Shown: positions 1 to 64,000 of the stretch, one piece after another
Numbering within the stretch: the stretch's first letter is position 1
Layout of the letters: each line of letters opens with the position of its first letter
Position numbers and translations under genes: made by a program
The notes under the pieces: model-generated
What the model saw: only the letters and a program-made list of their open reading frames with translations
The model's database searches: none
What the model was told of the DNA's origin: nothing
NCBI RefSeq assembly: GCF_900141935.1
Contig: NZ_FQYX01000024.1
Span: 1-64,000 of the forward strand
DNA from: Arenibacter nanhaiticus
GTDB taxonomy: Bacteria; Bacteroidota; Bacteroidia; Flavobacteriales; Flavobacteriaceae
Direction of reading: 5' to 3'
Length of the DNA stretch: 64,000 nucleotides

Positions 1-242
1 GCATCCTCATATCCCTGCATCAGCATAAATACGCGTTGCTTTAAAAGTTTCTCTATCGTATGGGTGACTAAGATGGGATTGCGACTATCTGGAATAAATT
101 TACTGAAATACCTGATTAACTTGTGTTCCCGCTCTATTTTCTCCAGTAAAACCAGAGAACCATCAGAACTTATTTCTTCTGCAGAAAAATCTACGGAAAT
201 TGATTTTTTACCTCGGTAGAAAACTGTATTTTTAGTACTCAA
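1..242 (-). mobile_element. IS1380-family transposase, N-terminal part (cut by window edge)
   Basis: The minus strand reads open from a likely TTG start at 242-240 to the window edge, about 80 codons. It is not preceded by another usable start, because an in-frame TAA lies a few codons upstream. The protein has an opening like FYRGKKSISVDFSAEEIS and then the block QRVFMLMQGYED, which is typical of the conserved N-terminal part of IS1380-type DDE transposases (family knowledge: a GYEDANDHD-like block follows). The catalytic residues lie outside the window. The element ends near 321-337, next to a TTAA at 338-341, and appears to have cut the regulator gene that starts at 346. Family assignment is by motif recognition only. 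Confidence 0.8.
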
Positions 243-312
243 AATTGGGTGATTTTAGTGTTAGTAAAGATGCCTGTAAGCTCTTTAAATATAACACTTT
301 ACACCCAATTTT
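241..312. repeat. Long imperfect inverted repeat inside the IS end
   Basis: The arm at 241-270 (AAAATTGGGTG, then TAGTGTTA, then TAAAGA) is largely the reverse complement of the arm at 283-312, with a loop of about 12 nt. It lies between the transposase start and the outer end of the element. Such hairpins can shield a transposase gene from outside transcription, or they can be part of subterminal transposase binding sites. Which applies here is not visible. Confidence 0.6.
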
Positions 313-320
313 ACTATATA

Positions 321-341
321 CCCATGAATTATCCGGGTTAA
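321..341. repeat. Probable IS terminal repeat (321-337) and TTAA target (338-341)
   Basis: Read from the minus strand, the element end is CCCGGATAATTCATGGG, directly flanked by TTAA at 338-341. IS1380-family elements are known to use short terminal repeats and 4-bp targets, often TTAA. The partner end lies outside the window, so the repeat cannot be confirmed here. The coding sequence of the LytTR regulator becomes recognisable immediately after this point. Confidence 0.5.
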
Positions 342-345
342 TTGT

Positions 346-987
346 GTGGGTATTGCCAATAACAGTATCGAAGGCCTTAATGGTATTTTAAAAAAAATGC
401 CCCATATAGTTTTCATTCATTTGAACGAATCGGCCCACGAGTATTTCCATATGATGGCAGAATTACATCAATACATAAAGAAACTTCCGTTGTTTATAGC
501 CGTTTCAAAAACCAAGGAATACGCCTATGAAGCAATAAAATCGCAATGCTATGACTACTGGCTGCTTCCTTACAATGAATATGACATTCGTAAGTCTCTT
601 TTTAAACTGAATTTGAAATTAGGAGAAGAACAAAAACCACCAACTCTATTATTACAATCTTATAAGGATTGCCGCTATCTAAATACAGAAGAAATTGTGT
701 ATTTACAAGCTGATAATAATGCTACTGATTTCTATATGGTAGACGGCAGTATTATCAGTGCTTACAAAACCTTAAAGACCTTTGAGAACAATTTACCTGA
801 AAACTTCATTAGGATTCATCAAAGTTTTATTATCAATATCAGCTATATCTCTAGAATAAATTACGGAAAAGGCATTTGCACCTTAAAGCACAATAAACAC
901 CAGCTTCCCTTTTCAAAAACCTACCGAAACAATATTGAATTCTTAAAAAAGACCCTATCCAAAAACACCATTTCGACCTTAAACTAA
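346..987 (+). CDS. LytTR-domain regulator, 5'-truncated by the IS insertion
   Basis: Residues 108-207 form a LytTR DNA-binding domain with its signature FIRIHQSFIINISYI. Residues 1-90 resemble the second half or more of a receiver domain, beginning at the VGIANNS-like strand that normally lies about 35-40 residues into such proteins. The first strand with the acidic pair is therefore missing. The GTG used as a start here lies only a few bases past the TTAA junction. The remaining receiver is also odd: the phosphoacceptor Asp position reads FIHLN and the conserved Lys position reads YWLLPY, so the parent was probably a phosphorylation-independent pseudo-receiver. Expression would need a promoter supplied by the IS. 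It is probably a pseudogene, although the DNA-binding domain is intact. Confidence 0.8.
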   Translation: MGIANNSIEGLNGILKKMPHIVFIHLNESAHEYFHMMAELHQYIKKLPLFIAVSKTKEYAYEAIKSQCYDYWLLPYNEYDIRKSLFKLNLKLGEEQKPPTLLLQSYKDCRYLNTEEIVYLQADNNATDFYMVDGSIISAYKTLKTFENNLPENFIRIHQSFIINISYISRINYGKGICTLKHNKHQLPFSKTYRNNIEFLKKTLSKNTISTLN

Positions 988-1056
988 TCGAATCCTCTCA
1001 GAGTACAACCACTCACTATCAAACAGATAGCATTCACCAAAGATCCTTTCGACAAA

Positions 1057-1064
1057 TATTTTTG
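1057..1064 (+). promoter_or_regulatory. Bacteroidota -7 element (TATTTTTG) for the small repeat protein
   Basis: This matches TAnnTTTG exactly and lies 64 bases upstream of the ATG at 1129. No clear -33 TTTG is seen at the usual distance, so only the -7 half is supported. Confidence 0.4.
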
Positions 1065-1128
1065 ACGGTACCGCTTTCCTAGTTTCGTAATAGAAATTTA
1101 AAGTACTAACCCCCAAAAATATAGTAGG

Positions 1129-1362
1129 ATGAACAAATTAGCTGGAATTTTCGGAATAGCCATAATAACTCTTGGTTTGGCTGAAACACCTCAAAAACCC
1201 TCCTTAGAAAGTCAACCGCCTTTGTTTCAAGAGACAGAAAACACGATCGCTACCGACGGTGACGATGTGCCGATTGACAGAAGGGACCGACCAAACACCA
1301 TCCTCGCTTTCACGGACGGTGACGATGTACCGATTGACAGAAGGGAGCGACCTACCGTATAA
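1129..1362 (+). CDS. Small secreted protein with a duplicated 14-residue motif
   Basis: This is a 77-residue protein with a signal-peptide-like start (Lys3, hydrophobic stretch about 4-17, possible cleavage near LGLAE) and a Pro/Glu/Ser-rich linker. It has two near-identical C-terminal units, TDGDDVPIDRRDRP (42-55) and TDGDDVPIDRRERP (62-75). The DNA copies at 1253-1292 and 1313-1352 differ at only about three of 40 positions and have a 60-base period, which points to recent duplication or selection. The gene has its own -7 element and a strong terminator, and sits just before a TPR sensor kinase. I do not recognise a named family. A peptide-signal precursor or a small exported acidic peptide is an inference from layout only. 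Confidence 0.75.
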   Translation: MNKLAGIFGIAIITLGLAETPQKPSLESQPPLFQETENTIATDGDDVPIDRRDRPNTILAFTDGDDVPIDRRERPTV

Positions 1363-1382
1363 CATTTTTTAGCTAAAATGTA

Positions 1383-1416
1383 AACCCCTGAACATTCTTG
1401 TTCAGGGGTTTTTATT
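1383..1416 (+). terminator. Rho-independent terminator
   Basis: A perfect 12-bp stem (AACCCCTGAACA / TGTTCAGGGGTT, 1383-1410) with a 4-nt loop is followed by a T-run. It ends the transcript of the small repeat protein before the sensor kinase starts at 1432. Confidence 0.9.
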
Positions 1417-1431
1417 TATCTTGTGCTCCAT

Positions 1432-3465
1432 ATGGACGCTAAGATTTTACATCCTTTTTATTACGGTTTATTTTTCCTGTGTGTATTACTTTTCAACGGA
1501 TGCAATCGAAAAAACGTTCTAAAAGATAATTCAGAGGTATCCAATAAAACGGATAGCGTAAAAATAATATTAGACAACCTTACCCCTAAAAGCCTTTCTT
1601 CGGACCTAAAGAAGGCATATTATCTTGCTCTTACCGAAAAGGACGACAGTGTTAAAAGCAAACATTTTTCTTCAATTTCATATGAGTTTTCATTTCTCAA
1701 TGACTCCCTTTACTTTAGGCGTGCCAACAAACTAGCCATACAGATGGCTAAAAAAGTACAGGATTCGACCTCTTTAGCTAATAACTATTGGGACCTGGCA
1801 TCATTTTTACAAAACACAGTATTAGTAGACAGTTCCTACTATTATTATTCGGAAGCCCTAAAAATATATAACCGTACAAACAATAAATTTTCGGCTGCAC
1901 GAATGCTGTACAACATGGCTGTCATACAATCTAACGCCAAGGATTATACCGGAAGTGAAATCACCACCATTCAGGCAATCGAACTATTAAAACCGTTGCA
2001 AAAAAACCTAAACCTTTATTTTTGCTATAATAATTTAGGGTCTGTAGCCAATGCCCTTAAGGAATATGATAAAGCCCTTGATTACTACGACAAATCCTTA
2101 TATTATTTAGAAAAACACCAACCATCAAGCGACCTAAGATACAAGTCTTTTAACAATACGGCTATGGTTTACCAAGAAATGGGAAACCACCAAAAGGCTA
2201 TTAGTTTATTTGAAAAAATTATTCACCGCGACAGTATTTATTTTAAGGACACCAAGTTATATGCGCTTGCGTTATCGAACTATGCCCAAAGCAAAAACAA
2301 ACTCGGCGACACCACAGGGGTACTCCCCCTTTTGCAGAAAGCCTTAAGGATCAAGGACAGTATCGGAGAGTATAACAGTTTAGCGATTACCAACTTTCAA
2401 TTATCCGAGTATTATTTAGGGATAAATGACACTGCTACTGCCTTACAATACGCGTTACAATCAAAGTCTATTGCAAAACAAAGCAATAACAATATGCGTT
2501 TATTAGAAACTTTAGAATTACTATCCAAGATAGATGCACACAATTCGCTTTATTACACCCAACAGTACATCGACTTAAATAATAGCTTACAACTTGCAGA
2601 ACGGGCTGTACGTAATAAATTCACTAAAATCCGCTTTGAAACCGATGAATTTATTGCCCAAAACGAATTATTATCCCGTCAGCGTCAACTATTATTAGGT
2701 ATTTCGGTCGCCATTCTTCTCTTAGCCGGATCGACCCTTGTAATTTTGGATCAACGAAGAAAAAACCAAAAATTAAGGTTCGAACAGCTTCAGCAACAAA
2801 AGAACCAAGAGATTTTTAACCTGCTACTTACCCAAAACCAAAAAGTAGAGGAAGGCAAACAATTAGAAAAAAAACGAATTTCGGAGGAATTGCACGACGG
2901 AATAATTGGAAAACTGTTTGGCACAAGACTGATTTTAGCCTCACTTAATAGTAAAACGGACTCCGAGATAATAGAAAAACGCGCCGAATACATAAAAAGC
3001 TTACAGAATATAGAGGAGGAAATCCGCACAATTTCGCACGAATTAAACAAGGCTTCCCAAGAAAAAATACATAACTTTATAGTATCTATTGAAGAATTAA
3101 TTCATTCGATCCAAGAATCTTCTAAAATCGAATGTGATTTTAAGTATGATCAAAGCATGGCTTGGGACCAATTGAAGGGAGAAATTAAAATTAACATATA
3201 CCGTATTATACAAGAAAGTTTTCAAAACTGTATAAAACATGCCCAGGCTAGTCGAGTCGAATTATCCCTTATTAACCAAAAAGGCACATTAAAGATTGTA
3301 ATACAGGATAACGGAATTGGTTTTAACACCAAGAAAAGCAAAAAAGGGATTGGCCTTAAGAACATACATTCTCGTCTAAAAAAACTAAATGGACACTACA
3401 CAATTGAAAGTAGCGATAAACAGGGTACCGAGCTTACGGCCACTATCCCATACCGGCTTGACTAA
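1432..3465 (+). CDS. TPR-containing sensor histidine kinase (HisKA_3 type)
   Basis: The ATG at 1432 is preferred over the GTG at 1423 because it opens a signal-like segment ending at a Cys (FNGC). The protein has 677 residues. About residues 60-400 are tetratricopeptide repeats rich in Tyr/Asn/Ala helices. A membrane segment lies at about 420-440, followed by a charged coiled coil. A HisKA_3 dimerisation domain carries His488 in EELHDGIIG, and a HATPase_c domain has IIQESFQNCIKHA (N box) and QDNGIGF (G1 box). The TPR region would lie in the periplasm with the kinase in the cytoplasm. It is followed 48 bases later by a response regulator, its likely partner. It starts 22 bases after the end of the upstream terminator hairpin, so it may have its own promoter or rely on read-through. 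Confidence 0.92.
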   Translation: MDAKILHPFYYGLFFLCVLLFNGCNRKNVLKDNSEVSNKTDSVKIILDNLTPKSLSSDLKKAYYLALTEKDDSVKSKHFSSISYEFSFLNDSLYFRRANKLAIQMAKKVQDSTSLANNYWDLASFLQNTVLVDSSYYYYSEALKIYNRTNNKFSAARMLYNMAVIQSNAKDYTGSEITTIQAIELLKPLQKNLNLYFCYNNLGSVANALKEYDKALDYYDKSLYYLEKHQPSSDLRYKSFNNTAMVYQEMGNHQKAISLFEKIIHRDSIYFKDTKLYALALSNYAQSKNKLGDTTGVLPLLQKALRIKDSIGEYNSLAITNFQLSEYYLGINDTATALQYALQSKSIAKQSNNNMRLLETLELLSKIDAHNSLYYTQQYIDLNNSLQLAERAVRNKFTKIRFETDEFIAQNELLSRQRQLLLGISVAILLLAGSTLVILDQRRKNQKLRFEQLQQQKNQEIFNLLLTQNQKVEEGKQLEKKRISEELHDGIIGKLFGTRLILASLNSKTDSEIIEKRAEYIKSLQNIEEEIRTISHELNKASQEKIHNFIVSIEELIHSIQESSKIECDFKYDQSMAWDQLKGEIKINIYRIIQESFQNCIKHAQASRVELSLINQKGTLKIVIQDNGIGFNTKKSKKGIGLKNIHSRLKKLNGHYTIESSDKQGTELTATIPYRLD

Positions 3466-3513
3466 GTTTAACAATAGTTCTAAAAAACATCCTCGACAAA
3501 CAAGCTATAGATA

Positions 3514-4182
3514 ATGAAGACGATACGAATACTAGCTGTAGATGATCATGAAATGATTACTACCGGATACAAATACATTTTAGAAGCTGCTGAATTTGAT
3601 GACTTCAAGATAAAGATGGAGACCGCCAACTCTTATGAACTTGGAGCACAGAAAATTATGGACTCGGCCCGCTCCTTTCTTTTTGACCTCATATTATTAG
3701 ATATTCAATTAACGCCCTCTCAAGAAAAAGAACCTCACTCTGGTGAAGAGTTAGGGTTGTTAGCGAGAAAGCTTGTCCCCGACTCCAAACTTGTTTTTAT
3801 GTCGTCCTTCAGTGACAATTACAGAATTAACAGCATTCTAGAAAATGTGAATCCTGAAGGTTATATGGTAAAATCCGAGGTAGACGAAAAATCATTGATC
3901 GCCATGGTTAAAACCGTAACTACCTGCCCTCCTTATTACAGTCAGAAAGCCCTAGTTGCTATTAGAAAAAAAGTAGCGAACGACCTCATTTTAGACAACA
4001 AGGACAAAAAAATCCTTTACCATATCTCTATTGGCACCAAAACCATTGATATCGTAAACTATGTAAACCTTTCCCTCGCAGGCATAGAAAACCGAAAAAG
4101 ACAACTTAAAGTTGTTTTTGGAGTAGAAAAACAAAACGATATGGCCTTAATTACCGAGGCTAAGAACAGGGGGTTCCTATAG
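3514..4182 (+). CDS. NarL/LuxR-type response regulator
   Basis: The N-terminal receiver domain has the acidic pair Asp10/Asp11, phosphoacceptor Asp63 (LILLDIQL), Ser97/Ser98 and Lys120, so it is intact and should be phosphorylated. The C-terminal 65 residues (from about 160) fit a divergent LuxR/GerE-like helix-turn-helix, with KIL, IVNYVNLSLAGIENRK and a basic final helix. Its place directly after a HisKA_3 kinase, a class that normally pairs with NarL-type regulators, makes the two a cognate pair. It was probably co-transcribed with the kinase. Target genes are not visible. The neighbouring small repeat protein is one candidate. Confidence 0.9.
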   Translation: MKTIRILAVDDHEMITTGYKYILEAAEFDDFKIKMETANSYELGAQKIMDSARSFLFDLILLDIQLTPSQEKEPHSGEELGLLARKLVPDSKLVFMSSFSDNYRINSILENVNPEGYMVKSEVDEKSLIAMVKTVTTCPPYYSQKALVAIRKKVANDLILDNKDKKILYHISIGTKTIDIVNYVNLSLAGIENRKRQLKVVFGVEKQNDMALITEAKNRGFL

Positions 4183-4276
4183 TCTCTAGATAGCCATATT
4201 CCATTATTTCCGACAAAAACATCCCTTACCTGCATTTTATCTATTATGTTTTCGATAAAAAACATTGCCCCAAAGC

Positions 4277-4306
4277 AAAACCTTAGTTTTTTTAAGGTTT
4301 TCATTA
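4277..4306 (+). terminator. Rho-independent terminator after the response regulator
   Basis: A stem of AAAACCTTA (4277-4285) and TAAGGTTTT (4293-4301) has a 7-nt loop and a short T tail. It is AT-rich and therefore a weak candidate. Confidence 0.5.
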
Positions 4307-4375
4307 GGTTCAAAATTAAAAATTAACATAATTTTGAAATTCGGTCATATAAAAATATAATATCCCAAGACGCCT

Positions 4376-5035
4376 ATGTTATCAGAAGACTTTTTCAACA
4401 ACCCCAAGACGGAATATAAAAGTATACAGCATATAAAGGGTCTAGATACTTTTAAAAAACAATTAGAAAAGTATTTTTTCTCGGACATCAATATTCACAA
4501 TTATGGAACGGCTCAAAGTGCCGCAAAATTGGTGATAGAGATCGAATGTAACTTTGGCCTTAGCGAGGCACTTCACCACTTAAATCTCAGAAATAGAAAC
4601 AATGAAGGCACTGTAATAAACAGCAAAAAAATCACTTTTTTCTTCACTTGGGTTTTAAAAAAATTAAAACAGGCAAATAACTTTCCTATAGATATTTCCG
4701 AAGTCACTATCTTTTTTGATGACACTACCTTATTAATTTCTAAAATTTACGACCAAAGTATTCCCGAACAGTTAGACGAAATCTTCAATAAACTTATTGA
4801 ACACAGCGCCCACTACACCAACAGAGGAACCGTTGTTCCTTTTGAAATTTTTATTCCTGTTTTTGAAGACAAAACCGCCTTCGAATATATTTCATCAGAA
4901 AAAATAAGCTCTAAAACTAGTATGGATTATTATAAATATTGGGGAATTTACGGGGAAAGAACCGAGGAATGTGTCGTTTACAATTTAGAGACAAAAAGCA
5001 TTATTATCGGGGATATCAATGTACTTACACCTTAG
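4376..5035 (+). CDS. Conserved-looking protein of unknown function
   Basis: A 219-residue soluble protein with no signal peptide and no membrane segment. I do not recognise a family. It is mixed alpha/beta with a charged N-terminal half and a C-terminal part rich in aromatic residues (MDYYKYWGIYGERTEECVVYNLE). The last segment pattern, an acidic beta strand ending in IIIGDINVL, is unlike a DNA-binding domain. It stands alone between the two-component pair and glyA, ends at a shared terminator, and has codon use like its neighbours. A toxin-immunity-like or ligand-binding role cannot be argued from the sequence. Confidence 0.75.
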   Translation: MLSEDFFNNPKTEYKSIQHIKGLDTFKKQLEKYFFSDINIHNYGTAQSAAKLVIEIECNFGLSEALHHLNLRNRNNEGTVINSKKITFFFTWVLKKLKQANNFPIDISEVTIFFDDTTLLISKIYDQSIPEQLDEIFNKLIEHSAHYTNRGTVVPFEIFIPVFEDKTAFEYISSEKISSKTSMDYYKYWGIYGERTEECVVYNLETKSIIIGDINVLTP

Positions 5036-5057
5036 AAAAAACGTTAAAAAACAAAAA

Positions 5058-5087
5058 AACCAATAGCAGTGCTATTGGTTTTTTTTA
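5058..5087. terminator. Bidirectional terminator between the unknown gene and glyA
   Basis: A stem of AACCAATAGCA and TGCTATTGGTT (5058-5080) is flanked by A-runs on the left and T-runs on the right. It can serve the plus-strand gene ending at 5035 and glyA ending at 5107 on the minus strand. Confidence 0.85.
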
Positions 5088-5106
5088 TACCTCCTTCTTA
5101 ATGCTG

Positions 5107-6381
5107 TTAAGCGTTAAACAAGGCTCTTTCGTTCATTAAGGCATTTACCTTTTCTCTTACTTCGTCAATAAGGGTTTCATCCTCAGGATTCATAAGTACT
5201 TGATCGATAAACTCTACAATAGTTGCCATTTGATCTTCCTTAAGTCCTCTAGTGGTAATTGCAGCAGTACCAAAACGTATTCCTGAAGTCACAAAAGGAG
5301 ACTTGTCGTCAAACGGAACCATGTTTTTGTTTGCGGTTATATCTGCTTTTACCAAGGCTTTTTCCGCATCTTTACCCGTGATGTTCTTATTTCTTAAATC
5401 GATAAGCATCATGTGGTTATCTGTACCACCAGAGATAATTTCATATCCTTTTGCTACAAAAGCCTGCGCCATCGCTGCCGCATTTTTCTTCACCTGTAAC
5501 ATATAGTGCAAGAAATTATCGCTAAGTGCTTCTCCAAAAGCAATTGCCTTAGCAGCAATAATGTGCTCTAATGGTCCTCCTTGGTTTCCTGGAAAAACTG
5601 CTAAATCTAATAAAGCCGACATTTTTCTAAGGCTACCATTATTCAATTTAATTCCAAATGGATTATCAAAATCTTCACCCATTAATATAAGACCACCTCT
5701 TGGTCCTCTTAAAGTTTTGTGGGTTGTAGTGGTAACAATATGACAGTGTGGAATTGGATCGTTTAATATTCCTTTTGCAATTAATCCAGCAGGATGAGAA
5801 ATATCTGCCAATAAAATAGCCCCTACGCTATCGGCAATTTCCCTAAACCTTTTAAAGTCCATATCCCTTGAATAGGCAGATGCACCTGCTATAATCAACT
5901 TTGGCTGTTCTTTAGTAGCTATTTCCTGAATTTTATCATAATTCAACAAACCAGTTTCTTTATCGACCCCGTAAAACACAGGATTGTAAAGTCTACCAGA
6001 AAAATTCACCGGAGATCCATGAGTAAGGTGTCCTCCATGAGAAAGATCAAATCCAAGAATGGTATCTCCAGGTTTTAAACACGCATGGTAAACAGAAGCA
6101 TTGGCCTGTGAACCAGAATGAGGCTGAACATTTGCATAAGCAGCACCAAATAATTCTTTTGCTCTATCAATGGCAAGTTGTTCTATCTCATCTACAACTT
6201 CACAACCGCCATAGTACCGTTTCCCTGGATACCCCTCGGCATATTTGTTGGTCAAAACAGATCCGGCGGCTTCCATTACTTGTTCGCTGGTAAAGTTTTC
6301 TGAAGCTATAAGTTCAATCCCGTTAATCTGGCGTTCCTTTTCCGCCTCTATTAGTTCAAAAATTTGATTGTCGCGTTGCAT
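5107..6381 (-). CDS. glyA: Serine hydroxymethyltransferase
   Basis: A 424-residue PLP enzyme that converts serine and tetrahydrofolate to glycine and 5,10-methylene-THF in the cytoplasm. It shows the family landmarks ELIASENF near the start, [15 protein letters not shown], the cofactor pocket [10 protein letters not shown], and the PLP lysine Lys222 in [14 protein letters not shown]. Length and ends fit GlyA. It is divergent from fahA, with 113 bases between them. A plausible -7 element (TATTTTTA) for glyA lies on the minus strand around 6407-6414. Confidence 0.98.
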
Positions 6382-6449
6382 ACTCTAAAAAGATTCTATT
6401 AATGAGGCGTAAAAATACAAATTACAGAGCGTTAATTGGAAGAAAATAA

Positions 6450-6457
6450 TATATTTG
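6450..6457 (+). promoter_or_regulatory. -7 element (TATATTTG) of the fahA promoter
   Basis: An exact TAnnTTTG match 37 bases before the fahA start. It overlaps the left arm of a perfect palindrome (6452-6476). Confidence 0.55.
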
Positions 6458-6476
6458 ATAAGATATTTATCAAATA
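6452..6476. promoter_or_regulatory. Perfect 25-bp palindrome, probable operator of fahA
   Basis: The arms TATTTGATAA (6452-6461) and TTATCAAATA (6467-6476) are exact reverse complements separated by GATAT. The left arm covers the -7 element, so a bound dimer would block or adjust transcription of fahA. There is no T-run, so it is not a terminator. The regulator is not identifiable here. Confidence 0.6.
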
Positions 6477-6494
6477 CAACTAAACAGACCAAAG

Positions 6495-7784
6495 ATGCCA
6501 CTACTCACAAATAGTCCAGAAAAAAAAACTTGGCTCCATGTGCCTGCAAATTCTGACTTTCCGATACAGAATATTCCTTTTGGAGTTTTCTTGACCCGGG
6601 ACGATATCATTACCATAGGTACTAGGATAGGAGATTATGCGATTGACTTAGGCGCATTGCACCAGTTAGGTTATTTTAAAGGCATTCCGTTAACCGAGGA
6701 TATCTTTTTACAAGACACTCTTAACGACTTTATATCTGATGGAAAAAAGACTTGGCGCTTGGTCCGAAACAGAATCAGTGAAATATTTGATATCAAAAAT
6801 GAACAATTAAAGAATAACGAATCGCATAAAAATATTGTTCTTTTTACCTTGGACGAAATAGAAATGCAACTTCCGGTACACATCGGGGACTACACCGACT
6901 TTTATTCTAGCAAAGAACACGCCACCAATGTAGGCAAAATGTTCCGGGACCCTGAAAACGCACTTCTCCCGAATTGGCTACATATCCCTGTAGGCTACCA
7001 CGGCAGAAGCTCTTCTATAGTCCCAAGCAATACTCCAATTAGAAGGCCTATGGGACAAACCATGCCCCAAGGAGCCACACAGCCTGTTTTTGGACCTTCC
7101 AACGCAGTCGATTTTGAATTGGAAATGGCTTTTATTACCACCGATGCCAACCTTTTGGGCGAACAAATTTCTGTTGCAGAGGCCGAGAATTATATTTTTG
7201 GCATGGTACTCTTTAATGACTGGAGCGCACGGGATATTCAGAAATGGGAATACGTACCTTTGGGCCCGTTTTTAGCCAAGAACTTCGCCTCTTCCATCTC
7301 TCCTTGGATCGTTACCCTAGACGCCTTAGAGCCATTTAGAGTAGCTAGTCCAAAACAAAATCCAGAACCCCTGCCCTACTTGCAACAAACAGGAAAAAGA
7401 GGTTTCGACATTAATCTAGAGGTTTCCATAACCCCTGAAGGAGCAGCCCCTACCATTGTTTCCAAGTCTAATTTCAAACATATGTATTGGACCATGGCTC
7501 AACAATTGGCCCATCATACAGTAAACGGATGCAATGTAAATAGCGGTGATATGATGGGAAGTGGCACCATTTCCGGTCCTACTCCGGATTCCTACGGCTC
7601 TATGTTAGAAATTACCTGGGGAGGCACGAAACCAATAGTGCTTTCCGACGGTAGCAGCAGAACATACATTGAAGACCAAGACACCGTTACCTTTACCGGA
7701 TATTGCTCTAAAAACGGGAGCCGTATTGGTTTTGGCGAAGTATCAACCAAGTTATTGCCCGTCAATCAAAACAAGAAAAAGTAA
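6495..7784 (+). CDS. fahA: Fumarylacetoacetase
   Basis: A 429-residue hydrolase for the last step of tyrosine/phenylalanine breakdown, splitting fumarylacetoacetate to fumarate and acetoacetate. It has the FAH N-terminal domain and the catalytic fold, with HIGDYTDFYSSKEHATNVG, RPMGQTMPQGA, the metal-binding ELEMAF segment, NDWSARDIQKWEYVPLGPF and the late GDMMGSGTISGP loop. Length matches bacterial FahA. No other tyrosine catabolism gene is in the window, so it stands as a single-gene unit controlled by the palindrome in front of it. Confidence 0.97.
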   Translation: MPLLTNSPEKKTWLHVPANSDFPIQNIPFGVFLTRDDIITIGTRIGDYAIDLGALHQLGYFKGIPLTEDIFLQDTLNDFISDGKKTWRLVRNRISEIFDIKNEQLKNNESHKNIVLFTLDEIEMQLPVHIGDYTDFYSSKEHATNVGKMFRDPENALLPNWLHIPVGYHGRSSSIVPSNTPIRRPMGQTMPQGATQPVFGPSNAVDFELEMAFITTDANLLGEQISVAEAENYIFGMVLFNDWSARDIQKWEYVPLGPFLAKNFASSISPWIVTLDALEPFRVASPKQNPEPLPYLQQTGKRGFDINLEVSITPEGAAPTIVSKSNFKHMYWTMAQQLAHHTVNGCNVNSGDMMGSGTISGPTPDSYGSMLEITWGGTKPIVLSDGSSRTYIEDQDTVTFTGYCSKNGSRIGFGEVSTKLLPVNQNKKK

Positions 7785-7823
7785 GCAAGGCAAAACAATT
7801 ACTTCTTTATATACTAATATTAA

Positions 7824-7854
7824 TTGTACAGCGTTTTTTCATAAAGTATTTTTG
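7824..7854 (+). promoter_or_regulatory. Bacteroidota promoter of the lipoprotein gene
   Basis: A TTG at 7824-7826 and TATTTTTG at 7847-7854 are separated by 20 bases, which fits the -33/-7 spacing of the Bacteroidota housekeeping sigma factor. The gene starts 45 bases further on. Confidence 0.65.
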
Positions 7855-7898
7855 GCACAACCTTTGGTTACGCTTAAAAACACCTAAAATGCATCGTT

Positions 7899-9086
7899 AT
7901 GAAAAAAACTTTACTATTATCATTACTTTTTTTAACTTTCCTTTCCTGTGGCGGGGTTAAAAAAACCCAAGAGGCTCTTAATTTGGGGAATTACAGAAAC
8001 GCGATAGATAATGCTTTAAAGAATCTGGCAGAAAACAAAACAAAAAAAAGCCACCAGCCCTATATACTTCTTTTAGAAGAAGCGTATAAAAAAAACACGG
8101 AAAGAGAACTTCAAGAAATTGCATTTTTAAAAAAAGATGGAAATCCAGCCAATTTGGAAAGTATTTTTAACAGCTATAATAACTTAAAGGCCATTCAACA
8201 AAGAATCAAGCCCTTATTGCCACTTAGACTTTACGAAGAAAATAGAAACGCTAAATTTTCATTTAAAAATTATGATGAAGAAATACTAGCGGCAAAAAGT
8301 CAATTCTCAGAGTTTTTATACGCTAGTGCCACCGAGGCCCTTAATACAAGTTCTTCGAAATTTGAGTATAGAAAAGCTTATGAAGATTTTAGGTATTTAA
8401 ACGAAATAACCCCAGGATACAAGGATACTAGACAAAAAATTGAAGAAGCCTACAACAAAGGCTTAGACTACGTACAAGTGGTCATGACAAACGATTCTGA
8501 ACAAATTGTTCCTGCCAAACTTGAAAGCGATCTTTTAAATTTCAACACCTATGGTATAAATGATATATGGACCGTTTATCACACCTCCCCAATAAAAGAT
8601 ATTTCCTATGATTATGAAATGCAGCTTGCTTTTCGCGAAATCAATATTAGTCCAGAACAAGTTAGGGAAAAAGAAAGCTCTATAGAAAAACAAGTAATCG
8701 ATGGATACAAATATGCCGAAGATGCTCAAGGCAATATATTAAAAGATAGTTTGGGCAATAAAATTAAGATTGATAAGTTTAAAACGGTGAAATGCAATTT
8801 TTATCAATTTACACAATTCAAAAAAGTACAGGTTGTTGGCAACGTAAGTTTTTTAGATTTGCACACTCAGCAACAACTTAACTCCTACCCCCTAGTTAGC
8901 GAATTTGTTTTTGACCATGTCTATGCCAGGTACGACGGTGACAAACGAGCTTTAGAGAACGAATTGATCGACTTACTTAAAGTTAGCGCCGTAAGCTTTC
9001 CTTCGAACGAACAAATGGTCTATGACGCTGGAGAAGACCTGAAACTAAAATTAAAGAGCATTATATCACAACACAGATTTTATTAA
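7899..9086 (+). CDS. Lipoprotein of unknown function with TPR-like N-terminus
   Basis: A 395-residue protein that opens MKKTLLLSLLFLTFLSCGG, a clear lipoprotein signal with Cys17 as the lipid site. Residues 20-190 are helical with TPR-like periodicity (ALNLGNYRNAIDNAL, ASATEALNTSSSKFEYRKAYEDF). The rest is beta-rich, around TVKCNFYQFTQFKKVQVVG, and may form a small sandwich. It probably faces the periplasm or the outer membrane. No named family is recognised. It has its own promoter and is followed by a hairpin at 9101. Confidence 0.85.
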   Translation: MKKTLLLSLLFLTFLSCGGVKKTQEALNLGNYRNAIDNALKNLAENKTKKSHQPYILLLEEAYKKNTERELQEIAFLKKDGNPANLESIFNSYNNLKAIQQRIKPLLPLRLYEENRNAKFSFKNYDEEILAAKSQFSEFLYASATEALNTSSSKFEYRKAYEDFRYLNEITPGYKDTRQKIEEAYNKGLDYVQVVMTNDSEQIVPAKLESDLLNFNTYGINDIWTVYHTSPIKDISYDYEMQLAFREINISPEQVREKESSIEKQVIDGYKYAEDAQGNILKDSLGNKIKIDKFKTVKCNFYQFTQFKKVQVVGNVSFLDLHTQQQLNSYPLVSEFVFDHVYARYDGDKRALENELIDLLKVSAVSFPSNEQMVYDAGEDLKLKLKSIISQHRFY

Positions 9087-9100
9087 AAAAGCACTTAACC

Positions 9101-9133
9101 ATGGGTTATGAGGTCTAAGATTTCATAACCCAT
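9101..9133 (+). terminator. Hairpin, weak terminator candidate
   Basis: ATGGGTTATGA (9101-9111) and TCATAACCCAT (9123-9133) form an 11-bp perfect stem 14 bases after the lipoprotein stop. There is no uninterrupted T-run behind it, only a CT-rich stretch. Confidence 0.45.
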
Positions 9134-9253
9134 AATTCCTGCCTTTCTTCTCCTTTCTTCCTACCTACATTTACTTTCTTAGGCTTGGCAATTGCATGCA
9201 GAAGAACATTTTTATTTGGCCTTTAGTATTCCATTAAAAACGAAGGTAGATCC

Positions 9254-9649
9254 TTAAATATACTTTTGTAAGGAAAGCTGTGAAATTGCACCGTGCGACT
9301 CATGAGCTACCACAACCTCATTTTTAATAATTAACAACTGGGGAGATTCGTGGATAATTTGAAATTTGTACCCCACTTCATTGGAGACTTCCCTAAAACG
9401 AAGTAGATCTAAATAGTACAGATCCACACTATTCTCGGGCATATCATAAGCCTCTTTAAACCGTTTCATAACCATACTACTAATACCGCAAGTCGTAGAA
9501 TGCTTAAAAATAACCTGCGTTTTTTGCAGTGATTTTTCTTTAATTTCATCTAACTGTTCCAAAGAGGTCAGAGGAATCCAAGGCAGCTCTTTTGCTTCTC
9601 GTTTTTCCTGAATATTTTTATTCCCAAATAAATTATTAAACAATCCCAT
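9254..9649 (-). CDS. ytxJ: Bacillithiol-system redox protein YtxJ
   Basis: A 131-residue thioredoxin-fold protein with the single-cysteine motif FKHSTTCGISSMV and the cis-Pro region ESPQLLIIKN. This matches the YtxJ/DUF2847 family, monothiol bacilliredoxin-like proteins assigned to the bacillithiol system. It probably reduces bacillithiol-protein mixed disulphides in the cytoplasm. It is divergent from clpB, with 163 bases between them. The function is by family and has not been tested in this lineage as far as I can say. Confidence 0.88.
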   Translation of the reverse strand: MGLFNNLFGNKNIQEKREAKELPWIPLTSLEQLDEIKEKSLQKTQVIFKHSTTCGISSMVMKRFKEAYDMPENSVDLYYLDLLRFREVSNEVGYKFQIIHESPQLLIIKNEVVVAHESHGAISQLSLQKYI

Positions 9650-9730
9650 TTCGTAACTTTATATTTATATTGTTCAGCTTCTAAAACACCCCAGACATTA
9701 TGTCTTGCTTTACAGGAGGTTACCTGACGT

Positions 9731-9760
9731 TTTGTCTTACCGGCTCCATTGGTAAGGTTG
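9731..9760 (+). promoter_or_regulatory. Candidate clpB promoter with an inverted repeat in the spacer
   Basis: TTTG at 9731-9734 and TAAGGTTG at 9753-9760 (one mismatch to TAnnTTTG) are spaced by 18 bases. Within it, CTTACC (9736-9741) and GGTAAG (9751-9756) are exact inverted repeats 9 bases apart, well placed for a repressor or stress regulator. Confidence 0.45.
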
Positions 9761-9812
9761 TTGCCATTAACATTTCAAAAATAGTCAATAACATTATAAA
9801 AAATACCACTAT

Positions 9813-12413
9813 ATGAACTTTAACAACTTTACCATAAAATCGCAGGAGGCAGTGCAACAGGCACAACAGATTGCTCAAGGCCTGGGACATCAGCAAATAG
9901 AAAACGAACATGTTTTTAAGGCTATTTCTGAAGTTGAAGAAAACGTTTTGCCGTTTATACTTAAAAAATTAAATGTAAACACTGCGCTTCTACAACAAAT
10001 TTTATCCAAAGAGCTAGAAAGCTTCCCTAAAGTTTCTGGTGGAGAAATCATCTTTTCCAGAGAAGCGGGAAAAGCATTAAATGAAGCCGGTATTATAGCC
10101 AAAAAGATGGAAGACGAATACGTTTCCATTGAGCATCTTTTATTGGCTATTTTTAAGTCTAAAAGCAAGATTGCCCATATCCTAAAAGATCAAGGGGTTA
10201 CGGAAAAAGACCTTAAGGCCGCCATAGCAGAATTGCGAAAGGGGGGAAAAGTCACCTCCCAAAGTGCTGAAGACACTTATAACTCCTTAAACAAATACGC
10301 TAGGAATTTAAATGCCCTAGCCGATTCTGGAAAGCTCGATCCTGTCATAGGGAGAGATGAAGAAATTAGAAGAGTATTACAGATTTTATCCCGCAGAACC
10401 AAAAACAACCCCATGTTGGTTGGGGAGCCTGGGGTAGGTAAAACCGCCATTGCAGAAGGGTTGGCCCATAGAATTGTTCAGGGCGATATTCCCGAAAACC
10501 TCAAAGAAAAGACTATATACTCCTTAGACATGGGGGCTTTAATTGCTGGAGCCAAATATAAAGGAGAGTTTGAAGAACGATTAAAGGCGGTTATCAAAGA
10601 AGTGACCACTTCGGATGGTAACATTGTCTTATTTATAGATGAAATTCACACCCTCGTCGGTGCCGGAGGCGGACAGGGTGCCATGGATGCCGCCAACATC
10701 CTTAAACCAGCATTGGCCCGTGGAGAACTGCGCGCCATTGGAGCTACTACCCTAGACGAATACCAAAAGTATTTTGAGAAAGATAAAGCCCTAGAACGCA
10801 GGTTCCAGAAAGTTGTCGTTGACGAACCAGACACCGAAAGCGCCATAACCATTCTAAGGGGCATTAAAGAAAAATATGAAGCGCATCATAAGGTGAGAAT
10901 TAAGGATGACGCGGTAATCGCAGCCGTCGAACTCTCGCAACGGTATATCACCAATAGGTTTTTACCAGATAAGGCCATTGACCTCATGGATGAGGCTGCG
11001 GCCAAACTACGCATGGAAATAAATTCAAAGCCCGAAGAATTGGATGTTTTGGACAGAAAGGTGATGCAACTCGAAATTGAGATTGCAGCAATTAAACGAG
11101 AAAACGACACCTCTAAATTAAAGGTGTTAAACGAAGATCTAGCGAACGTCAAAGAACAACGTAATGAGATTTTTGCCAAATGGGAAAGCGAAAAAACGGT
11201 CGTCGATGATATCCAAAGGACTAAAAATGACATCGAAAACTTCAAGCTAGAAGCTGAACGTGCCGAACGTAACGGCGATTACGGCAAGGTTGCCGAAATC
11301 CGGTATGGCAAAATAAAAGAGGCCCAGGAGAAATTAGAAAAACTTCAATCCGACTTAGACACTCAACAACAAGGAGAAACCCTTATTAAAGAAGAAGTTA
11401 CCCATGAAGACATTGCCGAAGTTGTGGCCAAGTGGACGGGCATACCAGTTACTAAAATGTTACAAAGTGAACGCGAAAAACTATTGCGTCTAGAAGATGT
11501 ACTCCACAAACGAGTTGTAGGACAAGAAGAGGCGATACAAGCCGTTTCTGACGCCATAAGGCGAAGCAGAGCAGGTTTACAAGACAGCAATCGCCCCATA
11601 GGCTCTTTCCTGTTTTTAGGCACTACAGGTGTAGGGAAAACAGAATTGGCTAAAACCTTGGCCGCCTATCTCTTTGACGATGAAAATGCCATGACCCGAA
11701 TTGATATGAGCGAATACCAAGAACGTCATTCTGTAAGTAGATTGGTTGGAGCACCTCCAGGGTACGTAGGTTATGACGAAGGTGGACAATTAACGGAAGC
11801 AGTTCGAAGAAGACCTTATTCCGTGGTACTTTTAGACGAAATAGAAAAGGCTCACCCAGACACCTTTAACGTGCTGCTACAGGTCTTGGACGAAGGGCGA
11901 CTGACCGATAACAAAGGTAGGGTAGCCGATTTTAAGAACACCATTATTGTAATGACCAGCAATATGGGAAGCCATATTATTCAAGAAAAATTCGAGGTCA
12001 CCGAAGATACCTATAGTGCCGCAGAAACAGCAAAGGTAGAAGTAATGGGCCTGCTTAGGAAAACTATACGCCCCGAATTCCTGAACAGAATAGACGATAT
12101 TATAATGTTTACGCCACTAAGCAAAGAACATATCCGCGAGATAGTACTTTTACAATTAGAACATCTTAAAAAACTGGTAGCCAAACAACAAATCAATATC
12201 AATGTTACCGATGAAGCTATAGATTATTTGGCAGATAAGGGATATGAGCCGCAATATGGTGCCCGCCCTATTAAAAGAGTCATCCAAAAAGAAGTTTTAA
12301 ATAACATTTCTAAAGAACTGCTCGGCGGAAAAATCCATGCTGGTAGCGGCATCCTAATTGACTCCTTTAGTGACCAATTAGTATTTAGAAACGACACAAC
12401 AGTGACAAAGTAA
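9813..12413 (+). CDS. clpB: ATP-dependent disaggregase ClpB
   Basis: An 866-residue hexameric AAA+ chaperone that works with DnaK to rescue aggregated proteins. Residues 1-150 are the Clp_N repeat domain. AAA-1 has the Walker A GEPGVGKT (about 204) and Walker [15 protein letters not shown]. Residues about 410-530 form the regulatory coiled coil that separates ClpB from ClpC/ClpA. AAA-2 has GTTGVGKT (about 603) and [13 protein letters not shown], followed by the D2-small domain. The full length is as expected. It ends at a strong terminator. Heat-stress control is likely but not proven by the sequence. Confidence 0.98.
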
Positions 12414-12426
12414 AAACAGCAACTCC

Positions 12427-12464
12427 AAAAAGGACGTTTTTTTTATAAAGAACGTCCTTTTTTT
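12427..12464 (+). terminator. Rho-independent terminator of clpB
   Basis: AAAAAGGACGTT (12427-12438) pairs with AACGTCCTTTTT (12451-12462) around an AT loop, with a T-run continuing. Confidence 0.9.
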
Positions 12465-12522
12465 TGCTATTTTTAAATACCATACAGTATAAAAATCTAT
12501 ATTAGCATAAAACTGTAAGTAT

Positions 12523-13119
12523 ATGTCTACTAAAGCAGAAAGAACCACCGCTTATATTATTGAAACCGTAGCGCCTATTTTTAATAGACTTGGTTATGTA
12601 GGAACCAGTATGAGTGACCTTACTGAAGCCACAGGCCTTACAAAAGGTGCCATTTACGGGAATTTTGAAAATAAAGATTCCTTGGCCCTTGCCGCCTTTG
12701 AATACAATAGCAAAAAACTTCTTCGAGAGATTGACGAGAAATTGAATACTAGTGGCACTTCAATTCAAAAATTATTTGTGCTGACCAATTTTTATCGTCA
12801 CTACGATGTTTTTATAGAAGAACTGGGAGGATGCCCCATTCTGAATGTTGGCATAGATGCCAACCATAATAATTCCCAATTATTAGCAGCAACCAAGGAG
12901 ACCATTAAAACAATAGAAGGTAAAATTGCCTTGGTCCTAGAAAATGGAGTCAACAGCAGTGAGGTGAAATTACCGGTAACACCGCTTCAATTTTCCAAGC
13001 AATTATACACCATGATACAAGGAGCTGTTGCCATGGCCACAATCACCGGAGACAGAAAATATTTATTAAATACACTAGCTTATTTAGATCAGTTGATAAT
13101 TAAAGAGATTAAAGTGTAA
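12523..13119 (+). CDS. TetR/AcrR-family transcriptional regulator
   Basis: A 198-residue protein with an N-terminal TetR helix-turn-helix (IFNRLGYVGTSMSDLTEATGL, then KGAIYGNFENKDSL) and a C-terminal ligand/dimer domain that contains GGCPILNVGIDANHNN, a pattern of the TetR_C group regulating small-molecule or redox responses. No target gene is adjacent in the same orientation. An inverted pair TACAGT/ACTGTA (12483-12517) sits just upstream and could be its own operator. Confidence 0.92.
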   Translation: MSTKAERTTAYIIETVAPIFNRLGYVGTSMSDLTEATGLTKGAIYGNFENKDSLALAAFEYNSKKLLREIDEKLNTSGTSIQKLFVLTNFYRHYDVFIEELGGCPILNVGIDANHNNSQLLAATKETIKTIEGKIALVLENGVNSSEVKLPVTPLQFSKQLYTMIQGAVAMATITGDRKYLLNTLAYLDQLIIKEIKV

Positions 13120-13586
13120 CGGCTTTAACTAGGCCTTCCTCCTAAAGACCGATTTTTTTTTTGACTTACCTTTTATAAAAATGATTATCTCGGACTTGTT
13201 CTGCCTTCCTTAAGCTAGAGAACTGTCCAAATAAACACTGTGATCAATATTTGCTGCTCTTTAAAAGAATCTTGGCCCCATTCTTTTGATTTAAAACAAG
13301 GGCATGATTTTTAACCACAGATCAACTAGTAATCAAACCTAACTATTACGCCGTCTTATGTAGTAATCCCTTCATAATAAATACTTAGAAATAACAGCTT
13401 GCTCTGCGCTTTTTTATTGGTTATACTTACTGAAGTATCATGTGGCAGAAGGGCCTCCTTTTATCCTTCTGATTTATTATCGGAAATACTCCTTCTACAG
13501 CTACCTGATTCTTTGTTTGTCGTTAACAGTCAGTTTTTATGTTCTTTGGGATTTATTTTCAACCTCTATTCCAATGCCAGCATTTC
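13120..13586. other. Intergenic gap, 467 bp, no intact gene
   Basis: No start-to-stop gene is convincing here. Read on the minus strand beyond the PorP stop and shifted one frame, the sequence gives AGIGIEVENKSQRT and then a Lys/Arg/Glu-rich reading with several stops. This could be a decayed 3' extension of the porP gene. No terminator was found. Confidence 0.4.
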
Positions 13587-14495
13587 CTACTGTCCAAACC
13601 CAAAAGCTGTAACAATCTCAAAACTTGGATCTTTTCCCTTCATGCGACTATCGACACCAAATTCAACCAAAGCACCCACAAAAAATCGTTTTAAAAACAC
13701 TCCGCCTACACCTCCTGAAGCACCATAAAAACTATTATATCCGCCTTGTAGCCAAAACTTTTCGGACTTCAATATAACTCCTAATCCCAATTGGGATTCA
13801 TCATTTGCTGTGGTTTTCAGGTATACCATGGGCTCAAGAAGTGTTTTCTTTCTATCGAAAATAGAAACCGGAATGTGATAACTGGCTACCCCTAAATATA
13901 TTCTTTCTTCTTTTCTGGTATGTAATTCCCGATCTGAAAAATTATAATCAAATATATTTTCAGATGTAAAACCTATACTGAATCCAGCCATGGCAAACAT
14001 TACTCCTGGGGAAAATTGTACTATAAAATCATCCGAGGTTTTTAATTGAGGCAAAGAAATATCTGGATTGGGAGGAAAGAAATGATCGGCAAATGCACTT
14101 TTATATCCCATTACATTCACTCCAAACGCCACTTGGATCTTAGCGGCCAAATTAAAAGAAAAGGCATAATTCAACATCCCTCCCGTATTTAAAAACACCC
14201 CTGTATTATGCTGTAGCAAGCCTACTCCCATTGCCGAACTAGTGTTTAACTGCCTGGTATAGTTTAAATAAAAAGTAGTTGGATTACCATCTATATGTTG
14301 CCATTGGTAACGGGACCAATACGCAATAGTATTACGGTTTTCGCTTTTCAATGAGTGCGCCGGATGGAGGAGACTGGAATTAAATAAAGATAAATTATGA
14401 TGCCGTAAGTCTTGGGGTAATTCCACTACTTGTGCATACGACACTACTGTCATTAACAAAAAAGAATATAAAATACACTTTTTCAACATATACAA
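13587..14495 (-). CDS. PorP/SprF-family outer membrane protein
   Basis: A 302-residue protein with a signal peptide ending near VVSYAQ, then a beta-barrel pattern of the PorP/SprF family (HNLSLFNSSLLHPA, NRNTIAYWSRYQWQHIDG, NYTRQLN, GVGLLQHNTGVF, SPGVMFAMAGFSIGFTSENIF, FFVGALVEFG). Family members work with type IX secretion and gliding proteins at the outer membrane and bind peptidoglycan-linked complexes. The start could also be Met3. The C-terminus stops at GFGQ, shorter than members that carry extensions. No partner adhesin gene is adjacent, which is unusual for sprF-like copies. Confidence 0.88.
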   Translation of the reverse strand: MYMLKKCILYSFLLMTVVSYAQVVELPQDLRHHNLSLFNSSLLHPAHSLKSENRNTIAYWSRYQWQHIDGNPTTFYLNYTRQLNTSSAMGVGLLQHNTGVFLNTGGMLNYAFSFNLAAKIQVAFGVNVMGYKSAFADHFFPPNPDISLPQLKTSDDFIVQFSPGVMFAMAGFSIGFTSENIFDYNFSDRELHTRKEERIYLGVASYHIPVSIFDRKKTLLEPMVYLKTTANDESQLGLGVILKSEKFWLQGGYNSFYGASGGVGGVFLKRFFVGALVEFGVDSRMKGKDPSFEIVTAFGFGQ

Positions 14496-14584
14496 AAGAA
14501 CAAAAACGATGTGTAAGGAATACTATTTTAGTGTATTTTTAGTTAAAATTATATAATCCTAGGACAGAACGAACATACTTTACA

Positions 14585-15115
14585 ATGAAGACCTTAAAAC
14601 TCCTATTCATCCTTTCTATCTTCTTCAGTGCAATTAGCTGTAAAGAAGAACAAAAACCAATAGAAATTCCTATCCAATCGGGCATTTCCACCTTTTACTT
14701 TATAAGGCATGCCGAAAAAGACCGCAGCGATCCAGAGAACAAGAATCCAGAATTAAATCAGGAAGGACTGGGAAGGGCTATTAAATGGGCCGAGGTTTTG
14801 GATCCTGTAGCCATAGACGCTATTTATAGCACCGATTTTAAAAGAACTACTATGACCGCGGCACCCACAGAAATAAAAAAGAACCTAACACTTCAGCCGT
14901 ATAGTTTATCTAACTTAGATATAGAGGCTTTTAAAAACGATAATTTAGGAAAAAATGTATTGGTAGTAGGCCACAGCAACACCATTCCCGATTTTGTAAA
15001 CCAAATGCTAGGAGAGCAAAAATATCCGGCCATGGACGACTATGACAATGGAAGTCTCTTTATTGTTCGGATAATAGACGGGATACCGACTGATATCCGA
15101 TTAAAAATTGATTAG
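14585..15115 (+). CDS. Histidine phosphatase-family lipoprotein
   Basis: A 176-residue protein with lipoprotein signal MKTLKLLFILSIFFSAISC (Cys19). The branch-1 motif YFIRHAEK supplies the phosphohistidine, IYSTDFKRTTMTAAP the phosphate pocket, and VVGHSNTIPDF the second catalytic His. It is a short phosphoglycerate-mutase-like fold acting in the periplasm on an unknown phospho-substrate. Its stop overlaps the stop of the convergent DUF6503 gene by 4 bases. Confidence 0.92.
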   Translation: MKTLKLLFILSIFFSAISCKEEQKPIEIPIQSGISTFYFIRHAEKDRSDPENKNPELNQEGLGRAIKWAEVLDPVAIDAIYSTDFKRTTMTAAPTEIKKNLTLQPYSLSNLDIEAFKNDNLGKNVLVVGHSNTIPDFVNQMLGEQKYPAMDDYDNGSLFIVRIIDGIPTDIRLKID

Positions 15116-15858
15116 GGCGAGGTATTAACCGAAATGTTTTCCAATTCTATTTTAGAAAGCAACTGTAATTTTCCTTCTTGATACAAACGATCCACATCAT
15201 CAAAAGAAACTTCTTGGCCATCTGTTTTTAAGTTTTCGTAATCTACGAATCGAATCCCGTTCACATACCGTTCATTATAAGCGACCCTAAACCTGGTCCC
15301 ACCACCATTTACATGAAACTTATAGGCCAAATAATCGGCCTTAAAAGATTGCTTGTTAAACCAATACAGGTATACATCATCAAAATCGTCTCCTCCGCCT
15401 TCTTGATCGAAGGTTACTTTTACTTTATAATATTCCTGAGCTCCAATTGTCACCTCGCCCATCAACTCTTTGTTAACGGCACTATCATTAAGCCCATAGG
15501 GTAAAAAGGCAAAATAATGCACAGAATTCACAGAATTAGAATACAAGGTAGCCAAGGAATCCGTCAAAGGCACTTCCTGGCCATGAATGAATCGTCTAAA
15601 CCCCTTAGTGTCTCTTATATCGATGATGGTATCGGAATCTTTCTTGCGAATTCTTTTAAGAATCCGTTTCCCTTTCTGCCATTCCGACCTATACAGGAGG
15701 TCTCTAAATTCAAAGGAAACATCACTAGTTTTATACAAGGGCCCGCCACTTGCTAAAATAGCCTTATCTACAATCTCCTGGGCTGTTAAAAGCTCTTTGG
15801 TTTTGTCTTTACAACCAACCAAAAAGAGACCTACAAACATAAAAAACACCCCCCTCAT
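15112..15858 (-). CDS. DUF6503-type lipoprotein
   Basis: With the start at the second Met (15858) it has 248 residues and opens MRGVFFMFVGLFLVGCKD, a lipoprotein signal. An earlier Met at 15879 is possible but would put seven residues before the signal. After ILASGGPLYKTSDVSFEFRDLLY it continues with beta strands like FRRFIHGQEV and DVYLYWFNKQSFKADYLAYKF. This pattern is that of DUF6503, lipid-binding-like outer-membrane lipoproteins of flavobacteria. The role is unknown. It is convergent with the histidine phosphatase. Confidence 0.8.
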   Translation of the reverse strand: MRGVFFMFVGLFLVGCKDKTKELLTAQEIVDKAILASGGPLYKTSDVSFEFRDLLYRSEWQKGKRILKRIRKKDSDTIIDIRDTKGFRRFIHGQEVPLTDSLATLYSNSVNSVHYFAFLPYGLNDSAVNKELMGEVTIGAQEYYKVKVTFDQEGGGDDFDDVYLYWFNKQSFKADYLAYKFHVNGGGTRFRVAYNERYVNGIRFVDYENLKTDGQEVSFDDVDRLYQEGKLQLLSKIELENISVNTSP

Positions 15859-15954
15859 GACTTTTATTTTTAATATCATCGCAAAAACCTCAAATTTAAA
15901 TAAAACATTCTTTAGATTCTGATTTATCTAAATGGTAAATCACAGAATTGTTCC

Positions 15955-15962
15955 TATTTTTG
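15955..15962 (+). promoter_or_regulatory. -7 element (TATTTTTG) of smpB
   Basis: An exact TAnnTTTG match 8 bases before the ATG at 15971. It rules out the upstream Met at 15932 as the start and implies a very short leader. Confidence 0.5.
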
Positions 15963-15970
15963 TCAAACCT

Positions 15971-16432
15971 ATGCAGAAAAAAGTAAACATAAAAAATAAA
16001 AGAGCTAGATTCGATTATGAAATTCTAGACACCTATACGGCCGGAATCGTTTTATCGGGTACCGAAATAAAATCTATCCGTGAAAGCCAGGCTTCTATTT
16101 CGGAAAGTTTTTGTGAATTCAACGATCGGGGTGAGTTATTTGTAATTAACATGCAGGTCGATGAATATTCACACGGAACGCATTACAATCACAAACCTAA
16201 AGCCGAACGAAAACTTTTGCTTCAGCGCGGTGAATTAAAAAAGTTGGAAAAAGAGGTAAAGAATTCGGGCCTCACTATAGTACCCTTAAACCTATTTGTA
16301 AACGACCGTGGACTTGCCAAGATAAATATAGCTTTGGCTAAAGGAAAGAAACTTTATGACAAACGAGAGACCATTAAGGACAGGGACAACAAAAAGAACC
16401 TAGATCGGATTAAAAAAAGTTTTAACAACTAA
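15971..16432 (+). CDS. smpB: SsrA-binding protein SmpB
   Basis: A 153-residue tmRNA partner that brings SsrA to stalled ribosomes. The start at 15971 gives MQKKVNIKNKRARFDYE, the normal N-terminus. GTEIKSIRESQASISESFCEF and the central barrel follow, and the positively charged tail KLYDKRETIKDRDNKKNLDRIKK is complete. Single-gene unit. A hairpin at its 3' end overlaps the stop codon of the convergent pcm gene. No tmRNA gene is in the window. Confidence 0.97.
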   Translation: MQKKVNIKNKRARFDYEILDTYTAGIVLSGTEIKSIRESQASISESFCEFNDRGELFVINMQVDEYSHGTHYNHKPKAERKLLLQRGELKKLEKEVKNSGLTIVPLNLFVNDRGLAKINIALAKGKKLYDKRETIKDRDNKKNLDRIKKSFNN

Positions 16433-16435
16433 TAT

Positions 16436-16458
16436 AGGCTACAACTTATTTGTAGCCT
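16436..16458. terminator. Hairpin between smpB and pcm
   Basis: AGGCTACAA (16436-16444) and TTGTAGCCT (16450-16458) form a 9-bp perfect stem with a 5-nt loop between convergent genes. It has no real T-run in either direction and its right arm touches the pcm stop. Confidence 0.5.
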
Positions 16459-17099
16459 TAGTTCTTATCTTCCAATAAAGGAACAAATCTAAAGGAACCC
16501 AATTCTTTCTTTTCAAATTCTTTAGCCGATTTACGTACAAAAAGGGTCATAATTTGTTCATCTACACCTACCGGAATTACGAGCCTACCCCCTATTTTCA
16601 GTTGTGCCAACAAAGGATTGGGAACAAACGGGGCTCCGGCTGTCACAATAATACCGTCAAAAGGTGCTTCTTCGGATAAGCCTTTGTAACCATCTCCAAA
16701 AATGACGCTTTTTGGCCTATACCCCATCTTGTTAAAAAAGATGTTGGTCTTCTTAAACAATTCTAATTGGCGTTCTATGGTATACACCTTTGCTCCTAAC
16801 TTTAATAAGACAGCTGTTTGATAACCACTTCCGGTGCCTATTTCCAATATTTTATGATTTGGCTGGACCTCCAAAAGTTCCGATTGGAAAGCAACGGTAT
16901 AAGGCTGTGAAATTGTTTGATCGGCCCCAATCGGAAAGGCTTTATCCTGATAGGCATGATCCTCAAAACTGCTATCGAGGAACAAATGTCTGGGGATAGT
17001 ACGAATCGCATTTAATACACTTTCATTGGCAATTCCTTTTTCGATAAGGACATCTACCAATTTATTGCGCATTCCTCTATGTTTTAGGGTATCTTTCAC
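16458..17099 (-). CDS. pcm: Protein-L-isoaspartate O-methyltransferase
   Basis: With the GTG start at 17099 the protein is 214 residues (VKDTLKHRGMRNKLVDVL), the size usual for the family. A longer reading to 17180 adds 27 residues that do not fit. It has the SAM-binding motif EIGTGSGYQTAVL, the substrate-linked segment QTISQPYTVAFQSELL and the late segment IIVTAGAPFVP. It repairs isomerised Asp residues using SAM. It is convergent with smpB. Confidence 0.93.
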   Translation of the reverse strand: MKDTLKHRGMRNKLVDVLIEKGIANESVLNAIRTIPRHLFLDSSFEDHAYQDKAFPIGADQTISQPYTVAFQSELLEVQPNHKILEIGTGSGYQTAVLLKLGAKVYTIERQLELFKKTNIFFNKMGYRPKSVIFGDGYKGLSEEAPFDGIIVTAGAPFVPNPLLAQLKIGGRLVIPVGVDEQIMTLFVRKSAKEFEKKELGSFRFVPLLEDKN

Positions 17100-17444
17100 A
17101 AGGTTTATTTTGGCTACTAAGGTAAAATTGAATTGAAATAAAACAAAATATAAATGCCGCAATCTAAGCCTTTCAGACATATATACGTACTATATTTTGC
17201 AAATATTCGCCTAAGGGTCATTTCCATCCCTAAGGTCCGGATCAACCATCTATCAGCCTAAAAACAACGGACGATCCTCTTTCTTAACAATCGCACTGTT
17301 GTCCAACACCTTAGCAACACTAGTACACAGAACAAAACACAAGGTCCCCTTAATGTTATTAGGAACAACCTTACACCTCGCCAATAATTCAAATTTAAAG
17401 GCCGAACTTTTTCCATTTAAGACCAAAGAATAATAAACTATCCC

Positions 17445-17452
17445 TATTTTTG
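17445..17452 (+). promoter_or_regulatory. -7 element (TATTTTTG) of the Gfo/Idh/MocA gene
   Basis: An exact TAnnTTTG match 15 bases before the ATG at 17468. The rest of the 368-bp gap from 17100 to 17467 shows no gene. Confidence 0.5.
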
Positions 17453-17467
17453 AAGAAAACTAAAACT

Positions 17468-18427
17468 ATGCTAAAAGTTGGCGTCCTAGGAGCAGGACAT
17501 TTAGGAAAAATACACCTCCGATTACTCAATCAATCTACAAAATATACATTAGTCGGTTTTTACGATCCGGATGCCATTAATGGAAAAAAGGTAGCAGCAG
17601 AATTCGGGTATGAATATTTTGACAATATAAATACATTGTTGGATGCTGTAGATGTCATAGATATTGTTACCCCTACCTTGTCGCATTTTGATTGCGCAAA
17701 AAAGGCCATAAAAAAGGGGAAACACGTTTTTATAGAAAAACCCATTACCAACACCTTAGAAGAAGCAGAAGAACTCCTTGCTTTAGAATTAGAATATGGG
17801 ATTAAAGGACAAGTAGGTCACGTAGAACGATTTAATCCGGCTTTTATGGCGGTGAAAGATAATATCGACAGCCCTATGTTCATTGAAACGCACCGATTGG
17901 CCGAATTTAATCCGAGAGGAACCGACGTCCCAGTGGTTTTAGACTTAATGATCCATGATATAGATGCCATTTTAAGTGTGGTAAATTCCGAGGTAAAACA
18001 AATTAACGCTAGTGGTGTATCAGTGATCAGTAATTCACCAGATATCGCCAATGCCAGGATTGAATTCGAAAACGGATGTGTCGCCAACTTAACGGCCAGC
18101 CGAATTTCCTTAAAAAACATGCGTAAATCGCGCTTCTTTCAACGGGACGCCTATATTTCGGTAGACTTCCTAGAGAAAAAAGTAGAAGTTGTTAAGATGA
18201 AGGAAGCTCCGGAAGTAGCAGGAGATTTTGATATGATTTTACAAAATGCCGAAGGCGTGAAAAAACAAATCTATTTTGAGAATCCCGAGATCCCGGGCAA
18301 CAATGCCATATTAGATGAATTGGAAACTTTTGCCGATGCCATAAATAACGATACTACTCCGGTAGTAACCCTTACACAAGGAACCCAGGCATTGCGAGTA
18401 GCCCTACAAATTATTGCATCCTTTTAA
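17468..18427 (+). CDS. Gfo/Idh/MocA-family oxidoreductase
   Basis: A 319-residue NAD(P)-dependent dehydrogenase. The start at 17468 gives MLKVGVLGAGHLGKIH, a Rossmann motif. EKPITNTLEEAEEL carries the catalytic Lys-Pro pair, and GHVERFNPAF plus DLMIHDIDAIL belong to the second domain. The substrate is probably a sugar, polyol or related ketone. Members of this shape are common in flavobacteria without a fixed substrate. It is followed 12 bases later by hbd and may be co-transcribed with it. Confidence 0.92.
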   Translation: MLKVGVLGAGHLGKIHLRLLNQSTKYTLVGFYDPDAINGKKVAAEFGYEYFDNINTLLDAVDVIDIVTPTLSHFDCAKKAIKKGKHVFIEKPITNTLEEAEELLALELEYGIKGQVGHVERFNPAFMAVKDNIDSPMFIETHRLAEFNPRGTDVPVVLDLMIHDIDAILSVVNSEVKQINASGVSVISNSPDIANARIEFENGCVANLTASRISLKNMRKSRFFQRDAYISVDFLEKKVEVVKMKEAPEVAGDFDMILQNAEGVKKQIYFENPEIPGNNAILDELETFADAINNDTTPVVTLTQGTQALRVALQIIASF

Positions 18428-18439
18428 AAAAACAGGAGT

Positions 18440-19327
18440 ATGAAGAATATTGCAGTTATCGGTGCCGGAACGATGGGAAATGGAATTGCCCATGTATTTG
18501 CCCAATATGGATACACTACCAACCTAATCGATATTTCACCAACATCCTTAGAAAAAGGCGTGGCTACTATTGCCAAGAATTTGGATAGAATGATCGCAAA
18601 AGCCGTCATCTCTGAAGAAGAAAAGGCAAAAACCCTCGCAAAAATAAGTACCTACACGGACTTAGAGCAAGGGGTGAAAAATGTTGATTTAGTAATAGAA
18701 GCGGCCTCCGAAAATCTGGCCTTGAAATTAAAGATTTTCAAGGAACTCGATATTCTTTGTGAGCCTAAAACCATTTTAGCCACCAATACCTCCTCCATTT
18801 CCATTACACAAATAGCGGCTGCTACCCAGCGGCCAGACAAGGTTATCGGGATGCATTTTATGAATCCTGTACCCATCATGAAACTGGTAGAAATCATTCG
18901 CGGGTATAGCACTTCCAATGAAGTCACCGAATTAATTATGGCATTAGCCCATAAGCTCGACAAAACCCCTACGGCCGTAAACGACTATCCTGGTTTTGTT
19001 GCCAATAGAATATTAATGCCAATGATAAACGAGGCCATTGAAACCCTGTACAACGGTGTGGCCGGAGTTGACGAGATAGACACGGTAATGAGATTGGGCA
19101 TGGCACATCCTATGGGACCATTACAATTGGCCGATTTTATAGGACTCGACGTTTGTTTATCAATATTAAACGTTATGTACGACGGGTTTAAAAATCCAAA
19201 ATACGCCCCTTGTCCATTATTGGCAAACATGGTTATGGCCGGCAAGTTGGGCGTAAAGTCTGGGGAAGGGTTTTACGATTATGCTGCCTCGCGCAAGGCA
19301 GAAACCGTCTCCAAACAATTTCAATAA
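18440..19327 (+). CDS. hbd: 3-hydroxybutyryl-CoA dehydrogenase
   Basis: A 295-residue protein with the N-terminal Rossmann motif GAGTMGNGIAHVFAQYGY and the 3-hydroxyacyl-CoA dehydrogenase segments ATNTSSISITQIAAATQRPDK, GMHFMNPVPIMKLVEII (His and catalytic residues), DYPGFVANRILMPMINEAI and GPLQLADFIGLD. It oxidises 3-hydroxybutyryl-CoA with NAD(P). The length fits the single-domain short form. No crotonase or thiolase gene is beside it. Confidence 0.95.
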   Translation: MKNIAVIGAGTMGNGIAHVFAQYGYTTNLIDISPTSLEKGVATIAKNLDRMIAKAVISEEEKAKTLAKISTYTDLEQGVKNVDLVIEAASENLALKLKIFKELDILCEPKTILATNTSSISITQIAAATQRPDKVIGMHFMNPVPIMKLVEIIRGYSTSNEVTELIMALAHKLDKTPTAVNDYPGFVANRILMPMINEAIETLYNGVAGVDEIDTVMRLGMAHPMGPLQLADFIGLDVCLSILNVMYDGFKNPKYAPCPLLANMVMAGKLGVKSGEGFYDYAASRKAETVSKQFQ

Positions 19328-19389
19328 CCAAAACATCATGTAGCGTAGGACGGTCGCCCTACCACAATTAAAATTTTACAATACAAAAC

Positions 19390-20043
19390 ATGTCTGTTAA
19401 AGATAATCTTAGAATCATAAAGGAGTCTCTTCCGGCCCATGTCACCTTAGTGGCCGTTTCCAAAACCAAGCCAATCAGTGATATTCAGGAGGCCTATGCT
19501 GCAGGACAACGAATATTTGGCGAAAACAAGATACAGGAAATGACCCAAAAATGGGAAGTCTTGCCCAAGGACATCGATTGGCATATGATTGGTCACGTGC
19601 AACGCAACAAGGTAAAATATATGGCAGAATACGTGTCATTGATTCACGGGGTAGACAGTTTAAAACTTCTTCAGGAAATTAACAAACAAGCTAAAAAACA
19701 CCAACGTGTTATTCCATGTTTGCTTCAATTTCATATTGCCGAGGAAGCTAGCAAGTTTGGGTTTGACGAGGCAGAATTCAACGATCTTATTACCTCCGAA
19801 AACATATCGGCTCTGCAACATATTAAAATAGTCGGCTGTATGGGAATGGCGACCTTTACAGAAGACCAGCATCAAATAAGAAGGGAGTTTAGAACCCTTA
19901 AAGCCCTATTCGATCGGGCTAAAATAAAATTCCCCGAAATATCTACCTTATCTATGGGAATGAGTGGCGACTATCAGATTGCTATTGAAGAAGGCAGTAC
20001 GATGGTACGACTAGGGAGTAGTATATTTGGCTCCCGAAAATAG
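19390..20043 (+). CDS. YggS-family PLP-homeostasis protein
   Basis: A 217-residue single-domain TIM barrel of the alanine racemase N-terminal fold. The PLP lysine sits in VAVSKTKP near residue 25, followed by FGENKIQEM, DWHMIGHVQRNKVKYM and a late LSMGMSGDYQIAIEEGST. It keeps free PLP balanced rather than catalysing racemisation. Length and motifs match PLPBP/YggS. Confidence 0.95.
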   Translation: MSVKDNLRIIKESLPAHVTLVAVSKTKPISDIQEAYAAGQRIFGENKIQEMTQKWEVLPKDIDWHMIGHVQRNKVKYMAEYVSLIHGVDSLKLLQEINKQAKKHQRVIPCLLQFHIAEEASKFGFDEAEFNDLITSENISALQHIKIVGCMGMATFTEDQHQIRREFRTLKALFDRAKIKFPEISTLSMGMSGDYQIAIEEGSTMVRLGSSIFGSRK

Positions 20044-20079
20044 CCCTTCTACAACCCTTAGACTTGCAAGGGGAATACC

Positions 20080-20087
20080 TATATTTG
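20080..20087 (+). promoter_or_regulatory. -7 element (TATATTTG) upstream of the exonuclease gene
   Basis: An exact TAnnTTTG match 27 bases before the ATG at 20115. A TTG at 20064-20066 is too close to be a normal -33, so only the -7 half is supported. Confidence 0.5.
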
Positions 20088-20114
20088 TTTTAAATTTGAA
20101 TCATAGCAGCATAC

Positions 20115-21482
20115 ATGTACGTTATACTTGACATAGAAACCACCGGCGGAAAATATAATGAAGAGGGGGTTACGGAAATTGCAATCCATAGATTTGACGG
20201 ACATCAGGTTGTTGATCAATTTATAAGCCTTGTTAATCCCGAAAAAGAAATTCAGCCTTTTGTTGTAAAACTTACCGGAATCAACAACAATATGTTACGG
20301 ACAGCCCCTAAATTTCACGAGGTAGCCAAACGCATCGTAGAGATTACCCAAGACGCGGTCATCGTAGCACATAATGCCCAGTTCGACTACCGTATTCTAA
20401 GAACGGAATTTAGAAGACTGGGGTACAATTTTGAACGAAAAACGCTTTGCACTGTAGAACTGTCCAAACAATTGCTGCCCGATGCCGACTCTTATAGTCT
20501 GGGGAAATTAGTGCGTTCGCTCGGAATCCCTGTCAGTGATCGCCACAGGGCCAACGGAGACGCTTTAGCGACCTTGCAACTCTTTAAGCTATTGTTATCC
20601 AAAGACTTGGACAAAACCATCATTAAGAGCGTCCTAAGAAGTGAAAACCAAGGAGAACTATCGCCTAGGCAATTGGATATTATAGATGGGCTTCCCTCAG
20701 AAACCGGAATGTACTATTTGTACAACAAAGATGGAGACCTAATATTGTTGGGAAAAAGCAGTAATATTAAAAAAAGGGTCAACCAATATTTTACCAGTAA
20801 TGGCAGCCGAGCTAAAAAAATTCAAAAAGAAACCAAGAGTGCTACTTTTGAAAAAACAGGCAATGAGTTGATAGCTCTTTTAAAAGAAAACGCCGAATTA
20901 ACAAGAAACAAACCCAAATTCAATACATTTTCTAAAAAGAGGTTGTTTTCCCATGGCTTGTACAAGGTGGTCAACGAACATGGCTATATAACAATCCAAG
21001 TGGCCAAAATAGCGCCAAGAACAAAACCCATTACTACTTTCAACAGTGCCCTGGCAGCAGAGAATTTCCTGTATAAACTAAGGGACGAATTTAGCCTTTG
21101 CAATAAGATCAATGGCTTGTCCCAGGCAAAAAACCACTGTTCGCATTACGATGAGCAAGCTTGCTACGGTGGATGTATTCAAAAAGAATCACCTGAAAGT
21201 TACAACCAAAGGGTACAACAGGCCATCGATAGATACAGTTTGTCCGGAAAAAACATTTTAATCACCGATAAAGGACGAGAATTAGGAGAACGCAGCGGAA
21301 TATTAATTAAGAATGGTGTATTTAAAGGCTTAGGCTTTTTTAATTTAAACCATCAAATTAATAATAACCATATCTTAGAGTCCATTATTACTCCCATGAA
21401 GGCGAACCCTAATAGTTCTTACCTCATAGAATCATACCTTCGAAAAAAAAGAGTTTTAAAAATTATAGATATAAATTTTTAA
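20115..21482 (+). CDS. DnaQ-type 3'-5' exonuclease fused to a GIY-YIG nuclease domain
   Basis: A 455-residue two-domain protein. Residues 1-170 are a DEDD exonuclease with MYVILDIETTGG (Asp/Glu motif), AHNAQFDYRIL and HRANGDALATLQLF. Residues about 200-290 are a GIY-YIG/UvrC N-terminal domain with GMYYLYNKDGDLILLGKSSN. A C-terminal part has HYDEQACYGGCIQ. Fusions of this type are known in Bacteroidota and Actinobacteria, and the UvrC half resembles Cho, suggesting a repair or processing role. No partner uvrA/uvrB is nearby. The start is fixed by the -7 element 27 bases upstream. Confidence 0.93.
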   Translation: MYVILDIETTGGKYNEEGVTEIAIHRFDGHQVVDQFISLVNPEKEIQPFVVKLTGINNNMLRTAPKFHEVAKRIVEITQDAVIVAHNAQFDYRILRTEFRRLGYNFERKTLCTVELSKQLLPDADSYSLGKLVRSLGIPVSDRHRANGDALATLQLFKLLLSKDLDKTIIKSVLRSENQGELSPRQLDIIDGLPSETGMYYLYNKDGDLILLGKSSNIKKRVNQYFTSNGSRAKKIQKETKSATFEKTGNELIALLKENAELTRNKPKFNTFSKKRLFSHGLYKVVNEHGYITIQVAKIAPRTKPITTFNSALAAENFLYKLRDEFSLCNKINGLSQAKNHCSHYDEQACYGGCIQKESPESYNQRVQQAIDRYSLSGKNILITDKGRELGERSGILIKNGVFKGLGFFNLNHQINNNHILESIITPMKANPNSSYLIESYLRKKRVLKIIDINF

Positions 21483-21485
21483 ATT

Positions 21486-22325
21486 TTGAAAACACAGCAA
21501 GCAAAAAATAAATGGATTGCAAAGCTTCATGAAGTCATTTATGGTACCCATACTCCTGCCGGGAGGCTTTTTGACATCATATTATTGGTTATAATTGTCT
21601 ACAGCGTTATCATTGTAATGCTAGAGAGTGTACCTTGGATTGACCAACATTACCACAAATTCCTAAATTACTCCGAGTGGGTTGTTACCATTTTATTTTC
21701 CATTGAGTATATCCTGAGAATCATTTCTATCCGACAGCCCAGGAAGTACATTTTCAGTTTTTTCGGTATCGTCGATTTTCTTTCTACCATTCCAAAATAC
21801 CTTTCATTATTCTTAATTGGATCCCAATATTTAACGGCCTTTAGAATATTGCGATTGCTAAGAGTTTTCCGAATTCTTAAATTGGTTCGTTTTGTCGGCG
21901 AGTCTAATAATTTGATCAGGGCATTAAACGCTAGTAAGACAAAAATATTTGTATTCGTATTTTTTATCGCCGTGATATCTATTTTATTAGGTACCGTAAT
22001 GTATATTGTCGAGGGCCCTGATAATGGTTTCAATAGCATTCCACACAGCGTATATTGGACTGTTGTAACCCTAACCACCGTAGGCTATGGAGATATTTCC
22101 CCACAAACCCCTTTAGGGCAATTCATAGCCACTATTGTCATGATCATCGGTTATGGCATCATTGCCGTTCCTACCGGGATTGTATCGGCCGAATACGCCT
22201 CAGGAATGAATACGGCAAAAAAAATGGATGCTGGCAGAGCTTGTACCGAGTGCGGCTCGGAAATATTACGTGCCGATGCTCATTACTGTAGGCAATGTGG
22301 GAATAAATTGAGAGAAGAAGAATGA
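21486..22325 (+). CDS. Voltage-gated potassium channel with a C-terminal zinc ribbon
   Basis: A 279-residue protein whose TTG start lies 3 bases after the exonuclease stop. It has six membrane helices: S1-S4 with a voltage sensor S4 of regularly spaced Arg (RILRLLRVFRILKLVRF), then the pore with the selectivity filter TVGYGD, then S6. The cytoplasmic tail ends in a zinc ribbon with two CxxC pairs (CTECG and CRQCG). Ion transporter family, K+ selective by the filter. The zinc-ribbon tail is recurrent in bacterial Kv-like channels but its ligand is unknown. It overlaps miaA by 4 bases (ATGA). Confidence 0.93.
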   Translation: MKTQQAKNKWIAKLHEVIYGTHTPAGRLFDIILLVIIVYSVIIVMLESVPWIDQHYHKFLNYSEWVVTILFSIEYILRIISIRQPRKYIFSFFGIVDFLSTIPKYLSLFLIGSQYLTAFRILRLLRVFRILKLVRFVGESNNLIRALNASKTKIFVFVFFIAVISILLGTVMYIVEGPDNGFNSIPHSVYWTVVTLTTVGYGDISPQTPLGQFIATIVMIIGYGIIAVPTGIVSAEYASGMNTAKKMDAGRACTECGSEILRADAHYCRQCGNKLREEE

Positions 22326-23230
22326 AAGAAAAAGTATTAATTTCTATAGTTGGTCCTACTGCGATCGGCAAAACAAAACTAGCCATTGCTTTGGCACAAC
22401 ATTATAAGACCGCTATCATATCTGCCGATTCCAGACAGTTTTTTAAGGAAATGACCATAGGAACCGCTGTTCCATCGAAAGAGGAGTTGCAGGCTGCCAA
22501 ACACTATTTTATTCAGCACAAAAGTATTTTTGAAGAATACTCGGTTGGAGATTTTGAAAGGGATACTCTTGAATTGTTGGCTGAAGTATACGAAACCAAT
22601 GATATTATTATCATGGTGGGCGGCAGCGGACTATATATTGACGCGGTGGTCAAAGGGCTAGACTCTTTCCCCGAGGTTTCTCCAGCCATACGGGCCGAAC
22701 TAAATATAACCCTGGAGACAGAAGGTATTGCTAAACTACAAAAGTTATTAGAGGAATTAGATTTTGCCTATTATCAAAAGGTTGACATTAACAATCCGCA
22801 TAGGCTTATTAGAGCTTTGGAGATCTGCCTAGGAACAGGACTACCCTACTCGTCATTTTTAAACAAGAAGAAAGAACCTCGTCCCTTTAAAACCATTACA
22901 GTAGGCATTAAAGCCGAAAGGGAGGTCATTTACGACCGAATCAATCAGCGCGTAGATCTTATGATGAAGGAGGGCTTATTGGACGAGGTGAAGCCTTTAT
23001 TAGAACATCAAGCCCTAAACGCGCTACAAACCGTAGGGTACCGGGAACTTTTCCGTTATTTAAACGGTGAAATTCCGCTAGAATTTGCAATTTCCGAAAT
23101 CAAGAAAAACACTAGGAGGTTCGCAAAACGACAAATGACCTGGTTTAACAAAAAGACCGATACTATTTGGACTACCCCAACAGAACAAATTGAAGATCTT
23201 ATTGTTAAAATAAATCAAGAATTAGTATAG
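22322..23230 (+). CDS. miaA: tRNA dimethylallyltransferase
   Basis: A 302-residue enzyme that adds dimethylallyl to A37 of tRNAs reading codons that begin with U. P-loop GPTAIGKT at the start, ADSRQFFKEM for substrate, MVGGSGLYIDAVV, NPHRLIRALEI and the end segment TRRFAKRQMTWF are all in place. It shares the ATGA junction with the channel gene and is likely translationally coupled. The gene ends a plus-strand operon. Confidence 0.97.
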   Translation: MKEKVLISIVGPTAIGKTKLAIALAQHYKTAIISADSRQFFKEMTIGTAVPSKEELQAAKHYFIQHKSIFEEYSVGDFERDTLELLAEVYETNDIIIMVGGSGLYIDAVVKGLDSFPEVSPAIRAELNITLETEGIAKLQKLLEELDFAYYQKVDINNPHRLIRALEICLGTGLPYSSFLNKKKEPRPFKTITVGIKAEREVIYDRINQRVDLMMKEGLLDEVKPLLEHQALNALQTVGYRELFRYLNGEIPLEFAISEIKKNTRRFAKRQMTWFNKKTDTIWTTPTEQIEDLIVKINQELV

Positions 23231-23655
23231 CGGAAGGTTATCTTATCGACTTTAATTCGCCTTATTATTTTAGCGGTAACACTCAAAAACCAAAACCTTT
23301 ACAAGAGAGGAAAAATCGCAGTGGTTCTTTGCCAAAAACACATAAAACTGCCCATTGGGAATTGTTTTTATTTTTTTAATGAAACCTATGGCGCTAAAAG
23401 CCCTTTTCCTGCCCCAGGGCAATACAGTCTGCGCCGACAACCCACAAATATGACTCCAAGGGTTTTCTGTTCGATCCTGATGTTTACCTAGACCCTAGAT
23501 TGAAAAATTAGGCTTCAAAACTCAATATATTTTCGTGTCAAAACGCTTGCATTCTTCGCTACTTCCGATTCCCATTTGGCTACTCTCTTTAAGATTTACA
23601 CCAATTAAACTTGCAGATTAACCATTACTTTTATTGCAACATTGGCCGCTGGTAT

Positions 23656-23740
23656 GCGTTAGGGATCGCGGCGGCATCCCCGCAGCAAAGCAAGGGATAT
23701 AGCCAAGAGCCCGACCGACGAAGGAGGGAACGCCCAAATT
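23656..23740 (+). repeat. 85-bp dispersed repeat, copy 1
   Basis: The sequence begins GCGTTAGGG and ends AACGCCCAAATT. It contains an internal GGGAT/ATCCC hairpin (23662-23680) and outer ends that can pair (GCGTT/AACGC). A second copy, 92 % identical (7 differences), lies inverted at 41895-41979. It is much more GC-rich than its surroundings. Confidence 0.85.
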
Positions 23741-23841
23741 AGAATGACCAACGCTTTTAGAATCTGTAATGGCCTAGCCCTATTACGAGATTTCGCTCCT
23801 TACAATCAGACTATCAATAGCTCTGCTATTTCTGTTAAAAT

Positions 23842-23869
23842 AAAAAAGCACCCGAAAAACCCAGGTGCT
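23842..23869 (-). terminator. Terminator of the rprY-like gene
   Basis: Read on the minus strand, AGCACC and GGTGCT form a stem followed by T-rich sequence, about 130 bases after the stop of the response regulator. Confidence 0.65.
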
Positions 23870-23996
23870 CTATTATATATTTGCCAAATTTTAAGGATTT
23901 GACTTACTTATTGCCCCACAGCTATTTTAGTTATATGACACAATAATGATAGCGATTCTCTTGGTCACTCCTTCATAAATAAGAAAGGGCGCGATA

Positions 23997-24707
23997 TTAT
24001 TCCGTTTTCACAACTAACCTAAATCCTTCGCCGTGTATATTTAAAATCTCTACGGTATCATCCTTTTTAAGGTACTTACGCAATTTAGCTATATACACAT
24101 CCATACTACGAGAAGTGAAATAATTATCGTCTCTCCATATTTTTGTCAAGGCGAGCTCCCTAGGCATTAAATCGTTCTCGTGTAGGGCCAACAAACGCAA
24201 CAGCTCATTTTCCTTTGGGGATAATTTGATAGCTTCTTCATCTTTATATTTCAAGAATCGAAGTTTTGAATTCAAATGGAATCCACCTATAGTAAATTCG
24301 AACTGTTTGCTATCGGACAAAGAACTTGTAGATTTTCTTTGGAGCAACGCCCTTAGTTTCATCAATAACACTTCAGAATCAAAAGGCTTGTTCAAATAAT
24401 CATCGGCTCCGGCCTTATACCCCTTCAACACATCTTCCTTCATGGTTTTAGCGGTAAGAAAAACTATAGGCACGTTTTCGTTCTTTTCTCTAATTTCTTT
24501 AGCCAAGGTAAAGCCATCTTTATATGGCATCATTACATCTAGAATACAAACATCGAAATTATCTTTTTTAAATTTCTCGAACCCTTCCATTCCATTTTTT
24601 GCCAACGTCACATCAAAATCGTTCATTGCCAAATAATCTTTTAGAACAATTCCAAAATTTGGGTCGTCCTCTACTAAAAGTATTTTCTTTTCAACTGTTT
24701 CCATCAT
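23997..24707 (-). CDS. OmpR-family response regulator (RprY-like)
   Basis: A 236-residue protein with receiver residues Asp14/Asp15, Asp57 (CILDVMMP), Thr85 and Lys107, then a C-terminal winged-helix domain (LSPKENELLRLLA, SRSMDVYIAKLRKYLKKD). It starts 3 bases after the sensor kinase stop, and the two form an operon. The sequence resembles RprY of Bacteroides, a regulator linked to envelope stress. The role here is an inference from the family. Confidence 0.95.
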   Translation of the reverse strand: MMETVEKKILLVEDDPNFGIVLKDYLAMNDFDVTLAKNGMEGFEKFKKDNFDVCILDVMMPYKDGFTLAKEIREKNENVPIVFLTAKTMKEDVLKGYKAGADDYLNKPFDSEVLLMKLRALLQRKSTSSLSDSKQFEFTIGGFHLNSKLRFLKYKDEEAIKLSPKENELLRLLALHENDLMPRELALTKIWRDDNYFTSRSMDVYIAKLRKYLKKDDTVEILNIHGEGFRLVVKTE

Positions 24708-24710
24708 AGT

Positions 24711-26285
24711 TTAAATTAAAGGTAGTTTTATATAAAAAGTGCTTCCTTTTCCTTTTTCACTTTCTGCAAAAACTTCTCCTTGGTGATCATCAATTATTTT
24801 TTTCACGTACGCGAGCCCTAATCCGTGCCCCTTAACGTTGTGTATATCCCCTGTGTGTTCTCTATAGAACTGTTCAAAAACCTTTTTAAGTACAGATTTA
24901 CTCATTCCTGCCCCTTGATCTTGAACTTTAATAACAATAAAATTATTGGCCAATTCCGTAAATACATCAATTTTTGGCGTATCTGGGGAATATTTTACAG
25001 CATTATCCAATATGTTTACCATTACATTGGTAAAATGCATTTCATTGGCCAATACTTCAGATCGTTCTGCGTTAAAATGGGTATTGATATACCCTCCTCT
25101 ATCGGCAACGATTAGTTCTACATGTGTAATCGCATCTGCTATTATGTCGTGTACATCTTCCCTATCCTTACTAATATCGAGTTGATTCTTTTCTAATTTT
25201 GAAATCCTCAATACATTTTCTACTTGGGCATGCATTCTTTTATTCTCATCTCTTATCATTTGCAAGTACCTCAGTACCTTCTCCTTGTCATTTATTATTT
25301 TTGGATTCCTAATAGCCTCTACCGCTAAGTTTATCGTCGCAATAGGTGTTTTAAATTCATGCGTCATATTATTAATAAAGTCAGACTTTATTTTTGAAAT
25401 CTGTTTTTGCTTTATCAATTGATAAATTGCACCAGCATATGCCACCACAATAATTAATGTAAATGTCAGGGACAAAATTGCCATCCCTAGAATTGATTGT
25501 ATTAAAAACCTTTTCTTTTTAGGAAAGGTCAACAAAAGGGAAAAATTTGTATTTCCTTCACTATCAGAAAACAATGGGGATTTATACAGGCTTGTATTCG
25601 AAAATTTAAATTTCTTGGATTTCACTTTCGTGGGCAAGCCCTTGCTGTATACCCCGTATTCATAATCAATATCTATACCACTATTTTTAAGCTCTCGGCT
25701 TAAGAACAGTTCGATCTCTTGTCTGGTCACTCGTTTATGAATAGACCTGGACTTAGCCAGCTCCCTAAAAGCCAGATCCATACCAATCCGATCTACTGAA
25801 GCAAGCTCACCGATTTTCTTTATTTTCTGAACCGGAGTAAGGGCATATGATTTGCCATCCAGACCAAATTCTTCTTTAAATATTTCTGTAGTTTTAGTAC
25901 TCGTAATATTTTTAAAAGTGGTGGTTTCTGAACCAATATCAAAGAGCGTAGAGGCCAAATCGTAATCTTCTTCTAAAATACCGTGCGTATAAAACCTTAT
26001 TTCATTGGAATTAATATCACGATCGAAAAAAAAGAAGTTCTTAAGATGGGCTGCTTTTGGCTCTCCTATTGAATCCTTTAGTTTGTAAAACTCATCTAGA
26101 TAATCTTGAACTTCTCTTTTTTCAATATTTTCGACAACCCTATTCAATATTTGGGTTACCGTATTGGAAAACTGCTCTTCTTTATCTTGTACAGACTTAT
26201 TGATCCAATAACTTTGGACAAAAATAATTCCAATTAAGGAAAGGCTCATTAAGACCACCAAAAGACCAAATAACCTTTTATTCAT
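24711..26285 (-). CDS. Sensor histidine kinase (RprX-like)
   Basis: The start at the second Met (26285) gives MNKRLFGLLVVLM, and the protein has 524 residues. It has a first membrane segment, a periplasmic sensor region of about 240 residues, a second membrane segment (ILGMAILSLTFTLIIVVAYAG), HisKA with MTHEFKTPIATI (catalytic His) and HATPase_c with NILDNAVKYS, DQGAGMS and GLGLAYVKKI. It is the partner of the downstream OmpR-type regulator and resembles RprX. Confidence 0.95.
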   Translation of the reverse strand: MNKRLFGLLVVLMSLSLIGIIFVQSYWINKSVQDKEEQFSNTVTQILNRVVENIEKREVQDYLDEFYKLKDSIGEPKAAHLKNFFFFDRDINSNEIRFYTHGILEEDYDLASTLFDIGSETTTFKNITSTKTTEIFKEEFGLDGKSYALTPVQKIKKIGELASVDRIGMDLAFRELAKSRSIHKRVTRQEIELFLSRELKNSGIDIDYEYGVYSKGLPTKVKSKKFKFSNTSLYKSPLFSDSEGNTNFSLLLTFPKKKRFLIQSILGMAILSLTFTLIIVVAYAGAIYQLIKQKQISKIKSDFINNMTHEFKTPIATINLAVEAIRNPKIINDKEKVLRYLQMIRDENKRMHAQVENVLRISKLEKNQLDISKDREDVHDIIADAITHVELIVADRGGYINTHFNAERSEVLANEMHFTNVMVNILDNAVKYSPDTPKIDVFTELANNFIVIKVQDQGAGMSKSVLKKVFEQFYREHTGDIHNVKGHGLGLAYVKKIIDDHQGEVFAESEKGKGSTFYIKLPLI

Positions 26286-26370
26286 TTGCAAGTAAAATTA
26301 TAAATTTAACATTTAGGGAATTGCCCCTTTAACCTAATCTTAACAAAGATGTTAAAACCCTGTCGATACC

Positions 26371-26952
26371 CTACATTTTAAGTAAGATTTTGTGCACCCG
26401 TTGCACTTCTTTAAGGGTTTGCTCAAGATCGGTGTTATGAATTACAAAATCGGATACTTCCTCTTTTTTTTGATCGGGCCATTGATTTTTCATTCTATCC
26501 TCGACTTTCTTCGCCTCCACTTGGTCTCTCTTCACCACCCTATTGACTCTATCTTCTTTAGGTGCGGTTACCAAAATAATTTTATCATAAAAATCGACGC
26601 TATTATTTTCAAAAATAATAGCAGCTTCCTGAATGACGTAAGCTGCGTTTTGCTTTTTTGCCCATTGCAAAAAATGCTGTCTCACTGCAGGATGGACAAT
26701 CCGATTTAAAGCTTGCAGCAATTCCTTGTCCTTAAACACCTTATTTGCAATAAAAGTCCTGTTCAAAACTCCATTTTCATAACTTTCTGCCCCCAACAAG
26801 CCTCGAATATCTTCCTGTAGCTCCTTGGATTCGGCCATCAGTATTTTAGCTTGTACATCTGAGTTATAAACAGGCACCCCCAATGCTTGGAACATTGCTC
26901 CTACCGTAGATTTCCCACTACCAATACCACCTGTCAAGCCTACAATCTTCAT
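26371..26952 (-). CDS. coaE: Dephospho-CoA kinase
   Basis: A 193-residue P-loop kinase for the last step of coenzyme A synthesis. It has GLTGGIGSGKSTVGAMF, the substrate-lid regions EAAIIFENNSVDFYDKII and the NMP-like RVVKRDQ. The length is typical. Its start overlaps the CdaR/YbbR gene stop by 4 bases, so the two are coupled. CoaBC, another CoA enzyme, is encoded 5.5 kb away on the same strand. Confidence 0.96.
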   Translation of the reverse strand: MKIVGLTGGIGSGKSTVGAMFQALGVPVYNSDVQAKILMAESKELQEDIRGLLGAESYENGVLNRTFIANKVFKDKELLQALNRIVHPAVRQHFLQWAKKQNAAYVIQEAAIIFENNSVDFYDKIILVTAPKEDRVNRVVKRDQVEAKKVEDRMKNQWPDQKKEEVSDFVIHNTDLEQTLKEVQRVHKILLKM

Positions 26953-27905
26953 TCTCTTTTTAAAATAAATTCTACTTCATTTTCTTTTAGTTCTACCACG
27001 TTTAAATGATCTGGCTTTTTAAGCAGTTTTAACTGAAGAATATTATCACGACCTTCCTTGATCTCGGCATAATCTACCACCACCAAAAAATTGGTTACGC
27101 TTATGTTTTTCAGATCTTCCAAACGGGCTTTGCAAATCACCGACACCCGATCTGGAAAGGTTCTTACCAAAGTTCCTTCGGGCACATTAATTACCTGCAC
27201 GGGTACTTCTATAAGTTTCTCGGAAAATTTAAACACCTGCACAGAAACCGTCGTTTCCTTATGCGAATATCGGGTATGTTTTAAATTCTTAGGAAGCCTT
27301 AAGGCCAACTTTTTATTAAAATCCATTTTTAACTGAGGCACTACCAAGGATTCCGTCTCTATAAACTGCAAACTATCAATTTCATGTTTAGGTCCAATAA
27401 CAGTAAGTTTGCTTGGCTCTAATCGCAGCGTTCCATCAATCAAATAATGTGGTTCTAAATTCAGTTTTACGTTAGCGGTTATAGGAATCTCCCTTTTGTA
27501 TAATTTTCGGAAGTCAAAAAACAGGGTGTCCCTGTCCATATCCAGTATAGAGATCGATTTTGGCAATTGATTTTCGATCTGATTTTTATACACGGAAGGT
27601 GGTATATAATATTTTGTCCCCTTTTGTTTTAAGGACGACAACGATAAATGCACTTGCTTGTTTCTAAAACCAAACAATAAAAACTGAAATCCACTAGTCC
27701 GCAGTCTCACCTTGATATTTTTTTTAGAAGCTCCGTTAAACAACAAACTATCAGGGGGTCGACTGTATTGCAAATCGAACTCGGCGTTCTCTGTATAATT
27801 CTCGGTTAAATTAGTTACAAACCAGGCCAAAAACGAACACGTCAAAAAAATTAAGGAAAGCTTTACTTTCCTTTTATCAAGTCGTTTTTTTATATTATTT
27901 ATCAC
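26949..27905 (-). CDS. YbbR/CdaR-like protein
   Basis: A 318-residue protein with a single N-terminal membrane anchor (VKLSLIFLTCSFLAWFVTN) and YbbR-type beta domains exposed on the far side (SLLFNGASKKNIKVRLRTSG, TVIGPKHEIDSLQFIET, EVPVQVINVPEGT). In Firmicutes the homologue CdaR controls diadenylate cyclase. No cyclase gene is beside it, so this role is uncertain. It overlaps the glycosyltransferase by 11 bases and coaE by 4. Confidence 0.9.
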   Translation of the reverse strand: MINNIKKRLDKRKVKLSLIFLTCSFLAWFVTNLTENYTENAEFDLQYSRPPDSLLFNGASKKNIKVRLRTSGFQFLLFGFRNKQVHLSLSSLKQKGTKYYIPPSVYKNQIENQLPKSISILDMDRDTLFFDFRKLYKREIPITANVKLNLEPHYLIDGTLRLEPSKLTVIGPKHEIDSLQFIETESLVVPQLKMDFNKKLALRLPKNLKHTRYSHKETTVSVQVFKFSEKLIEVPVQVINVPEGTLVRTFPDRVSVICKARLEDLKNISVTNFLVVVDYAEIKEGRDNILQLKLLKKPDHLNVVELKENEVEFILKRE

Positions 27906-28917
27906 GTTGTAAATTAGGTTTAAAAAATAACTTAGGGAACAATTCTTGCGGCTCCTTTTTACTTAGGGCCATAAGAACCGTATTCTTTAAAAACCCTGAA
28001 CCATATCCCATAAACTGAATGGAGGCGGCGATTAGGGACAGAAATGCAATAACAATATTCTTATGCAGGACTAAAGAATGAACAAATAGGGCTATAAAAT
28101 ACAAAGCGAACAATGAAATAAGCCAATAACTCCCTAAGATCGCAAGCACCATGGCAGCGATAAATCCGACACAGAACAAAGTCGGGAACCAATAGGTAAT
28201 TTTAGCTGTTCCGGGATGCCAACGATTTAGAATTGGTCTTACCTTTCCAAATTTACTTACTTGTTTATAGAACTTATTCCAATCGATCCTTCTTTTGTGA
28301 TATACAAAAGCCTCTGGTATCAATTTAGTTTCAAATCCTTCCTTCCAGATTCTAAAAGTAAGATCTGGATCTTCTCCTGGGTGAATATTGCCATAGCCTT
28401 TTGTTTTTTCAAAGGCTATTTTAGAAATCCCCATATTAAAACTCCTCGGTTGAAACTTACCTACAGCGGCCTTCGCTCCTCTAATCCCTCCAGTGGTCAA
28501 TAAAGAAGTCATCGCGTAGTTTATTGCCTTCTGAACCACGGTAAAAGATTCGTGTGCAGCATCGGGGCCACCAAAACAAGGAACGTATTTTTTGTTTAAG
28601 GATTCCGCTACCGCACCTAGGTAATGAGGCGGCAAAATACAATCGGAATCCAGGACAATAAAATAGTTTCCTTTGGCACGTTTCATCCCATAGTTCCTAG
28701 AATCGCCTGGGCCAGAATTTTTCTTAGTCAGGTAGGTAATAGAAAGATTGTCCTTAAAGGCTGCTACCACCTCTTGGGAACTATCTTCAGAACCATCTTC
28801 AACAACCACTACCTCAAAGGGCTTCCCGTACGTTTGCAAGCTGAGGCTTTGCAACAGCTCTTTTATTTCAATAGGTCTGTTGTAAACAGGAACGATAAAA
28901 GAAAAAAACAAATCCAT
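27895..28917 (-). CDS. Family 2 glycosyltransferase with membrane segments
   Basis: The start at Met12 of the longest reading (28917) gives MDLFFSFIVPVYNRPIEIKEL. The N-terminal 230 residues have the GT-A features: VVVEDGSEDS, the DxD-like VLDSDCILPP, GGPDAAHESFT and NPGEDP-like HPGEDPDL. The C-terminal part has several membrane segments. The substrate is not visible. It lies after fabI, behind a terminator on the minus strand, and opens a tightly packed cluster. Confidence 0.92.
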   Translation of the reverse strand: MDLFFSFIVPVYNRPIEIKELLQSLSLQTYGKPFEVVVVEDGSEDSSQEVVAAFKDNLSITYLTKKNSGPGDSRNYGMKRAKGNYFIVLDSDCILPPHYLGAVAESLNKKYVPCFGGPDAAHESFTVVQKAINYAMTSLLTTGGIRGAKAAVGKFQPRSFNMGISKIAFEKTKGYGNIHPGEDPDLTFRIWKEGFETKLIPEAFVYHKRRIDWNKFYKQVSKFGKVRPILNRWHPGTAKITYWFPTLFCVGFIAAMVLAILGSYWLISLFALYFIALFVHSLVLHKNIVIAFLSLIAASIQFMGYGSGFLKNTVLMALSKKEPQELFPKLFFKPNLQRDK

Positions 28918-28930
28918 TAATTTTGTATAT

Positions 28931-28963
28931 AAAAACAAAAGCCATCCCAATGATCGGATGGCT
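28931..28963 (-). terminator. Terminator after fabI
   Basis: On the minus strand AGCCATCC (28963-28956) and GGATGGCT (28947-28940) pair, followed by TTTTGTTTTT. Confidence 0.85.
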
Positions 28964-28983
28964 ATTGCATTAGTATTATAATT

Positions 28984-29796
28984 TTACTCGGAAAATTTAT
29001 CCACTATCTCCTGGCTCACCCCAGTATTGGAAAAACCGCCATCATGGAATAAGTTTTGCATGGTTACCTTTTTTGTAAAATCCGAAAACAAGGTAACGGT
29101 ATAATCGGCACAGTCTTGAGCAGAGGCATTGCCGAGCGGCGACATTTTTTCGGCATAAGAGATAAAATTATTGAATCCTTTTACTCCTTGGCCGGCCGTC
29201 GTAGGTGTTGGGGACTGAGAAATGGTATTTACTCTTACTTTTTTCTCTTTTCCAAAAAAGTACCCGAAGCTACGTGCCACTGACTCAAGATAGGCTTTAT
29301 TGTCTGCCATATCGTTATAATCGGGAAAGGTACGTTGTGCCGCAATATAGGACAAAGCTACCACGCTTCCCCATTCGTTCATGGCATCGGCCTTGTACAA
29401 GCTCTGTAACACCTTGTGAAAGGACAAAGCGGACACATCCCATCCTTTGGTCGTGAAATCGTATTTCTCGTCAGTATATGCCCTGCCTTTACGTACGTTT
29501 ACGGACATCCCAATAGCATGTAGTACGAAATCTATTTTGCCACCAAGAATTTCCATTGATTTGGCCACTAAATTATCCAAATCTGCCTCACTAGTAGCAT
29601 CGGCAGGAATGATTTCGGAGCCTGTTTTTTTTGCTAATTCATCTATTTGCCCCATACGCATAGCGATGGGTGCATTGGTCAACACAAAAGTACCGCCCTG
29701 TGCATGTACTGTTTCTGCTGTCTTCCAGGCTATTGAATTTTCGTCCAAAGCCCCAAAAATAATTCCTTTTTTTCCTTTCAATAAATTAATCGACAT
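28984..29796 (-). CDS. fabI: Enoyl-[acyl-carrier-protein] reductase
   Basis: A 270-residue NADH-dependent enzyme that closes the fatty acid elongation cycle. It has an SDR-like opening GALDENSIAWKTAETV and the active site Tyr-(x6)-Lys in DYNDMADNKAYLESVARS. The end of the chain fits FabI (TPTTAGQG, then NALFSDF-like tail). It is the expected target of triclosan-like inhibitors by family. It lies 25 bases downstream of recN. Confidence 0.95.
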   Translation of the reverse strand: MSINLLKGKKGIIFGALDENSIAWKTAETVHAQGGTFVLTNAPIAMRMGQIDELAKKTGSEIIPADATSEADLDNLVAKSMEILGGKIDFVLHAIGMSVNVRKGRAYTDEKYDFTTKGWDVSALSFHKVLQSLYKADAMNEWGSVVALSYIAAQRTFPDYNDMADNKAYLESVARSFGYFFGKEKKVRVNTISQSPTPTTAGQGVKGFNNFISYAEKMSPLGNASAQDCADYTVTLFSDFTKKVTMQNLFHDGGFSNTGVSQEIVDKFSE

Positions 29797-29821
29797 ACGA
29801 ATCTTTATTTATTTAAGATCA

Positions 29822-31474
29822 TTAATTCAATAACTGTTTTGCATGGGCCAAGGCCGACTGGGAGATTGTTTTTCCGCCTAGCATTTCGGCCAGTTCTACA
29901 ACTCTTTCTTCTTCGGATAGCTTTTTCATTTTTGTATTGGTTCCCAAAAGCTCCTCTTCCTTATATACCTTATAATGATATTTTCCTTTAGCCGCAACCT
30001 GAGGCAAATGCGTAATGGAAAATATTTGCATTGTTTTACTCATTTCCTGCATGATAGCTCCCATTTTGGTAGATATTTCTCCAGACACCCCGGTATCGAT
30101 TTCATCGAACATCATCGTAGGCAAATTTTCATACTTCGCCAAAATAGCTTTAATGGCCAACATGATTCGCGACAACTCCCCTCCGGAAGCTACCCGCTTT
30201 AATTCGCCATAGGCAGAGCCTTTATTTGCCGAAAACAAAAAGACCAGATCATCCTTTCCTGAGGACATAAACTCCTTACTTGGATTGATCTCTATTTTAA
30301 AGGTAGCACTTGCCATCCCCAATTCTCCCAAACTGGCTGCCAATTGCTCTTTTAGAGTTTCTATGACAGACTTTCTATTGTTGCTGATGTGCTGTGCCCT
30401 TGCATTCAGCTCTTTTTCTAAAAGCTGTAGTTCTTTCTTCTTTGCCAAAATATCGGCATCGATATTCTCCGTAGCACTGACGCTTTTTTCAAGCGCTTCC
30501 TTTATAGCTATCAGCTCGGACACATCTTGCACCTTGTGCTTCTTTAACAAATCGTATAACAATTGCAGTTTTCCATTGACTTCTTCCAGCAATTGTGGAT
30601 TCACCTCCAAGCGCTCCTGAAACTGGTTAAGTTCACCAGATATATCATCCAATTCAATGAATACCGAAATAATACGTTCGTTTATAGCCTGGTATTGGTT
30701 CCCAAAGGCAGACAATTTACTGGAGGTCTGTTTTAATTGTGTCAATAAATTTAACACCCCTACCTGTTCGTCATTAAGGAGCTGCTCCCCGTGAGAGAGC
30801 TGATCCATAATAACTTCTACATTATTAAGTTCCTCGTACTGTTCTTCCAATTCTGCTACAATCCCTTCTTTTAAAGGGGCAGCACTTAATTCCTCTAACA
30901 AAAAACTATTGTACTCGTGCTCCTTAGCGGCCGTTTTTTGAAAGTTAATTAAGCGATCTAATTCTTTAGAAGTCTTTTGATATACAATAAGGTCTTCTCT
31001 ATACGCTTGTAGTGGTTTTTCATTATCCGCCAAGGCATCGATGACCTTTAATTGAAAATCGTTTTCCCCCAACTTTAGGGTTTGGTGTTGCGAATGCACA
31101 TCTATCAACCGCTCTCCCAATTGGGTCAAGACCCCTAGGTTCACAGGAGAGTCATTGATAAAAGCCCTAGACTTGCCACTTGGCAATATTTCTCTTCTAA
31201 TAATAGTCTTTTCCTCGTATTCTAGATCATTAGCCTCAAAAAAAGGTTTTAAACCATATTTAGAGACCTCAAATTCGGCCTCGACAATACATTTATTATC
31301 TTTTTCTTTTAAGGATGATAGATCTGCTCTATTGCCCAGCACCAAGGACAACCCACCTAGTAAGATTGACTTACCAGCACCGGTTTCCCCGGTAATTATG
31401 GTAAAACCATTGGTAAACTTTACGTTTAAATGGTCTATTAAGGCGTAGTTTTTTATGGATAAATTTGTCAGCAA
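29822..31474 (-). CDS. recN: DNA repair protein RecN
   Basis: A 550-residue SMC-like ATPase for double-strand-break repair. It has the Walker A GETGAGKSILLGGLSLVLG, long coiled coils (about 150-380), the ABC signature LASGGELSRIMLAIK-like segment VASGGELSRIML, Walker B MMFDEIDTGVSG and the D-loop ITHLPQVA. Length and domain order are complete. It is downstream of porD and upstream of fabI in one minus-strand run. Confidence 0.97.
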   Translation of the reverse strand: MLTNLSIKNYALIDHLNVKFTNGFTIITGETGAGKSILLGGLSLVLGNRADLSSLKEKDNKCIVEAEFEVSKYGLKPFFEANDLEYEEKTIIRREILPSGKSRAFINDSPVNLGVLTQLGERLIDVHSQHQTLKLGENDFQLKVIDALADNEKPLQAYREDLIVYQKTSKELDRLINFQKTAAKEHEYNSFLLEELSAAPLKEGIVAELEEQYEELNNVEVIMDQLSHGEQLLNDEQVGVLNLLTQLKQTSSKLSAFGNQYQAINERIISVFIELDDISGELNQFQERLEVNPQLLEEVNGKLQLLYDLLKKHKVQDVSELIAIKEALEKSVSATENIDADILAKKKELQLLEKELNARAQHISNNRKSVIETLKEQLAASLGELGMASATFKIEINPSKEFMSSGKDDLVFLFSANKGSAYGELKRVASGGELSRIMLAIKAILAKYENLPTMMFDEIDTGVSGEISTKMGAIMQEMSKTMQIFSITHLPQVAAKGKYHYKVYKEEELLGTNTKMKKLSEEERVVELAEMLGGKTISQSALAHAKQLLN

Positions 31475-31528
31475 TGTATAAAGTTTATTGCAGTAAAGAT
31501 AAATTTTATTCCAGTGGAAAAAAACGGT

Positions 31529-32419
31529 TTAAAATTTTATTTCGTTCCAACTGGAAGAATATAGCGGCGCTATCTTATTTAGGGTTTCTTTTAAGGCAAC
31601 CACATCGACTTTTGGGCCATCGGAAAATACATTTTGAATCTCTTCGGCCTTGGCATCAAAAAAGATCTGCATTAAAAAACCATTCGGCCGGCGGTTAACC
31701 ATGGTTTCGAATAGGCGCATGGTACCCGCTACTACCTGTTTTCCCGAACTGGTATTATCGGCTAATACATCCATGCCTTTTCTGTGGTAATTATACAATG
31801 CCACTCGGTATTCCTTATAGGTATTAGATAATAGGTTATCTACTAGCTCAAACCTACTTCGATTCCCTGATGCCTGTGCCCAGCCCGAAAAATTAGCACT
31901 TTGCGCCAAGGCTACAATCTGTTGGGCCTTTTTAAAATAATCATTTCCTCCTTCCAAGGAAAACGTATCGGCATCTAATCCCAAAATAATATTAGCATAA
32001 TACGAAATCACTGCCACTAGGTTAGATTGTATATTATTTTCATTGAACACCAAAGGCTGAAACTCTATATACTCAAAATTAAATTGATTGTCCTTATAGT
32101 TAAAAATTGGGCTTTCGTAGGCGGTATTAAAAACAGGCCTTGAAGATTGTATTTGTATACTGGCCTTAAACCTATTGGACTCAAATTCAGAAATAGCAAT
32201 AAACATCTGGGCGTTTACCCTTTCGTTCTCCTTATAAATTCTGTCGGACCAAGTGGTTTTATTGACAAAATCGTTCAGGGAGCGTTCCAAGGTTTTAAAT
32301 ATTTGCTGATTGGTTTGCCCTACCTGATCGGAATTTACAGTGACCACACAGTTCAACTCCTGAGCTCCCAAAAGGAAGGAGAAACTTATAAAGAATAGGG
32401 TTAATATCAGCTTACGCAT
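31529..32419 (-). CDS. porD: PorD/DUF4835 type IX secretion-associated protein
   Basis: A 296-residue periplasmic protein with signal MRKLILTLFFISFSFLLGAQ. The family landmarks are ELNCVVTVNSDQVGQTNQQIFKTLE, FNYKDNQFNFEYIEFQPLVFNE and LFETMVNRRPNGFLMQIFFDAKAEE. DUF4835 is the family of PorD, a protein tied to the type IX secretion system of Bacteroidota. The place between coaBC and recN is typical for flavobacteria. It overlaps coaBC by 8 bases. Confidence 0.85.
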   Translation of the reverse strand: MRKLILTLFFISFSFLLGAQELNCVVTVNSDQVGQTNQQIFKTLERSLNDFVNKTTWSDRIYKENERVNAQMFIAISEFESNRFKASIQIQSSRPVFNTAYESPIFNYKDNQFNFEYIEFQPLVFNENNIQSNLVAVISYYANIILGLDADTFSLEGGNDYFKKAQQIVALAQSANFSGWAQASGNRSRFELVDNLLSNTYKEYRVALYNYHRKGMDVLADNTSSGKQVVAGTMRLFETMVNRRPNGFLMQIFFDAKAEEIQNVFSDGPKVDVVALKETLNKIAPLYSSSWNEIKF

Positions 32420-33617
32420 AGATTTTAGCTATAATTTCATTTAAAATATCCGCAGCAACCGCTGACTTGGTTTTTAACTCAAACGTTTTAATATTCAAAT
32501 TCTTATCTATGAAGGATATTTTATTGGTTAATTCACCAAAACCTGCCCCCGAATCGTTTAATGAATTGAGAACAATAGCATCTAGATTTTTCCTTTTTAA
32601 TTTTCCTATCGCATTTTCCACTTCATTCTGGGTTTCCAAAGCGAAGCCTACAAGAAACTGCTGCTTTTTTAATTCTCCCAATGAAAATAAGATATCCCGG
32701 TTTTTTACCAAGGTAATCGTAAATTCTTCTGTAGATTTCTTTATTTTCTGATCAGCGACAGCCTTAGGCCTGTAATCGGCCACCGCAGCCGCACAGATTA
32801 CGATATCACAAAGATGGTAATCCCTTAAGGTTGCCTGATACATTTCGTCGGCCGATTTCACTTTTATCAACTCAATATTGTTATGCTGAATTGACAAGTG
32901 GGACGGCCCTGACACTAAAATCACTTTAGCCCCCAAGGAAGCTGCTTTTTTGGCCAATTCATACCCCATTAAACCAGTAGAATGGTTCCCAATATAACGA
33001 ACCGGATCAATAGCCTCATAGGTAGGCCCTGCGGTAATTAATACTCGTTTCCCACTTAAGGGCAATCCCTTTGCTAGATGCTCTTGTAGAAAATCGACGA
33101 TCTCCTCTGGTTCTGCCATTCTCCCTTCACCATAGAGTCCGCTCGCCAATTCCCCCGAAGTTGCCGGAATCATGATATTACCAAAAGAAGCTAATTTTTC
33201 AAAAGAGGCCGCAGTAGAGGGATGTTGGTACATATCCAAATCCATTGCTGGCGCAAAATACACCGGACACTTGGCCGATAGATAAGTTGCCATCAGCAAA
33301 TTATCGCAAGTACCATTGGCCATTTTAGACAAGGTATTTGCCGTAGCCGGAGCAATCAGCATTATATCTGCCCAAAGCCCTAAGGCTACATGATTGTTCC
33401 AATCCAAGCTTCCCTCCTCTTGATCTACAAAAGACGTCAGCACCGGATTTTTAGATAGTGTCGCTAAGGTAAGGGGGGTAACAAAAGAGCTGGCGCTTTC
33501 TGTTAAAACAACTTTAACATCAGCGCCAGCTTTAATAAGTAAACGAACTAAAAAGGTAGTCTTGTATGCAGCTATACCCCCAGAGATTCCTAAAAGTACT
33601 TTTTTACCGCTCAACAT
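32412..33617 (-). CDS. coaBC: Bifunctional phosphopantothenoylcysteine synthetase/decarboxylase
   Basis: A 401-residue fusion. The N-terminal CoaC flavoprotein has ISGGIAAYKT at the start, APATANTLSKMANGTCDNL and PAMDLDMYQHP. The C-terminal CoaB has ITAGPTYEAIDPVRYIGNHS and VKSADEM. It makes 4'-phosphopantetheine from phosphopantothenate, cysteine and nucleotide. It lies 5 bases after rpoZ. Confidence 0.96.
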   Translation of the reverse strand: MLSGKKVLLGISGGIAAYKTTFLVRLLIKAGADVKVVLTESASSFVTPLTLATLSKNPVLTSFVDQEEGSLDWNNHVALGLWADIMLIAPATANTLSKMANGTCDNLLMATYLSAKCPVYFAPAMDLDMYQHPSTAASFEKLASFGNIMIPATSGELASGLYGEGRMAEPEEIVDFLQEHLAKGLPLSGKRVLITAGPTYEAIDPVRYIGNHSTGLMGYELAKKAASLGAKVILVSGPSHLSIQHNNIELIKVKSADEMYQATLRDYHLCDIVICAAAVADYRPKAVADQKIKKSTEEFTITLVKNRDILFSLGELKKQQFLVGFALETQNEVENAIGKLKRKNLDAIVLNSLNDSGAGFGELTNKISFIDKNLNIKTFELKTKSAVAADILNEIIAKIYA

Positions 33618-33622
33618 CCTTA

Positions 33623-33955
33623 TTAAGCGTCTTTTTCTGTGTTCCTGTGATAAATCTTATCGTCTAACCACTCTCTTACTGCCAATGCGTGTGGTTTTGG
33701 TAATTTTTCGTAAAACTTGGAAACTTCAATCTGCTCCTTGTTTTCAAAAACCTCTTCCAAACTATCGCTATAAGTAGCAAACTCTTCCAATTTCTCTAAA
33801 AGCTCCTTCTTAATTTCAGAATTTATCTGAACAGCTCTTTTAGAGGCAATGGATATAGCTTCGTATATGTTTCCTGTAGGTGCATCAAAATCGTTCTTAT
33901 TGATGGTTACCGTAGAAACAGGAGCTTTCGAATTTTTTAAGTCATTCATATTCAT
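33623..33955 (-). CDS. rpoZ: DNA-directed RNA polymerase omega subunit
   Basis: A 110-residue protein of the Bacteroidota-specific omega group, with TVTINKNDFDAPTGNIYEAISIASKRAVQI (the omega core where normally A-x-RAxQL occurs) and a long charged tail. It supports assembly of RNA polymerase. Its place between bamD and coaBC is conserved in flavobacteria. Small size and low similarity to the proteobacterial subunit make it easy to miss. Confidence 0.9.
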   Translation of the reverse strand: MNMNDLKNSKAPVSTVTINKNDFDAPTGNIYEAISIASKRAVQINSEIKKELLEKLEEFATYSDSLEEVFENKEQIEVSKFYEKLPKPHALAVREWLDDKIYHRNTEKDA

Positions 33956-33968
33956 GTGAAAAGGAGTT

Positions 33969-34778
33969 TTATTTGGAATAATTTTGTAATTCTTTATCTA
34001 TTTTCTCTAAAGTCTTATTAGCATCTTTTAGATAACCGGACTCTGGATAATATTTTTTCAACACGGTATAAACAGATTTCGCATCGGTCAATCGCTGTTT
34101 CTTTAAATAATCGAAACTATTCATGGCCAAACTTGTAGAGGCCATAAACTTATAATACAATGCATCTTCTCTATAAACCGACCCTGGGTTATCTGAAATA
34201 AAATTATCAAAAGCAGTTACTGCAGGCGTCAAAAAAGAATAATCAAACTCACCAATGGTCTTGTATTGCTTCGCAATTTCAAAAGCTTTACGTTCCTTTT
34301 TGGTAGTTAATTCCTTCGCCATAATATTAGCTTCGGCCATATACTCTGCATCTGGATATGTATTGATAAAATTCTGTAATTTCATCAAGGCTTTATCTGT
34401 ATCTGTCTGATCCAAAGAATATTTTGGAGAAAGCTTGTAATAACTTTTTGCCCCTAAAAATCCAGCTTCTACCGCCTTATCACTTTTAGGATACGATTTC
34501 AAAAATCTTTCAAACTGATATCCTGCCATATTATAATCCCTATTCTCGAAATAAGAATTCGCTAGAAAAAACATCACCCTCTCTCCTTGAGGTTTCCCTA
34601 TATATTTGGGAGCTATTTGCTCTAACAAACGGTTTGCCCTTTTATAATCGCCTTCGTTATAAAATTTTTCTGCCAAATCGTACTTTGCTTTAACATCCTC
34701 GTTTTTAAGCACCTTTTGATACTCACTACAAGAGTTTAATAGTACGGCTGCAAATAATATGGAAAATAGTCTCTTCAT
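33969..34778 (-). CDS. bamD: Outer membrane assembly lipoprotein BamD
   Basis: Read from Met5 (34778): MKRLFSILFAAVLLNSC gives a lipoprotein signal with Cys17. The 269-residue product has TPR-like repeats (KYDLAEKFYNEGDYKRANRLLEQIA, then FLANSYFENRDYNMAGYQFERFLKSYP). It is part of the BAM complex that folds outer membrane barrels. It opens the run bamD-rpoZ-coaBC-porD-recN, 13 bases ahead of rpoZ. Confidence 0.94.
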   Translation of the reverse strand: MKRLFSILFAAVLLNSCSEYQKVLKNEDVKAKYDLAEKFYNEGDYKRANRLLEQIAPKYIGKPQGERVMFFLANSYFENRDYNMAGYQFERFLKSYPKSDKAVEAGFLGAKSYYKLSPKYSLDQTDTDKALMKLQNFINTYPDAEYMAEANIMAKELTTKKERKAFEIAKQYKTIGEFDYSFLTPAVTAFDNFISDNPGSVYREDALYYKFMASTSLAMNSFDYLKKQRLTDAKSVYTVLKKYYPESGYLKDANKTLEKIDKELQNYSK

Positions 34779-34934
34779 TTTTAAAAACATTCTGCAAAAT
34801 TAGGGATTCTAAACGGATATAAAAAACATTTTTATAGCACTAAAATAACTACCTGCCCTGCCAACTACAATCTTTTGTGCAAGTTTTAACTTTAATCATA
34901 TTTAATTTTGAGAATATTAGGAACCCCCAAACAC

Positions 34935-35825
34935 CTAAGCCACAGTTTTAATTAGGCTATCCATAAATGTTTTTAAGCTGTTTTTCAGTGACGAAGTAGC
35001 CTCTACCAAAGGCAATCTCACCTGAGCAGAACATAGTCCTAAAATTTCAAACACAGCCTTAATACCTGCCGGATTCCCTTCCTTAAAAATTAGGTCGGCA
35101 CCATCTTGTAGGGCATACTGCAATTCGAAAGCCTCTTTTACTTTTCCTTCCAGCCCAAAACGAATCATTTGTGAAAAGGCTACGGGCACCCCTTGTCCTA
35201 AAACAGAAATAACCCCTGCCCCACCGGCAAGCACTGTAGACAGCGCCGTAAAATCGTCACCGGATATCACCATAAAATCTTCTGGTTTGTCTTTTATGAT
35301 TCTCATTACCTGAACCATATCGCCAGAAGCCTCCTTTATAGCTACGATATTTGTAAAATCGTTGGCCAACCTCAATACTGTTTCGGGTAACATATTACTT
35401 CCCGTTCTTCCTGGTACGTTATAAAGTATAACAGGTTTGGAAGATGCAATGGAAACCGCTTTAAAATGCTGATAAATTCCTTCCTGGGTAGGCCTATTAT
35501 AATAAGGAGAAACTGATAAAATAGCAGCAAATTCATCCAAATTAGTCTTCTCTAACTCTTCTACCACCGCTACTGTGCTATTTCCACCTACACCCAACAC
35601 TAATGGAAGTCTGCCAGCATTGGCCGCTACAACGGTATCGATTACAAGTTGCTTTTCCTTATCGGTCAGCACTACAGATTCTGCCGTTGTACCCAAGACC
35701 ACAAGGTATTCTACCTCACCGTCAACACAGTAATTTACTATTTTCTCTAACGCAAGCGTATCAATAGAGAGATCCTCCTTAAATGGAGTAACCAAGGCAA
35801 CACCCGTACCAATCAATTGTTTCAT
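34935..35825 (-). CDS. dapA: 4-hydroxy-tetrahydrodipicolinate synthase
   Basis: A 296-residue TIM-barrel aldolase of lysine and diaminopimelate synthesis. The Schiff-base lysine is Lys164 in AIKEASGD, with Tyr135 in YNVPGRTG and GTTAES as the pyruvate pocket. It shares its first base with the stop of the DUF6913 gene, so the two are coupled. dapF, a later enzyme of the same pathway, is at 54783. Confidence 0.97.
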
Positions 35826-36361
35826 TATTTAATCGCATTTAAAACCCTTAAGTATTTCGCCAGTTCTTTTTTGAACGTTTGAAAATCCTTAATAGGAATA
35901 TTCAATATCAAATCATTTAAATTTTTATCCACTTCCCCAAAACCTACTTTTAACTTGGTCTTGGCTTTTATCGTCATTAATTGCAACAACAATTTGTCTT
36001 TGGTATAATAGTTCACCAACAGGTCGTACTCTCTGCCTAAGAATTCTGAAACATGACTGTTTTCAATTTTTCCACCCCACCCTAAATCCTTGTCGGAAAA
36101 TATAGCAGTGGTATAAGGCGAGTTTTTGTCGTGATGTTTTTTATATCCAATTATCTGAACAGCATTGGAACGCAATGAAAATTCTTCTATAAACTCATAA
36201 AACTGCGTAGTATCCGTCACCTCATCCAAATCAACAATACAACCTATAGAACTTATTCCTTTATTAGGACTAACAAGCCTTGACGACTCCTTTAACCCTT
36301 GTTTTAAAGCCTTTTTACCGGCTTTAAACTTAATTTTTTCTGTGAGCGATTTTAAAAACAT
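35825..36361 (-). CDS. DUF6913-type protein of unknown function
   Basis: A 178-residue soluble protein. The N-terminal basic helix ([14 protein letters not shown]) is followed by [24 protein letters not shown] and [21 protein letters not shown], a pattern recognised as DUF6913. No signal peptide or membrane segment. It is directly upstream of dapA in the same frame run and the pairing is common in flavobacteria, which suggests a linked function but does not say which. Confidence 0.8.
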
Positions 36362-36432
36362 GTACTTTTACATTATCGTGGTGGTAAAAGTAAATAATAT
36401 CATCTCAATAATAATACGAAGGTAATAACTAT

Positions 36433-37197
36433 ATGATTTTAAAAAACCAACATTTTGTTATTTTTGTAACAACACTACTATTTACCTCCTGTAAACACTC
36501 CGTTTCCAAAGTAGATACCATAGAAGGGAAAATTATTAAAATCGACTCTTCTTACGCCTCTGAAGGCACTATTGAAGCATTTGTAAACCCTTATAGAGAA
36601 CGGATAAATCAGGTATTGGACAGCACCCTTGCTTATGCCCCTAAAACGATTTCGAAAACGGACGGCAAATACAATTCTACGGCCGGGAATTTAATGGCCG
36701 ATATTGTCCTAGAGGAAGTAAATCCGATTTTTAAATCCAGGACCGGCAAGGATATAGATTTTGTTCTTCTTAACCATGGTGGCATAAGAACCAATATTTC
36801 TAAAGGCAATATCACCACTAGGACTGCCTATGAAGTAATGCCGTTTGAAAATTCCGTTTTTATTGCCGAATTAAATGGGACTGCTGTAGAAGCCTTGGTT
36901 TCTTATCTTATACAATCTACCAAACCACACCCTATAGCTGGCATCCAAATTACAGTGGACGAGAATAAAAATTTAAAAGCTGTAAATATCCAAGGCAAAC
37001 CATTCGACAAGGACAAAGTTTATTTTGTGGCCACATCAGATTATTTAATAACTGGAGGCGACAATATGAGCTTTTTTAAAGAGCACCTCTCTTTGACCAA
37101 TGTTGATTATTTGCTTAGAAACACTTTGATCGATTATTTTTCTAAAAAAGACACTATTACTTCTGTAGTAGACGACAGATTTATACAAGAAAATTAA
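36433..37197 (+). CDS. 5'-nucleotidase C-terminal-domain lipoprotein
   Basis: A 254-residue protein with a lipoprotein signal (TTLLFTSCKHS). The single domain is the 5'-nucleotidase C-terminal fold: GNLMADIVLEEVN, FVLLNHGGIRTNIS (the substrate-base-binding Asn/Arg region) and DYLITGGDNMSFFKE. In UshA-like enzymes this domain follows the metallophosphatase on one chain. Here it is a separate gene placed 1 base before that partner, in reversed order. It probably acts with the next gene product in the periplasm. Confidence 0.93.
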   Translation: MILKNQHFVIFVTTLLFTSCKHSVSKVDTIEGKIIKIDSSYASEGTIEAFVNPYRERINQVLDSTLAYAPKTISKTDGKYNSTAGNLMADIVLEEVNPIFKSRTGKDIDFVLLNHGGIRTNISKGNITTRTAYEVMPFENSVFIAELNGTAVEALVSYLIQSTKPHPIAGIQITVDENKNLKAVNIQGKPFDKDKVYFVATSDYLITGGDNMSFFKEHLSLTNVDYLLRNTLIDYFSKKDTITSVVDDRFIQEN

Positions 37198-37198
37198 A

Positions 37199-38110
37199 AT
37201 GGAGCGTAGAGAATTTATATCAAGAACTGCAGCTACCTCAGCTTTTATTGGCCTAGGCGGATTATCTTTTAGTTCTTGCCAAAGTACCGCTAAAAAGCAT
37301 ATCACAATTTTACACACCAATGATGTGCATAGCCATATTGACCCCTTTCCGGCCCATCATTCTAATTTTCCAAATTTAGGAGGATTGGCAAGACGCGCTA
37401 CATTGGTAGCCCAAATCCGAAATGAAAACCCCAATACCCTTTTATTCGATGCCGGGGATATATTTCAGGGCACCCCCTATTTTAATTTTTATGGCGGAGA
37501 ACTGGAGTTTAAAATAATGAGCATGTTAAAATACGATGCTACCACCTTAGGTAATCACGATTTTGATAATGGCCTAGAGGGACTTTACGCCCAATTGCCC
37601 CATGCAAAATTTGACTTCTTATCGGCCAATTACAATTTTTCAAACACCCTTATGGATGGCCACGTAAAGCCCTATAAGACTTATTTACGCGATGGTGTGA
37701 AAATTGGCGTTTTTGGATTAGGAATAGAACTAAATGGTTTGGTAAGCAAGGATCTATATAAAGAAACCGGATACCTGAACCCGATAGAAGTAGCGCAGGA
37801 TATTAGTCGTACCTTAAAAGTTGAAGAGAAATGTGATATCATCGTCTGCTTATCGCATATGGGATATCAATACCAAAACCTTCAAAAACCGGACGACTTA
37901 AAACTAGCTGCCCAAACAGAGCACATCGATTTAATTATTGGCGGACACACCCATACCTTCTTAGACAAACCCACCATTGCAAAAAACAAAAACGACCGGC
38001 AAGTATTGGTCAACCAGGTAGGTTGTTTCGGAATCAATTTAGGGAGAATCGACTTTTATTTAGACGAACAAAAAAACATCAGTACAGAAGGAACATCCAT
38101 CACAGTGTAA
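37199..38110 (+). CDS. Metallophosphatase domain of a split 5'-nucleotidase
   Basis: A 303-residue protein with an RRxF-type Tat-like signal (MERREFISRTAATSAFIG). The metallophosphatase motifs are HTNDVHSHIDPF, DAGDIFQG, TTLGNHDFDNG and GGHTHTF, so the di-metal site is complete. It lacks the C-terminal nucleotide-binding domain supplied by the gene 1 base upstream. Likely function: periplasmic nucleotide dephosphorylation, as a two-gene equivalent of UshA. Confidence 0.93.
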   Translation: MERREFISRTAATSAFIGLGGLSFSSCQSTAKKHITILHTNDVHSHIDPFPAHHSNFPNLGGLARRATLVAQIRNENPNTLLFDAGDIFQGTPYFNFYGGELEFKIMSMLKYDATTLGNHDFDNGLEGLYAQLPHAKFDFLSANYNFSNTLMDGHVKPYKTYLRDGVKIGVFGLGIELNGLVSKDLYKETGYLNPIEVAQDISRTLKVEEKCDIIVCLSHMGYQYQNLQKPDDLKLAAQTEHIDLIIGGHTHTFLDKPTIAKNKNDRQVLVNQVGCFGINLGRIDFYLDEQKNISTEGTSITV

Positions 38111-38120
38111 AGTAAATACC

Positions 38121-38954
38121 ATGGACAAGGACACCAAAAAATCTACCTTAAAAAAGCAAATCATTAAAATTAAGGGCGAAACCATAGAGGAGGTGGACGA
38201 TTTTTTGGCCGTTGAAGATCCATTGGAAATTAGCCTTAGCATCCTAGACGCCTCCCCTAAGGTAACCCATAAAAACATTTCCATCACCATGCGTACCCCG
38301 GGCAGCGATAAAGAATTGGCTCTTGGATTTTTATTTACCGAAGGTATTGCCTCTTCTAAGCAACAAGTAGCCAAGGTCGATACCACCCCTAACACCACAC
38401 ATGTATTCCTCAATACTTCCGAAAAATTAAACCTCAGCTCCTTAGACAGGCATTTTTATACCAGCAGCAGTTGTGGGGTTTGTGGAAAAGCCAGCTTAGA
38501 TGCCATAAAAACCGTTTGCCGATTGCCCAGCACTCCCGGCAGTTTTCAAATAGAGCCACATGCCATCAAAACCTTCCCATCCATATTAAAACAGAAACAA
38601 GCTATTTTTAAAAATACAGGAGGTCTCCATGCCGCTGCTATATTTAATACCAATGGAACTTTCATTTGCCTAAAGGAAGATGTTGGAAGGCACAATGCCT
38701 TGGACAAACTAATAGGACACTTTTTTCTAAAAGACCAATTACCCTTAGACCAACACCTATTATTACTAAGCGGTCGTGCCAGTTTTGAACTCATTCAAAA
38801 AGCTGCCATGGCCGGAATTCACTTCATCATGGCCGTAGGAGCTCCTTCGAGCTTGGCAGTAGAGATGGCCAAGGAACACCATATAACTTTAATAGGGTTT
38901 CTCAACGAATCTAGATACAACATATATAGTGGTGCTGATCGTATAAAACTTTAG
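38121..38954 (+). CDS. fdhD: Formate dehydrogenase accessory sulfurtransferase FdhD
   Basis: A 277-residue protein with TPGSDKELALGFLFTEGI, the Cys pair of the sulfur-transfer site SSSCGVCGKASLD, FKNTGGLHAAAIF, CLKEDVGRHNALDKLIG and GRASFELIQKAAMAG. It passes sulfur to the molybdenum cofactor of formate dehydrogenases. Its place before the FdhF/YdeP-type enzyme at 39498 indicates that enzyme as client. It lies 10 bases after the nucleotidase gene but probably serves the next two genes. Confidence 0.95.
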   Translation: MDKDTKKSTLKKQIIKIKGETIEEVDDFLAVEDPLEISLSILDASPKVTHKNISITMRTPGSDKELALGFLFTEGIASSKQQVAKVDTTPNTTHVFLNTSEKLNLSSLDRHFYTSSSCGVCGKASLDAIKTVCRLPSTPGSFQIEPHAIKTFPSILKQKQAIFKNTGGLHAAAIFNTNGTFICLKEDVGRHNALDKLIGHFFLKDQLPLDQHLLLLSGRASFELIQKAAMAGIHFIMAVGAPSSLAVEMAKEHHITLIGFLNESRYNIYSGADRIKL

Positions 38955-39074
38955 CCGTATATTCTTTGAAGCCAAATTCTTAATTCCTAGCTTTAGGAAG
39001 TAAGTTTAATCACGATATGAGCATGACCAAAATTTGGTCGCAAACACCAATTCAGCTATACTGAATTACACACT

Positions 39075-39097
39075 TGTACTGAGCCCAGCCGAAGTAG
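39075..39097 (+). repeat. REP-like element (ACTGAGC/GAAGT core)
   Basis: The stretch reads GTACTGAGCCCAGCCGAAGT, a slightly changed form of the ACTGAGCG-AGTCGAAGT elements that are common in flavobacterial genomes between genes. It lies in the 172-bp gap between fdhD and the DUF7009 gene. Recognised from memory of such genomes, not by search. Confidence 0.5.
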
Positions 39098-39126
39098 GAC
39101 CGTTATAAAACAATAAACAGCTACAT

Positions 39127-39498
39127 ATGAAAATAAGAATTCAAGGCAATTCCATTCGCTATCGACTTACTCGTTCCGAGGTTCAAAAATTAGGACAGAG
39201 CGGCTATATTGAGGAACGTACGGAATTTAACGGAAAAAGTTTTATTTATGTGGTAAGAACAAAACCAGACATTACCACCCTATTGGCCGAATTCAAACAT
39301 GACACCATCACCTTATTCTTACCGGCTTCAGAACAAAACCTATGGCCACAAAGTGAGCGTATTGGGTATGAACACAAAATGGTTTTAAACAACGGAAATA
39401 CCTTATCCCTTTTGTTAGAAAAAGACTTCGTTTGTTTAGATGAACGCATAGAAGATCAATCTGATAATTACCCTAATCCGACAGCAGCCAAAAAATAA
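39127..39498 (+). CDS. DUF7009-type protein paired with a molybdopterin oxidoreductase
   Basis: A 123-residue soluble protein beginning MKIRIQGNSIRYRLTRSEV, with a central FNGKSFIYVVRTKPDI and a tail CLDERIEDQSDNYPNPTA. This pattern matches DUF7009. The stop and the next start overlap (TAATG), so the protein and the oxidoreductase are coupled. A chaperone or insertion role is inferred from this pairing. No catalytic motif is visible. Confidence 0.8.
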   Translation: MKIRIQGNSIRYRLTRSEVQKLGQSGYIEERTEFNGKSFIYVVRTKPDITTLLAEFKHDTITLFLPASEQNLWPQSERIGYEHKMVLNNGNTLSLLLEKDFVCLDERIEDQSDNYPNPTAAKK

Positions 39499-41807
39499 TG
39501 GATCCTTCTTCTAAAGACAAGACGCCCAAGGCAGAATCACCGGCAAAATTAACCGGTCTACGGACTTCCGAGCCCAAAAAAGTAGCTGCAGGAATCCCTG
39601 CCGTCATTTCGTCTGCCAAACATGTTTTTAGTGAAATGGGTATTCTTAGAGGCTTCAAAGCTATGGCAAACCTCAACCAAAAAGGCGGTATTGATTGCCC
39701 CGGCTGTGCTTGGCCAGATCCGGACGACGAACGCAGCCCTATTGCCGAATACTGCGAGAATGGCGCAAAGGCCATTGCAGAGGAAGCGACTACCAAAAAA
39801 CTAGGACCCGCTTTTTTCAAAACCAAAAGTGTCTCCGAGCTATCAAAACTATCGGACTATGAAATTGGCAAAAAAGGCCGAATCGCCCAACCGATGTACC
39901 TCCCCATAGGCTCCGACCATTACCAAGCTATAAGCTGGGAAGCTGCTTATAAAAAAATCGGCGCACATTTAAACGCTTTAGAAAGTCCGGACCAAGCTAT
40001 ATTTTACACCTCTGGCCGTACTAGTAACGAAGCCGCTTTCCTATACCAGCTCTTCGTTAGGGAATTTGGAACCAACAACATGCCCGATTGCAGCAATATG
40101 TGCCACGAAAGTAGTGGCGTAGCCCTTAACGATACGCTAGGCATCGGCAAGGGATCTGTTACCTTAGACGACTTCTACAAAACGGAAGTCATCCTTATTT
40201 TAGGACAAAATCCCGGCACTAACCACCCCAGAATGCTTAGCGCCCTGCAAAAGGCCAAGGAAAATGGAGCTACGATAATTGCTGTAAACCCTATCATGGA
40301 AACGGGATTGCTAAATTTTAAAAATCCTCAAGAGGTGAAGGCCCTTTTAGGAAGCAAGACCAAGCTGTCCGATATTTATCTTCAGGTAAAAATAAATGGC
40401 GACATGGCCCTATTACAAGCTTTGGTAAAGCTTATGATGGCCGAGGAGAAAAACAATGCGGGAAAGGTATTTGACTTGTCCTTTATTAGTAAAAAAACAA
40501 TGGGCTTTCACGATTATCTCACCCATATCGAAAGCCTTGATTTAGATACCCTAATCGCGACCTGTGGCATATCTTTGGTACAACTACAACAAGTAGCCAG
40601 TATATTGAGTAACAAAAACAAAATTATCGCCTGTTGGGCAATGGGCCTTACACAGCACAAAAATGCTGTCGCCACTATTCAGGAAGTTGTCAACCTCCTA
40701 CTTTTAAAAGGAAGTATAGGAAAACCAGGGGCTGGTACCTGTCCGGTTCGCGGACATAGCAATGTTCAAGGAGACCGCACCATGGGTATCTATGAAAAAC
40801 CTCCCAAGGAATTATTAGACAGCCTGGAAAAGGAATTTAACTTTAAACCACCCCGAAAAAACGGCTACGATACGGTTGAAAGTATAAGAGCGATGTCTGA
40901 GGGCCGGGCAAAAGTGTTTTTTGCCATGGGTGGCAATTTCCTTTCCGCTACTCCAGACACCTTATACACGGCCCAAGCATTACAGCGCTGCGACCTGACA
41001 GTACAGGTATCTACAAAATTAAATCGCAGCCATTTAATTCATGGTAAAGAAGCCTTAATTTTACCGTGTTTGGGCAGGACAGATAAGGACATCATTAACG
41101 GAGAGCAACAATTTGTGAGCGTAGAAAACTCTATGGGAGTTGTCCATAGTTCCAAGGGAAGCCTACAGCCTATCTCGGAACTCTTACAAAGCGAACCTTC
41201 TATAGTGTGCAATATAGCCAAAGCCACCCTTAAAAAAAGCAAGGTTAACTGGGATCACTTTTTAGCGCATTACAATCATATCAGAGACAGCATAGAAGCC
41301 TGTATACCAGGTTTCAAAGATTACAACAATCGCGTTCAGGAAGGCTTTTATCTGCCCAATACCGCCAGAGAAAACACCTATACAACCCCTACAGGGAAGG
41401 CGCATTTTACCATTTCCGACAATACCCCAATACCTTTGGAAAAGGACGATTTAATGATGATGACCGTCCGTAGCCATGATCAATTTAACACCACTATATA
41501 CGGACTAAACGACCGGTATAGAGGTGTTTACAATGAAAGAAGAGTAATTTTTATGAATCCAGCCGATATTTCTAAGTTTGGTCTAAAAGAAGGCGACTTA
41601 GTAGATCTTTACAATTTTCATGACAAGGCCACAAGGGTCGCAAAAAAGTTTATTCCGGTACCCTACAACATACCTCAACAATGTTGCACCACTTATTTTC
41701 CAGAAACCAACGTCTTAGTCCCCATAAGCAGTACGGCCGATAAAAGCAATACCCCCACCTCCAAATCGGTTGTGATAAAAATAAAAATACACCAATTAGA
41801 GGATTAA
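39498..41807 (+). CDS. FdhF/YdeP-type molybdopterin oxidoreductase
   Basis: A 769-residue enzyme of the formate dehydrogenase-like molybdopterin family. GGIDCPGCAWPDP has Cys67 and Cys70, far fewer than the four cysteines of classical [4Fe-4S] FdhF. Cys202 in PDCSNMCHESSGVAL aligns with the Mo ligand (Cys or SeCys) of formate dehydrogenase H. GTCPVRGHSNVQGDRT and the C-terminal MopB domain (DRYRGVYNERRVIFMNPADI) bind the bis-MGD cofactor. YdeP is tied to acid resistance in E. coli, but the reaction here is unknown. Confidence 0.92.
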   Translation: MDPSSKDKTPKAESPAKLTGLRTSEPKKVAAGIPAVISSAKHVFSEMGILRGFKAMANLNQKGGIDCPGCAWPDPDDERSPIAEYCENGAKAIAEEATTKKLGPAFFKTKSVSELSKLSDYEIGKKGRIAQPMYLPIGSDHYQAISWEAAYKKIGAHLNALESPDQAIFYTSGRTSNEAAFLYQLFVREFGTNNMPDCSNMCHESSGVALNDTLGIGKGSVTLDDFYKTEVILILGQNPGTNHPRMLSALQKAKENGATIIAVNPIMETGLLNFKNPQEVKALLGSKTKLSDIYLQVKINGDMALLQALVKLMMAEEKNNAGKVFDLSFISKKTMGFHDYLTHIESLDLDTLIATCGISLVQLQQVASILSNKNKIIACWAMGLTQHKNAVATIQEVVNLLLLKGSIGKPGAGTCPVRGHSNVQGDRTMGIYEKPPKELLDSLEKEFNFKPPRKNGYDTVESIRAMSEGRAKVFFAMGGNFLSATPDTLYTAQALQRCDLTVQVSTKLNRSHLIHGKEALILPCLGRTDKDIINGEQQFVSVENSMGVVHSSKGSLQPISELLQSEPSIVCNIAKATLKKSKVNWDHFLAHYNHIRDSIEACIPGFKDYNNRVQEGFYLPNTARENTYTTPTGKAHFTISDNTPIPLEKDDLMMMTVRSHDQFNTTIYGLNDRYRGVYNERRVIFMNPADISKFGLKEGDLVDLYNFHDKATRVAKKFIPVPYNIPQQCCTTYFPETNVLVPISSTADKSNTPTSKSVVIKIKIHQLED

Positions 41808-41894
41808 AGCTTAAGTTTCTTTAATTCATATCAAGTCAAAAGCATGGGATTTACAATAAAAATAGCAATCTATAATTTCGCTTATAGTAAAAAT

Positions 41895-41979
41895 AATTTG
41901 GGCGTTCCCTACTTCGTCGGGCGGGCCCTTGGCTATATCCCTTGCGCGGCTGCGGGGATGCCGCCGCGGTCCCTAACGC
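41895..41979 (-). repeat. 85-bp dispersed repeat, copy 2 (inverted)
   Basis: The reverse complement matches 23656-23740 at 78 of 85 positions. It also lies between two genes whose 3' ends face each other. It sits next to the terminator of the minus-strand gene. Confidence 0.85.
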
Positions 41980-42015
41980 AAAAAAAGCCACTGCTGAACA
42001 ACTATCAGCAGTGGC
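41980..42015 (-). terminator. Terminator of the minus-strand hypothetical gene
   Basis: GCCACTGCTGA (41987-41997) and TCAGCAGTGGC (42005-42015) form an 11-bp perfect stem. On the minus strand it is followed by a T-run. Confidence 0.9.
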
Positions 42016-42051
42016 CTTTCAAGAACTACTTGAAAAGGCAATCCGAAATTC

Positions 42052-42357
42052 TTATTGTTCTAAAAAATACGTTACCATTATTTTCTGTTCCTCCTTTAAA
42101 CTTACCTTCGGATAATCTCGGCCAGCCTGTCGATACCAATAGCCAGCATTAAATTTATCGCCTTCTTGTCGATGTAAATACCCATGAATCCAACTCCCCT
42201 CCATCGTATGCAAATCTTGCGCAATATTGTGGGAAGCATTCCAGTCCCCTTTTAAATCGTACCACATTGCCCGTAAGGCTTCGGTCCAAAATGAAGGCGG
42301 CGTATCGGCCTGTAATGTTTCTAGAAATTCTTTAAAAGTTTTAGGCTTCATCTTCAT
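42052..42357 (-). CDS. Small conserved protein of unknown function
   Basis: Read from 42357 it has 101 residues (MKMKPKTFKEFLETLQADTP). A start at 42399 is possible but adds residues unlike its relatives. The tract HTMEGSWIHGYLHRQEGD-AGYWYRQAGRDYP is a conserved pattern seen in many proteobacterial and flavobacterial hypotheticals with a TPR-like helical hairpin. No signal peptide. It stands alone with its own terminator. Confidence 0.8.
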   Translation of the reverse strand: MKMKPKTFKEFLETLQADTPPSFWTEALRAMWYDLKGDWNASHNIAQDLHTMEGSWIHGYLHRQEGDKFNAGYWYRQAGRDYPKVSLKEEQKIMVTYFLEQ

Positions 42358-42458
42358 TAAAATTTTTAATCTACTTATAAACTGTTCTGACGGCAACACC
42401 TACCAGAAATAAAACTACCTTATCACTTCTATTTAGTCTAAGGAAGTTTCCCCATACC

Positions 42459-44453
<1,995 letters not shown>

Positions 44454-44562
44454 TTAAAAATGCTCCTTTTTCCCCATGTTCATCACGGAAAAGGTTTTTA
44501 ATTTTTTGTTCATACAACAACTTCCACTTTTCGCTAATGGATCGTCATTTTCTTAATTATCT

Positions 44563-45438
44563 TTATTGCTTTAACACACCTTTCAGCATTCTGTCGTTTC
44601 CGAACATATCTTTACGGAGTTCTATATCCGTAAATTTTGCATCTACCAACAGCTCTTGCGAGGCCTCCCCCAAATATTGGTTAATTTCAAAAAACAATAC
44701 CCCTTCACTTTTTAGATGGGCAGCGGCAAATGCTGTTATGGTCCTATAAAACACCAACGGATCATGGTCCGACACAAAAAGAGCCAAATTAGGCTCATGA
44801 TCGAGCACATTGGCATTCATCTCCTTTTTTTCGAGTTCCCTTACATAAGGCGGGTTAGAGACAATAACATCAAAGCTGTCATCCAGTGTTTTCAATTGGA
44901 GTATATCAGAATGTATAAATTCAATTTCCACCTCATTATCCAAAGCGTTTTGCTTGGCTATTTTTAAGGCATCCTCAGATACATCGAGGGCAAAAACCTT
45001 TGCATCGCCAAGATTTTTGGCCAAGGCAATAGCAATGCACCCACTACCGGTCCCGATATCTAAAATTCGAATTGGTTTTTCACTCTCCCTAGCATCTTCC
45101 TTTCTGATTGAAATGGTATCTAGAATCCATTGCACCAATTCTTCTGTTTCCGGCCTAGGAATCAATACATCTTGGGTCACGGAAAACTCCAAATCAAAAA
45201 AATAGGCTTTTCCTAGAATATGTTGAATGGGGCGTTGTAATTTTAATTGACTCAATCCGGAAAACAAGGAACCTTCTTCCTCCTTAGAGACCATCAAATT
45301 GGGCTCTAAAGCCAAAACAAATCTTTCTAGCCCCAAATAATGTTCTATCATCATATAAAAAAAGCTATCTATCTCCTCTTTGGGATAAACAGGACCAAGT
45401 TCTTGATGAAAAATATTTTTAATTTCTTTAAGCAGCAT
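44563..45438 (-). CDS. prmC: Peptide chain release factor methyltransferase PrmC
   Basis: A 291-residue SAM methyltransferase that modifies the Gln of the GGQ loop of release factors. An N-terminal helical part is followed by RILDIGTGSGCIAIALA and the diagnostic IVSNPPYVRE. The RFs themselves are not in the window. It lies downstream of a GNAT gene on the same strand and upstream of ligA. Confidence 0.96.
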   Translation of the reverse strand: MLLKEIKNIFHQELGPVYPKEEIDSFFYMMIEHYLGLERFVLALEPNLMVSKEEEGSLFSGLSQLKLQRPIQHILGKAYFFDLEFSVTQDVLIPRPETEELVQWILDTISIRKEDARESEKPIRILDIGTGSGCIAIALAKNLGDAKVFALDVSEDALKIAKQNALDNEVEIEFIHSDILQLKTLDDSFDVIVSNPPYVRELEKKEMNANVLDHEPNLALFVSDHDPLVFYRTITAFAAAHLKSEGVLFFEINQYLGEASQELLVDAKFTDIELRKDMFGNDRMLKGVLKQ

Positions 45439-45508
45439 AGCATAGGCGTTGTAATCGCCAAATTTCGCCTTTCTATTTCATTTCTGCAATCAATATATAA
45501 ACCACAGA

Positions 45509-45997
45509 TTAAGATAATTCCTTTAGCATCCAAACAGGACAGGAATAGTGACCTGTATTTCCCATTGGCGATTCTATATATTCAAATCCCGATGCAAGGT
45601 ATAGCTTCTGAGCATCTTTCATAAAGGGCATGGTCTCTAAATAACATTGTTCATAACCGTATTCTTTAGCTTTCCGCAAACATATTTCCATCATCTTAGC
45701 CCCTAGACCCCGGCCTCTAGCTTCTTCCAAAAAATACATTTTTTGCAATTCACATACGTTCCCTTGGTAATTCTCCAACGGGGCTATTCCTGCTCCCCCT
45801 ATAATTTTTCCTCGGTCCTCCACCACAAAATAATCGGCTTTGGGTTGCTCATAATTTTCGAACATATGGTCTAAGGAAGCATCCTCATAAGCAGTACCTA
45901 CCTTTGGCACCCCCAAATCTTCCAAAACTTCCCGGATTACCTTGGCTACCACTTTGTTGTCTTCAGACTTTATTTCCCTTATAATTGCTGTGATCAT
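45509..45997 (-). CDS. GNAT-family N-acetyltransferase
   Basis: A 162-residue acetyltransferase with the acetyl-CoA loop LEEARGRGLGAKMMEICLRKAKEYG and the upstream strand CELQKMYF. The substrate is unknown. Start and length fit the single-domain class. It is divergent from ribD, 42 bases away. Confidence 0.9.
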   Translation of the reverse strand: MITAIIREIKSEDNKVVAKVIREVLEDLGVPKVGTAYEDASLDHMFENYEQPKADYFVVEDRGKIIGGAGIAPLENYQGNVCELQKMYFLEEARGRGLGAKMMEICLRKAKEYGYEQCYLETMPFMKDAQKLYLASGFEYIESPMGNTGHYSCPVWMLKELS

Positions 45998-46027
45998 ATG
46001 GTTCTTAAAACTATCTAATTATTATAC

Positions 46028-46035
46028 TATTTTTG
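46028..46035 (+). promoter_or_regulatory. -7 element (TATTTTTG) of ribD
   Basis: An exact TAnnTTTG match 4 bases before the GTG at 46040. With the usual -7 geometry the transcript would begin at or beside this codon. Confidence 0.5.
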
Positions 46036-46039
46036 TGAA

Positions 46040-47092
46040 GTGAAGATACATGAAAAATATATTTCCAGGTGCATTGAACTAGCTAAAAATGGCCTGGGCA
46101 CAACCTTTCCCAACCCTATGGTTGGCAGTGTCATTGTGCATAACGACAAAATAATTGGCGAGGGCTATACGAGCCCCTATGGAGGACCACATGCCGAAGT
46201 AAACGCCATTCTATCCGTTGCCGACCCTAGTGTACTAGCCGAGGCAACCATCTATGTAACCCTTGAACCTTGTTCCCATTTTGGAAAGACCCCTCCTTGC
46301 GCCGACCTTATCCTAAAACATAAGATTCCAAATGTAGTTATTGGTCTTTTAGACCCACATGAAAAAGTAGCCGGAAAAGGAATAGAGAAACTAAAAGCTG
46401 CAGGTTGCCATGTAAGTGTTGGTGTTTTGAAAAAAGAATGCAAGGACCATCACAAACGCTTTCTGACCTTCTACGAGAAAAATCGACCTTATATTATTTT
46501 AAAATGGGCCGAAACTAGTGACGGGTATATAGCTCCTTCCCAAGAGAAAAGGAACAGTACACCAGAACCTTTTTGGATCACCAATGCAAACTCCCAACAA
46601 ATGGTGCACCAATGGCGCTCTGAGGAACAAGCTATTTTAGTGGGCACCAATACCGCATTGCAAGACAATCCTAAATTAGATGTCAGGCATTGGAAGGGAA
46701 AAAACCCTATAAGAATTGTAATAGATAAAGCACTTAAAATTCCATCTCATTACCATCTAATGGACGGCAGTGTTAAAACAATTGTCCTCACTGCGGTGGA
46801 AGAAACAAACGCCCATATTAAAGACATTGATTACGAAATCATTGATTTCTCAGGCAATATCGCCCAGCAAATTTGCGAAGTCCTTCACAAACATCAGATT
46901 TTAAGTGTTATTATTGAAGGAGGCAGCCAAACCCTGCAATCCTTTATTTCTGAAAATTTATGGGATGAAGCTCGAATTTTTATCGGTAAACCCGTTTTTG
47001 GAAAAGGGCTAAAAGCCCCTACAATAAATGGGCGTCGCCATTCTGAACAATATATTGATACGGACAACTTAATTTTTCTAAAAAATGATTAA
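46040..47092 (+). CDS. ribD: Bifunctional riboflavin biosynthesis deaminase/reductase RibD
   Basis: A 350-residue enzyme that deaminates and then reduces the pyrimidine intermediate of riboflavin synthesis. The GTG start gives the normal N-terminus KIHEKYISRCIELAKNGLG. The deaminase zinc site is HAEV plus PCSHFGKTPPCADL. The C-terminal reductase has KWAETSDGYIAP, LVGTNTALQDNPKLDVR and IIEGGSQTLQSF. It overlaps the following HAD gene by 8 bases. Confidence 0.96.
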   Translation: MKIHEKYISRCIELAKNGLGTTFPNPMVGSVIVHNDKIIGEGYTSPYGGPHAEVNAILSVADPSVLAEATIYVTLEPCSHFGKTPPCADLILKHKIPNVVIGLLDPHEKVAGKGIEKLKAAGCHVSVGVLKKECKDHHKRFLTFYEKNRPYIILKWAETSDGYIAPSQEKRNSTPEPFWITNANSQQMVHQWRSEEQAILVGTNTALQDNPKLDVRHWKGKNPIRIVIDKALKIPSHYHLMDGSVKTIVLTAVEETNAHIKDIDYEIIDFSGNIAQQICEVLHKHQILSVIIEGGSQTLQSFISENLWDEARIFIGKPVFGKGLKAPTINGRRHSEQYIDTDNLIFLKND

Positions 47093-47687
47093 AAACATCA
47101 TCTTCGACTTTGGCGACATTTTCATTAACCTGGACAAACAAATTGTTTTTAAAGAGATGAAAAAACATGGGATCCATGATTTCCTGCCTAGATTAACCCC
47201 TTTAAATGAAGCGTTTGAAGTAGGCAGCATTGGTCCCGATGAATTTTTAAACGAACTGCATTTACATTTCCCCCAGGTAAGTCCTTTGGAAATAAAACGA
47301 ATATGGAATTCTATGTTATTGGATTTCCCTGAGTATCGATTACAATTTCTTGAAGATTTGGCCAAACAACAAGATTACCGCCTATTCCTTCTTAGCAATA
47401 CAAATGCCTTGCATATTCCGCATGTAGAACAACAAATGGGAAAACTACAATTTGAACGTTTTAGGAATTGTTTTGAGCAGTTTTACTTATCTCATGAAAT
47501 TAAGCTAAGAAAGCCAAACCAAGAAATCTTTGAGTTTGTCCTGAATGAAAACAATTTAAAGGCTTCAGAAACATTTTTTATAGACGACACCTTAGAAAAC
47601 ACAGTGGCCGCAACACCACTTGGCATAAAAACCTGGAATCTTTTAGTTGGCAAGGAAGACATCATCAGTTTAAAAGAAAGGCTTTAA
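47085..47687 (+). CDS. HAD-family hydrolase (YihX-like)
   Basis: A 200-residue phosphatase. The nucleophile segment reads IIFDFGDIFINLD, with Gly in the place of the second Asp as in the YihX group. LFLLSNTNALH supplies motif II, LRKPNQEIFEFVL motif III (Lys) and FFIDDTLENTVAA motif IV. The substrate may be a sugar phosphate or FMN-like. The gene is coupled to ribD (8-base overlap), which makes the 5-amino-6-ribitylamino-uracil phosphatase step of riboflavin synthesis an attractive guess. Confidence 0.9.
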   Translation: MIKNIIFDFGDIFINLDKQIVFKEMKKHGIHDFLPRLTPLNEAFEVGSIGPDEFLNELHLHFPQVSPLEIKRIWNSMLLDFPEYRLQFLEDLAKQQDYRLFLLSNTNALHIPHVEQQMGKLQFERFRNCFEQFYLSHEIKLRKPNQEIFEFVLNENNLKASETFFIDDTLENTVAATPLGIKTWNLLVGKEDIISLKERL

Positions 47688-47688
47688 A

Positions 47689-48552
47689 ATGGTAAATTTA
47701 GCCTTAAGTGTTATTTTCTCTAGCTTAATTTTTGTCATTTTTAAATTATTTAGGAAATACGATATAGAAACACTTTATGCTATTATCACCAATTATTTTG
47801 TAGCGTGTATCGTAGGGGTATTATTTTACCAAAAGAATGTCTCTTATGCCGAGATCCCCAAGAAACCGTGGTTTTTAGGCTCCCTGCTCCTAGGGTTTTT
47901 ATTTATCCTCGTTTTTAACCTTATGGCCGCCACTTCCCAAAAGAGCGGCGTATCGGTGGCTTCGGTGGCCACCAAAATGTCATTGGTGATTCCGGTACTG
48001 TTCAGTGTTGGTTTTTATAATGAAAAGCTTTCCTTTCTTAAAATTGTCGGTATCGTATTAGCGCTTGCCGCGGTCTATTTTGTCTCGGTCAAGGAAAAGG
48101 GGTTTAAAATCAATAAAAGAGTTCTAATACTCCCTTTATCCGTTTTTATAGGTTCCGGGATCATAGACACCAGTATAAAGTACTTAGAAACGAGTTGGGT
48201 TCCTCAGGAAGAATTTCCTTTATTCTCGGCTGCTGTTTTTGCCTCTGCTGCTAGCATTGGCTTTATTTACTTGATTATTAAATCTTTTAAAACCAGGATT
48301 TCCATCAATTTAAAAAACGTCCTAGCCGGGGTATGCCTTGGGATACCAAATTACTTTTCGGTTTATTTTTTATTAAACGCCTTACAACATGAAAGTTTGA
48401 GTACCGCAACCGTGTTTACATTAAACCATGTTGCCATAGTTATGCTGTCTACTTTATTGGGAATTATCTTGTTTAAGGAGCATATGAGCAAAAAAAATTG
48501 GGCAGGAATAGCACTAGCAGTTGCCAGTATCTTTTTAGTTGCGTTATTTTGA
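47689..48552 (+). CDS. EamA/DMT-family transporter
   Basis: A 287-residue membrane protein with ten predicted helices in two EamA halves. FGS/PVLFSVGFYNEKLSFLKIVGIVLALAAVYFVS is the typical end of the first half and VIMLSTLLGIILFKEHMSKKNWAGIALAVASIFLV of the second. Drug/metabolite exporter type, with unknown cargo. It starts 1 base after the HAD gene stop and precedes yigZ, so the cluster ribD-HAD-EamA-yigZ is likely one transcript. Confidence 0.92.
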   Translation: MVNLALSVIFSSLIFVIFKLFRKYDIETLYAIITNYFVACIVGVLFYQKNVSYAEIPKKPWFLGSLLLGFLFILVFNLMAATSQKSGVSVASVATKMSLVIPVLFSVGFYNEKLSFLKIVGIVLALAAVYFVSVKEKGFKINKRVLILPLSVFIGSGIIDTSIKYLETSWVPQEEFPLFSAAVFASAASIGFIYLIIKSFKTRISINLKNVLAGVCLGIPNYFSVYFLLNALQHESLSTATVFTLNHVAIVMLSTLLGIILFKEHMSKKNWAGIALAVASIFLVALF

Positions 48553-48560
48553 AGATTCTT

Positions 48561-49169
48561 ATGGAAACAGACACCTACAAAACCCTAGACACCCCTTCGA
48601 CTGAAATCCTATTCAAGGAGAAAAAAAGTAAATTCTTCGGATACGCCTTTCCGATAGAGAACGAGGACGATGTTAAAACCATTATTGAAGACCTTAGGAA
48701 AGTGCACCATACTGCCAACCATGTTTGTTATGCATGGCAATTAGGGGTAGAACAACTTAGGTACAGAGCCAATGATGACGGCGAGCCTAATAATAGCGCA
48801 GGGATGCCTATTTACGGCCAGATACAATCTTTTGGGGTCACCAATGTGCTTGTTGCCGTAGTTAGAATCTTCGGAGGCACAAAGCTCGGGGTAGGCGGAT
48901 TGATAAGCGCTTATAAGACCGCTGCCCAATTGACCTTAGAAACTGCCGTGATCGTAGAAAAAACGCTGAAAAAAGAATTTGTCCTATATTTTGACTATCC
49001 GGAAATGGATAAAGTAATGCGCACCATTAAGCAGCAACAACTCGAAATTATTTCACAAGAAATGACCATGAAGTGTAAGATCCGCTTATCGGTAAGAAAA
49101 CAGGATGCACCACGCATTGAAAAAATATTTTCAATAATGCATCCTGTAAAAATAGTTCAGCATAATTAA
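48561..49169 (+). CDS. yigZ: YigZ/IMPACT-family protein
   Basis: The start at 48561 gives METDTYKTLDTPSTEILFKEKKSKF. The 202-residue protein has the Impact domain with HHTANHVCYAWQLG, DDGEPNNSAGMPI and RIFGGTKLGVGGLISAYKTAAQ, then a C-terminal DUF1949-like half. Bacterial homologues of IMPACT have an undefined role, possibly ribosome-related. It ends convergent with the thioesterase gene with a 4-base stop overlap. Confidence 0.93.
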   Translation: METDTYKTLDTPSTEILFKEKKSKFFGYAFPIENEDDVKTIIEDLRKVHHTANHVCYAWQLGVEQLRYRANDDGEPNNSAGMPIYGQIQSFGVTNVLVAVVRIFGGTKLGVGGLISAYKTAAQLTLETAVIVEKTLKKEFVLYFDYPEMDKVMRTIKQQQLEIISQEMTMKCKIRLSVRKQDAPRIEKIFSIMHPVKIVQHN

Positions 49170-49564
49170 GACTTCAATTTTTCCATAATGTAATCGGGAC
49201 ATCTCATTGGTCTATTTGTCTTCATATCTATAAAAGCCAAAACCGTATTTGCTTCTATCAACAACTCTTTGTCTTGGTTGTATATTTTATAGTCAAACTC
49301 TATTTTCACCATAGGTGTTTTCTTTAGACTTGTAACCACAGTAATAAGGTCGTCGTATAAGGCCGATTTCTTAAAATTTATATTCAATGACACCACTGGG
49401 AGCATAACTCCGTTCGCTTCCATCTTTTTATAGGACACCCCTATTTTCCTTAACCACTCTACCCTACCCATTTCCAAGTATTGGGCATAATTTCCGTGAT
49501 ATACCACGCCCATTTGATCTGTCTCACCATATCTAACCCTAAAAGAAATTTCGTCGTACTTCAT
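49166..49564 (-). CDS. Acyl-CoA thioesterase (4HBT hotdog)
   Basis: The start at 49564 gives MKYDEISFRVRYGETDQMGVV. The 132-residue hotdog protein has the 4HBT signature ETDQMGVVYHGNYAQYLEMGRVEWLR with the catalytic Asp. A start at 49606 is open but adds 14 basic residues with no family match. It is probably of the YbgC-like subfamily that serves short-chain acyl-CoA or the Tol-Pal region. tol genes are not adjacent. Confidence 0.92.
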   Translation of the reverse strand: MKYDEISFRVRYGETDQMGVVYHGNYAQYLEMGRVEWLRKIGVSYKKMEANGVMLPVVSLNINFKKSALYDDLITVVTSLKKTPMVKIEFDYKIYNQDKELLIEANTVLAFIDMKTNRPMRCPDYIMEKLKS

Positions 49565-49764
49565 AATAATCGTTATAATTTTGATATCCTTTAAAAGGAG
49601 CCGCAATCGGCATCCGGCATGGGGAAAAAAAACAAGATATTCAACCCCTTTTCAATTTTTTTCTTAGAATAATTGTTCACATATTTGCCTAACGTGATAG
49701 CGCTGCAAAACAAAGCAAAATATCAACAATATTTACAATAACAACAAAAAAGAGGATTTTAAAA

Positions 49765-51189
49765 ATGAGTGTTACTGCAACTTCCGTATGGAACAATTGT
49801 TTGAGCTTTATTAAGGACAATATCCAGCCGCAGGCATTCAAAACTTGGTTTGAGCCGATTAAACCTATAAAGCTATCCGACAATGCTTTAAGTGTACAAG
49901 TTCCAAGCAAATTCTTTTACGAGTGGCTCGAAGAGCACTATGTAAAGCTTTTAAAAGTTTCCCTTACAAAAGAATTAGGAGAAACAGCAAAATTGGTATA
50001 TATTATCAAAATGGAAAATACTTATGGCAATCGTGAACCTTTTACAGAAAAAATACCAAGCGCTAACAGATCGCGTGTTGAGCCGCAAGAGCTAGATGTT
50101 GCTATAAAATCAAAAAATCCAGAATTAAAAAATCCTTTTGTGATTCCTGGCATTCGAAATATAAAAATCGAATCCCAATTAAATCCCAATTATAGTTTTG
50201 ATAATTTCCTGGAAGGAGACGCTAACAGATTAGCAAGATCTGCTGGTATGGCCGTTGCCAATAAACCAGGAGGCACCTCTTTTAACCCTTTATTAATTTT
50301 TGGAGGCGTGGGGCTCGGAAAAACCCATTTAGTACATGCCATAGGGGTCGAGATAAAAGACAAGTATCCCGAAAAAACAGTACTTTACATTTCTGCCGAG
50401 AAATTTACACAACAATATATAGAATCTGTAAAAAAGAATACAAGGAACGATTTTATCCACTTCTACCAGTTGATAGATGTCCTAGTTATAGACGATGTAC
50501 AGTTTTTATCCGGAAAATCGGGTACACAAGATGTATTCTTCCATATATTCAACCACTTGCACCAGAATGGGAAGCAAGTAATTTTGACTTCGGACAAAGC
50601 TCCTGTTGATATGCAGGATATCGAACAACGCTTATTGTCTCGTTTTAAATGGGGACTGTCTGCTGAATTGCAAACACCAGGTTATGAAACCAGGATTTCC
50701 ATTCTAAAAAACAAACTATATCGTGATGGCGTCGAAATGCCGGAGGAAATTATTGAATATGTAGCCAAACATATAAAATCTAATATTAGAGAGCTAGAAG
50801 GCGCTATTATTTCATTAATAGCCCAATCTTCCTTCAACAAAAAAGAAGTTACATTAGAATTAGCACAATTCGTAGTAGAGAAGTTTGTTAAGAATACAAA
50901 GAGAGAAGTTTCTATCGACTATATTCAAAAGGTAGTTTCTGATTATTTTGAGATGGATGTCAGCACATTACAATCAAAAACCAGAAAGAGACATATTGTA
51001 CAAGCAAGACAGCTAGCCATGTTTTTTGCAAAAAAATTCACCAAAGCTTCTTTGGCCAGTATTGGTTCCCAAATAGGAAAAAGAGATCACGCTACTGTAC
51101 TACACGCTTGTAAAACGGTTGATAATTTAGCCGAAACCGACAAGCAGTTTAAAAAATACATAGAAGACTTAAGCAAGAAATTTTCATAA
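49765..51189 (+). CDS. dnaA: Chromosomal replication initiator DnaA
   Basis: A 474-residue initiator. Domain I opens with WNNCLSFIKDNIQPQAFKTWF. The AAA+ core has GGVGLGKTHLVHAIG and VLVIDDVQFLSGK. The C-terminal DNA-binding signature is GKRDHATVLHACKTVDN. There is no dnaN next to it, as is normal in this group. A CATATTTG at 49680-49687 may be its -7 element. No cluster of DnaA boxes is seen in the 200-bp gap upstream. Confidence 0.98.
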   Translation: MSVTATSVWNNCLSFIKDNIQPQAFKTWFEPIKPIKLSDNALSVQVPSKFFYEWLEEHYVKLLKVSLTKELGETAKLVYIIKMENTYGNREPFTEKIPSANRSRVEPQELDVAIKSKNPELKNPFVIPGIRNIKIESQLNPNYSFDNFLEGDANRLARSAGMAVANKPGGTSFNPLLIFGGVGLGKTHLVHAIGVEIKDKYPEKTVLYISAEKFTQQYIESVKKNTRNDFIHFYQLIDVLVIDDVQFLSGKSGTQDVFFHIFNHLHQNGKQVILTSDKAPVDMQDIEQRLLSRFKWGLSAELQTPGYETRISILKNKLYRDGVEMPEEIIEYVAKHIKSNIRELEGAIISLIAQSSFNKKEVTLELAQFVVEKFVKNTKREVSIDYIQKVVSDYFEMDVSTLQSKTRKRHIVQARQLAMFFAKKFTKASLASIGSQIGKRDHATVLHACKTVDNLAETDKQFKKYIEDLSKKFS

Positions 51190-51201
51190 ACAAGGCATTC
51201 C

Positions 51202-51660
51202 ATGAAAACCAAAATTCTTATGGTTTGCCTTGGTAATATTTGCAGGTCGCCCTTGGCAGAAGGTATTCTTACCGACAAATTAGACCCTAACAAAGTATTT
51301 GTAGATTCTGCTGGCACTGCTGGCTATCATATTGGAAAAAGTCCCGATCCCCGATCTATTGCCATAGCAAGAAAGTACGGGATCGATATCAGTCAACAAC
51401 GGTGTCGAAAATTCACTGACTCAGACTTTGAATTGTTCGATCATATCTTCGTTATGGACAAGAGTAATTATGACGATATCATGGCCTTGACCAAGAACGA
51501 TAAGGATCGCGAAAAAGTAAGCCTACTATTAAATCAAATAGAGAGCAATTTACACGAGGTTCCCGACCCCTATTACGGCGGAGACGAAGGCTTTGAAAAG
51601 GTATATCATTTAATTGACAAGGCTTGCACTATAATAGCCAAAGAGTTAAATGCAAAATAA
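51202..51660 (+). CDS. Low-molecular-weight protein tyrosine phosphatase
   Basis: A 152-residue phosphatase with the Cys loop VCLGNICRSPLAEG (Cys9, Arg15) and the general-acid segment VPDPYYGGDEGF. It follows dnaA by 12 bases and precedes the RsmI-like gene by 9, so the three are probably one transcript. Typical substrates are phosphotyrosine proteins of polysaccharide export, or arsenate in relatives. None is adjacent. Confidence 0.94.
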   Translation: MKTKILMVCLGNICRSPLAEGILTDKLDPNKVFVDSAGTAGYHIGKSPDPRSIAIARKYGIDISQQRCRKFTDSDFELFDHIFVMDKSNYDDIMALTKNDKDREKVSLLLNQIESNLHEVPDPYYGGDEGFEKVYHLIDKACTIIAKELNAK

Positions 51661-51669
51661 CAGCAACAA

Positions 51670-52392
51670 ATGGAACAAAACACAAATAGAAGAGGAAGAT
51701 TATTTTTAATCCCCACCACCTTGGGCGACAACGAACCTCTTGAGGTTTTACCCATTTCGATAAAAAGGACCATTGAGGAAGTTGACCACTACATTGTAGA
51801 AAACGAAAAAACAGCCCGGCATTTTATAAAAAAAATAAGCCCTAAAAAATCTCAACCAAGCTTACAGCTAAATTTACTGAATAAATTTACCCCTCCTGAA
51901 ATTCTGCCTACTTTCCTAGATGCATGCATCGATGGTTTTGATGTGGGAATTTTATCGGAAGCAGGTTGTCCTGGCATTGCAGACCCCGGAGCAGACATCG
52001 TTGCTATTGCACACAAAAAAGGCATACAAGTTGTCCCTTTGGTTGGCCCATCTTCTATTTTACTGGCATTAATGGCCAGTGGTCTCAACGGTCAAAGTTT
52101 TGCCTTTAACGGCTATTTGCCAATTGAATCCAGCGAAAGAAAGAAGAGTATCAAGAGATACGAAAAAATTTCTCGCGACCTTGATCAATCACAAATATTT
52201 ATAGAAACCCCGTACCGGAACAATAAATTATTTGAAGAATTATTAAAGACCCTTTCCGAAAATACTCAAATCTGTATTGGTACCGATATCACTTTACCTA
52301 CAGAGTACATTAAAACTAAAACAGTAAGAGAGTGGGGAAAAATAAAACTCGAACTCCATAAAAGACCTACGATATTTATCATCCACGCATAA
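51670..52392 (+). CDS. Tetrapyrrole methylase-family SAM methyltransferase (RsmI-like)
   Basis: A 240-residue enzyme of the RsmI/YraL group with LFLIPTTLGDNEP, GILSEAGCPGIADPGADIV and QVVPLVGPSSILLALMASGLNGQ. RsmI 2'-O-methylates C1402 of 16S rRNA. This shorter version lacks the usual N-terminal GTLYVVATPIGN wording, so an exact match to RsmI is uncertain. It ends at a bidirectional terminator. Confidence 0.88.
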   Translation: MEQNTNRRGRLFLIPTTLGDNEPLEVLPISIKRTIEEVDHYIVENEKTARHFIKKISPKKSQPSLQLNLLNKFTPPEILPTFLDACIDGFDVGILSEAGCPGIADPGADIVAIAHKKGIQVVPLVGPSSILLALMASGLNGQSFAFNGYLPIESSERKKSIKRYEKISRDLDQSQIFIETPYRNNKLFEELLKTLSENTQICIGTDITLPTEYIKTKTVREWGKIKLELHKRPTIFIIHA

Positions 52393-52393
52393 T

Positions 52394-52429
52394 AAAAAAG
52401 CCTTAACAAAAAGAAGTTAAGGCTTTTTT
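52394..52429. terminator. Bidirectional terminator
   Basis: AAAAAAGCCTTAAC (52394-52407) pairs with GTTAAGGCTTTTTT (52416-52429). It lies between the RsmI-like gene and the minus-strand lysozyme-fold gene, and can serve both. Confidence 0.9.
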
Positions 52430-52442
52430 ATTATTCATTTTA

Positions 52443-53078
52443 TTAAATCCTAGGGTTTCGTTTAGGGGTTACATGAGAAACATCATACCCGGAAAACTTT
52501 TTGATATAATAATCTATACCAGTACCAAAACTATCGCTCACATTCATGGTACCCATGGAGCGCAAATACTTTTTTACATTACCGGCACCCGCCAAATGCG
52601 CTGCCGCTAAAATTCCAGATTCCGTTATTTCCTGGCCATTAATCACCTTTCCGACAAAACGTTTGATGTCCTTTCGGAGAATCCATTTATTCCTGGAAAG
52701 ATTGGTATGAAATACCTTTTCCTGTAAAATAGGATCGTTTAAAAACCTTGTTGCATTATACACGCCAAGCAGCTCTAGGGTTCCTATACCAAATTGGTAC
52801 TTACCCAAATATCCAAAAGCATTGGTGGTAAAATAATTTCCTTGAGACTCCTTAAACGCTAAGGCTTCTTTAAATCCATTATAGGAGGTTCCTAAAAATG
52901 GAGGGGCAACCAGCGGCATTTTTAAAATTGTTTTGTGTTCGGGATACAAAACTTCAGTAGGTCCATTTACTCTTAAGGATTCGGGTACTTCTACCTTTTT
53001 AGTATTAAACCCAAAACCAAAACTAATAAGAATAAAAATAATGATAACGGGGAACAAATAATTTGTCCACTTTCTCAT
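52443..53078 (-). CDS. Lysozyme-fold peptidoglycan-active protein
   Basis: A 211-residue protein with an N-terminal membrane segment (YLFPVIIIFILISFGFGF) and a periplasmic lytic-transglycosylase-like domain: FKEALAFKESQGNYFTTNAFGYLGKYQFG carries the catalytic Glu with the usual ESQGNY context. ILAAAHLAGAGNVKKYL resembles the later helices. The substrate is probably glycan strands, but it could be a structural relative without activity. mltG follows on the same strand 150 bases upstream. Confidence 0.82.
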   Translation of the reverse strand: MRKWTNYLFPVIIIFILISFGFGFNTKKVEVPESLRVNGPTEVLYPEHKTILKMPLVAPPFLGTSYNGFKEALAFKESQGNYFTTNAFGYLGKYQFGIGTLELLGVYNATRFLNDPILQEKVFHTNLSRNKWILRKDIKRFVGKVINGQEITESGILAAAHLAGAGNVKKYLRSMGTMNVSDSFGTGIDYYIKKFSGYDVSHVTPKRNPRI

Positions 53079-53135
53079 ATGTTTGTTTTCTTAAGACTTA
53101 TAATCAAAAAACTGATTTGCTTAAATTACAGGCTG

Positions 53136-53143
53136 CAAATATA
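53136..53143 (-). promoter_or_regulatory. -7 element (TATATTTG) of the lysozyme-fold gene
   Basis: On the minus strand this is an exact TAnnTTTG match 57 bases before the start codon. The -33 half is not clear. Confidence 0.45.
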
Positions 53144-53228
53144 AAACCGTTTTTTGAGACACCCTCTAATTTAACCAAAAATTATCTTTTAGATTAATTT
53201 TATTAGTCAAAAGGCCTTATTAAAAAGT

Positions 53229-54272
53229 TTAGCGGTTAATCTTTTGTGCGTTGATCCAGCGTACATATTGCTCCTTATTACGGTTGTGCTGCGATAAAGT
53301 CTTGGCGAATTTATGGTAACCAAAATTTTCCACATTGGCCACGAAATACAAATAATCGTGTTTTTCTGGATTCAATACGGCTTCTATAGCCGATATGTCG
53401 GGCATCGCTATAGGCCCAGGAGGCAGGCCGGCCACCTTGTAAGTATTGTATGGAGAATCTAATTCCAGGTCCTTATAGAGCACTCGTTTAATTATGGTAT
53501 CAAAATTTCCGGAATGGAGTTTTATAGCATAAATAACAGTAGGGTCGGCTTGCAAAGGCATTCCTATGCGCAACCTATTAAGATAAACACCAGCCACCCT
53601 TGGCCTTTCATCTACCTTAGCCGTTTCTTTATGTACAATAGAAGCCATTACTACTACCTCAGCCGGAGTAAGCCCCAAGACCTTTGCCCTTTCCTTTCGT
53701 TTATCGTTCCAAAACCTATGGTATTCTTTAAGCATTCTGCTCATAAAGCCATCTGCTGATGTATTCCAAAAGAACTCATAACTATTGGGAACATACATAC
53801 TTAAAGCTGTTGCTTCATTAAAACCATTAGCTTCCAAAAAGCCTGTATTCCTAAAGGCACTAACCAAAGAAACACTGTCCGCTTCGATCTGTTGCGAAAT
53901 CCTCCCCGCCAATTCTTCCAAGGTTTCTTGATTATTAAATGCCACCTTAACCGGAATATTTATGCTTCGAAGGGAATTTATGATCTCATTATTAGTCATG
54001 CCCTTTTTAACAGCAAACTTACCTGCCTTCAAATGAACATCGTATCCTTTTTTCTTGGCAGCCGTTTCAAATGTCCCCATATCCTTCAATAAAGGCTCTA
54101 AACTTTCCTTTACCGAATCAAAATTGGCATCTGAAGAAACATAGATATAAGCAGATTCATTGCTGAATTTTGTGTTTGGCATAAAAAAGACACTATAAAC
54201 CTTATAGGTAAAATACCCTCCTACCAATACACCTATTATTACGATCAGCAGAATAATTTTTCTTATATACAT
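53229..54272 (-). CDS. mltG: Endolytic transglycosylase MltG
   Basis: A 347-residue YceG-family enzyme that cuts nascent glycan strands. N-terminal membrane anchor (IRKIILLIVIIGVLVGGYFTYKVYSVF), then VVMASIVHKETAKVDERPRVAGVYLNRLRIGMPLQADPTVIYA with the catalytic Glu, then GLPPGPIAMPDISAIEAVL. Complete. It overlaps the GNAT gene stop by 1 base. Confidence 0.96.
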   Translation of the reverse strand: MYIRKIILLIVIIGVLVGGYFTYKVYSVFFMPNTKFSNESAYIYVSSDANFDSVKESLEPLLKDMGTFETAAKKKGYDVHLKAGKFAVKKGMTNNEIINSLRSINIPVKVAFNNQETLEELAGRISQQIEADSVSLVSAFRNTGFLEANGFNEATALSMYVPNSYEFFWNTSADGFMSRMLKEYHRFWNDKRKERAKVLGLTPAEVVVMASIVHKETAKVDERPRVAGVYLNRLRIGMPLQADPTVIYAIKLHSGNFDTIIKRVLYKDLELDSPYNTYKVAGLPPGPIAMPDISAIEAVLNPEKHDYLYFVANVENFGYHKFAKTLSQHNRNKEQYVRWINAQKINR

Positions 54273-54796
54273 TACTTATTTAGCTTTTGAAACAAAATTT
54301 CATTTTTAAATTTACCATTGGAAATAATCCAATCTTTTTTTACGCCCACTTTTTCGAAACCCAATTTCGCAAACAAATGAAGACTGGGCTCATTATCTTC
54401 CAAAACGTTGGTATAGATTTGTTTTAATCCAAGAACCGAAAAAACATACTCTGTCAATAAAGCAACAGCTTCTGTACCGATACCTTTATTTCGATCCCCG
54501 GGCTGACGAACTATAATCCCTAATCCCGCCCGTAAGTTCTTAGGATCAAAATCGAAAAGGTCAATAAAACCAATGGCACGGTCTTTCAGATCGCATATGC
54601 ACAAACGCAATTGCTTTACTTCATAAATATCCTTATGAGCGTTTTCTAGGTAAAGTTCCAAAACATGCTTAGAATATGGTGCTGTAGTACCACTAATCTC
54701 CCAATTCTCCGGATCATTTTCTAGGAGATAAAGGAACTTTAGATCTTCGGGCTCCAAGGCCCTTAGGTAAATTTGTTTTCCTTTAAGACTCAACAT
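54272..54796 (-). CDS. GNAT-family N-acetyltransferase (RimJ/RimL-like)
   Basis: A 174-residue enzyme with LSLKGKQIYLRALEPEDL, IVRQPGDRNKGIGTEAVALLTEYVF (acetyl-CoA loop) and VLEDNEPSLHLFAKLGFEK. The pattern is that of N-terminal or amino-sugar acetyltransferases. The substrate is not visible. It overlaps dapF by 14 bases and mltG by 1, so all three are coupled. Confidence 0.92.
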   Translation of the reverse strand: MLSLKGKQIYLRALEPEDLKFLYLLENDPENWEISGTTAPYSKHVLELYLENAHKDIYEVKQLRLCICDLKDRAIGFIDLFDFDPKNLRAGLGIIVRQPGDRNKGIGTEAVALLTEYVFSVLGLKQIYTNVLEDNEPSLHLFAKLGFEKVGVKKDWIISNGKFKNEILFQKLNK

Positions 54797-55565
54797 CTAT
54801 CTCTCCTTTAAAGACTAGCTTGGCTGGGCCTATTAAAAATATTTCTTTATAACCCTCCTTGGTTTTATTAAATTTCACCTGTAGCTCTCCACCCAAGGTT
54901 CCTATGGTAACATGATTGCTTTGTGTTTTCCCGCTGTTATGCATCGCCAAGGCTACGGCCGTCACTCCTGTACCACAAGACAAGGTTTCATCTTCCACGC
55001 CTCGCTCATAAGTCCTTACATTGAATACCGCTTGATCCTCTTGATGAACAAAGTTAATATTACTACCTTCTTTCCCATATATTCCGTAACGCAACTTTTT
55101 CCCTTCCTTGGAAACATCAAGATCCTCAAGATTGCTAACGATTTGCACATGATGTGGCGATCCTGTATTTAAAAAATCGTAATTTGTTTTTTCATTAATT
55201 TCGGACACATCCTGCATTTGTAGGCTAACCACATCTTCGGCAATACTGGCATGGTGCAAACCATCTACAGCAACAAAAGTCGCCTCCCCTTTTATAACCT
55301 CTAGTTGATTCGCAAAGGCCACCAAGCACCTTCCTCCGTTTCCACACATACTGCTCTGGTTTCCATCGGAATTATAATACACCATTTTAAAATCGGATTC
55401 CGCGTCATTTTCCAACAAAATAAGTCCATCGGCACCAATGCCAAATTTCCTGTCACATAAAAAAGCCACCAATTTGGTATTTGATTTCGGAAAAGTCCCC
55501 TCCCGATTATCGATCATGACAAAATCATTCCCTGTCCCTTGATATTTAAAAAACTGTAGTTTCAT
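54783..55565 (-). CDS. dapF: Diaminopimelate epimerase
   Basis: A 260-residue epimerase of LL- to meso-diaminopimelate. The two active-site cysteines are Cys74 (SMCGNGGRC) and Cys197 (LSCGTGVTA). MKLQFFKYQGTGNDFVMID is the typical start. dapA of the same pathway is at 34935. This gene leads the dapF-GNAT-mltG run, which links cell-wall precursor supply with glycan cutting. Confidence 0.97.
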   Translation of the reverse strand: MKLQFFKYQGTGNDFVMIDNREGTFPKSNTKLVAFLCDRKFGIGADGLILLENDAESDFKMVYYNSDGNQSSMCGNGGRCLVAFANQLEVIKGEATFVAVDGLHHASIAEDVVSLQMQDVSEINEKTNYDFLNTGSPHHVQIVSNLEDLDVSKEGKKLRYGIYGKEGSNINFVHQEDQAVFNVRTYERGVEDETLSCGTGVTAVALAMHNSGKTQSNHVTIGTLGGELQVKFNKTKEGYKEIFLIGPAKLVFKGEIDVES

Positions 55566-55581
55566 ATTAAATTTTATACCA

Positions 55582-55589
55582 CAAATATA
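55582..55589 (-). promoter_or_regulatory. -7 element (TATATTTG) of dapF
   Basis: On the minus strand this is an exact TAnnTTTG match 16 bases before the dapF start. No matching -33. Confidence 0.45.
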
Positions 55590-55692
55590 TAATTTTATTA
55601 AGGTTATTTTAGCAGTTAAAAAGGCGTTAAACCAAATTTATGGTTTCGAAAATATGTTAATTTTACAAAAGCTAATTCAAATCTTTGTTTTT

Positions 55693-57090
55693 ATGAAAAA
55701 AATCGGAAGTTTATTATTAGTAGCTGTTTTTGCAGGAGCAATTACCTTGGGGGCTTACAAGTTTTTTTTCGAAAAACCGAACTTTGCAATCATCTCTCAA
55801 GATAATGGTTCACGCGTACTAACAACCTCCAGCTACACACCAACCTCGGCCAGGGGAGCAGGAATTAACGAGGTAGATTTTACTTCGGCAGCCGAAAGCA
55901 CCGTAAATGCCGTGGTACACGTTAAAAATGTCACCTTAAACAAGACTCCTTCGAATATCATAGAATATTTTTACGGCTCCGGAAGCACTCCTAGGCCTCA
56001 GGTGGGTACGGGTTCGGGCGTCGTCATTTCATCGGATGGGTATATTGTCACCAATAATCACGTAATAGACAAGGCAGACCATTTACAAGTTACATTAAAC
56101 AATAACAAAACTTATGATGCCGAATTAATCGGTACCGACCCTAACACGGATATTGCTCTTTTAAAAATAAATGCAGACAGACAACTCCCTTATTTAGCCT
56201 TTGGAGACTCGGACAATACCAAGGTTGGAGAATGGGTATTGGCCGTTGGCAACCCCTTTAACCTTACCTCTACGGTTACCGCCGGAATTGTCAGTGCCAA
56301 GGCAAGGGCATTAGGAAGAATAGACCAATCATTTATCCAGACCGATGCCGCTGTAAATCCAGGTAATAGCGGTGGAGCTTTAGTAAACACCAATGGAGAC
56401 CTTATCGGAATTAACACAGCCATTACCTCCCAAACAGGTTCCTATGTGGGATATTCATTTGCTGTCCCCAGTAATATTGCCAAAAAGATAGTAGAAGATA
56501 TTATGGAATACGGCAATGTTCAAAAAGGAATCCTAGGGATCACCCCTCCTCGACTTTCTAGCGAATATGCCATAAAAAATGGCCTTCATAATATTGATGG
56601 TGTTTATGTAGAATCTATTGAAGAAGATTCTGGTGCCTATGATGCAGAAATGCAAACGGGTGATATCATTAAGAAAGTTGACGAGATTAACATTCACACC
56701 TCCTCTGACCTAACTGGATATATTGCTACAAAAAGACCTGGAGACCAGGTTAAAGTTACGGTGTTGAGAGATGGTGAGAGCCTAGAATTTGATGTTACCC
56801 TAAAAGAAAGGCAGACTATTGTTATTCCGGTAATCGGGTTTGAAGTAAAAAATCTTACCGAAAAAGATAAAAAGACGTTCAGAACGAAAAAAGGCGTAAA
56901 AATCATTGGTGTTCCCGAAACCTTTAGAGCATATGATTTAGAAGGAAAGGTATTACTTTCTTTTGGAGACCAAGAAATCAACAATATCAAAGAGGCCAAG
57001 ACCTTATTTGGCAGAATCTCTAGATATGGTAGAGCCAGTATCACCATGCTAACGGAAAAAGGAGAAAAAGAAAGGCTGATTATTCAGTAA
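55693..57090 (+). CDS. HtrA/Do-family serine protease
   Basis: The start at 55693 gives MKKIGSLLLVAVFAGAITLG, a signal or anchor. The 465-residue protein has the trypsin-like triad His123 (TNNHVID), Asp153 (NTDIALLKI) and Ser226 (GNSGGALV), then two PDZ domains, the first near KGILGITPPRLSS. It is a periplasmic quality-control protease. The terminator follows 18 bases later. A longer reading from 55654 adds no family sequence. Confidence 0.95.
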   Translation: MKKIGSLLLVAVFAGAITLGAYKFFFEKPNFAIISQDNGSRVLTTSSYTPTSARGAGINEVDFTSAAESTVNAVVHVKNVTLNKTPSNIIEYFYGSGSTPRPQVGTGSGVVISSDGYIVTNNHVIDKADHLQVTLNNNKTYDAELIGTDPNTDIALLKINADRQLPYLAFGDSDNTKVGEWVLAVGNPFNLTSTVTAGIVSAKARALGRIDQSFIQTDAAVNPGNSGGALVNTNGDLIGINTAITSQTGSYVGYSFAVPSNIAKKIVEDIMEYGNVQKGILGITPPRLSSEYAIKNGLHNIDGVYVESIEEDSGAYDAEMQTGDIIKKVDEINIHTSSDLTGYIATKRPGDQVKVTVLRDGESLEFDVTLKERQTIVIPVIGFEVKNLTEKDKKTFRTKKGVKIIGVPETFRAYDLEGKVLLSFGDQEINNIKEAKTLFGRISRYGRASITMLTEKGEKERLIIQ

Positions 57091-57107
57091 GAAAAGAAAC
57101 ACTAGTT

Positions 57108-57137
57108 AAAAGCGCCCTCAAACTGGGCGTTTTTTTT
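57108..57137 (+). terminator. Terminator of the htrA gene
   Basis: AAAAGCGCCC (57108-57117) and GGGCGTTTTT (57125-57134) pair, with a T-run to 57137. Confidence 0.9.
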
Positions 57138-57147
57138 ATTTCACAAA

Positions 57148-57180
57148 TTTGTACGAAAACGTTTGAAATTTCTATTTTTA
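57148..57180 (+). promoter_or_regulatory. Bacteroidota promoter of the GAPDH gene
   Basis: TTTG at 57148-57151 and TATTTTTA at 57173-57180 are separated by 21 bases, the family spacing with one mismatch in the -7 box. The ATG at 57220 fits; the upstream Met at 57163 would lie inside the promoter. Confidence 0.6.
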
Positions 57181-57219
57181 CAAAAAAATAACTCACCAAC
57201 AACTAACAAACTAAGACCA

Positions 57220-58668
57220 ATGAATGCGAACACATTGTATGAAAAGGAACTAGCTTTTCAGGCCGACAGAAGAAAAGCCACCACCGAATTCATCAAAATC
57301 ATCAGTGACCTATGGTATGACAAATCCATCGAAATTGTACTTTTCAAAAATCAAGTCATTGATAGAAATGTCAGCGATATTATTAATCTACACGAATACG
57401 CTGGTCAATTTGTCCAAAAGCCCATTTCAATTTTCGATTCTGTAGAAATATTAAGAACCATCAACGACATAAATTTACCCCCATCCAAATTAGACATTGG
57501 AAAACTTACTTATGAATATCATTCCGACCATCAGAGCGCTATCGACATCAATAGCTTTATCATGGAAAAACTGGAAAAAGCCAAATCCTGTGAAGAAATA
57601 ATCCCAAAGGATGTAGTACTGTATGGTTTCGGCAGGATTGGCAGGTTAATTGCTCGAGAATTAATGGCTAAAACAGGCAAGGGCAACCAACTTAGACTAA
57701 GAGCCATTGTTACCCGAGGGGCTATTACAGCCGAGATTCTAGAAAAAAGAGCCAACTTATTACGGACAGATTCTGTTCATGGTCAATTTATGGGTACTGT
57801 AGACATAGATGTAAAAAACCAGGCCATGATAATTAATGGCACTACGGTTCATATGATCAGTGCCGACCGACCAGAGGATATTGATTATACGATATACGGA
57901 ATTTCAAGGGCCTTAATCATAGATAATACAGGTGCTTACAGGACCAATGAAGCCTTGTGCAGACATTTAAAATCTAATGGCGCCAGCCAAGTGCTACTTA
58001 CTGCCCCAGGAAAGGATGTTCCTAATATAGTACATGGTGTCAATCACCTGGAATTTGATCCTAACACTACTAAAATATTTTCAGCAGCCTCTTGTACAAC
58101 AAACGCCATTACTCCTATTCTTAAGGCAGTAGAGGAGTCTTTGGGCATCGAAAAGGGACATATAGAGACCATTCATGCCTACACCAATGATCAAAACTTG
58201 GTAGACAACATGCACGGAAAATACAGGCGTGGAAGGGCCGCTGCACTAAATATGGTGATTACCGAAACCGGTGCTGGCAATGCGGTAAGCAAAGCTTTGC
58301 CTCAACTAAAGGGTAAATTTACTTCCAATGCTATTAGAGTCCCTGTTCCAAATGGTTCGTTGGCTATTTTAAATATAGCGCTAAAAAACAAAACGTCGAA
58401 AGAAACCATAAACGCCATCATCAAAAAATATGCTTTGGAAGGCGACTTGGTAGAACAGATAAAATACTCCATGAGCCAAGAATTGGTTTCTACCGACATT
58501 GTTGGCACTTCGGCACCTGCTATTTACGACAGTGCCGCAACCATAGTTTCGGAAGATGGAAAAAACCTTGTTCTTTATATATGGTATGACAACGAATTTG
58601 GCTATTCTAATCAGGTCATTAGATTGGCGAAATACATCGCTAAAGTCAGAAGATTTACTTACTATTAA
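57220..58668 (+). CDS. Long-form glyceraldehyde-3-phosphate dehydrogenase
   Basis: A 482-residue protein. The first about 120 residues are a helical extension not found in the classical 335-residue GAPDH. Then VVLYGFGRIGRLIAREL (NAD(P) Rossmann), the catalytic loop FSAASCTTNAITPI (Cys292), HAYTNDQNLVDNMH and WYDNEFGYSNQVIRL. The long form is known in Bacteroidota and other groups, where it is often NADP-linked or of gluconeogenic type. A second classical gap gene is not in the window. Confidence 0.94.
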   Translation: MNANTLYEKELAFQADRRKATTEFIKIISDLWYDKSIEIVLFKNQVIDRNVSDIINLHEYAGQFVQKPISIFDSVEILRTINDINLPPSKLDIGKLTYEYHSDHQSAIDINSFIMEKLEKAKSCEEIIPKDVVLYGFGRIGRLIARELMAKTGKGNQLRLRAIVTRGAITAEILEKRANLLRTDSVHGQFMGTVDIDVKNQAMIINGTTVHMISADRPEDIDYTIYGISRALIIDNTGAYRTNEALCRHLKSNGASQVLLTAPGKDVPNIVHGVNHLEFDPNTTKIFSAASCTTNAITPILKAVEESLGIEKGHIETIHAYTNDQNLVDNMHGKYRRGRAAALNMVITETGAGNAVSKALPQLKGKFTSNAIRVPVPNGSLAILNIALKNKTSKETINAIIKKYALEGDLVEQIKYSMSQELVSTDIVGTSAPAIYDSAATIVSEDGKNLVLYIWYDNEFGYSNQVIRLAKYIAKVRRFTYY

Positions 58669-58691
58669 TAAGAAGCGAACCATAAACCCAT

Positions 58692-58748
58692 AAAAAGGGC
58701 GCTACCACGGTTTTCTAATACAAAACTAGGTAGTGTCCCTTTTTTTTT
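58692..58748 (+). terminator. Terminator of the GAPDH gene
   Basis: GGGCGCTACC (58697-58706) pairs with GGTAGTGTCCC (58729-58739), one bulge and a G-U pair, and is followed by eight T. Confidence 0.85.
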
Positions 58749-58768
58749 CTTAATTGGGATTATTAAAG

Positions 58769-58776
58769 TACTTTTG
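58769..58776 (+). promoter_or_regulatory. -7 element (TACTTTTG) upstream of the coiled-coil protein gene
   Basis: An exact TAnnTTTG match 38 bases before the ATG at 58815. Confidence 0.45.
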
Positions 58777-58814
58777 TCTCCTCAAAATCAGTATTAACAA
58801 TAAGAATTACATAA

Positions 58815-59438
58815 ATGAAATTTTCAAAAATACTCTTTATTGTAATGGCTCTATTGTCATTTAACATTCACTTTTCCCAAACTGCGGAAGAAGAGACAGA
58901 CAAGCTTTCTTTAGATGAGGGTCCAGTGAGTTCACAATTCGAGTATATCTCCGTTAAATCGGGAAATTACAGGGCCGATGGTATTCGGTACGAAGTAGTA
59001 AAGGAATCTAATCTACTGAAGTTAAGACAGAACGTATTAGATTCTATCAATGAATATTACAAAGAGATAAATAAACTCAATGCTACCATTCAAGGGCAGG
59101 AAGAAACTATAGCTTCTTTAAACCAAAAGTTGGAAGAAACAACAAATACTCTTGTTGCCGTAACAGAAGAAAAAGACAGCATGTCTTTTTTAGGGGTTTT
59201 AGTAGCAAAAAGCACCTATAATTTTATAGTATGGGCTATTATCGCAGGCCTACTATTATTATTATTGTTCTTTATATATAAGTTTAGAAACAGTAACATC
59301 CTAACCCAAGAAGCCAAATCATCGCTTGCCGAGGTAGAAGTCGAATTTGAAGACCATAGAAGACGCGCCTTGGAAAGGGAGCAAAAGATAAGTCGACAAT
59401 TACAGGACGAGATTAACAAGCAAAAAAAGACAAAATAA
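58815..59438 (+). CDS. Membrane protein with coiled coil, near trmD
   Basis: A 207-residue protein with signal MKFSKILFIVMALLSFNIHF, a short periplasmic part, a coiled coil (about 75-115, INKLNATIQGQEETIASLNQKLEETTN), one membrane segment (NFIVWAIIAGLLLLLLFFIYKF) and a basic cytoplasmic tail. Homologues in flavobacteria stand before trmD and have been mislabelled as tRNA methyltransferases because of this position. No methyltransferase motif is present. The function is unknown. Confidence 0.88.
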   Translation: MKFSKILFIVMALLSFNIHFSQTAEEETDKLSLDEGPVSSQFEYISVKSGNYRADGIRYEVVKESNLLKLRQNVLDSINEYYKEINKLNATIQGQEETIASLNQKLEETTNTLVAVTEEKDSMSFLGVLVAKSTYNFIVWAIIAGLLLLLLFFIYKFRNSNILTQEAKSSLAEVEVEFEDHRRRALEREQKISRQLQDEINKQKKTK

Positions 59439-59439
59439 G

Positions 59440-59465
59440 AAAAAGCTCCAAATGGAGCTTTTTTT
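59440..59465 (+). terminator. Terminator of the coiled-coil protein gene
   Basis: AAAGCTCCA (59442-59450) and TGGAGCTTT (59453-59461) pair around a two-base loop, with a T-run. Confidence 0.85.
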
Positions 59466-59861
59466 ATGTCTGGCCACCACCTCCTTTCATAGTTTAAAAA
59501 CTGCCTCCCTAAAGAGTCAGTTTCTATCTCGAAGGGTATTGGCAAAAATACCGATCCGGATACATCGGTATAAATTTCCCGGCCACAAATTATTTTGAAA
59601 GAAAAGATGGGAGTCCTATCCTTACCTTACAGACCACGGGACCTTCCTGACACTTTGTACCGCAACAATTGAAACCCCAAGACATATAATTCTTTTTCTG
59701 ATTTGACATCCACGTGGTACATTAGATTAATAAGAAGCAACCCACCGCTTTAGACAATTCTTCTTCCTATTAAAAAGTGTTACCTAAAGATTCGTATGGT
59801 TTCCTTACTTTTGCATGGCTCCTCAATAAAAGAAATTGACAAACTGCTTATCCATTAAAAG
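59466..59861. other. Intergenic gap, 396 bp, without a gene
   Basis: No open reading frame is convincing. ATACCGAT (59548-59555) and ATCGGTAT (59564-59571) form an 8-bp inverted repeat with an 8-nt spacer. The trmD promoter lies at the right end. Confidence 0.55.
59806..59813 (+). promoter_or_regulatory. -7 element (TACTTTTG) of trmD
   Basis: An exact TAnnTTTG match 48 bases before the trmD start. The -33 half is not clear. Confidence 0.45.
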
Positions 59862-60536
59862 ATGCGAATAGATATCATCACCGTAGTACCAGATATATTA
59901 AAAAGTCCGTTCGAGGCTTCCATTTTGAAAAGATCTATAGAAAAAAACATTGTAGAAGTCCACGTACACAATTTACGCGACTACACCGACTTAAGTTACA
60001 ACCAGGTTGACGATTACCAATTTGGAGGTGGTGCAGGGATGGTTTTAATGATAGAGCCAATTGATAAATGTATCACAGCCTTAAAAAAGGAGCGCGATTA
60101 TGACGAGGTTATTTATATGACGCCAGATGGGGTTACCTTAAATCAAAAAATAGCCAACAGCCTATCCTTACTTAATAATATCATTATTTTATGCGGACAT
60201 TATAAGGGGGTAGACCAAAGGGTTAGAGACCTGTTTATCACAAAAGAGATTTCTATCGGCGATTATGTTTTATCTGGTGGTGAGCTTGGAGCTGCTGTCT
60301 TGTGCGATACCATTATTCGCCTTATACCAGGAGTGTTGAGCAATGAAACTTCGGCCTTAACGGACACTTTCCAAGACAACCTTCTTGCCCCTCCAGTATA
60401 TACAAGGCCCGCCGATTATAAAGGCACCAAAGTACCCGAAGTCTTATTAAGCGGAAACTTCCCGAAAATTGAAGAGTGGCGTGAAGATGAGGCCTATAAA
60501 CGAACAGAAAGACTGCGCCCCGATTTATTGGAATAA
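59862..60536 (+). CDS. trmD: tRNA (guanine-N1)-methyltransferase TrmD
   Basis: A 224-residue SPOUT enzyme that makes m1G37 in tRNA. The trefoil-knot motifs are [24 protein letters not shown] and [17 protein letters not shown]. The C-terminal part is complete ([29 protein letters not shown]). rplS follows, as in most bacteria, but here 266 bases later with its own promoter, so they are not tightly coupled. Confidence 0.97.
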
Positions 60537-60700
60537 ATTTATACTTAAAAATAATTGGGTGGTAAACATTGGAAGATAAAACAAACGACTGAAAAATACA
60601 TCCTAAGACATTGCAAAAGAAATTCTATGGTATTACGCACGGCAATAAAGCTACAAGGGCATCAAGAACAATTTTTGTGATTAAAATCATTTTCAATTCC

Positions 60701-60730
60701 TTGTTGTTTACAAATAAATAATTACTTTTG
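60701..60730 (+). promoter_or_regulatory. Bacteroidota promoter of rplS
   Basis: TTG at 60701-60703, a 19-base spacer and TACTTTTG at 60723-60730 make a near-ideal match to the Bacteroidota promoter. The predicted start is about 60735-60738. Confidence 0.7.
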
Positions 60731-60802
60731 CAGTCAATTAAATCAACCTCTGACGAAAATCGTGAAAGTTGGCTTAAGCTAATAATATAATAGTATTATA
60801 TA
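60731..60802 (+). promoter_or_regulatory. Structured leader upstream of rplS (possible L19 autoregulatory RNA)
   Basis: The 72-base leader can form one hairpin with an outer stem CAAC/GTTG (60744-60747 with 60768-60771) and an inner stem ACGA/TCGT (60753-60756 with 60760-60763), separated by an internal loop. A second, AT-rich palindrome (TATAATA, 60786-60792, with TATTATA, 60794-60800) ends two bases before the ATG at 60803. A ribosomal-protein leader for L19 has been described in Flavobacteriia; this fits in place, but I could not compare to its model. Confidence 0.45.
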
Positions 60803-61153
60803 ATGGAAGATTTATTAAAATTTGTACAAGACGAATTTATTCCTAAAAAGGATTTCCCTAACTTTTCTGCTGGTGACACAATAACTGTTTACTACGAAAT
60901 TAAGGAAGGTGAAAAAACAAGAACACAGTTTTTTAAAGGTGTTGTAATTCAAAGAAGAGGTCAAGGTGGTACTGAAACTTTTACAATCCGTAAAATGTCA
61001 GGAACCGTTGGGGTAGAACGTATTTTCCCTATAAACATGCCTGCACTTCAAAAAATTGAAGTCAACAAAAGAGGTAAAGTTCGTAGAGCTCGTATTTTCT
61101 ACTTTAGAGAACTTACTGGTAAAAAAGCAAGAATTAAGGAGATTCGCTCCTAA
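60803..61153 (+). CDS. rplS: 50S ribosomal protein L19
   Basis: A 116-residue protein at the 30S-50S interface. Core motifs FSAGDTITVYYEIKEGEKTR, GVVIQRRGQGGTETFTIRKMSG and GVERIFPINMP are complete, with a basic C-terminal end RRARIFYFRELTGKKARIKEI. It ends with a strong terminator. It is downstream of trmD, which is the conserved order. Confidence 0.97.
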   Translation: MEDLLKFVQDEFIPKKDFPNFSAGDTITVYYEIKEGEKTRTQFFKGVVIQRRGQGGTETFTIRKMSGTVGVERIFPINMPALQKIEVNKRGKVRRARIFYFRELTGKKARIKEIRS

Positions 61154-61172
61154 GCAGCATATTATAGTACAT

Positions 61173-61210
61173 AAAAAAAGCATCTTTTTCATTAAAGATG
61201 CTTTTTTTTT
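61173..61210 (+). terminator. Terminator of rplS
   Basis: AAAGCATCTTT (61177-61187) and AAAGATGCTTT (61194-61204) pair, followed by a long T-run. Confidence 0.9.
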
Positions 61211-61623
61211 GCTTTATAGTAAGCACCCCAAACAATCGCCTAACCAACTGATGTTAAAGTTATTAAAACATTTGGTTATACGATAAAAGTTTATTACTTT
61301 TAATACAAGATCAAAACATAAGGAGTTTATGTTGATCTTATAAAGTCCACGTTCTTTATTTCATTGTTAAATTCTTTTTGTAGCGCGAAACCATTAGTAA
61401 AATGGTAAGCCCTCAAAAAATGATTCGATAGATTACGAAGTGCCGTTTTAGGTACAGCGTTGAAAAAAGTCGGACATTTATGCAATGAAAAGAAACATGA
61501 ATTATCTCTTGGTCGTAATATGAGAGATAAATAATGTTTCAAACGTAGAAACAGTCACGCAAATGCAATCAAGGGTTGCCGTTTTGTTGTAATACAGAAT
61601 AATAAGTTTGTAAACTGTTTCTA

Positions 61624-61670
61624 GAAAGCCATATCAAGGTACATTCTACAATGATATGGCTTTTATTTTT
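61624..61670 (+). terminator. Orphan Rho-independent terminator
   Basis: GAAAGCCATATCA (61624-61636) and TGATATGGCTTTT (61652-61664) pair well, followed by T-rich sequence, yet no gene ends just before it. Confidence 0.8.
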
Positions 61671-61777
61671 TCCAAAAATCGCTTCTTTAGTACACATCCC
61701 CTTCAAATCCCTGCATTTTATTAACAAAATAAGGCAATATTAAAACTTTGGCACTTTAATTAGCATTTATAAAATTG

Positions 61778-61785
61778 TATATTTG
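61778..61785 (+). promoter_or_regulatory. -7 element (TATATTTG) of the isocitrate dehydrogenase gene
   Basis: An exact TAnnTTTG match 30 bases before the ATG at 61816. A TTTG at 61747-61750 is too far for a normal -33. Confidence 0.5.
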
Positions 61786-61809
61786 TTCCGCTTAAACTTA
61801 AAAACTTAG

Positions 61810-64000
<2,191 letters not shown>

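Follow-up and report, generated by a model that had tools for sequence, protein, structure and literature searches.

The window analysed here – the first 64,000 nucleotides of contig NZ_FQYX01000024.1 of Arenibacter nanhaiticus – carries near its left end a small gene for a predicted exported protein, preceded by a truncated LytTR regulator gene and followed by genes for a TPR-containing sensor kinase and a response regulator (Table 1). The small protein is without any Pfam match, and near its C-terminal end are two 14-residue cores spaced by 20 residues. The sequence-only reading of this DNA had described two near-identical units, placed directly before a TPR kinase and its regulator, and both parts of that description are borne out: the DNA copies (1252-1292 and 1312-1352) share 93% identity across 41 bases with a period of 60 bp, and a gap of 69 bp separates the small gene from the kinase ATG. 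The feature is real and widespread.

Table 1. Features of the locus, with positions in the window
Feature	Position	Strand	Basis
DDE_Tnp_1_4 transposase, N-terminal part, cut by window edge	3..242	-	Domain match
LytTR regulator, 5′ end lost to insertion	346..987	+	LytTR 4.3e-18; alignment with L002
Direct repeat ACTATCAAA/ACCAAAGAT, 21 bp period, 5′ of precursor	1015..1044	+	Possible LytTR-type operator
-7-like promoter element TAGTTTCG	1080..1087	+	Similar sites at like distance at many related loci
Putative exported peptide precursor, 77 aa, two units	1129..1362	+	ORF; genus orthologues with 2-14 units in the same place
Predicted N-terminal export signal MNKLAGIFGIAIITLGLAE	1129..1185	+	Basic start and hydropathy rule only
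Unit 1, 14-residue core TDGDDVPIDRRDRP	1252..1293	+	Unit comparison, DNA copies
Unit 2, 14-residue core TDGDDVPIDRRERP	1312..1353	+	Unit comparison, DNA copies
Hairpin with T-run, terminator or attenuator	1382..1411	+	13 pairs; recurs in relatives
Sensor kinase, 677 aa	1432..3465	+	TPR_12 1.2e-20, HATPase_c 8.8e-12, HisKA_3 0.0001
Response regulator, NarL-like by weak matches	3514..4182	+	Response_reg and MctR, below cut-offs

The left end of the locus is disrupted in this strain. A DDE_Tnp_1_4 insertion element (window 1-345), which we take to be of the IS1380 type, interrupts the LytTR gene at about position 337, and the contig begins inside the element. Homology with the LytTR gene of Arenibacter sp. 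6A1 (locus L002) starts near 338, and about 27 codons are missing. Decay of the locus as a whole was considered, given the cut LytTR gene and the presence of only two units, and was set aside because the precursor and kinase reading frames are open. In the LytTR protein of L002 (5128-5856) the receiver-like half reads, by eye, VVFIHLN (VFINLN in relatives) where the phosphorylated Asp is expected, and it may be a pseudo-receiver.

The kinase has an N-terminal hydrophobic segment, a TPR region at about residues 45-415, one transmembrane segment near 420-438, and HisKA_3 and HATPase_c domains, the HisKA_3 match (23.2 bits) falling just under its cut-off of 24. Hydropathy profiles of 86 kinases of this type place a transmembrane segment between the TPR and catalytic parts (at 400-455) in all 86 and none within the TPR region in 84; the N-terminal hydrophobic segment is found in only 65, with gene starts approximate. 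Given a membrane segment between the two parts and none inside the TPRs, the TPR region should be periplasmic and the kinase part inside the cell, a prediction that rests on this layout. An AlphaFold2 model built from two sequences (window and L002) had a pLDDT of 44 and was unusable, and comparison of the sensor region with the sequences of solved structures gave three matches, namely a designed TPR protein and two SPINDLY chains. The regulator matches Response_reg at 22.2 bits (cut-off 30.2) and MctR at 53.8 bits (cut-off 300), and a response regulator lies immediately 3′ of the kinase at all 67 loci tested. The genes after it are one (4376-5035) without a Pfam or NCBIfam match, a serine hydroxymethyltransferase and a fumarylacetoacetase; a gene like the first, judged by eye, occupies the same place in genome G356 (L075).

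All 18 genomes of the genus have a single kinase match at E 1e-40 or better. Directly upstream is a repeat protein in 14 of them and a remnant at a contig end in the other four (G001, G002, G010 and G016), where the contig stops within the array; for G001 and G016 a second contig ends in the rest of the array. A run of N inside the array in G007, G008 and G011 may be an assembly gap. Contig ends or N runs within arrays were seen at L040, L043, L046, L047, L049, L050 and L051 (7/18 genus genomes), and draft genomes therefore often lose unit numbers. The 11 complete arrays have 2 (window), 4, 5, 5, 6, 6, 6, 6, 7, 7 and 14 units, and their repeat periods are 20, 28 or 34 residues; L002 has five units, and some relatives have precursors longer than that of the window, up to 507 aa. 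Variation in repeat number, which the sequence-only reading had put forward as a check, is thus observed, from 2 to 14 units. All matches below E 0.1 in the genus search fall in arrays.

The unit copies within genomes show that the core, T-D-G-D-x-x-P-x-D/E-R-R, is under purifying selection. Between copies of the 14-residue core there are 580 synonymous and 59 nonsynonymous differences, and between linkers 303 and 195, the counts being pooled over all within-genome unit pairs (for linkers, those of equal length only). The pairs overlap in the copies they compare and so lack independence, and the 14-unit array of G003 has a large weight; counted by genome, amino-acid change in the core is absent from 6 of 11, and change in the linker is present in all 10 that have linker pairs. 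T-D-x-D and R-R are invariant in 12 typed unit rows. Core DNA identity is 0.931 within genomes and 0.704 between them, as expected if arrays homogenise and then diverge by species.

A profile of the Arenibacter-type unit matched only four of 397 family genomes (three of the genus, and G356), each with a match at the precursor-kinase locus, and because of this the kinase was used to find the wider set. At E 1e-60 the kinase matches 79 of 198 relatives at 99 places in all, comprising 18 in the genus, 52 that were read first (53 loci with G356) and the 29 weakest. A small ORF predicted to be exported – a call made by a hydropathy rule only – lies within 400 bp upstream of the kinase at 49 of these 53 loci. 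In a sample of the phylum, 29 of 296 genomes have the kinase at E 1e-50, every one a member of the Flavobacteriaceae, and the new loci from this sample have the small ORF in 27/27 cases (26/26 once the duplicate G356 is excluded). The weakest kinase matches, 29 from the relatives and four from the phylum sample, have it in 20 of 33, one of the 20 being in G427, which belongs to another family of the same order. Outside the genus the total is 95 of 112 loci. In the genome of the window, no such ORF precedes any of 20 other GHKL-ATPase genes, although four of these appear from their N-termini to be of GyrB, MutL and HtpG types and not kinases, and gene starts were taken as the first ATG of the longest ORF in this control and extrapolated from the kinase match in the test set.

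Thirteen of the 17 loci without a small ORF are among the 33 weakest kinase matches. Nine of the 17 lie in tandem kinase clusters, five in G076 and two each in G100 and G036 (L138, L247, L139, L227, L143, L228, L238, L242 and L244), and each of these three genomes also has a kinase with a precursor; it is possible that the nine are eavesdropper receptors. L134 is at a contig end. The remaining seven (L223, L241, L246, L248, L250, L254 and L255) are unexplained, and several of them may be paralogues with another function.

The precursors at these loci share a hydrophobic leader and fall into different peptide classes, such that unrelated peptides fill the same position in other genera, some as tandem repeats. 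L103 has six copies of CDDCAHDSDDRET, L118 three of TGGGVDERD, L200 five of DVSGSGAARSTKL and L203 four of DIIGAGATGGNKKV; L124 has a single tail ending YYLLAHTKDKITLPTGEQ. The six units of L103 (994-1365) contain CDDC and could bind metal or form disulphides, and L252 and L253, in the weakest kinase group, share a precursor tail, GDPSNPKPPR, that represents a further class. Internal repeats were detected in 20 of 86 full precursors (a set that excludes the 33 weakest-match loci), compared with none in 20 shuffles. Placed on the kinase tree, the repeated state requires seven gains or losses, at least four of them forced by well-supported branches. Whole precursor genes are also found in tandem, four in G101 (L142) and two each at L225 and L233. 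Two small exported ORFs, either different or nearly identical, stand before one kinase at L204, L212, L225, L232 and L233.

An alignment of 12 precursors from a single class shows a conserved leader and a variable C-terminal tail. A profile of a precursor class other than that of the window, with 12 rows from 12 of the 14 genomes searched, gave 17 matches at E<=1e-12, every one just upstream of a kinase of the same family; its weaker matches include two small ORFs elsewhere (G053:C2 and G142:C1), and the other 11 are in frames of 266-1862 aa. Close homologues thus adjoin TPR-HisKA_3 kinases in the genus, family and profile searches, a point that the sequence-only reading had put forward as a check, and the finding that it said would refute it, homologues lying mostly away from any kinase, was not made in any of the three.

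Peptide divergence tracks the TPR region more closely than the catalytic region. With 67 loci, the partial correlation of peptide distance with the TPR region given the catalytic domain is 0.404 (p 0.0005), and with the catalytic domain given the TPR region it is 0.021 (p 0.30); the corresponding values with 86 are 0.342 (p 0.001) and 0.046 (p 0.12). An earlier peptide set, in which some rows were wrong, gave 0.341 on average for the TPR region with positions cut to the catalytic length. Peptide distance is also correlated with the response regulator given the TPR region (0.237, p 0.0005), and within the genus with the catalytic domain given the TPR region (0.427, p 0.0085) as well as with the TPR region (0.373, p 0.0075). 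Because the regulator, and within the genus the catalytic domain, also track the peptide, part of the covariation reflects common ancestry. A scan by position placed 15 of its top 25 positions in the TPR region (mean r 0.050 versus 0.035), which does not set that region apart, and gave no pointer to a binding site. The matched variation in TPRs that had been proposed as a check is seen to this extent, with shared phylogeny remaining, and the apparent peptide-TPR covariation is suggestive and not proof of specificity.

The small gene had also been credited with its own promoter and terminator. General scans of the window for either gave no excess of sites over shuffles, but a hairpin with a T-run lies between precursor and kinase at 46 of 60 loci, against a shuffle mean of 0.5 (maximum 2 in 20 shuffles), with seven of the 67 loci not testable, and the -7-like site, for which the Bacteroidota consensus is TAnnTTTG, has similar counterparts in many related loci. 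LytTR proteins bind direct repeats of the kind found 5′ of the precursor. The pattern ACTN18AC[TC] is present at 19 of 34 LytTR-linked loci, against a shuffle mean of 5.1 and a maximum of 12 in 200 runs, while among the 29 loci that have no LytTR match, 2 have the 21-bp direct repeats (1.2 in shuffles). The pattern was picked after the alignment had been seen, and related loci are not independent.

We propose that the small protein is a peptide-signal precursor and the periplasmic TPR domain of the adjacent kinase its receptor, in an arrangement that resembles the RRNPP systems of Firmicutes without belonging to them, and we put the probability of this at roughly 0.65. The N-terminal signal, inferred from sequence, would export the precursor, and proteases would then split its array into peptides built around the conserved core, a core defined by selection with cleavage being inferred. 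A peptide would next enter the periplasm, whether of the cell that made it or of its neighbours, and bind the TPR solenoid of the kinase, which would signal through the adjoining regulator; here the adjacency is observed, and both binding and phosphotransfer are inferences. Control of the precursor promoter may lie with the upstream-encoded LytTR regulator, acting at the 21-bp direct repeats. A terminator between precursor and kinase would allow the precursor to be made in excess, and with more units in a precursor each transcript would yield more peptide. The idea of a processed precursor, already present in the sequence-only reading, is strengthened by the pairing with the kinase, the range of 2-14 units, the selection on the core and the covariation with the TPRs; cleavage, release and TPR binding remain inferred. 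There is no direct evidence for cleavage, release, binding or output, and whether signalling runs between cells or within one envelope is likewise a matter of inference.

The small protein could instead be an uncut envelope partner, a co-sensor, either periplasmic or held by a lipid anchor, that binds the TPR region and reports the state of the envelope inside one cell, its repeats raising avidity. That a small protein usually adjoins the kinase fits this, and a lipoprotein-like Cys near the end of the signal, seen in 43 of 66 single-copy forms (36 of 86 precursors by a stricter pattern), suits a membrane-held ligand equally well. Only three of 20 repeated forms have this Cys, and a co-sensor does not predict its absence from the other 17, although a single genus accounts for 11 of the 20. 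Nor does it predict arrays that reach 14 units and keep their cores more strictly than their linkers, or four whole precursor genes in tandem. We consider a co-sensor unlikely without dismissing it. It would be more surprising still, and we think it very improbable, if adjacency reflected regulation and not a ligand and its receptor, the small protein being a surface protein, structural or metal-binding, that is expressed under the control of the kinase. The core is acidic and rich in Asp and resembles calcium-loop repeats such as TDGDGVPD, and the six CDDC units of L103 give zinc-ribbon Pfam matches; against this, the window protein has no Pfam match, other genera have unrelated peptides at the same position, and the Asp spacing is, by eye, not kept across classes, for which reason a calcium-loop (TSP3-like) reading is not preferred. 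Repeated cores after a leader also occur in RiPPs, and weak below-cut-off matches to RiPP-related models would allow a RiPP with several cores, or a bacteriocin-like peptide, that has a regulatory system to itself; with neither a modifying enzyme nor a transporter in the eight window genes searched, and the no-match gene, serine hydroxymethyltransferase and fumarylacetoacetase as the next genes, we give this scarcely any credence.

If the precursor-receptor reading is extended to all loci, it becomes a peptide language of the Flavobacteriaceae as a whole, in which a lineage-specific hypervariable peptide co-diversifies with a periplasmic TPR kinase and tandem copies, gained several times, raise the dose – an envelope counterpart of RRNPP evolved independently in Gram-negatives. 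We hold this extension only tentatively, at a little under even odds. No established peptide pheromone system is known to us from Bacteroidota, and searches of open-licence PubMed Central papers listed neither such a system nor a description of the present one, an absence that is weak evidence. The locus has the look of a peptide-signalling system not described before, in a Gram-negative group, the marine flavobacteria. It offers candidate peptide sequences (e.g. the core-containing ATDGDDVPIDRR), a candidate receptor and many natural variants, and with these a specificity code that can be tested in a major group of marine bacteria.

Several known systems invite comparison. Agr and ComD/ComE encode a peptide precursor, a histidine kinase and a regulator in one locus, and their kinases sense with polytopic membrane domains. 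The window locus likewise unites precursor, kinase and regulator and includes a LytTR-type regulator, but its kinase has a TPR region and one transmembrane segment and is of the HisKA_3 type, and no AgrB-like or ABC processing gene is present among the eight window genes searched. The regulator gene beside the kinase, constant across the tested loci (67/67), is a likeness to peptide-sensing two-component systems generally. Residues 156-462 of the kinase weakly match the NCBIfam model of FimS of Porphyromonas gingivalis, at 36.8 bits and far under its cut-off of 600; to our knowledge FimS has no peptide precursor.

The nearest parallel is with RRNPP/RRNPPA of Firmicutes (PMC10075063, PMC9765709). 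In those systems, a gene for a small exported propeptide adjoins a TPR receptor gene, propeptides are of 10-100 aa, are Sec-secreted and can hold as many as six mature-peptide copies, a propeptide may be missing for some receptors, and receptors are intracellular and of about 250-500 aa. By comparison, the putative propeptide of the window (77 aa, with relatives up to 507 aa) is within the size range, the proposed receptor has TPRs (TPR_12 1.2e-20), and the genes are adjacent, as they are at 18/18 genus loci (four remnants counted) and 95/112 outside; for Sec secretion there is only a signal called by the hydropathy rule. The differences are a Bacteroidota host, arrays of up to 14 units, a receptor that is a 677-aa histidine kinase, and TPRs predicted by hydropathy to lie outside the membrane. 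Because receptor size and predicted location fail to fit RRNPP, we regard the locus as one that would work like RRNPP and do not classify it as RRNPP.
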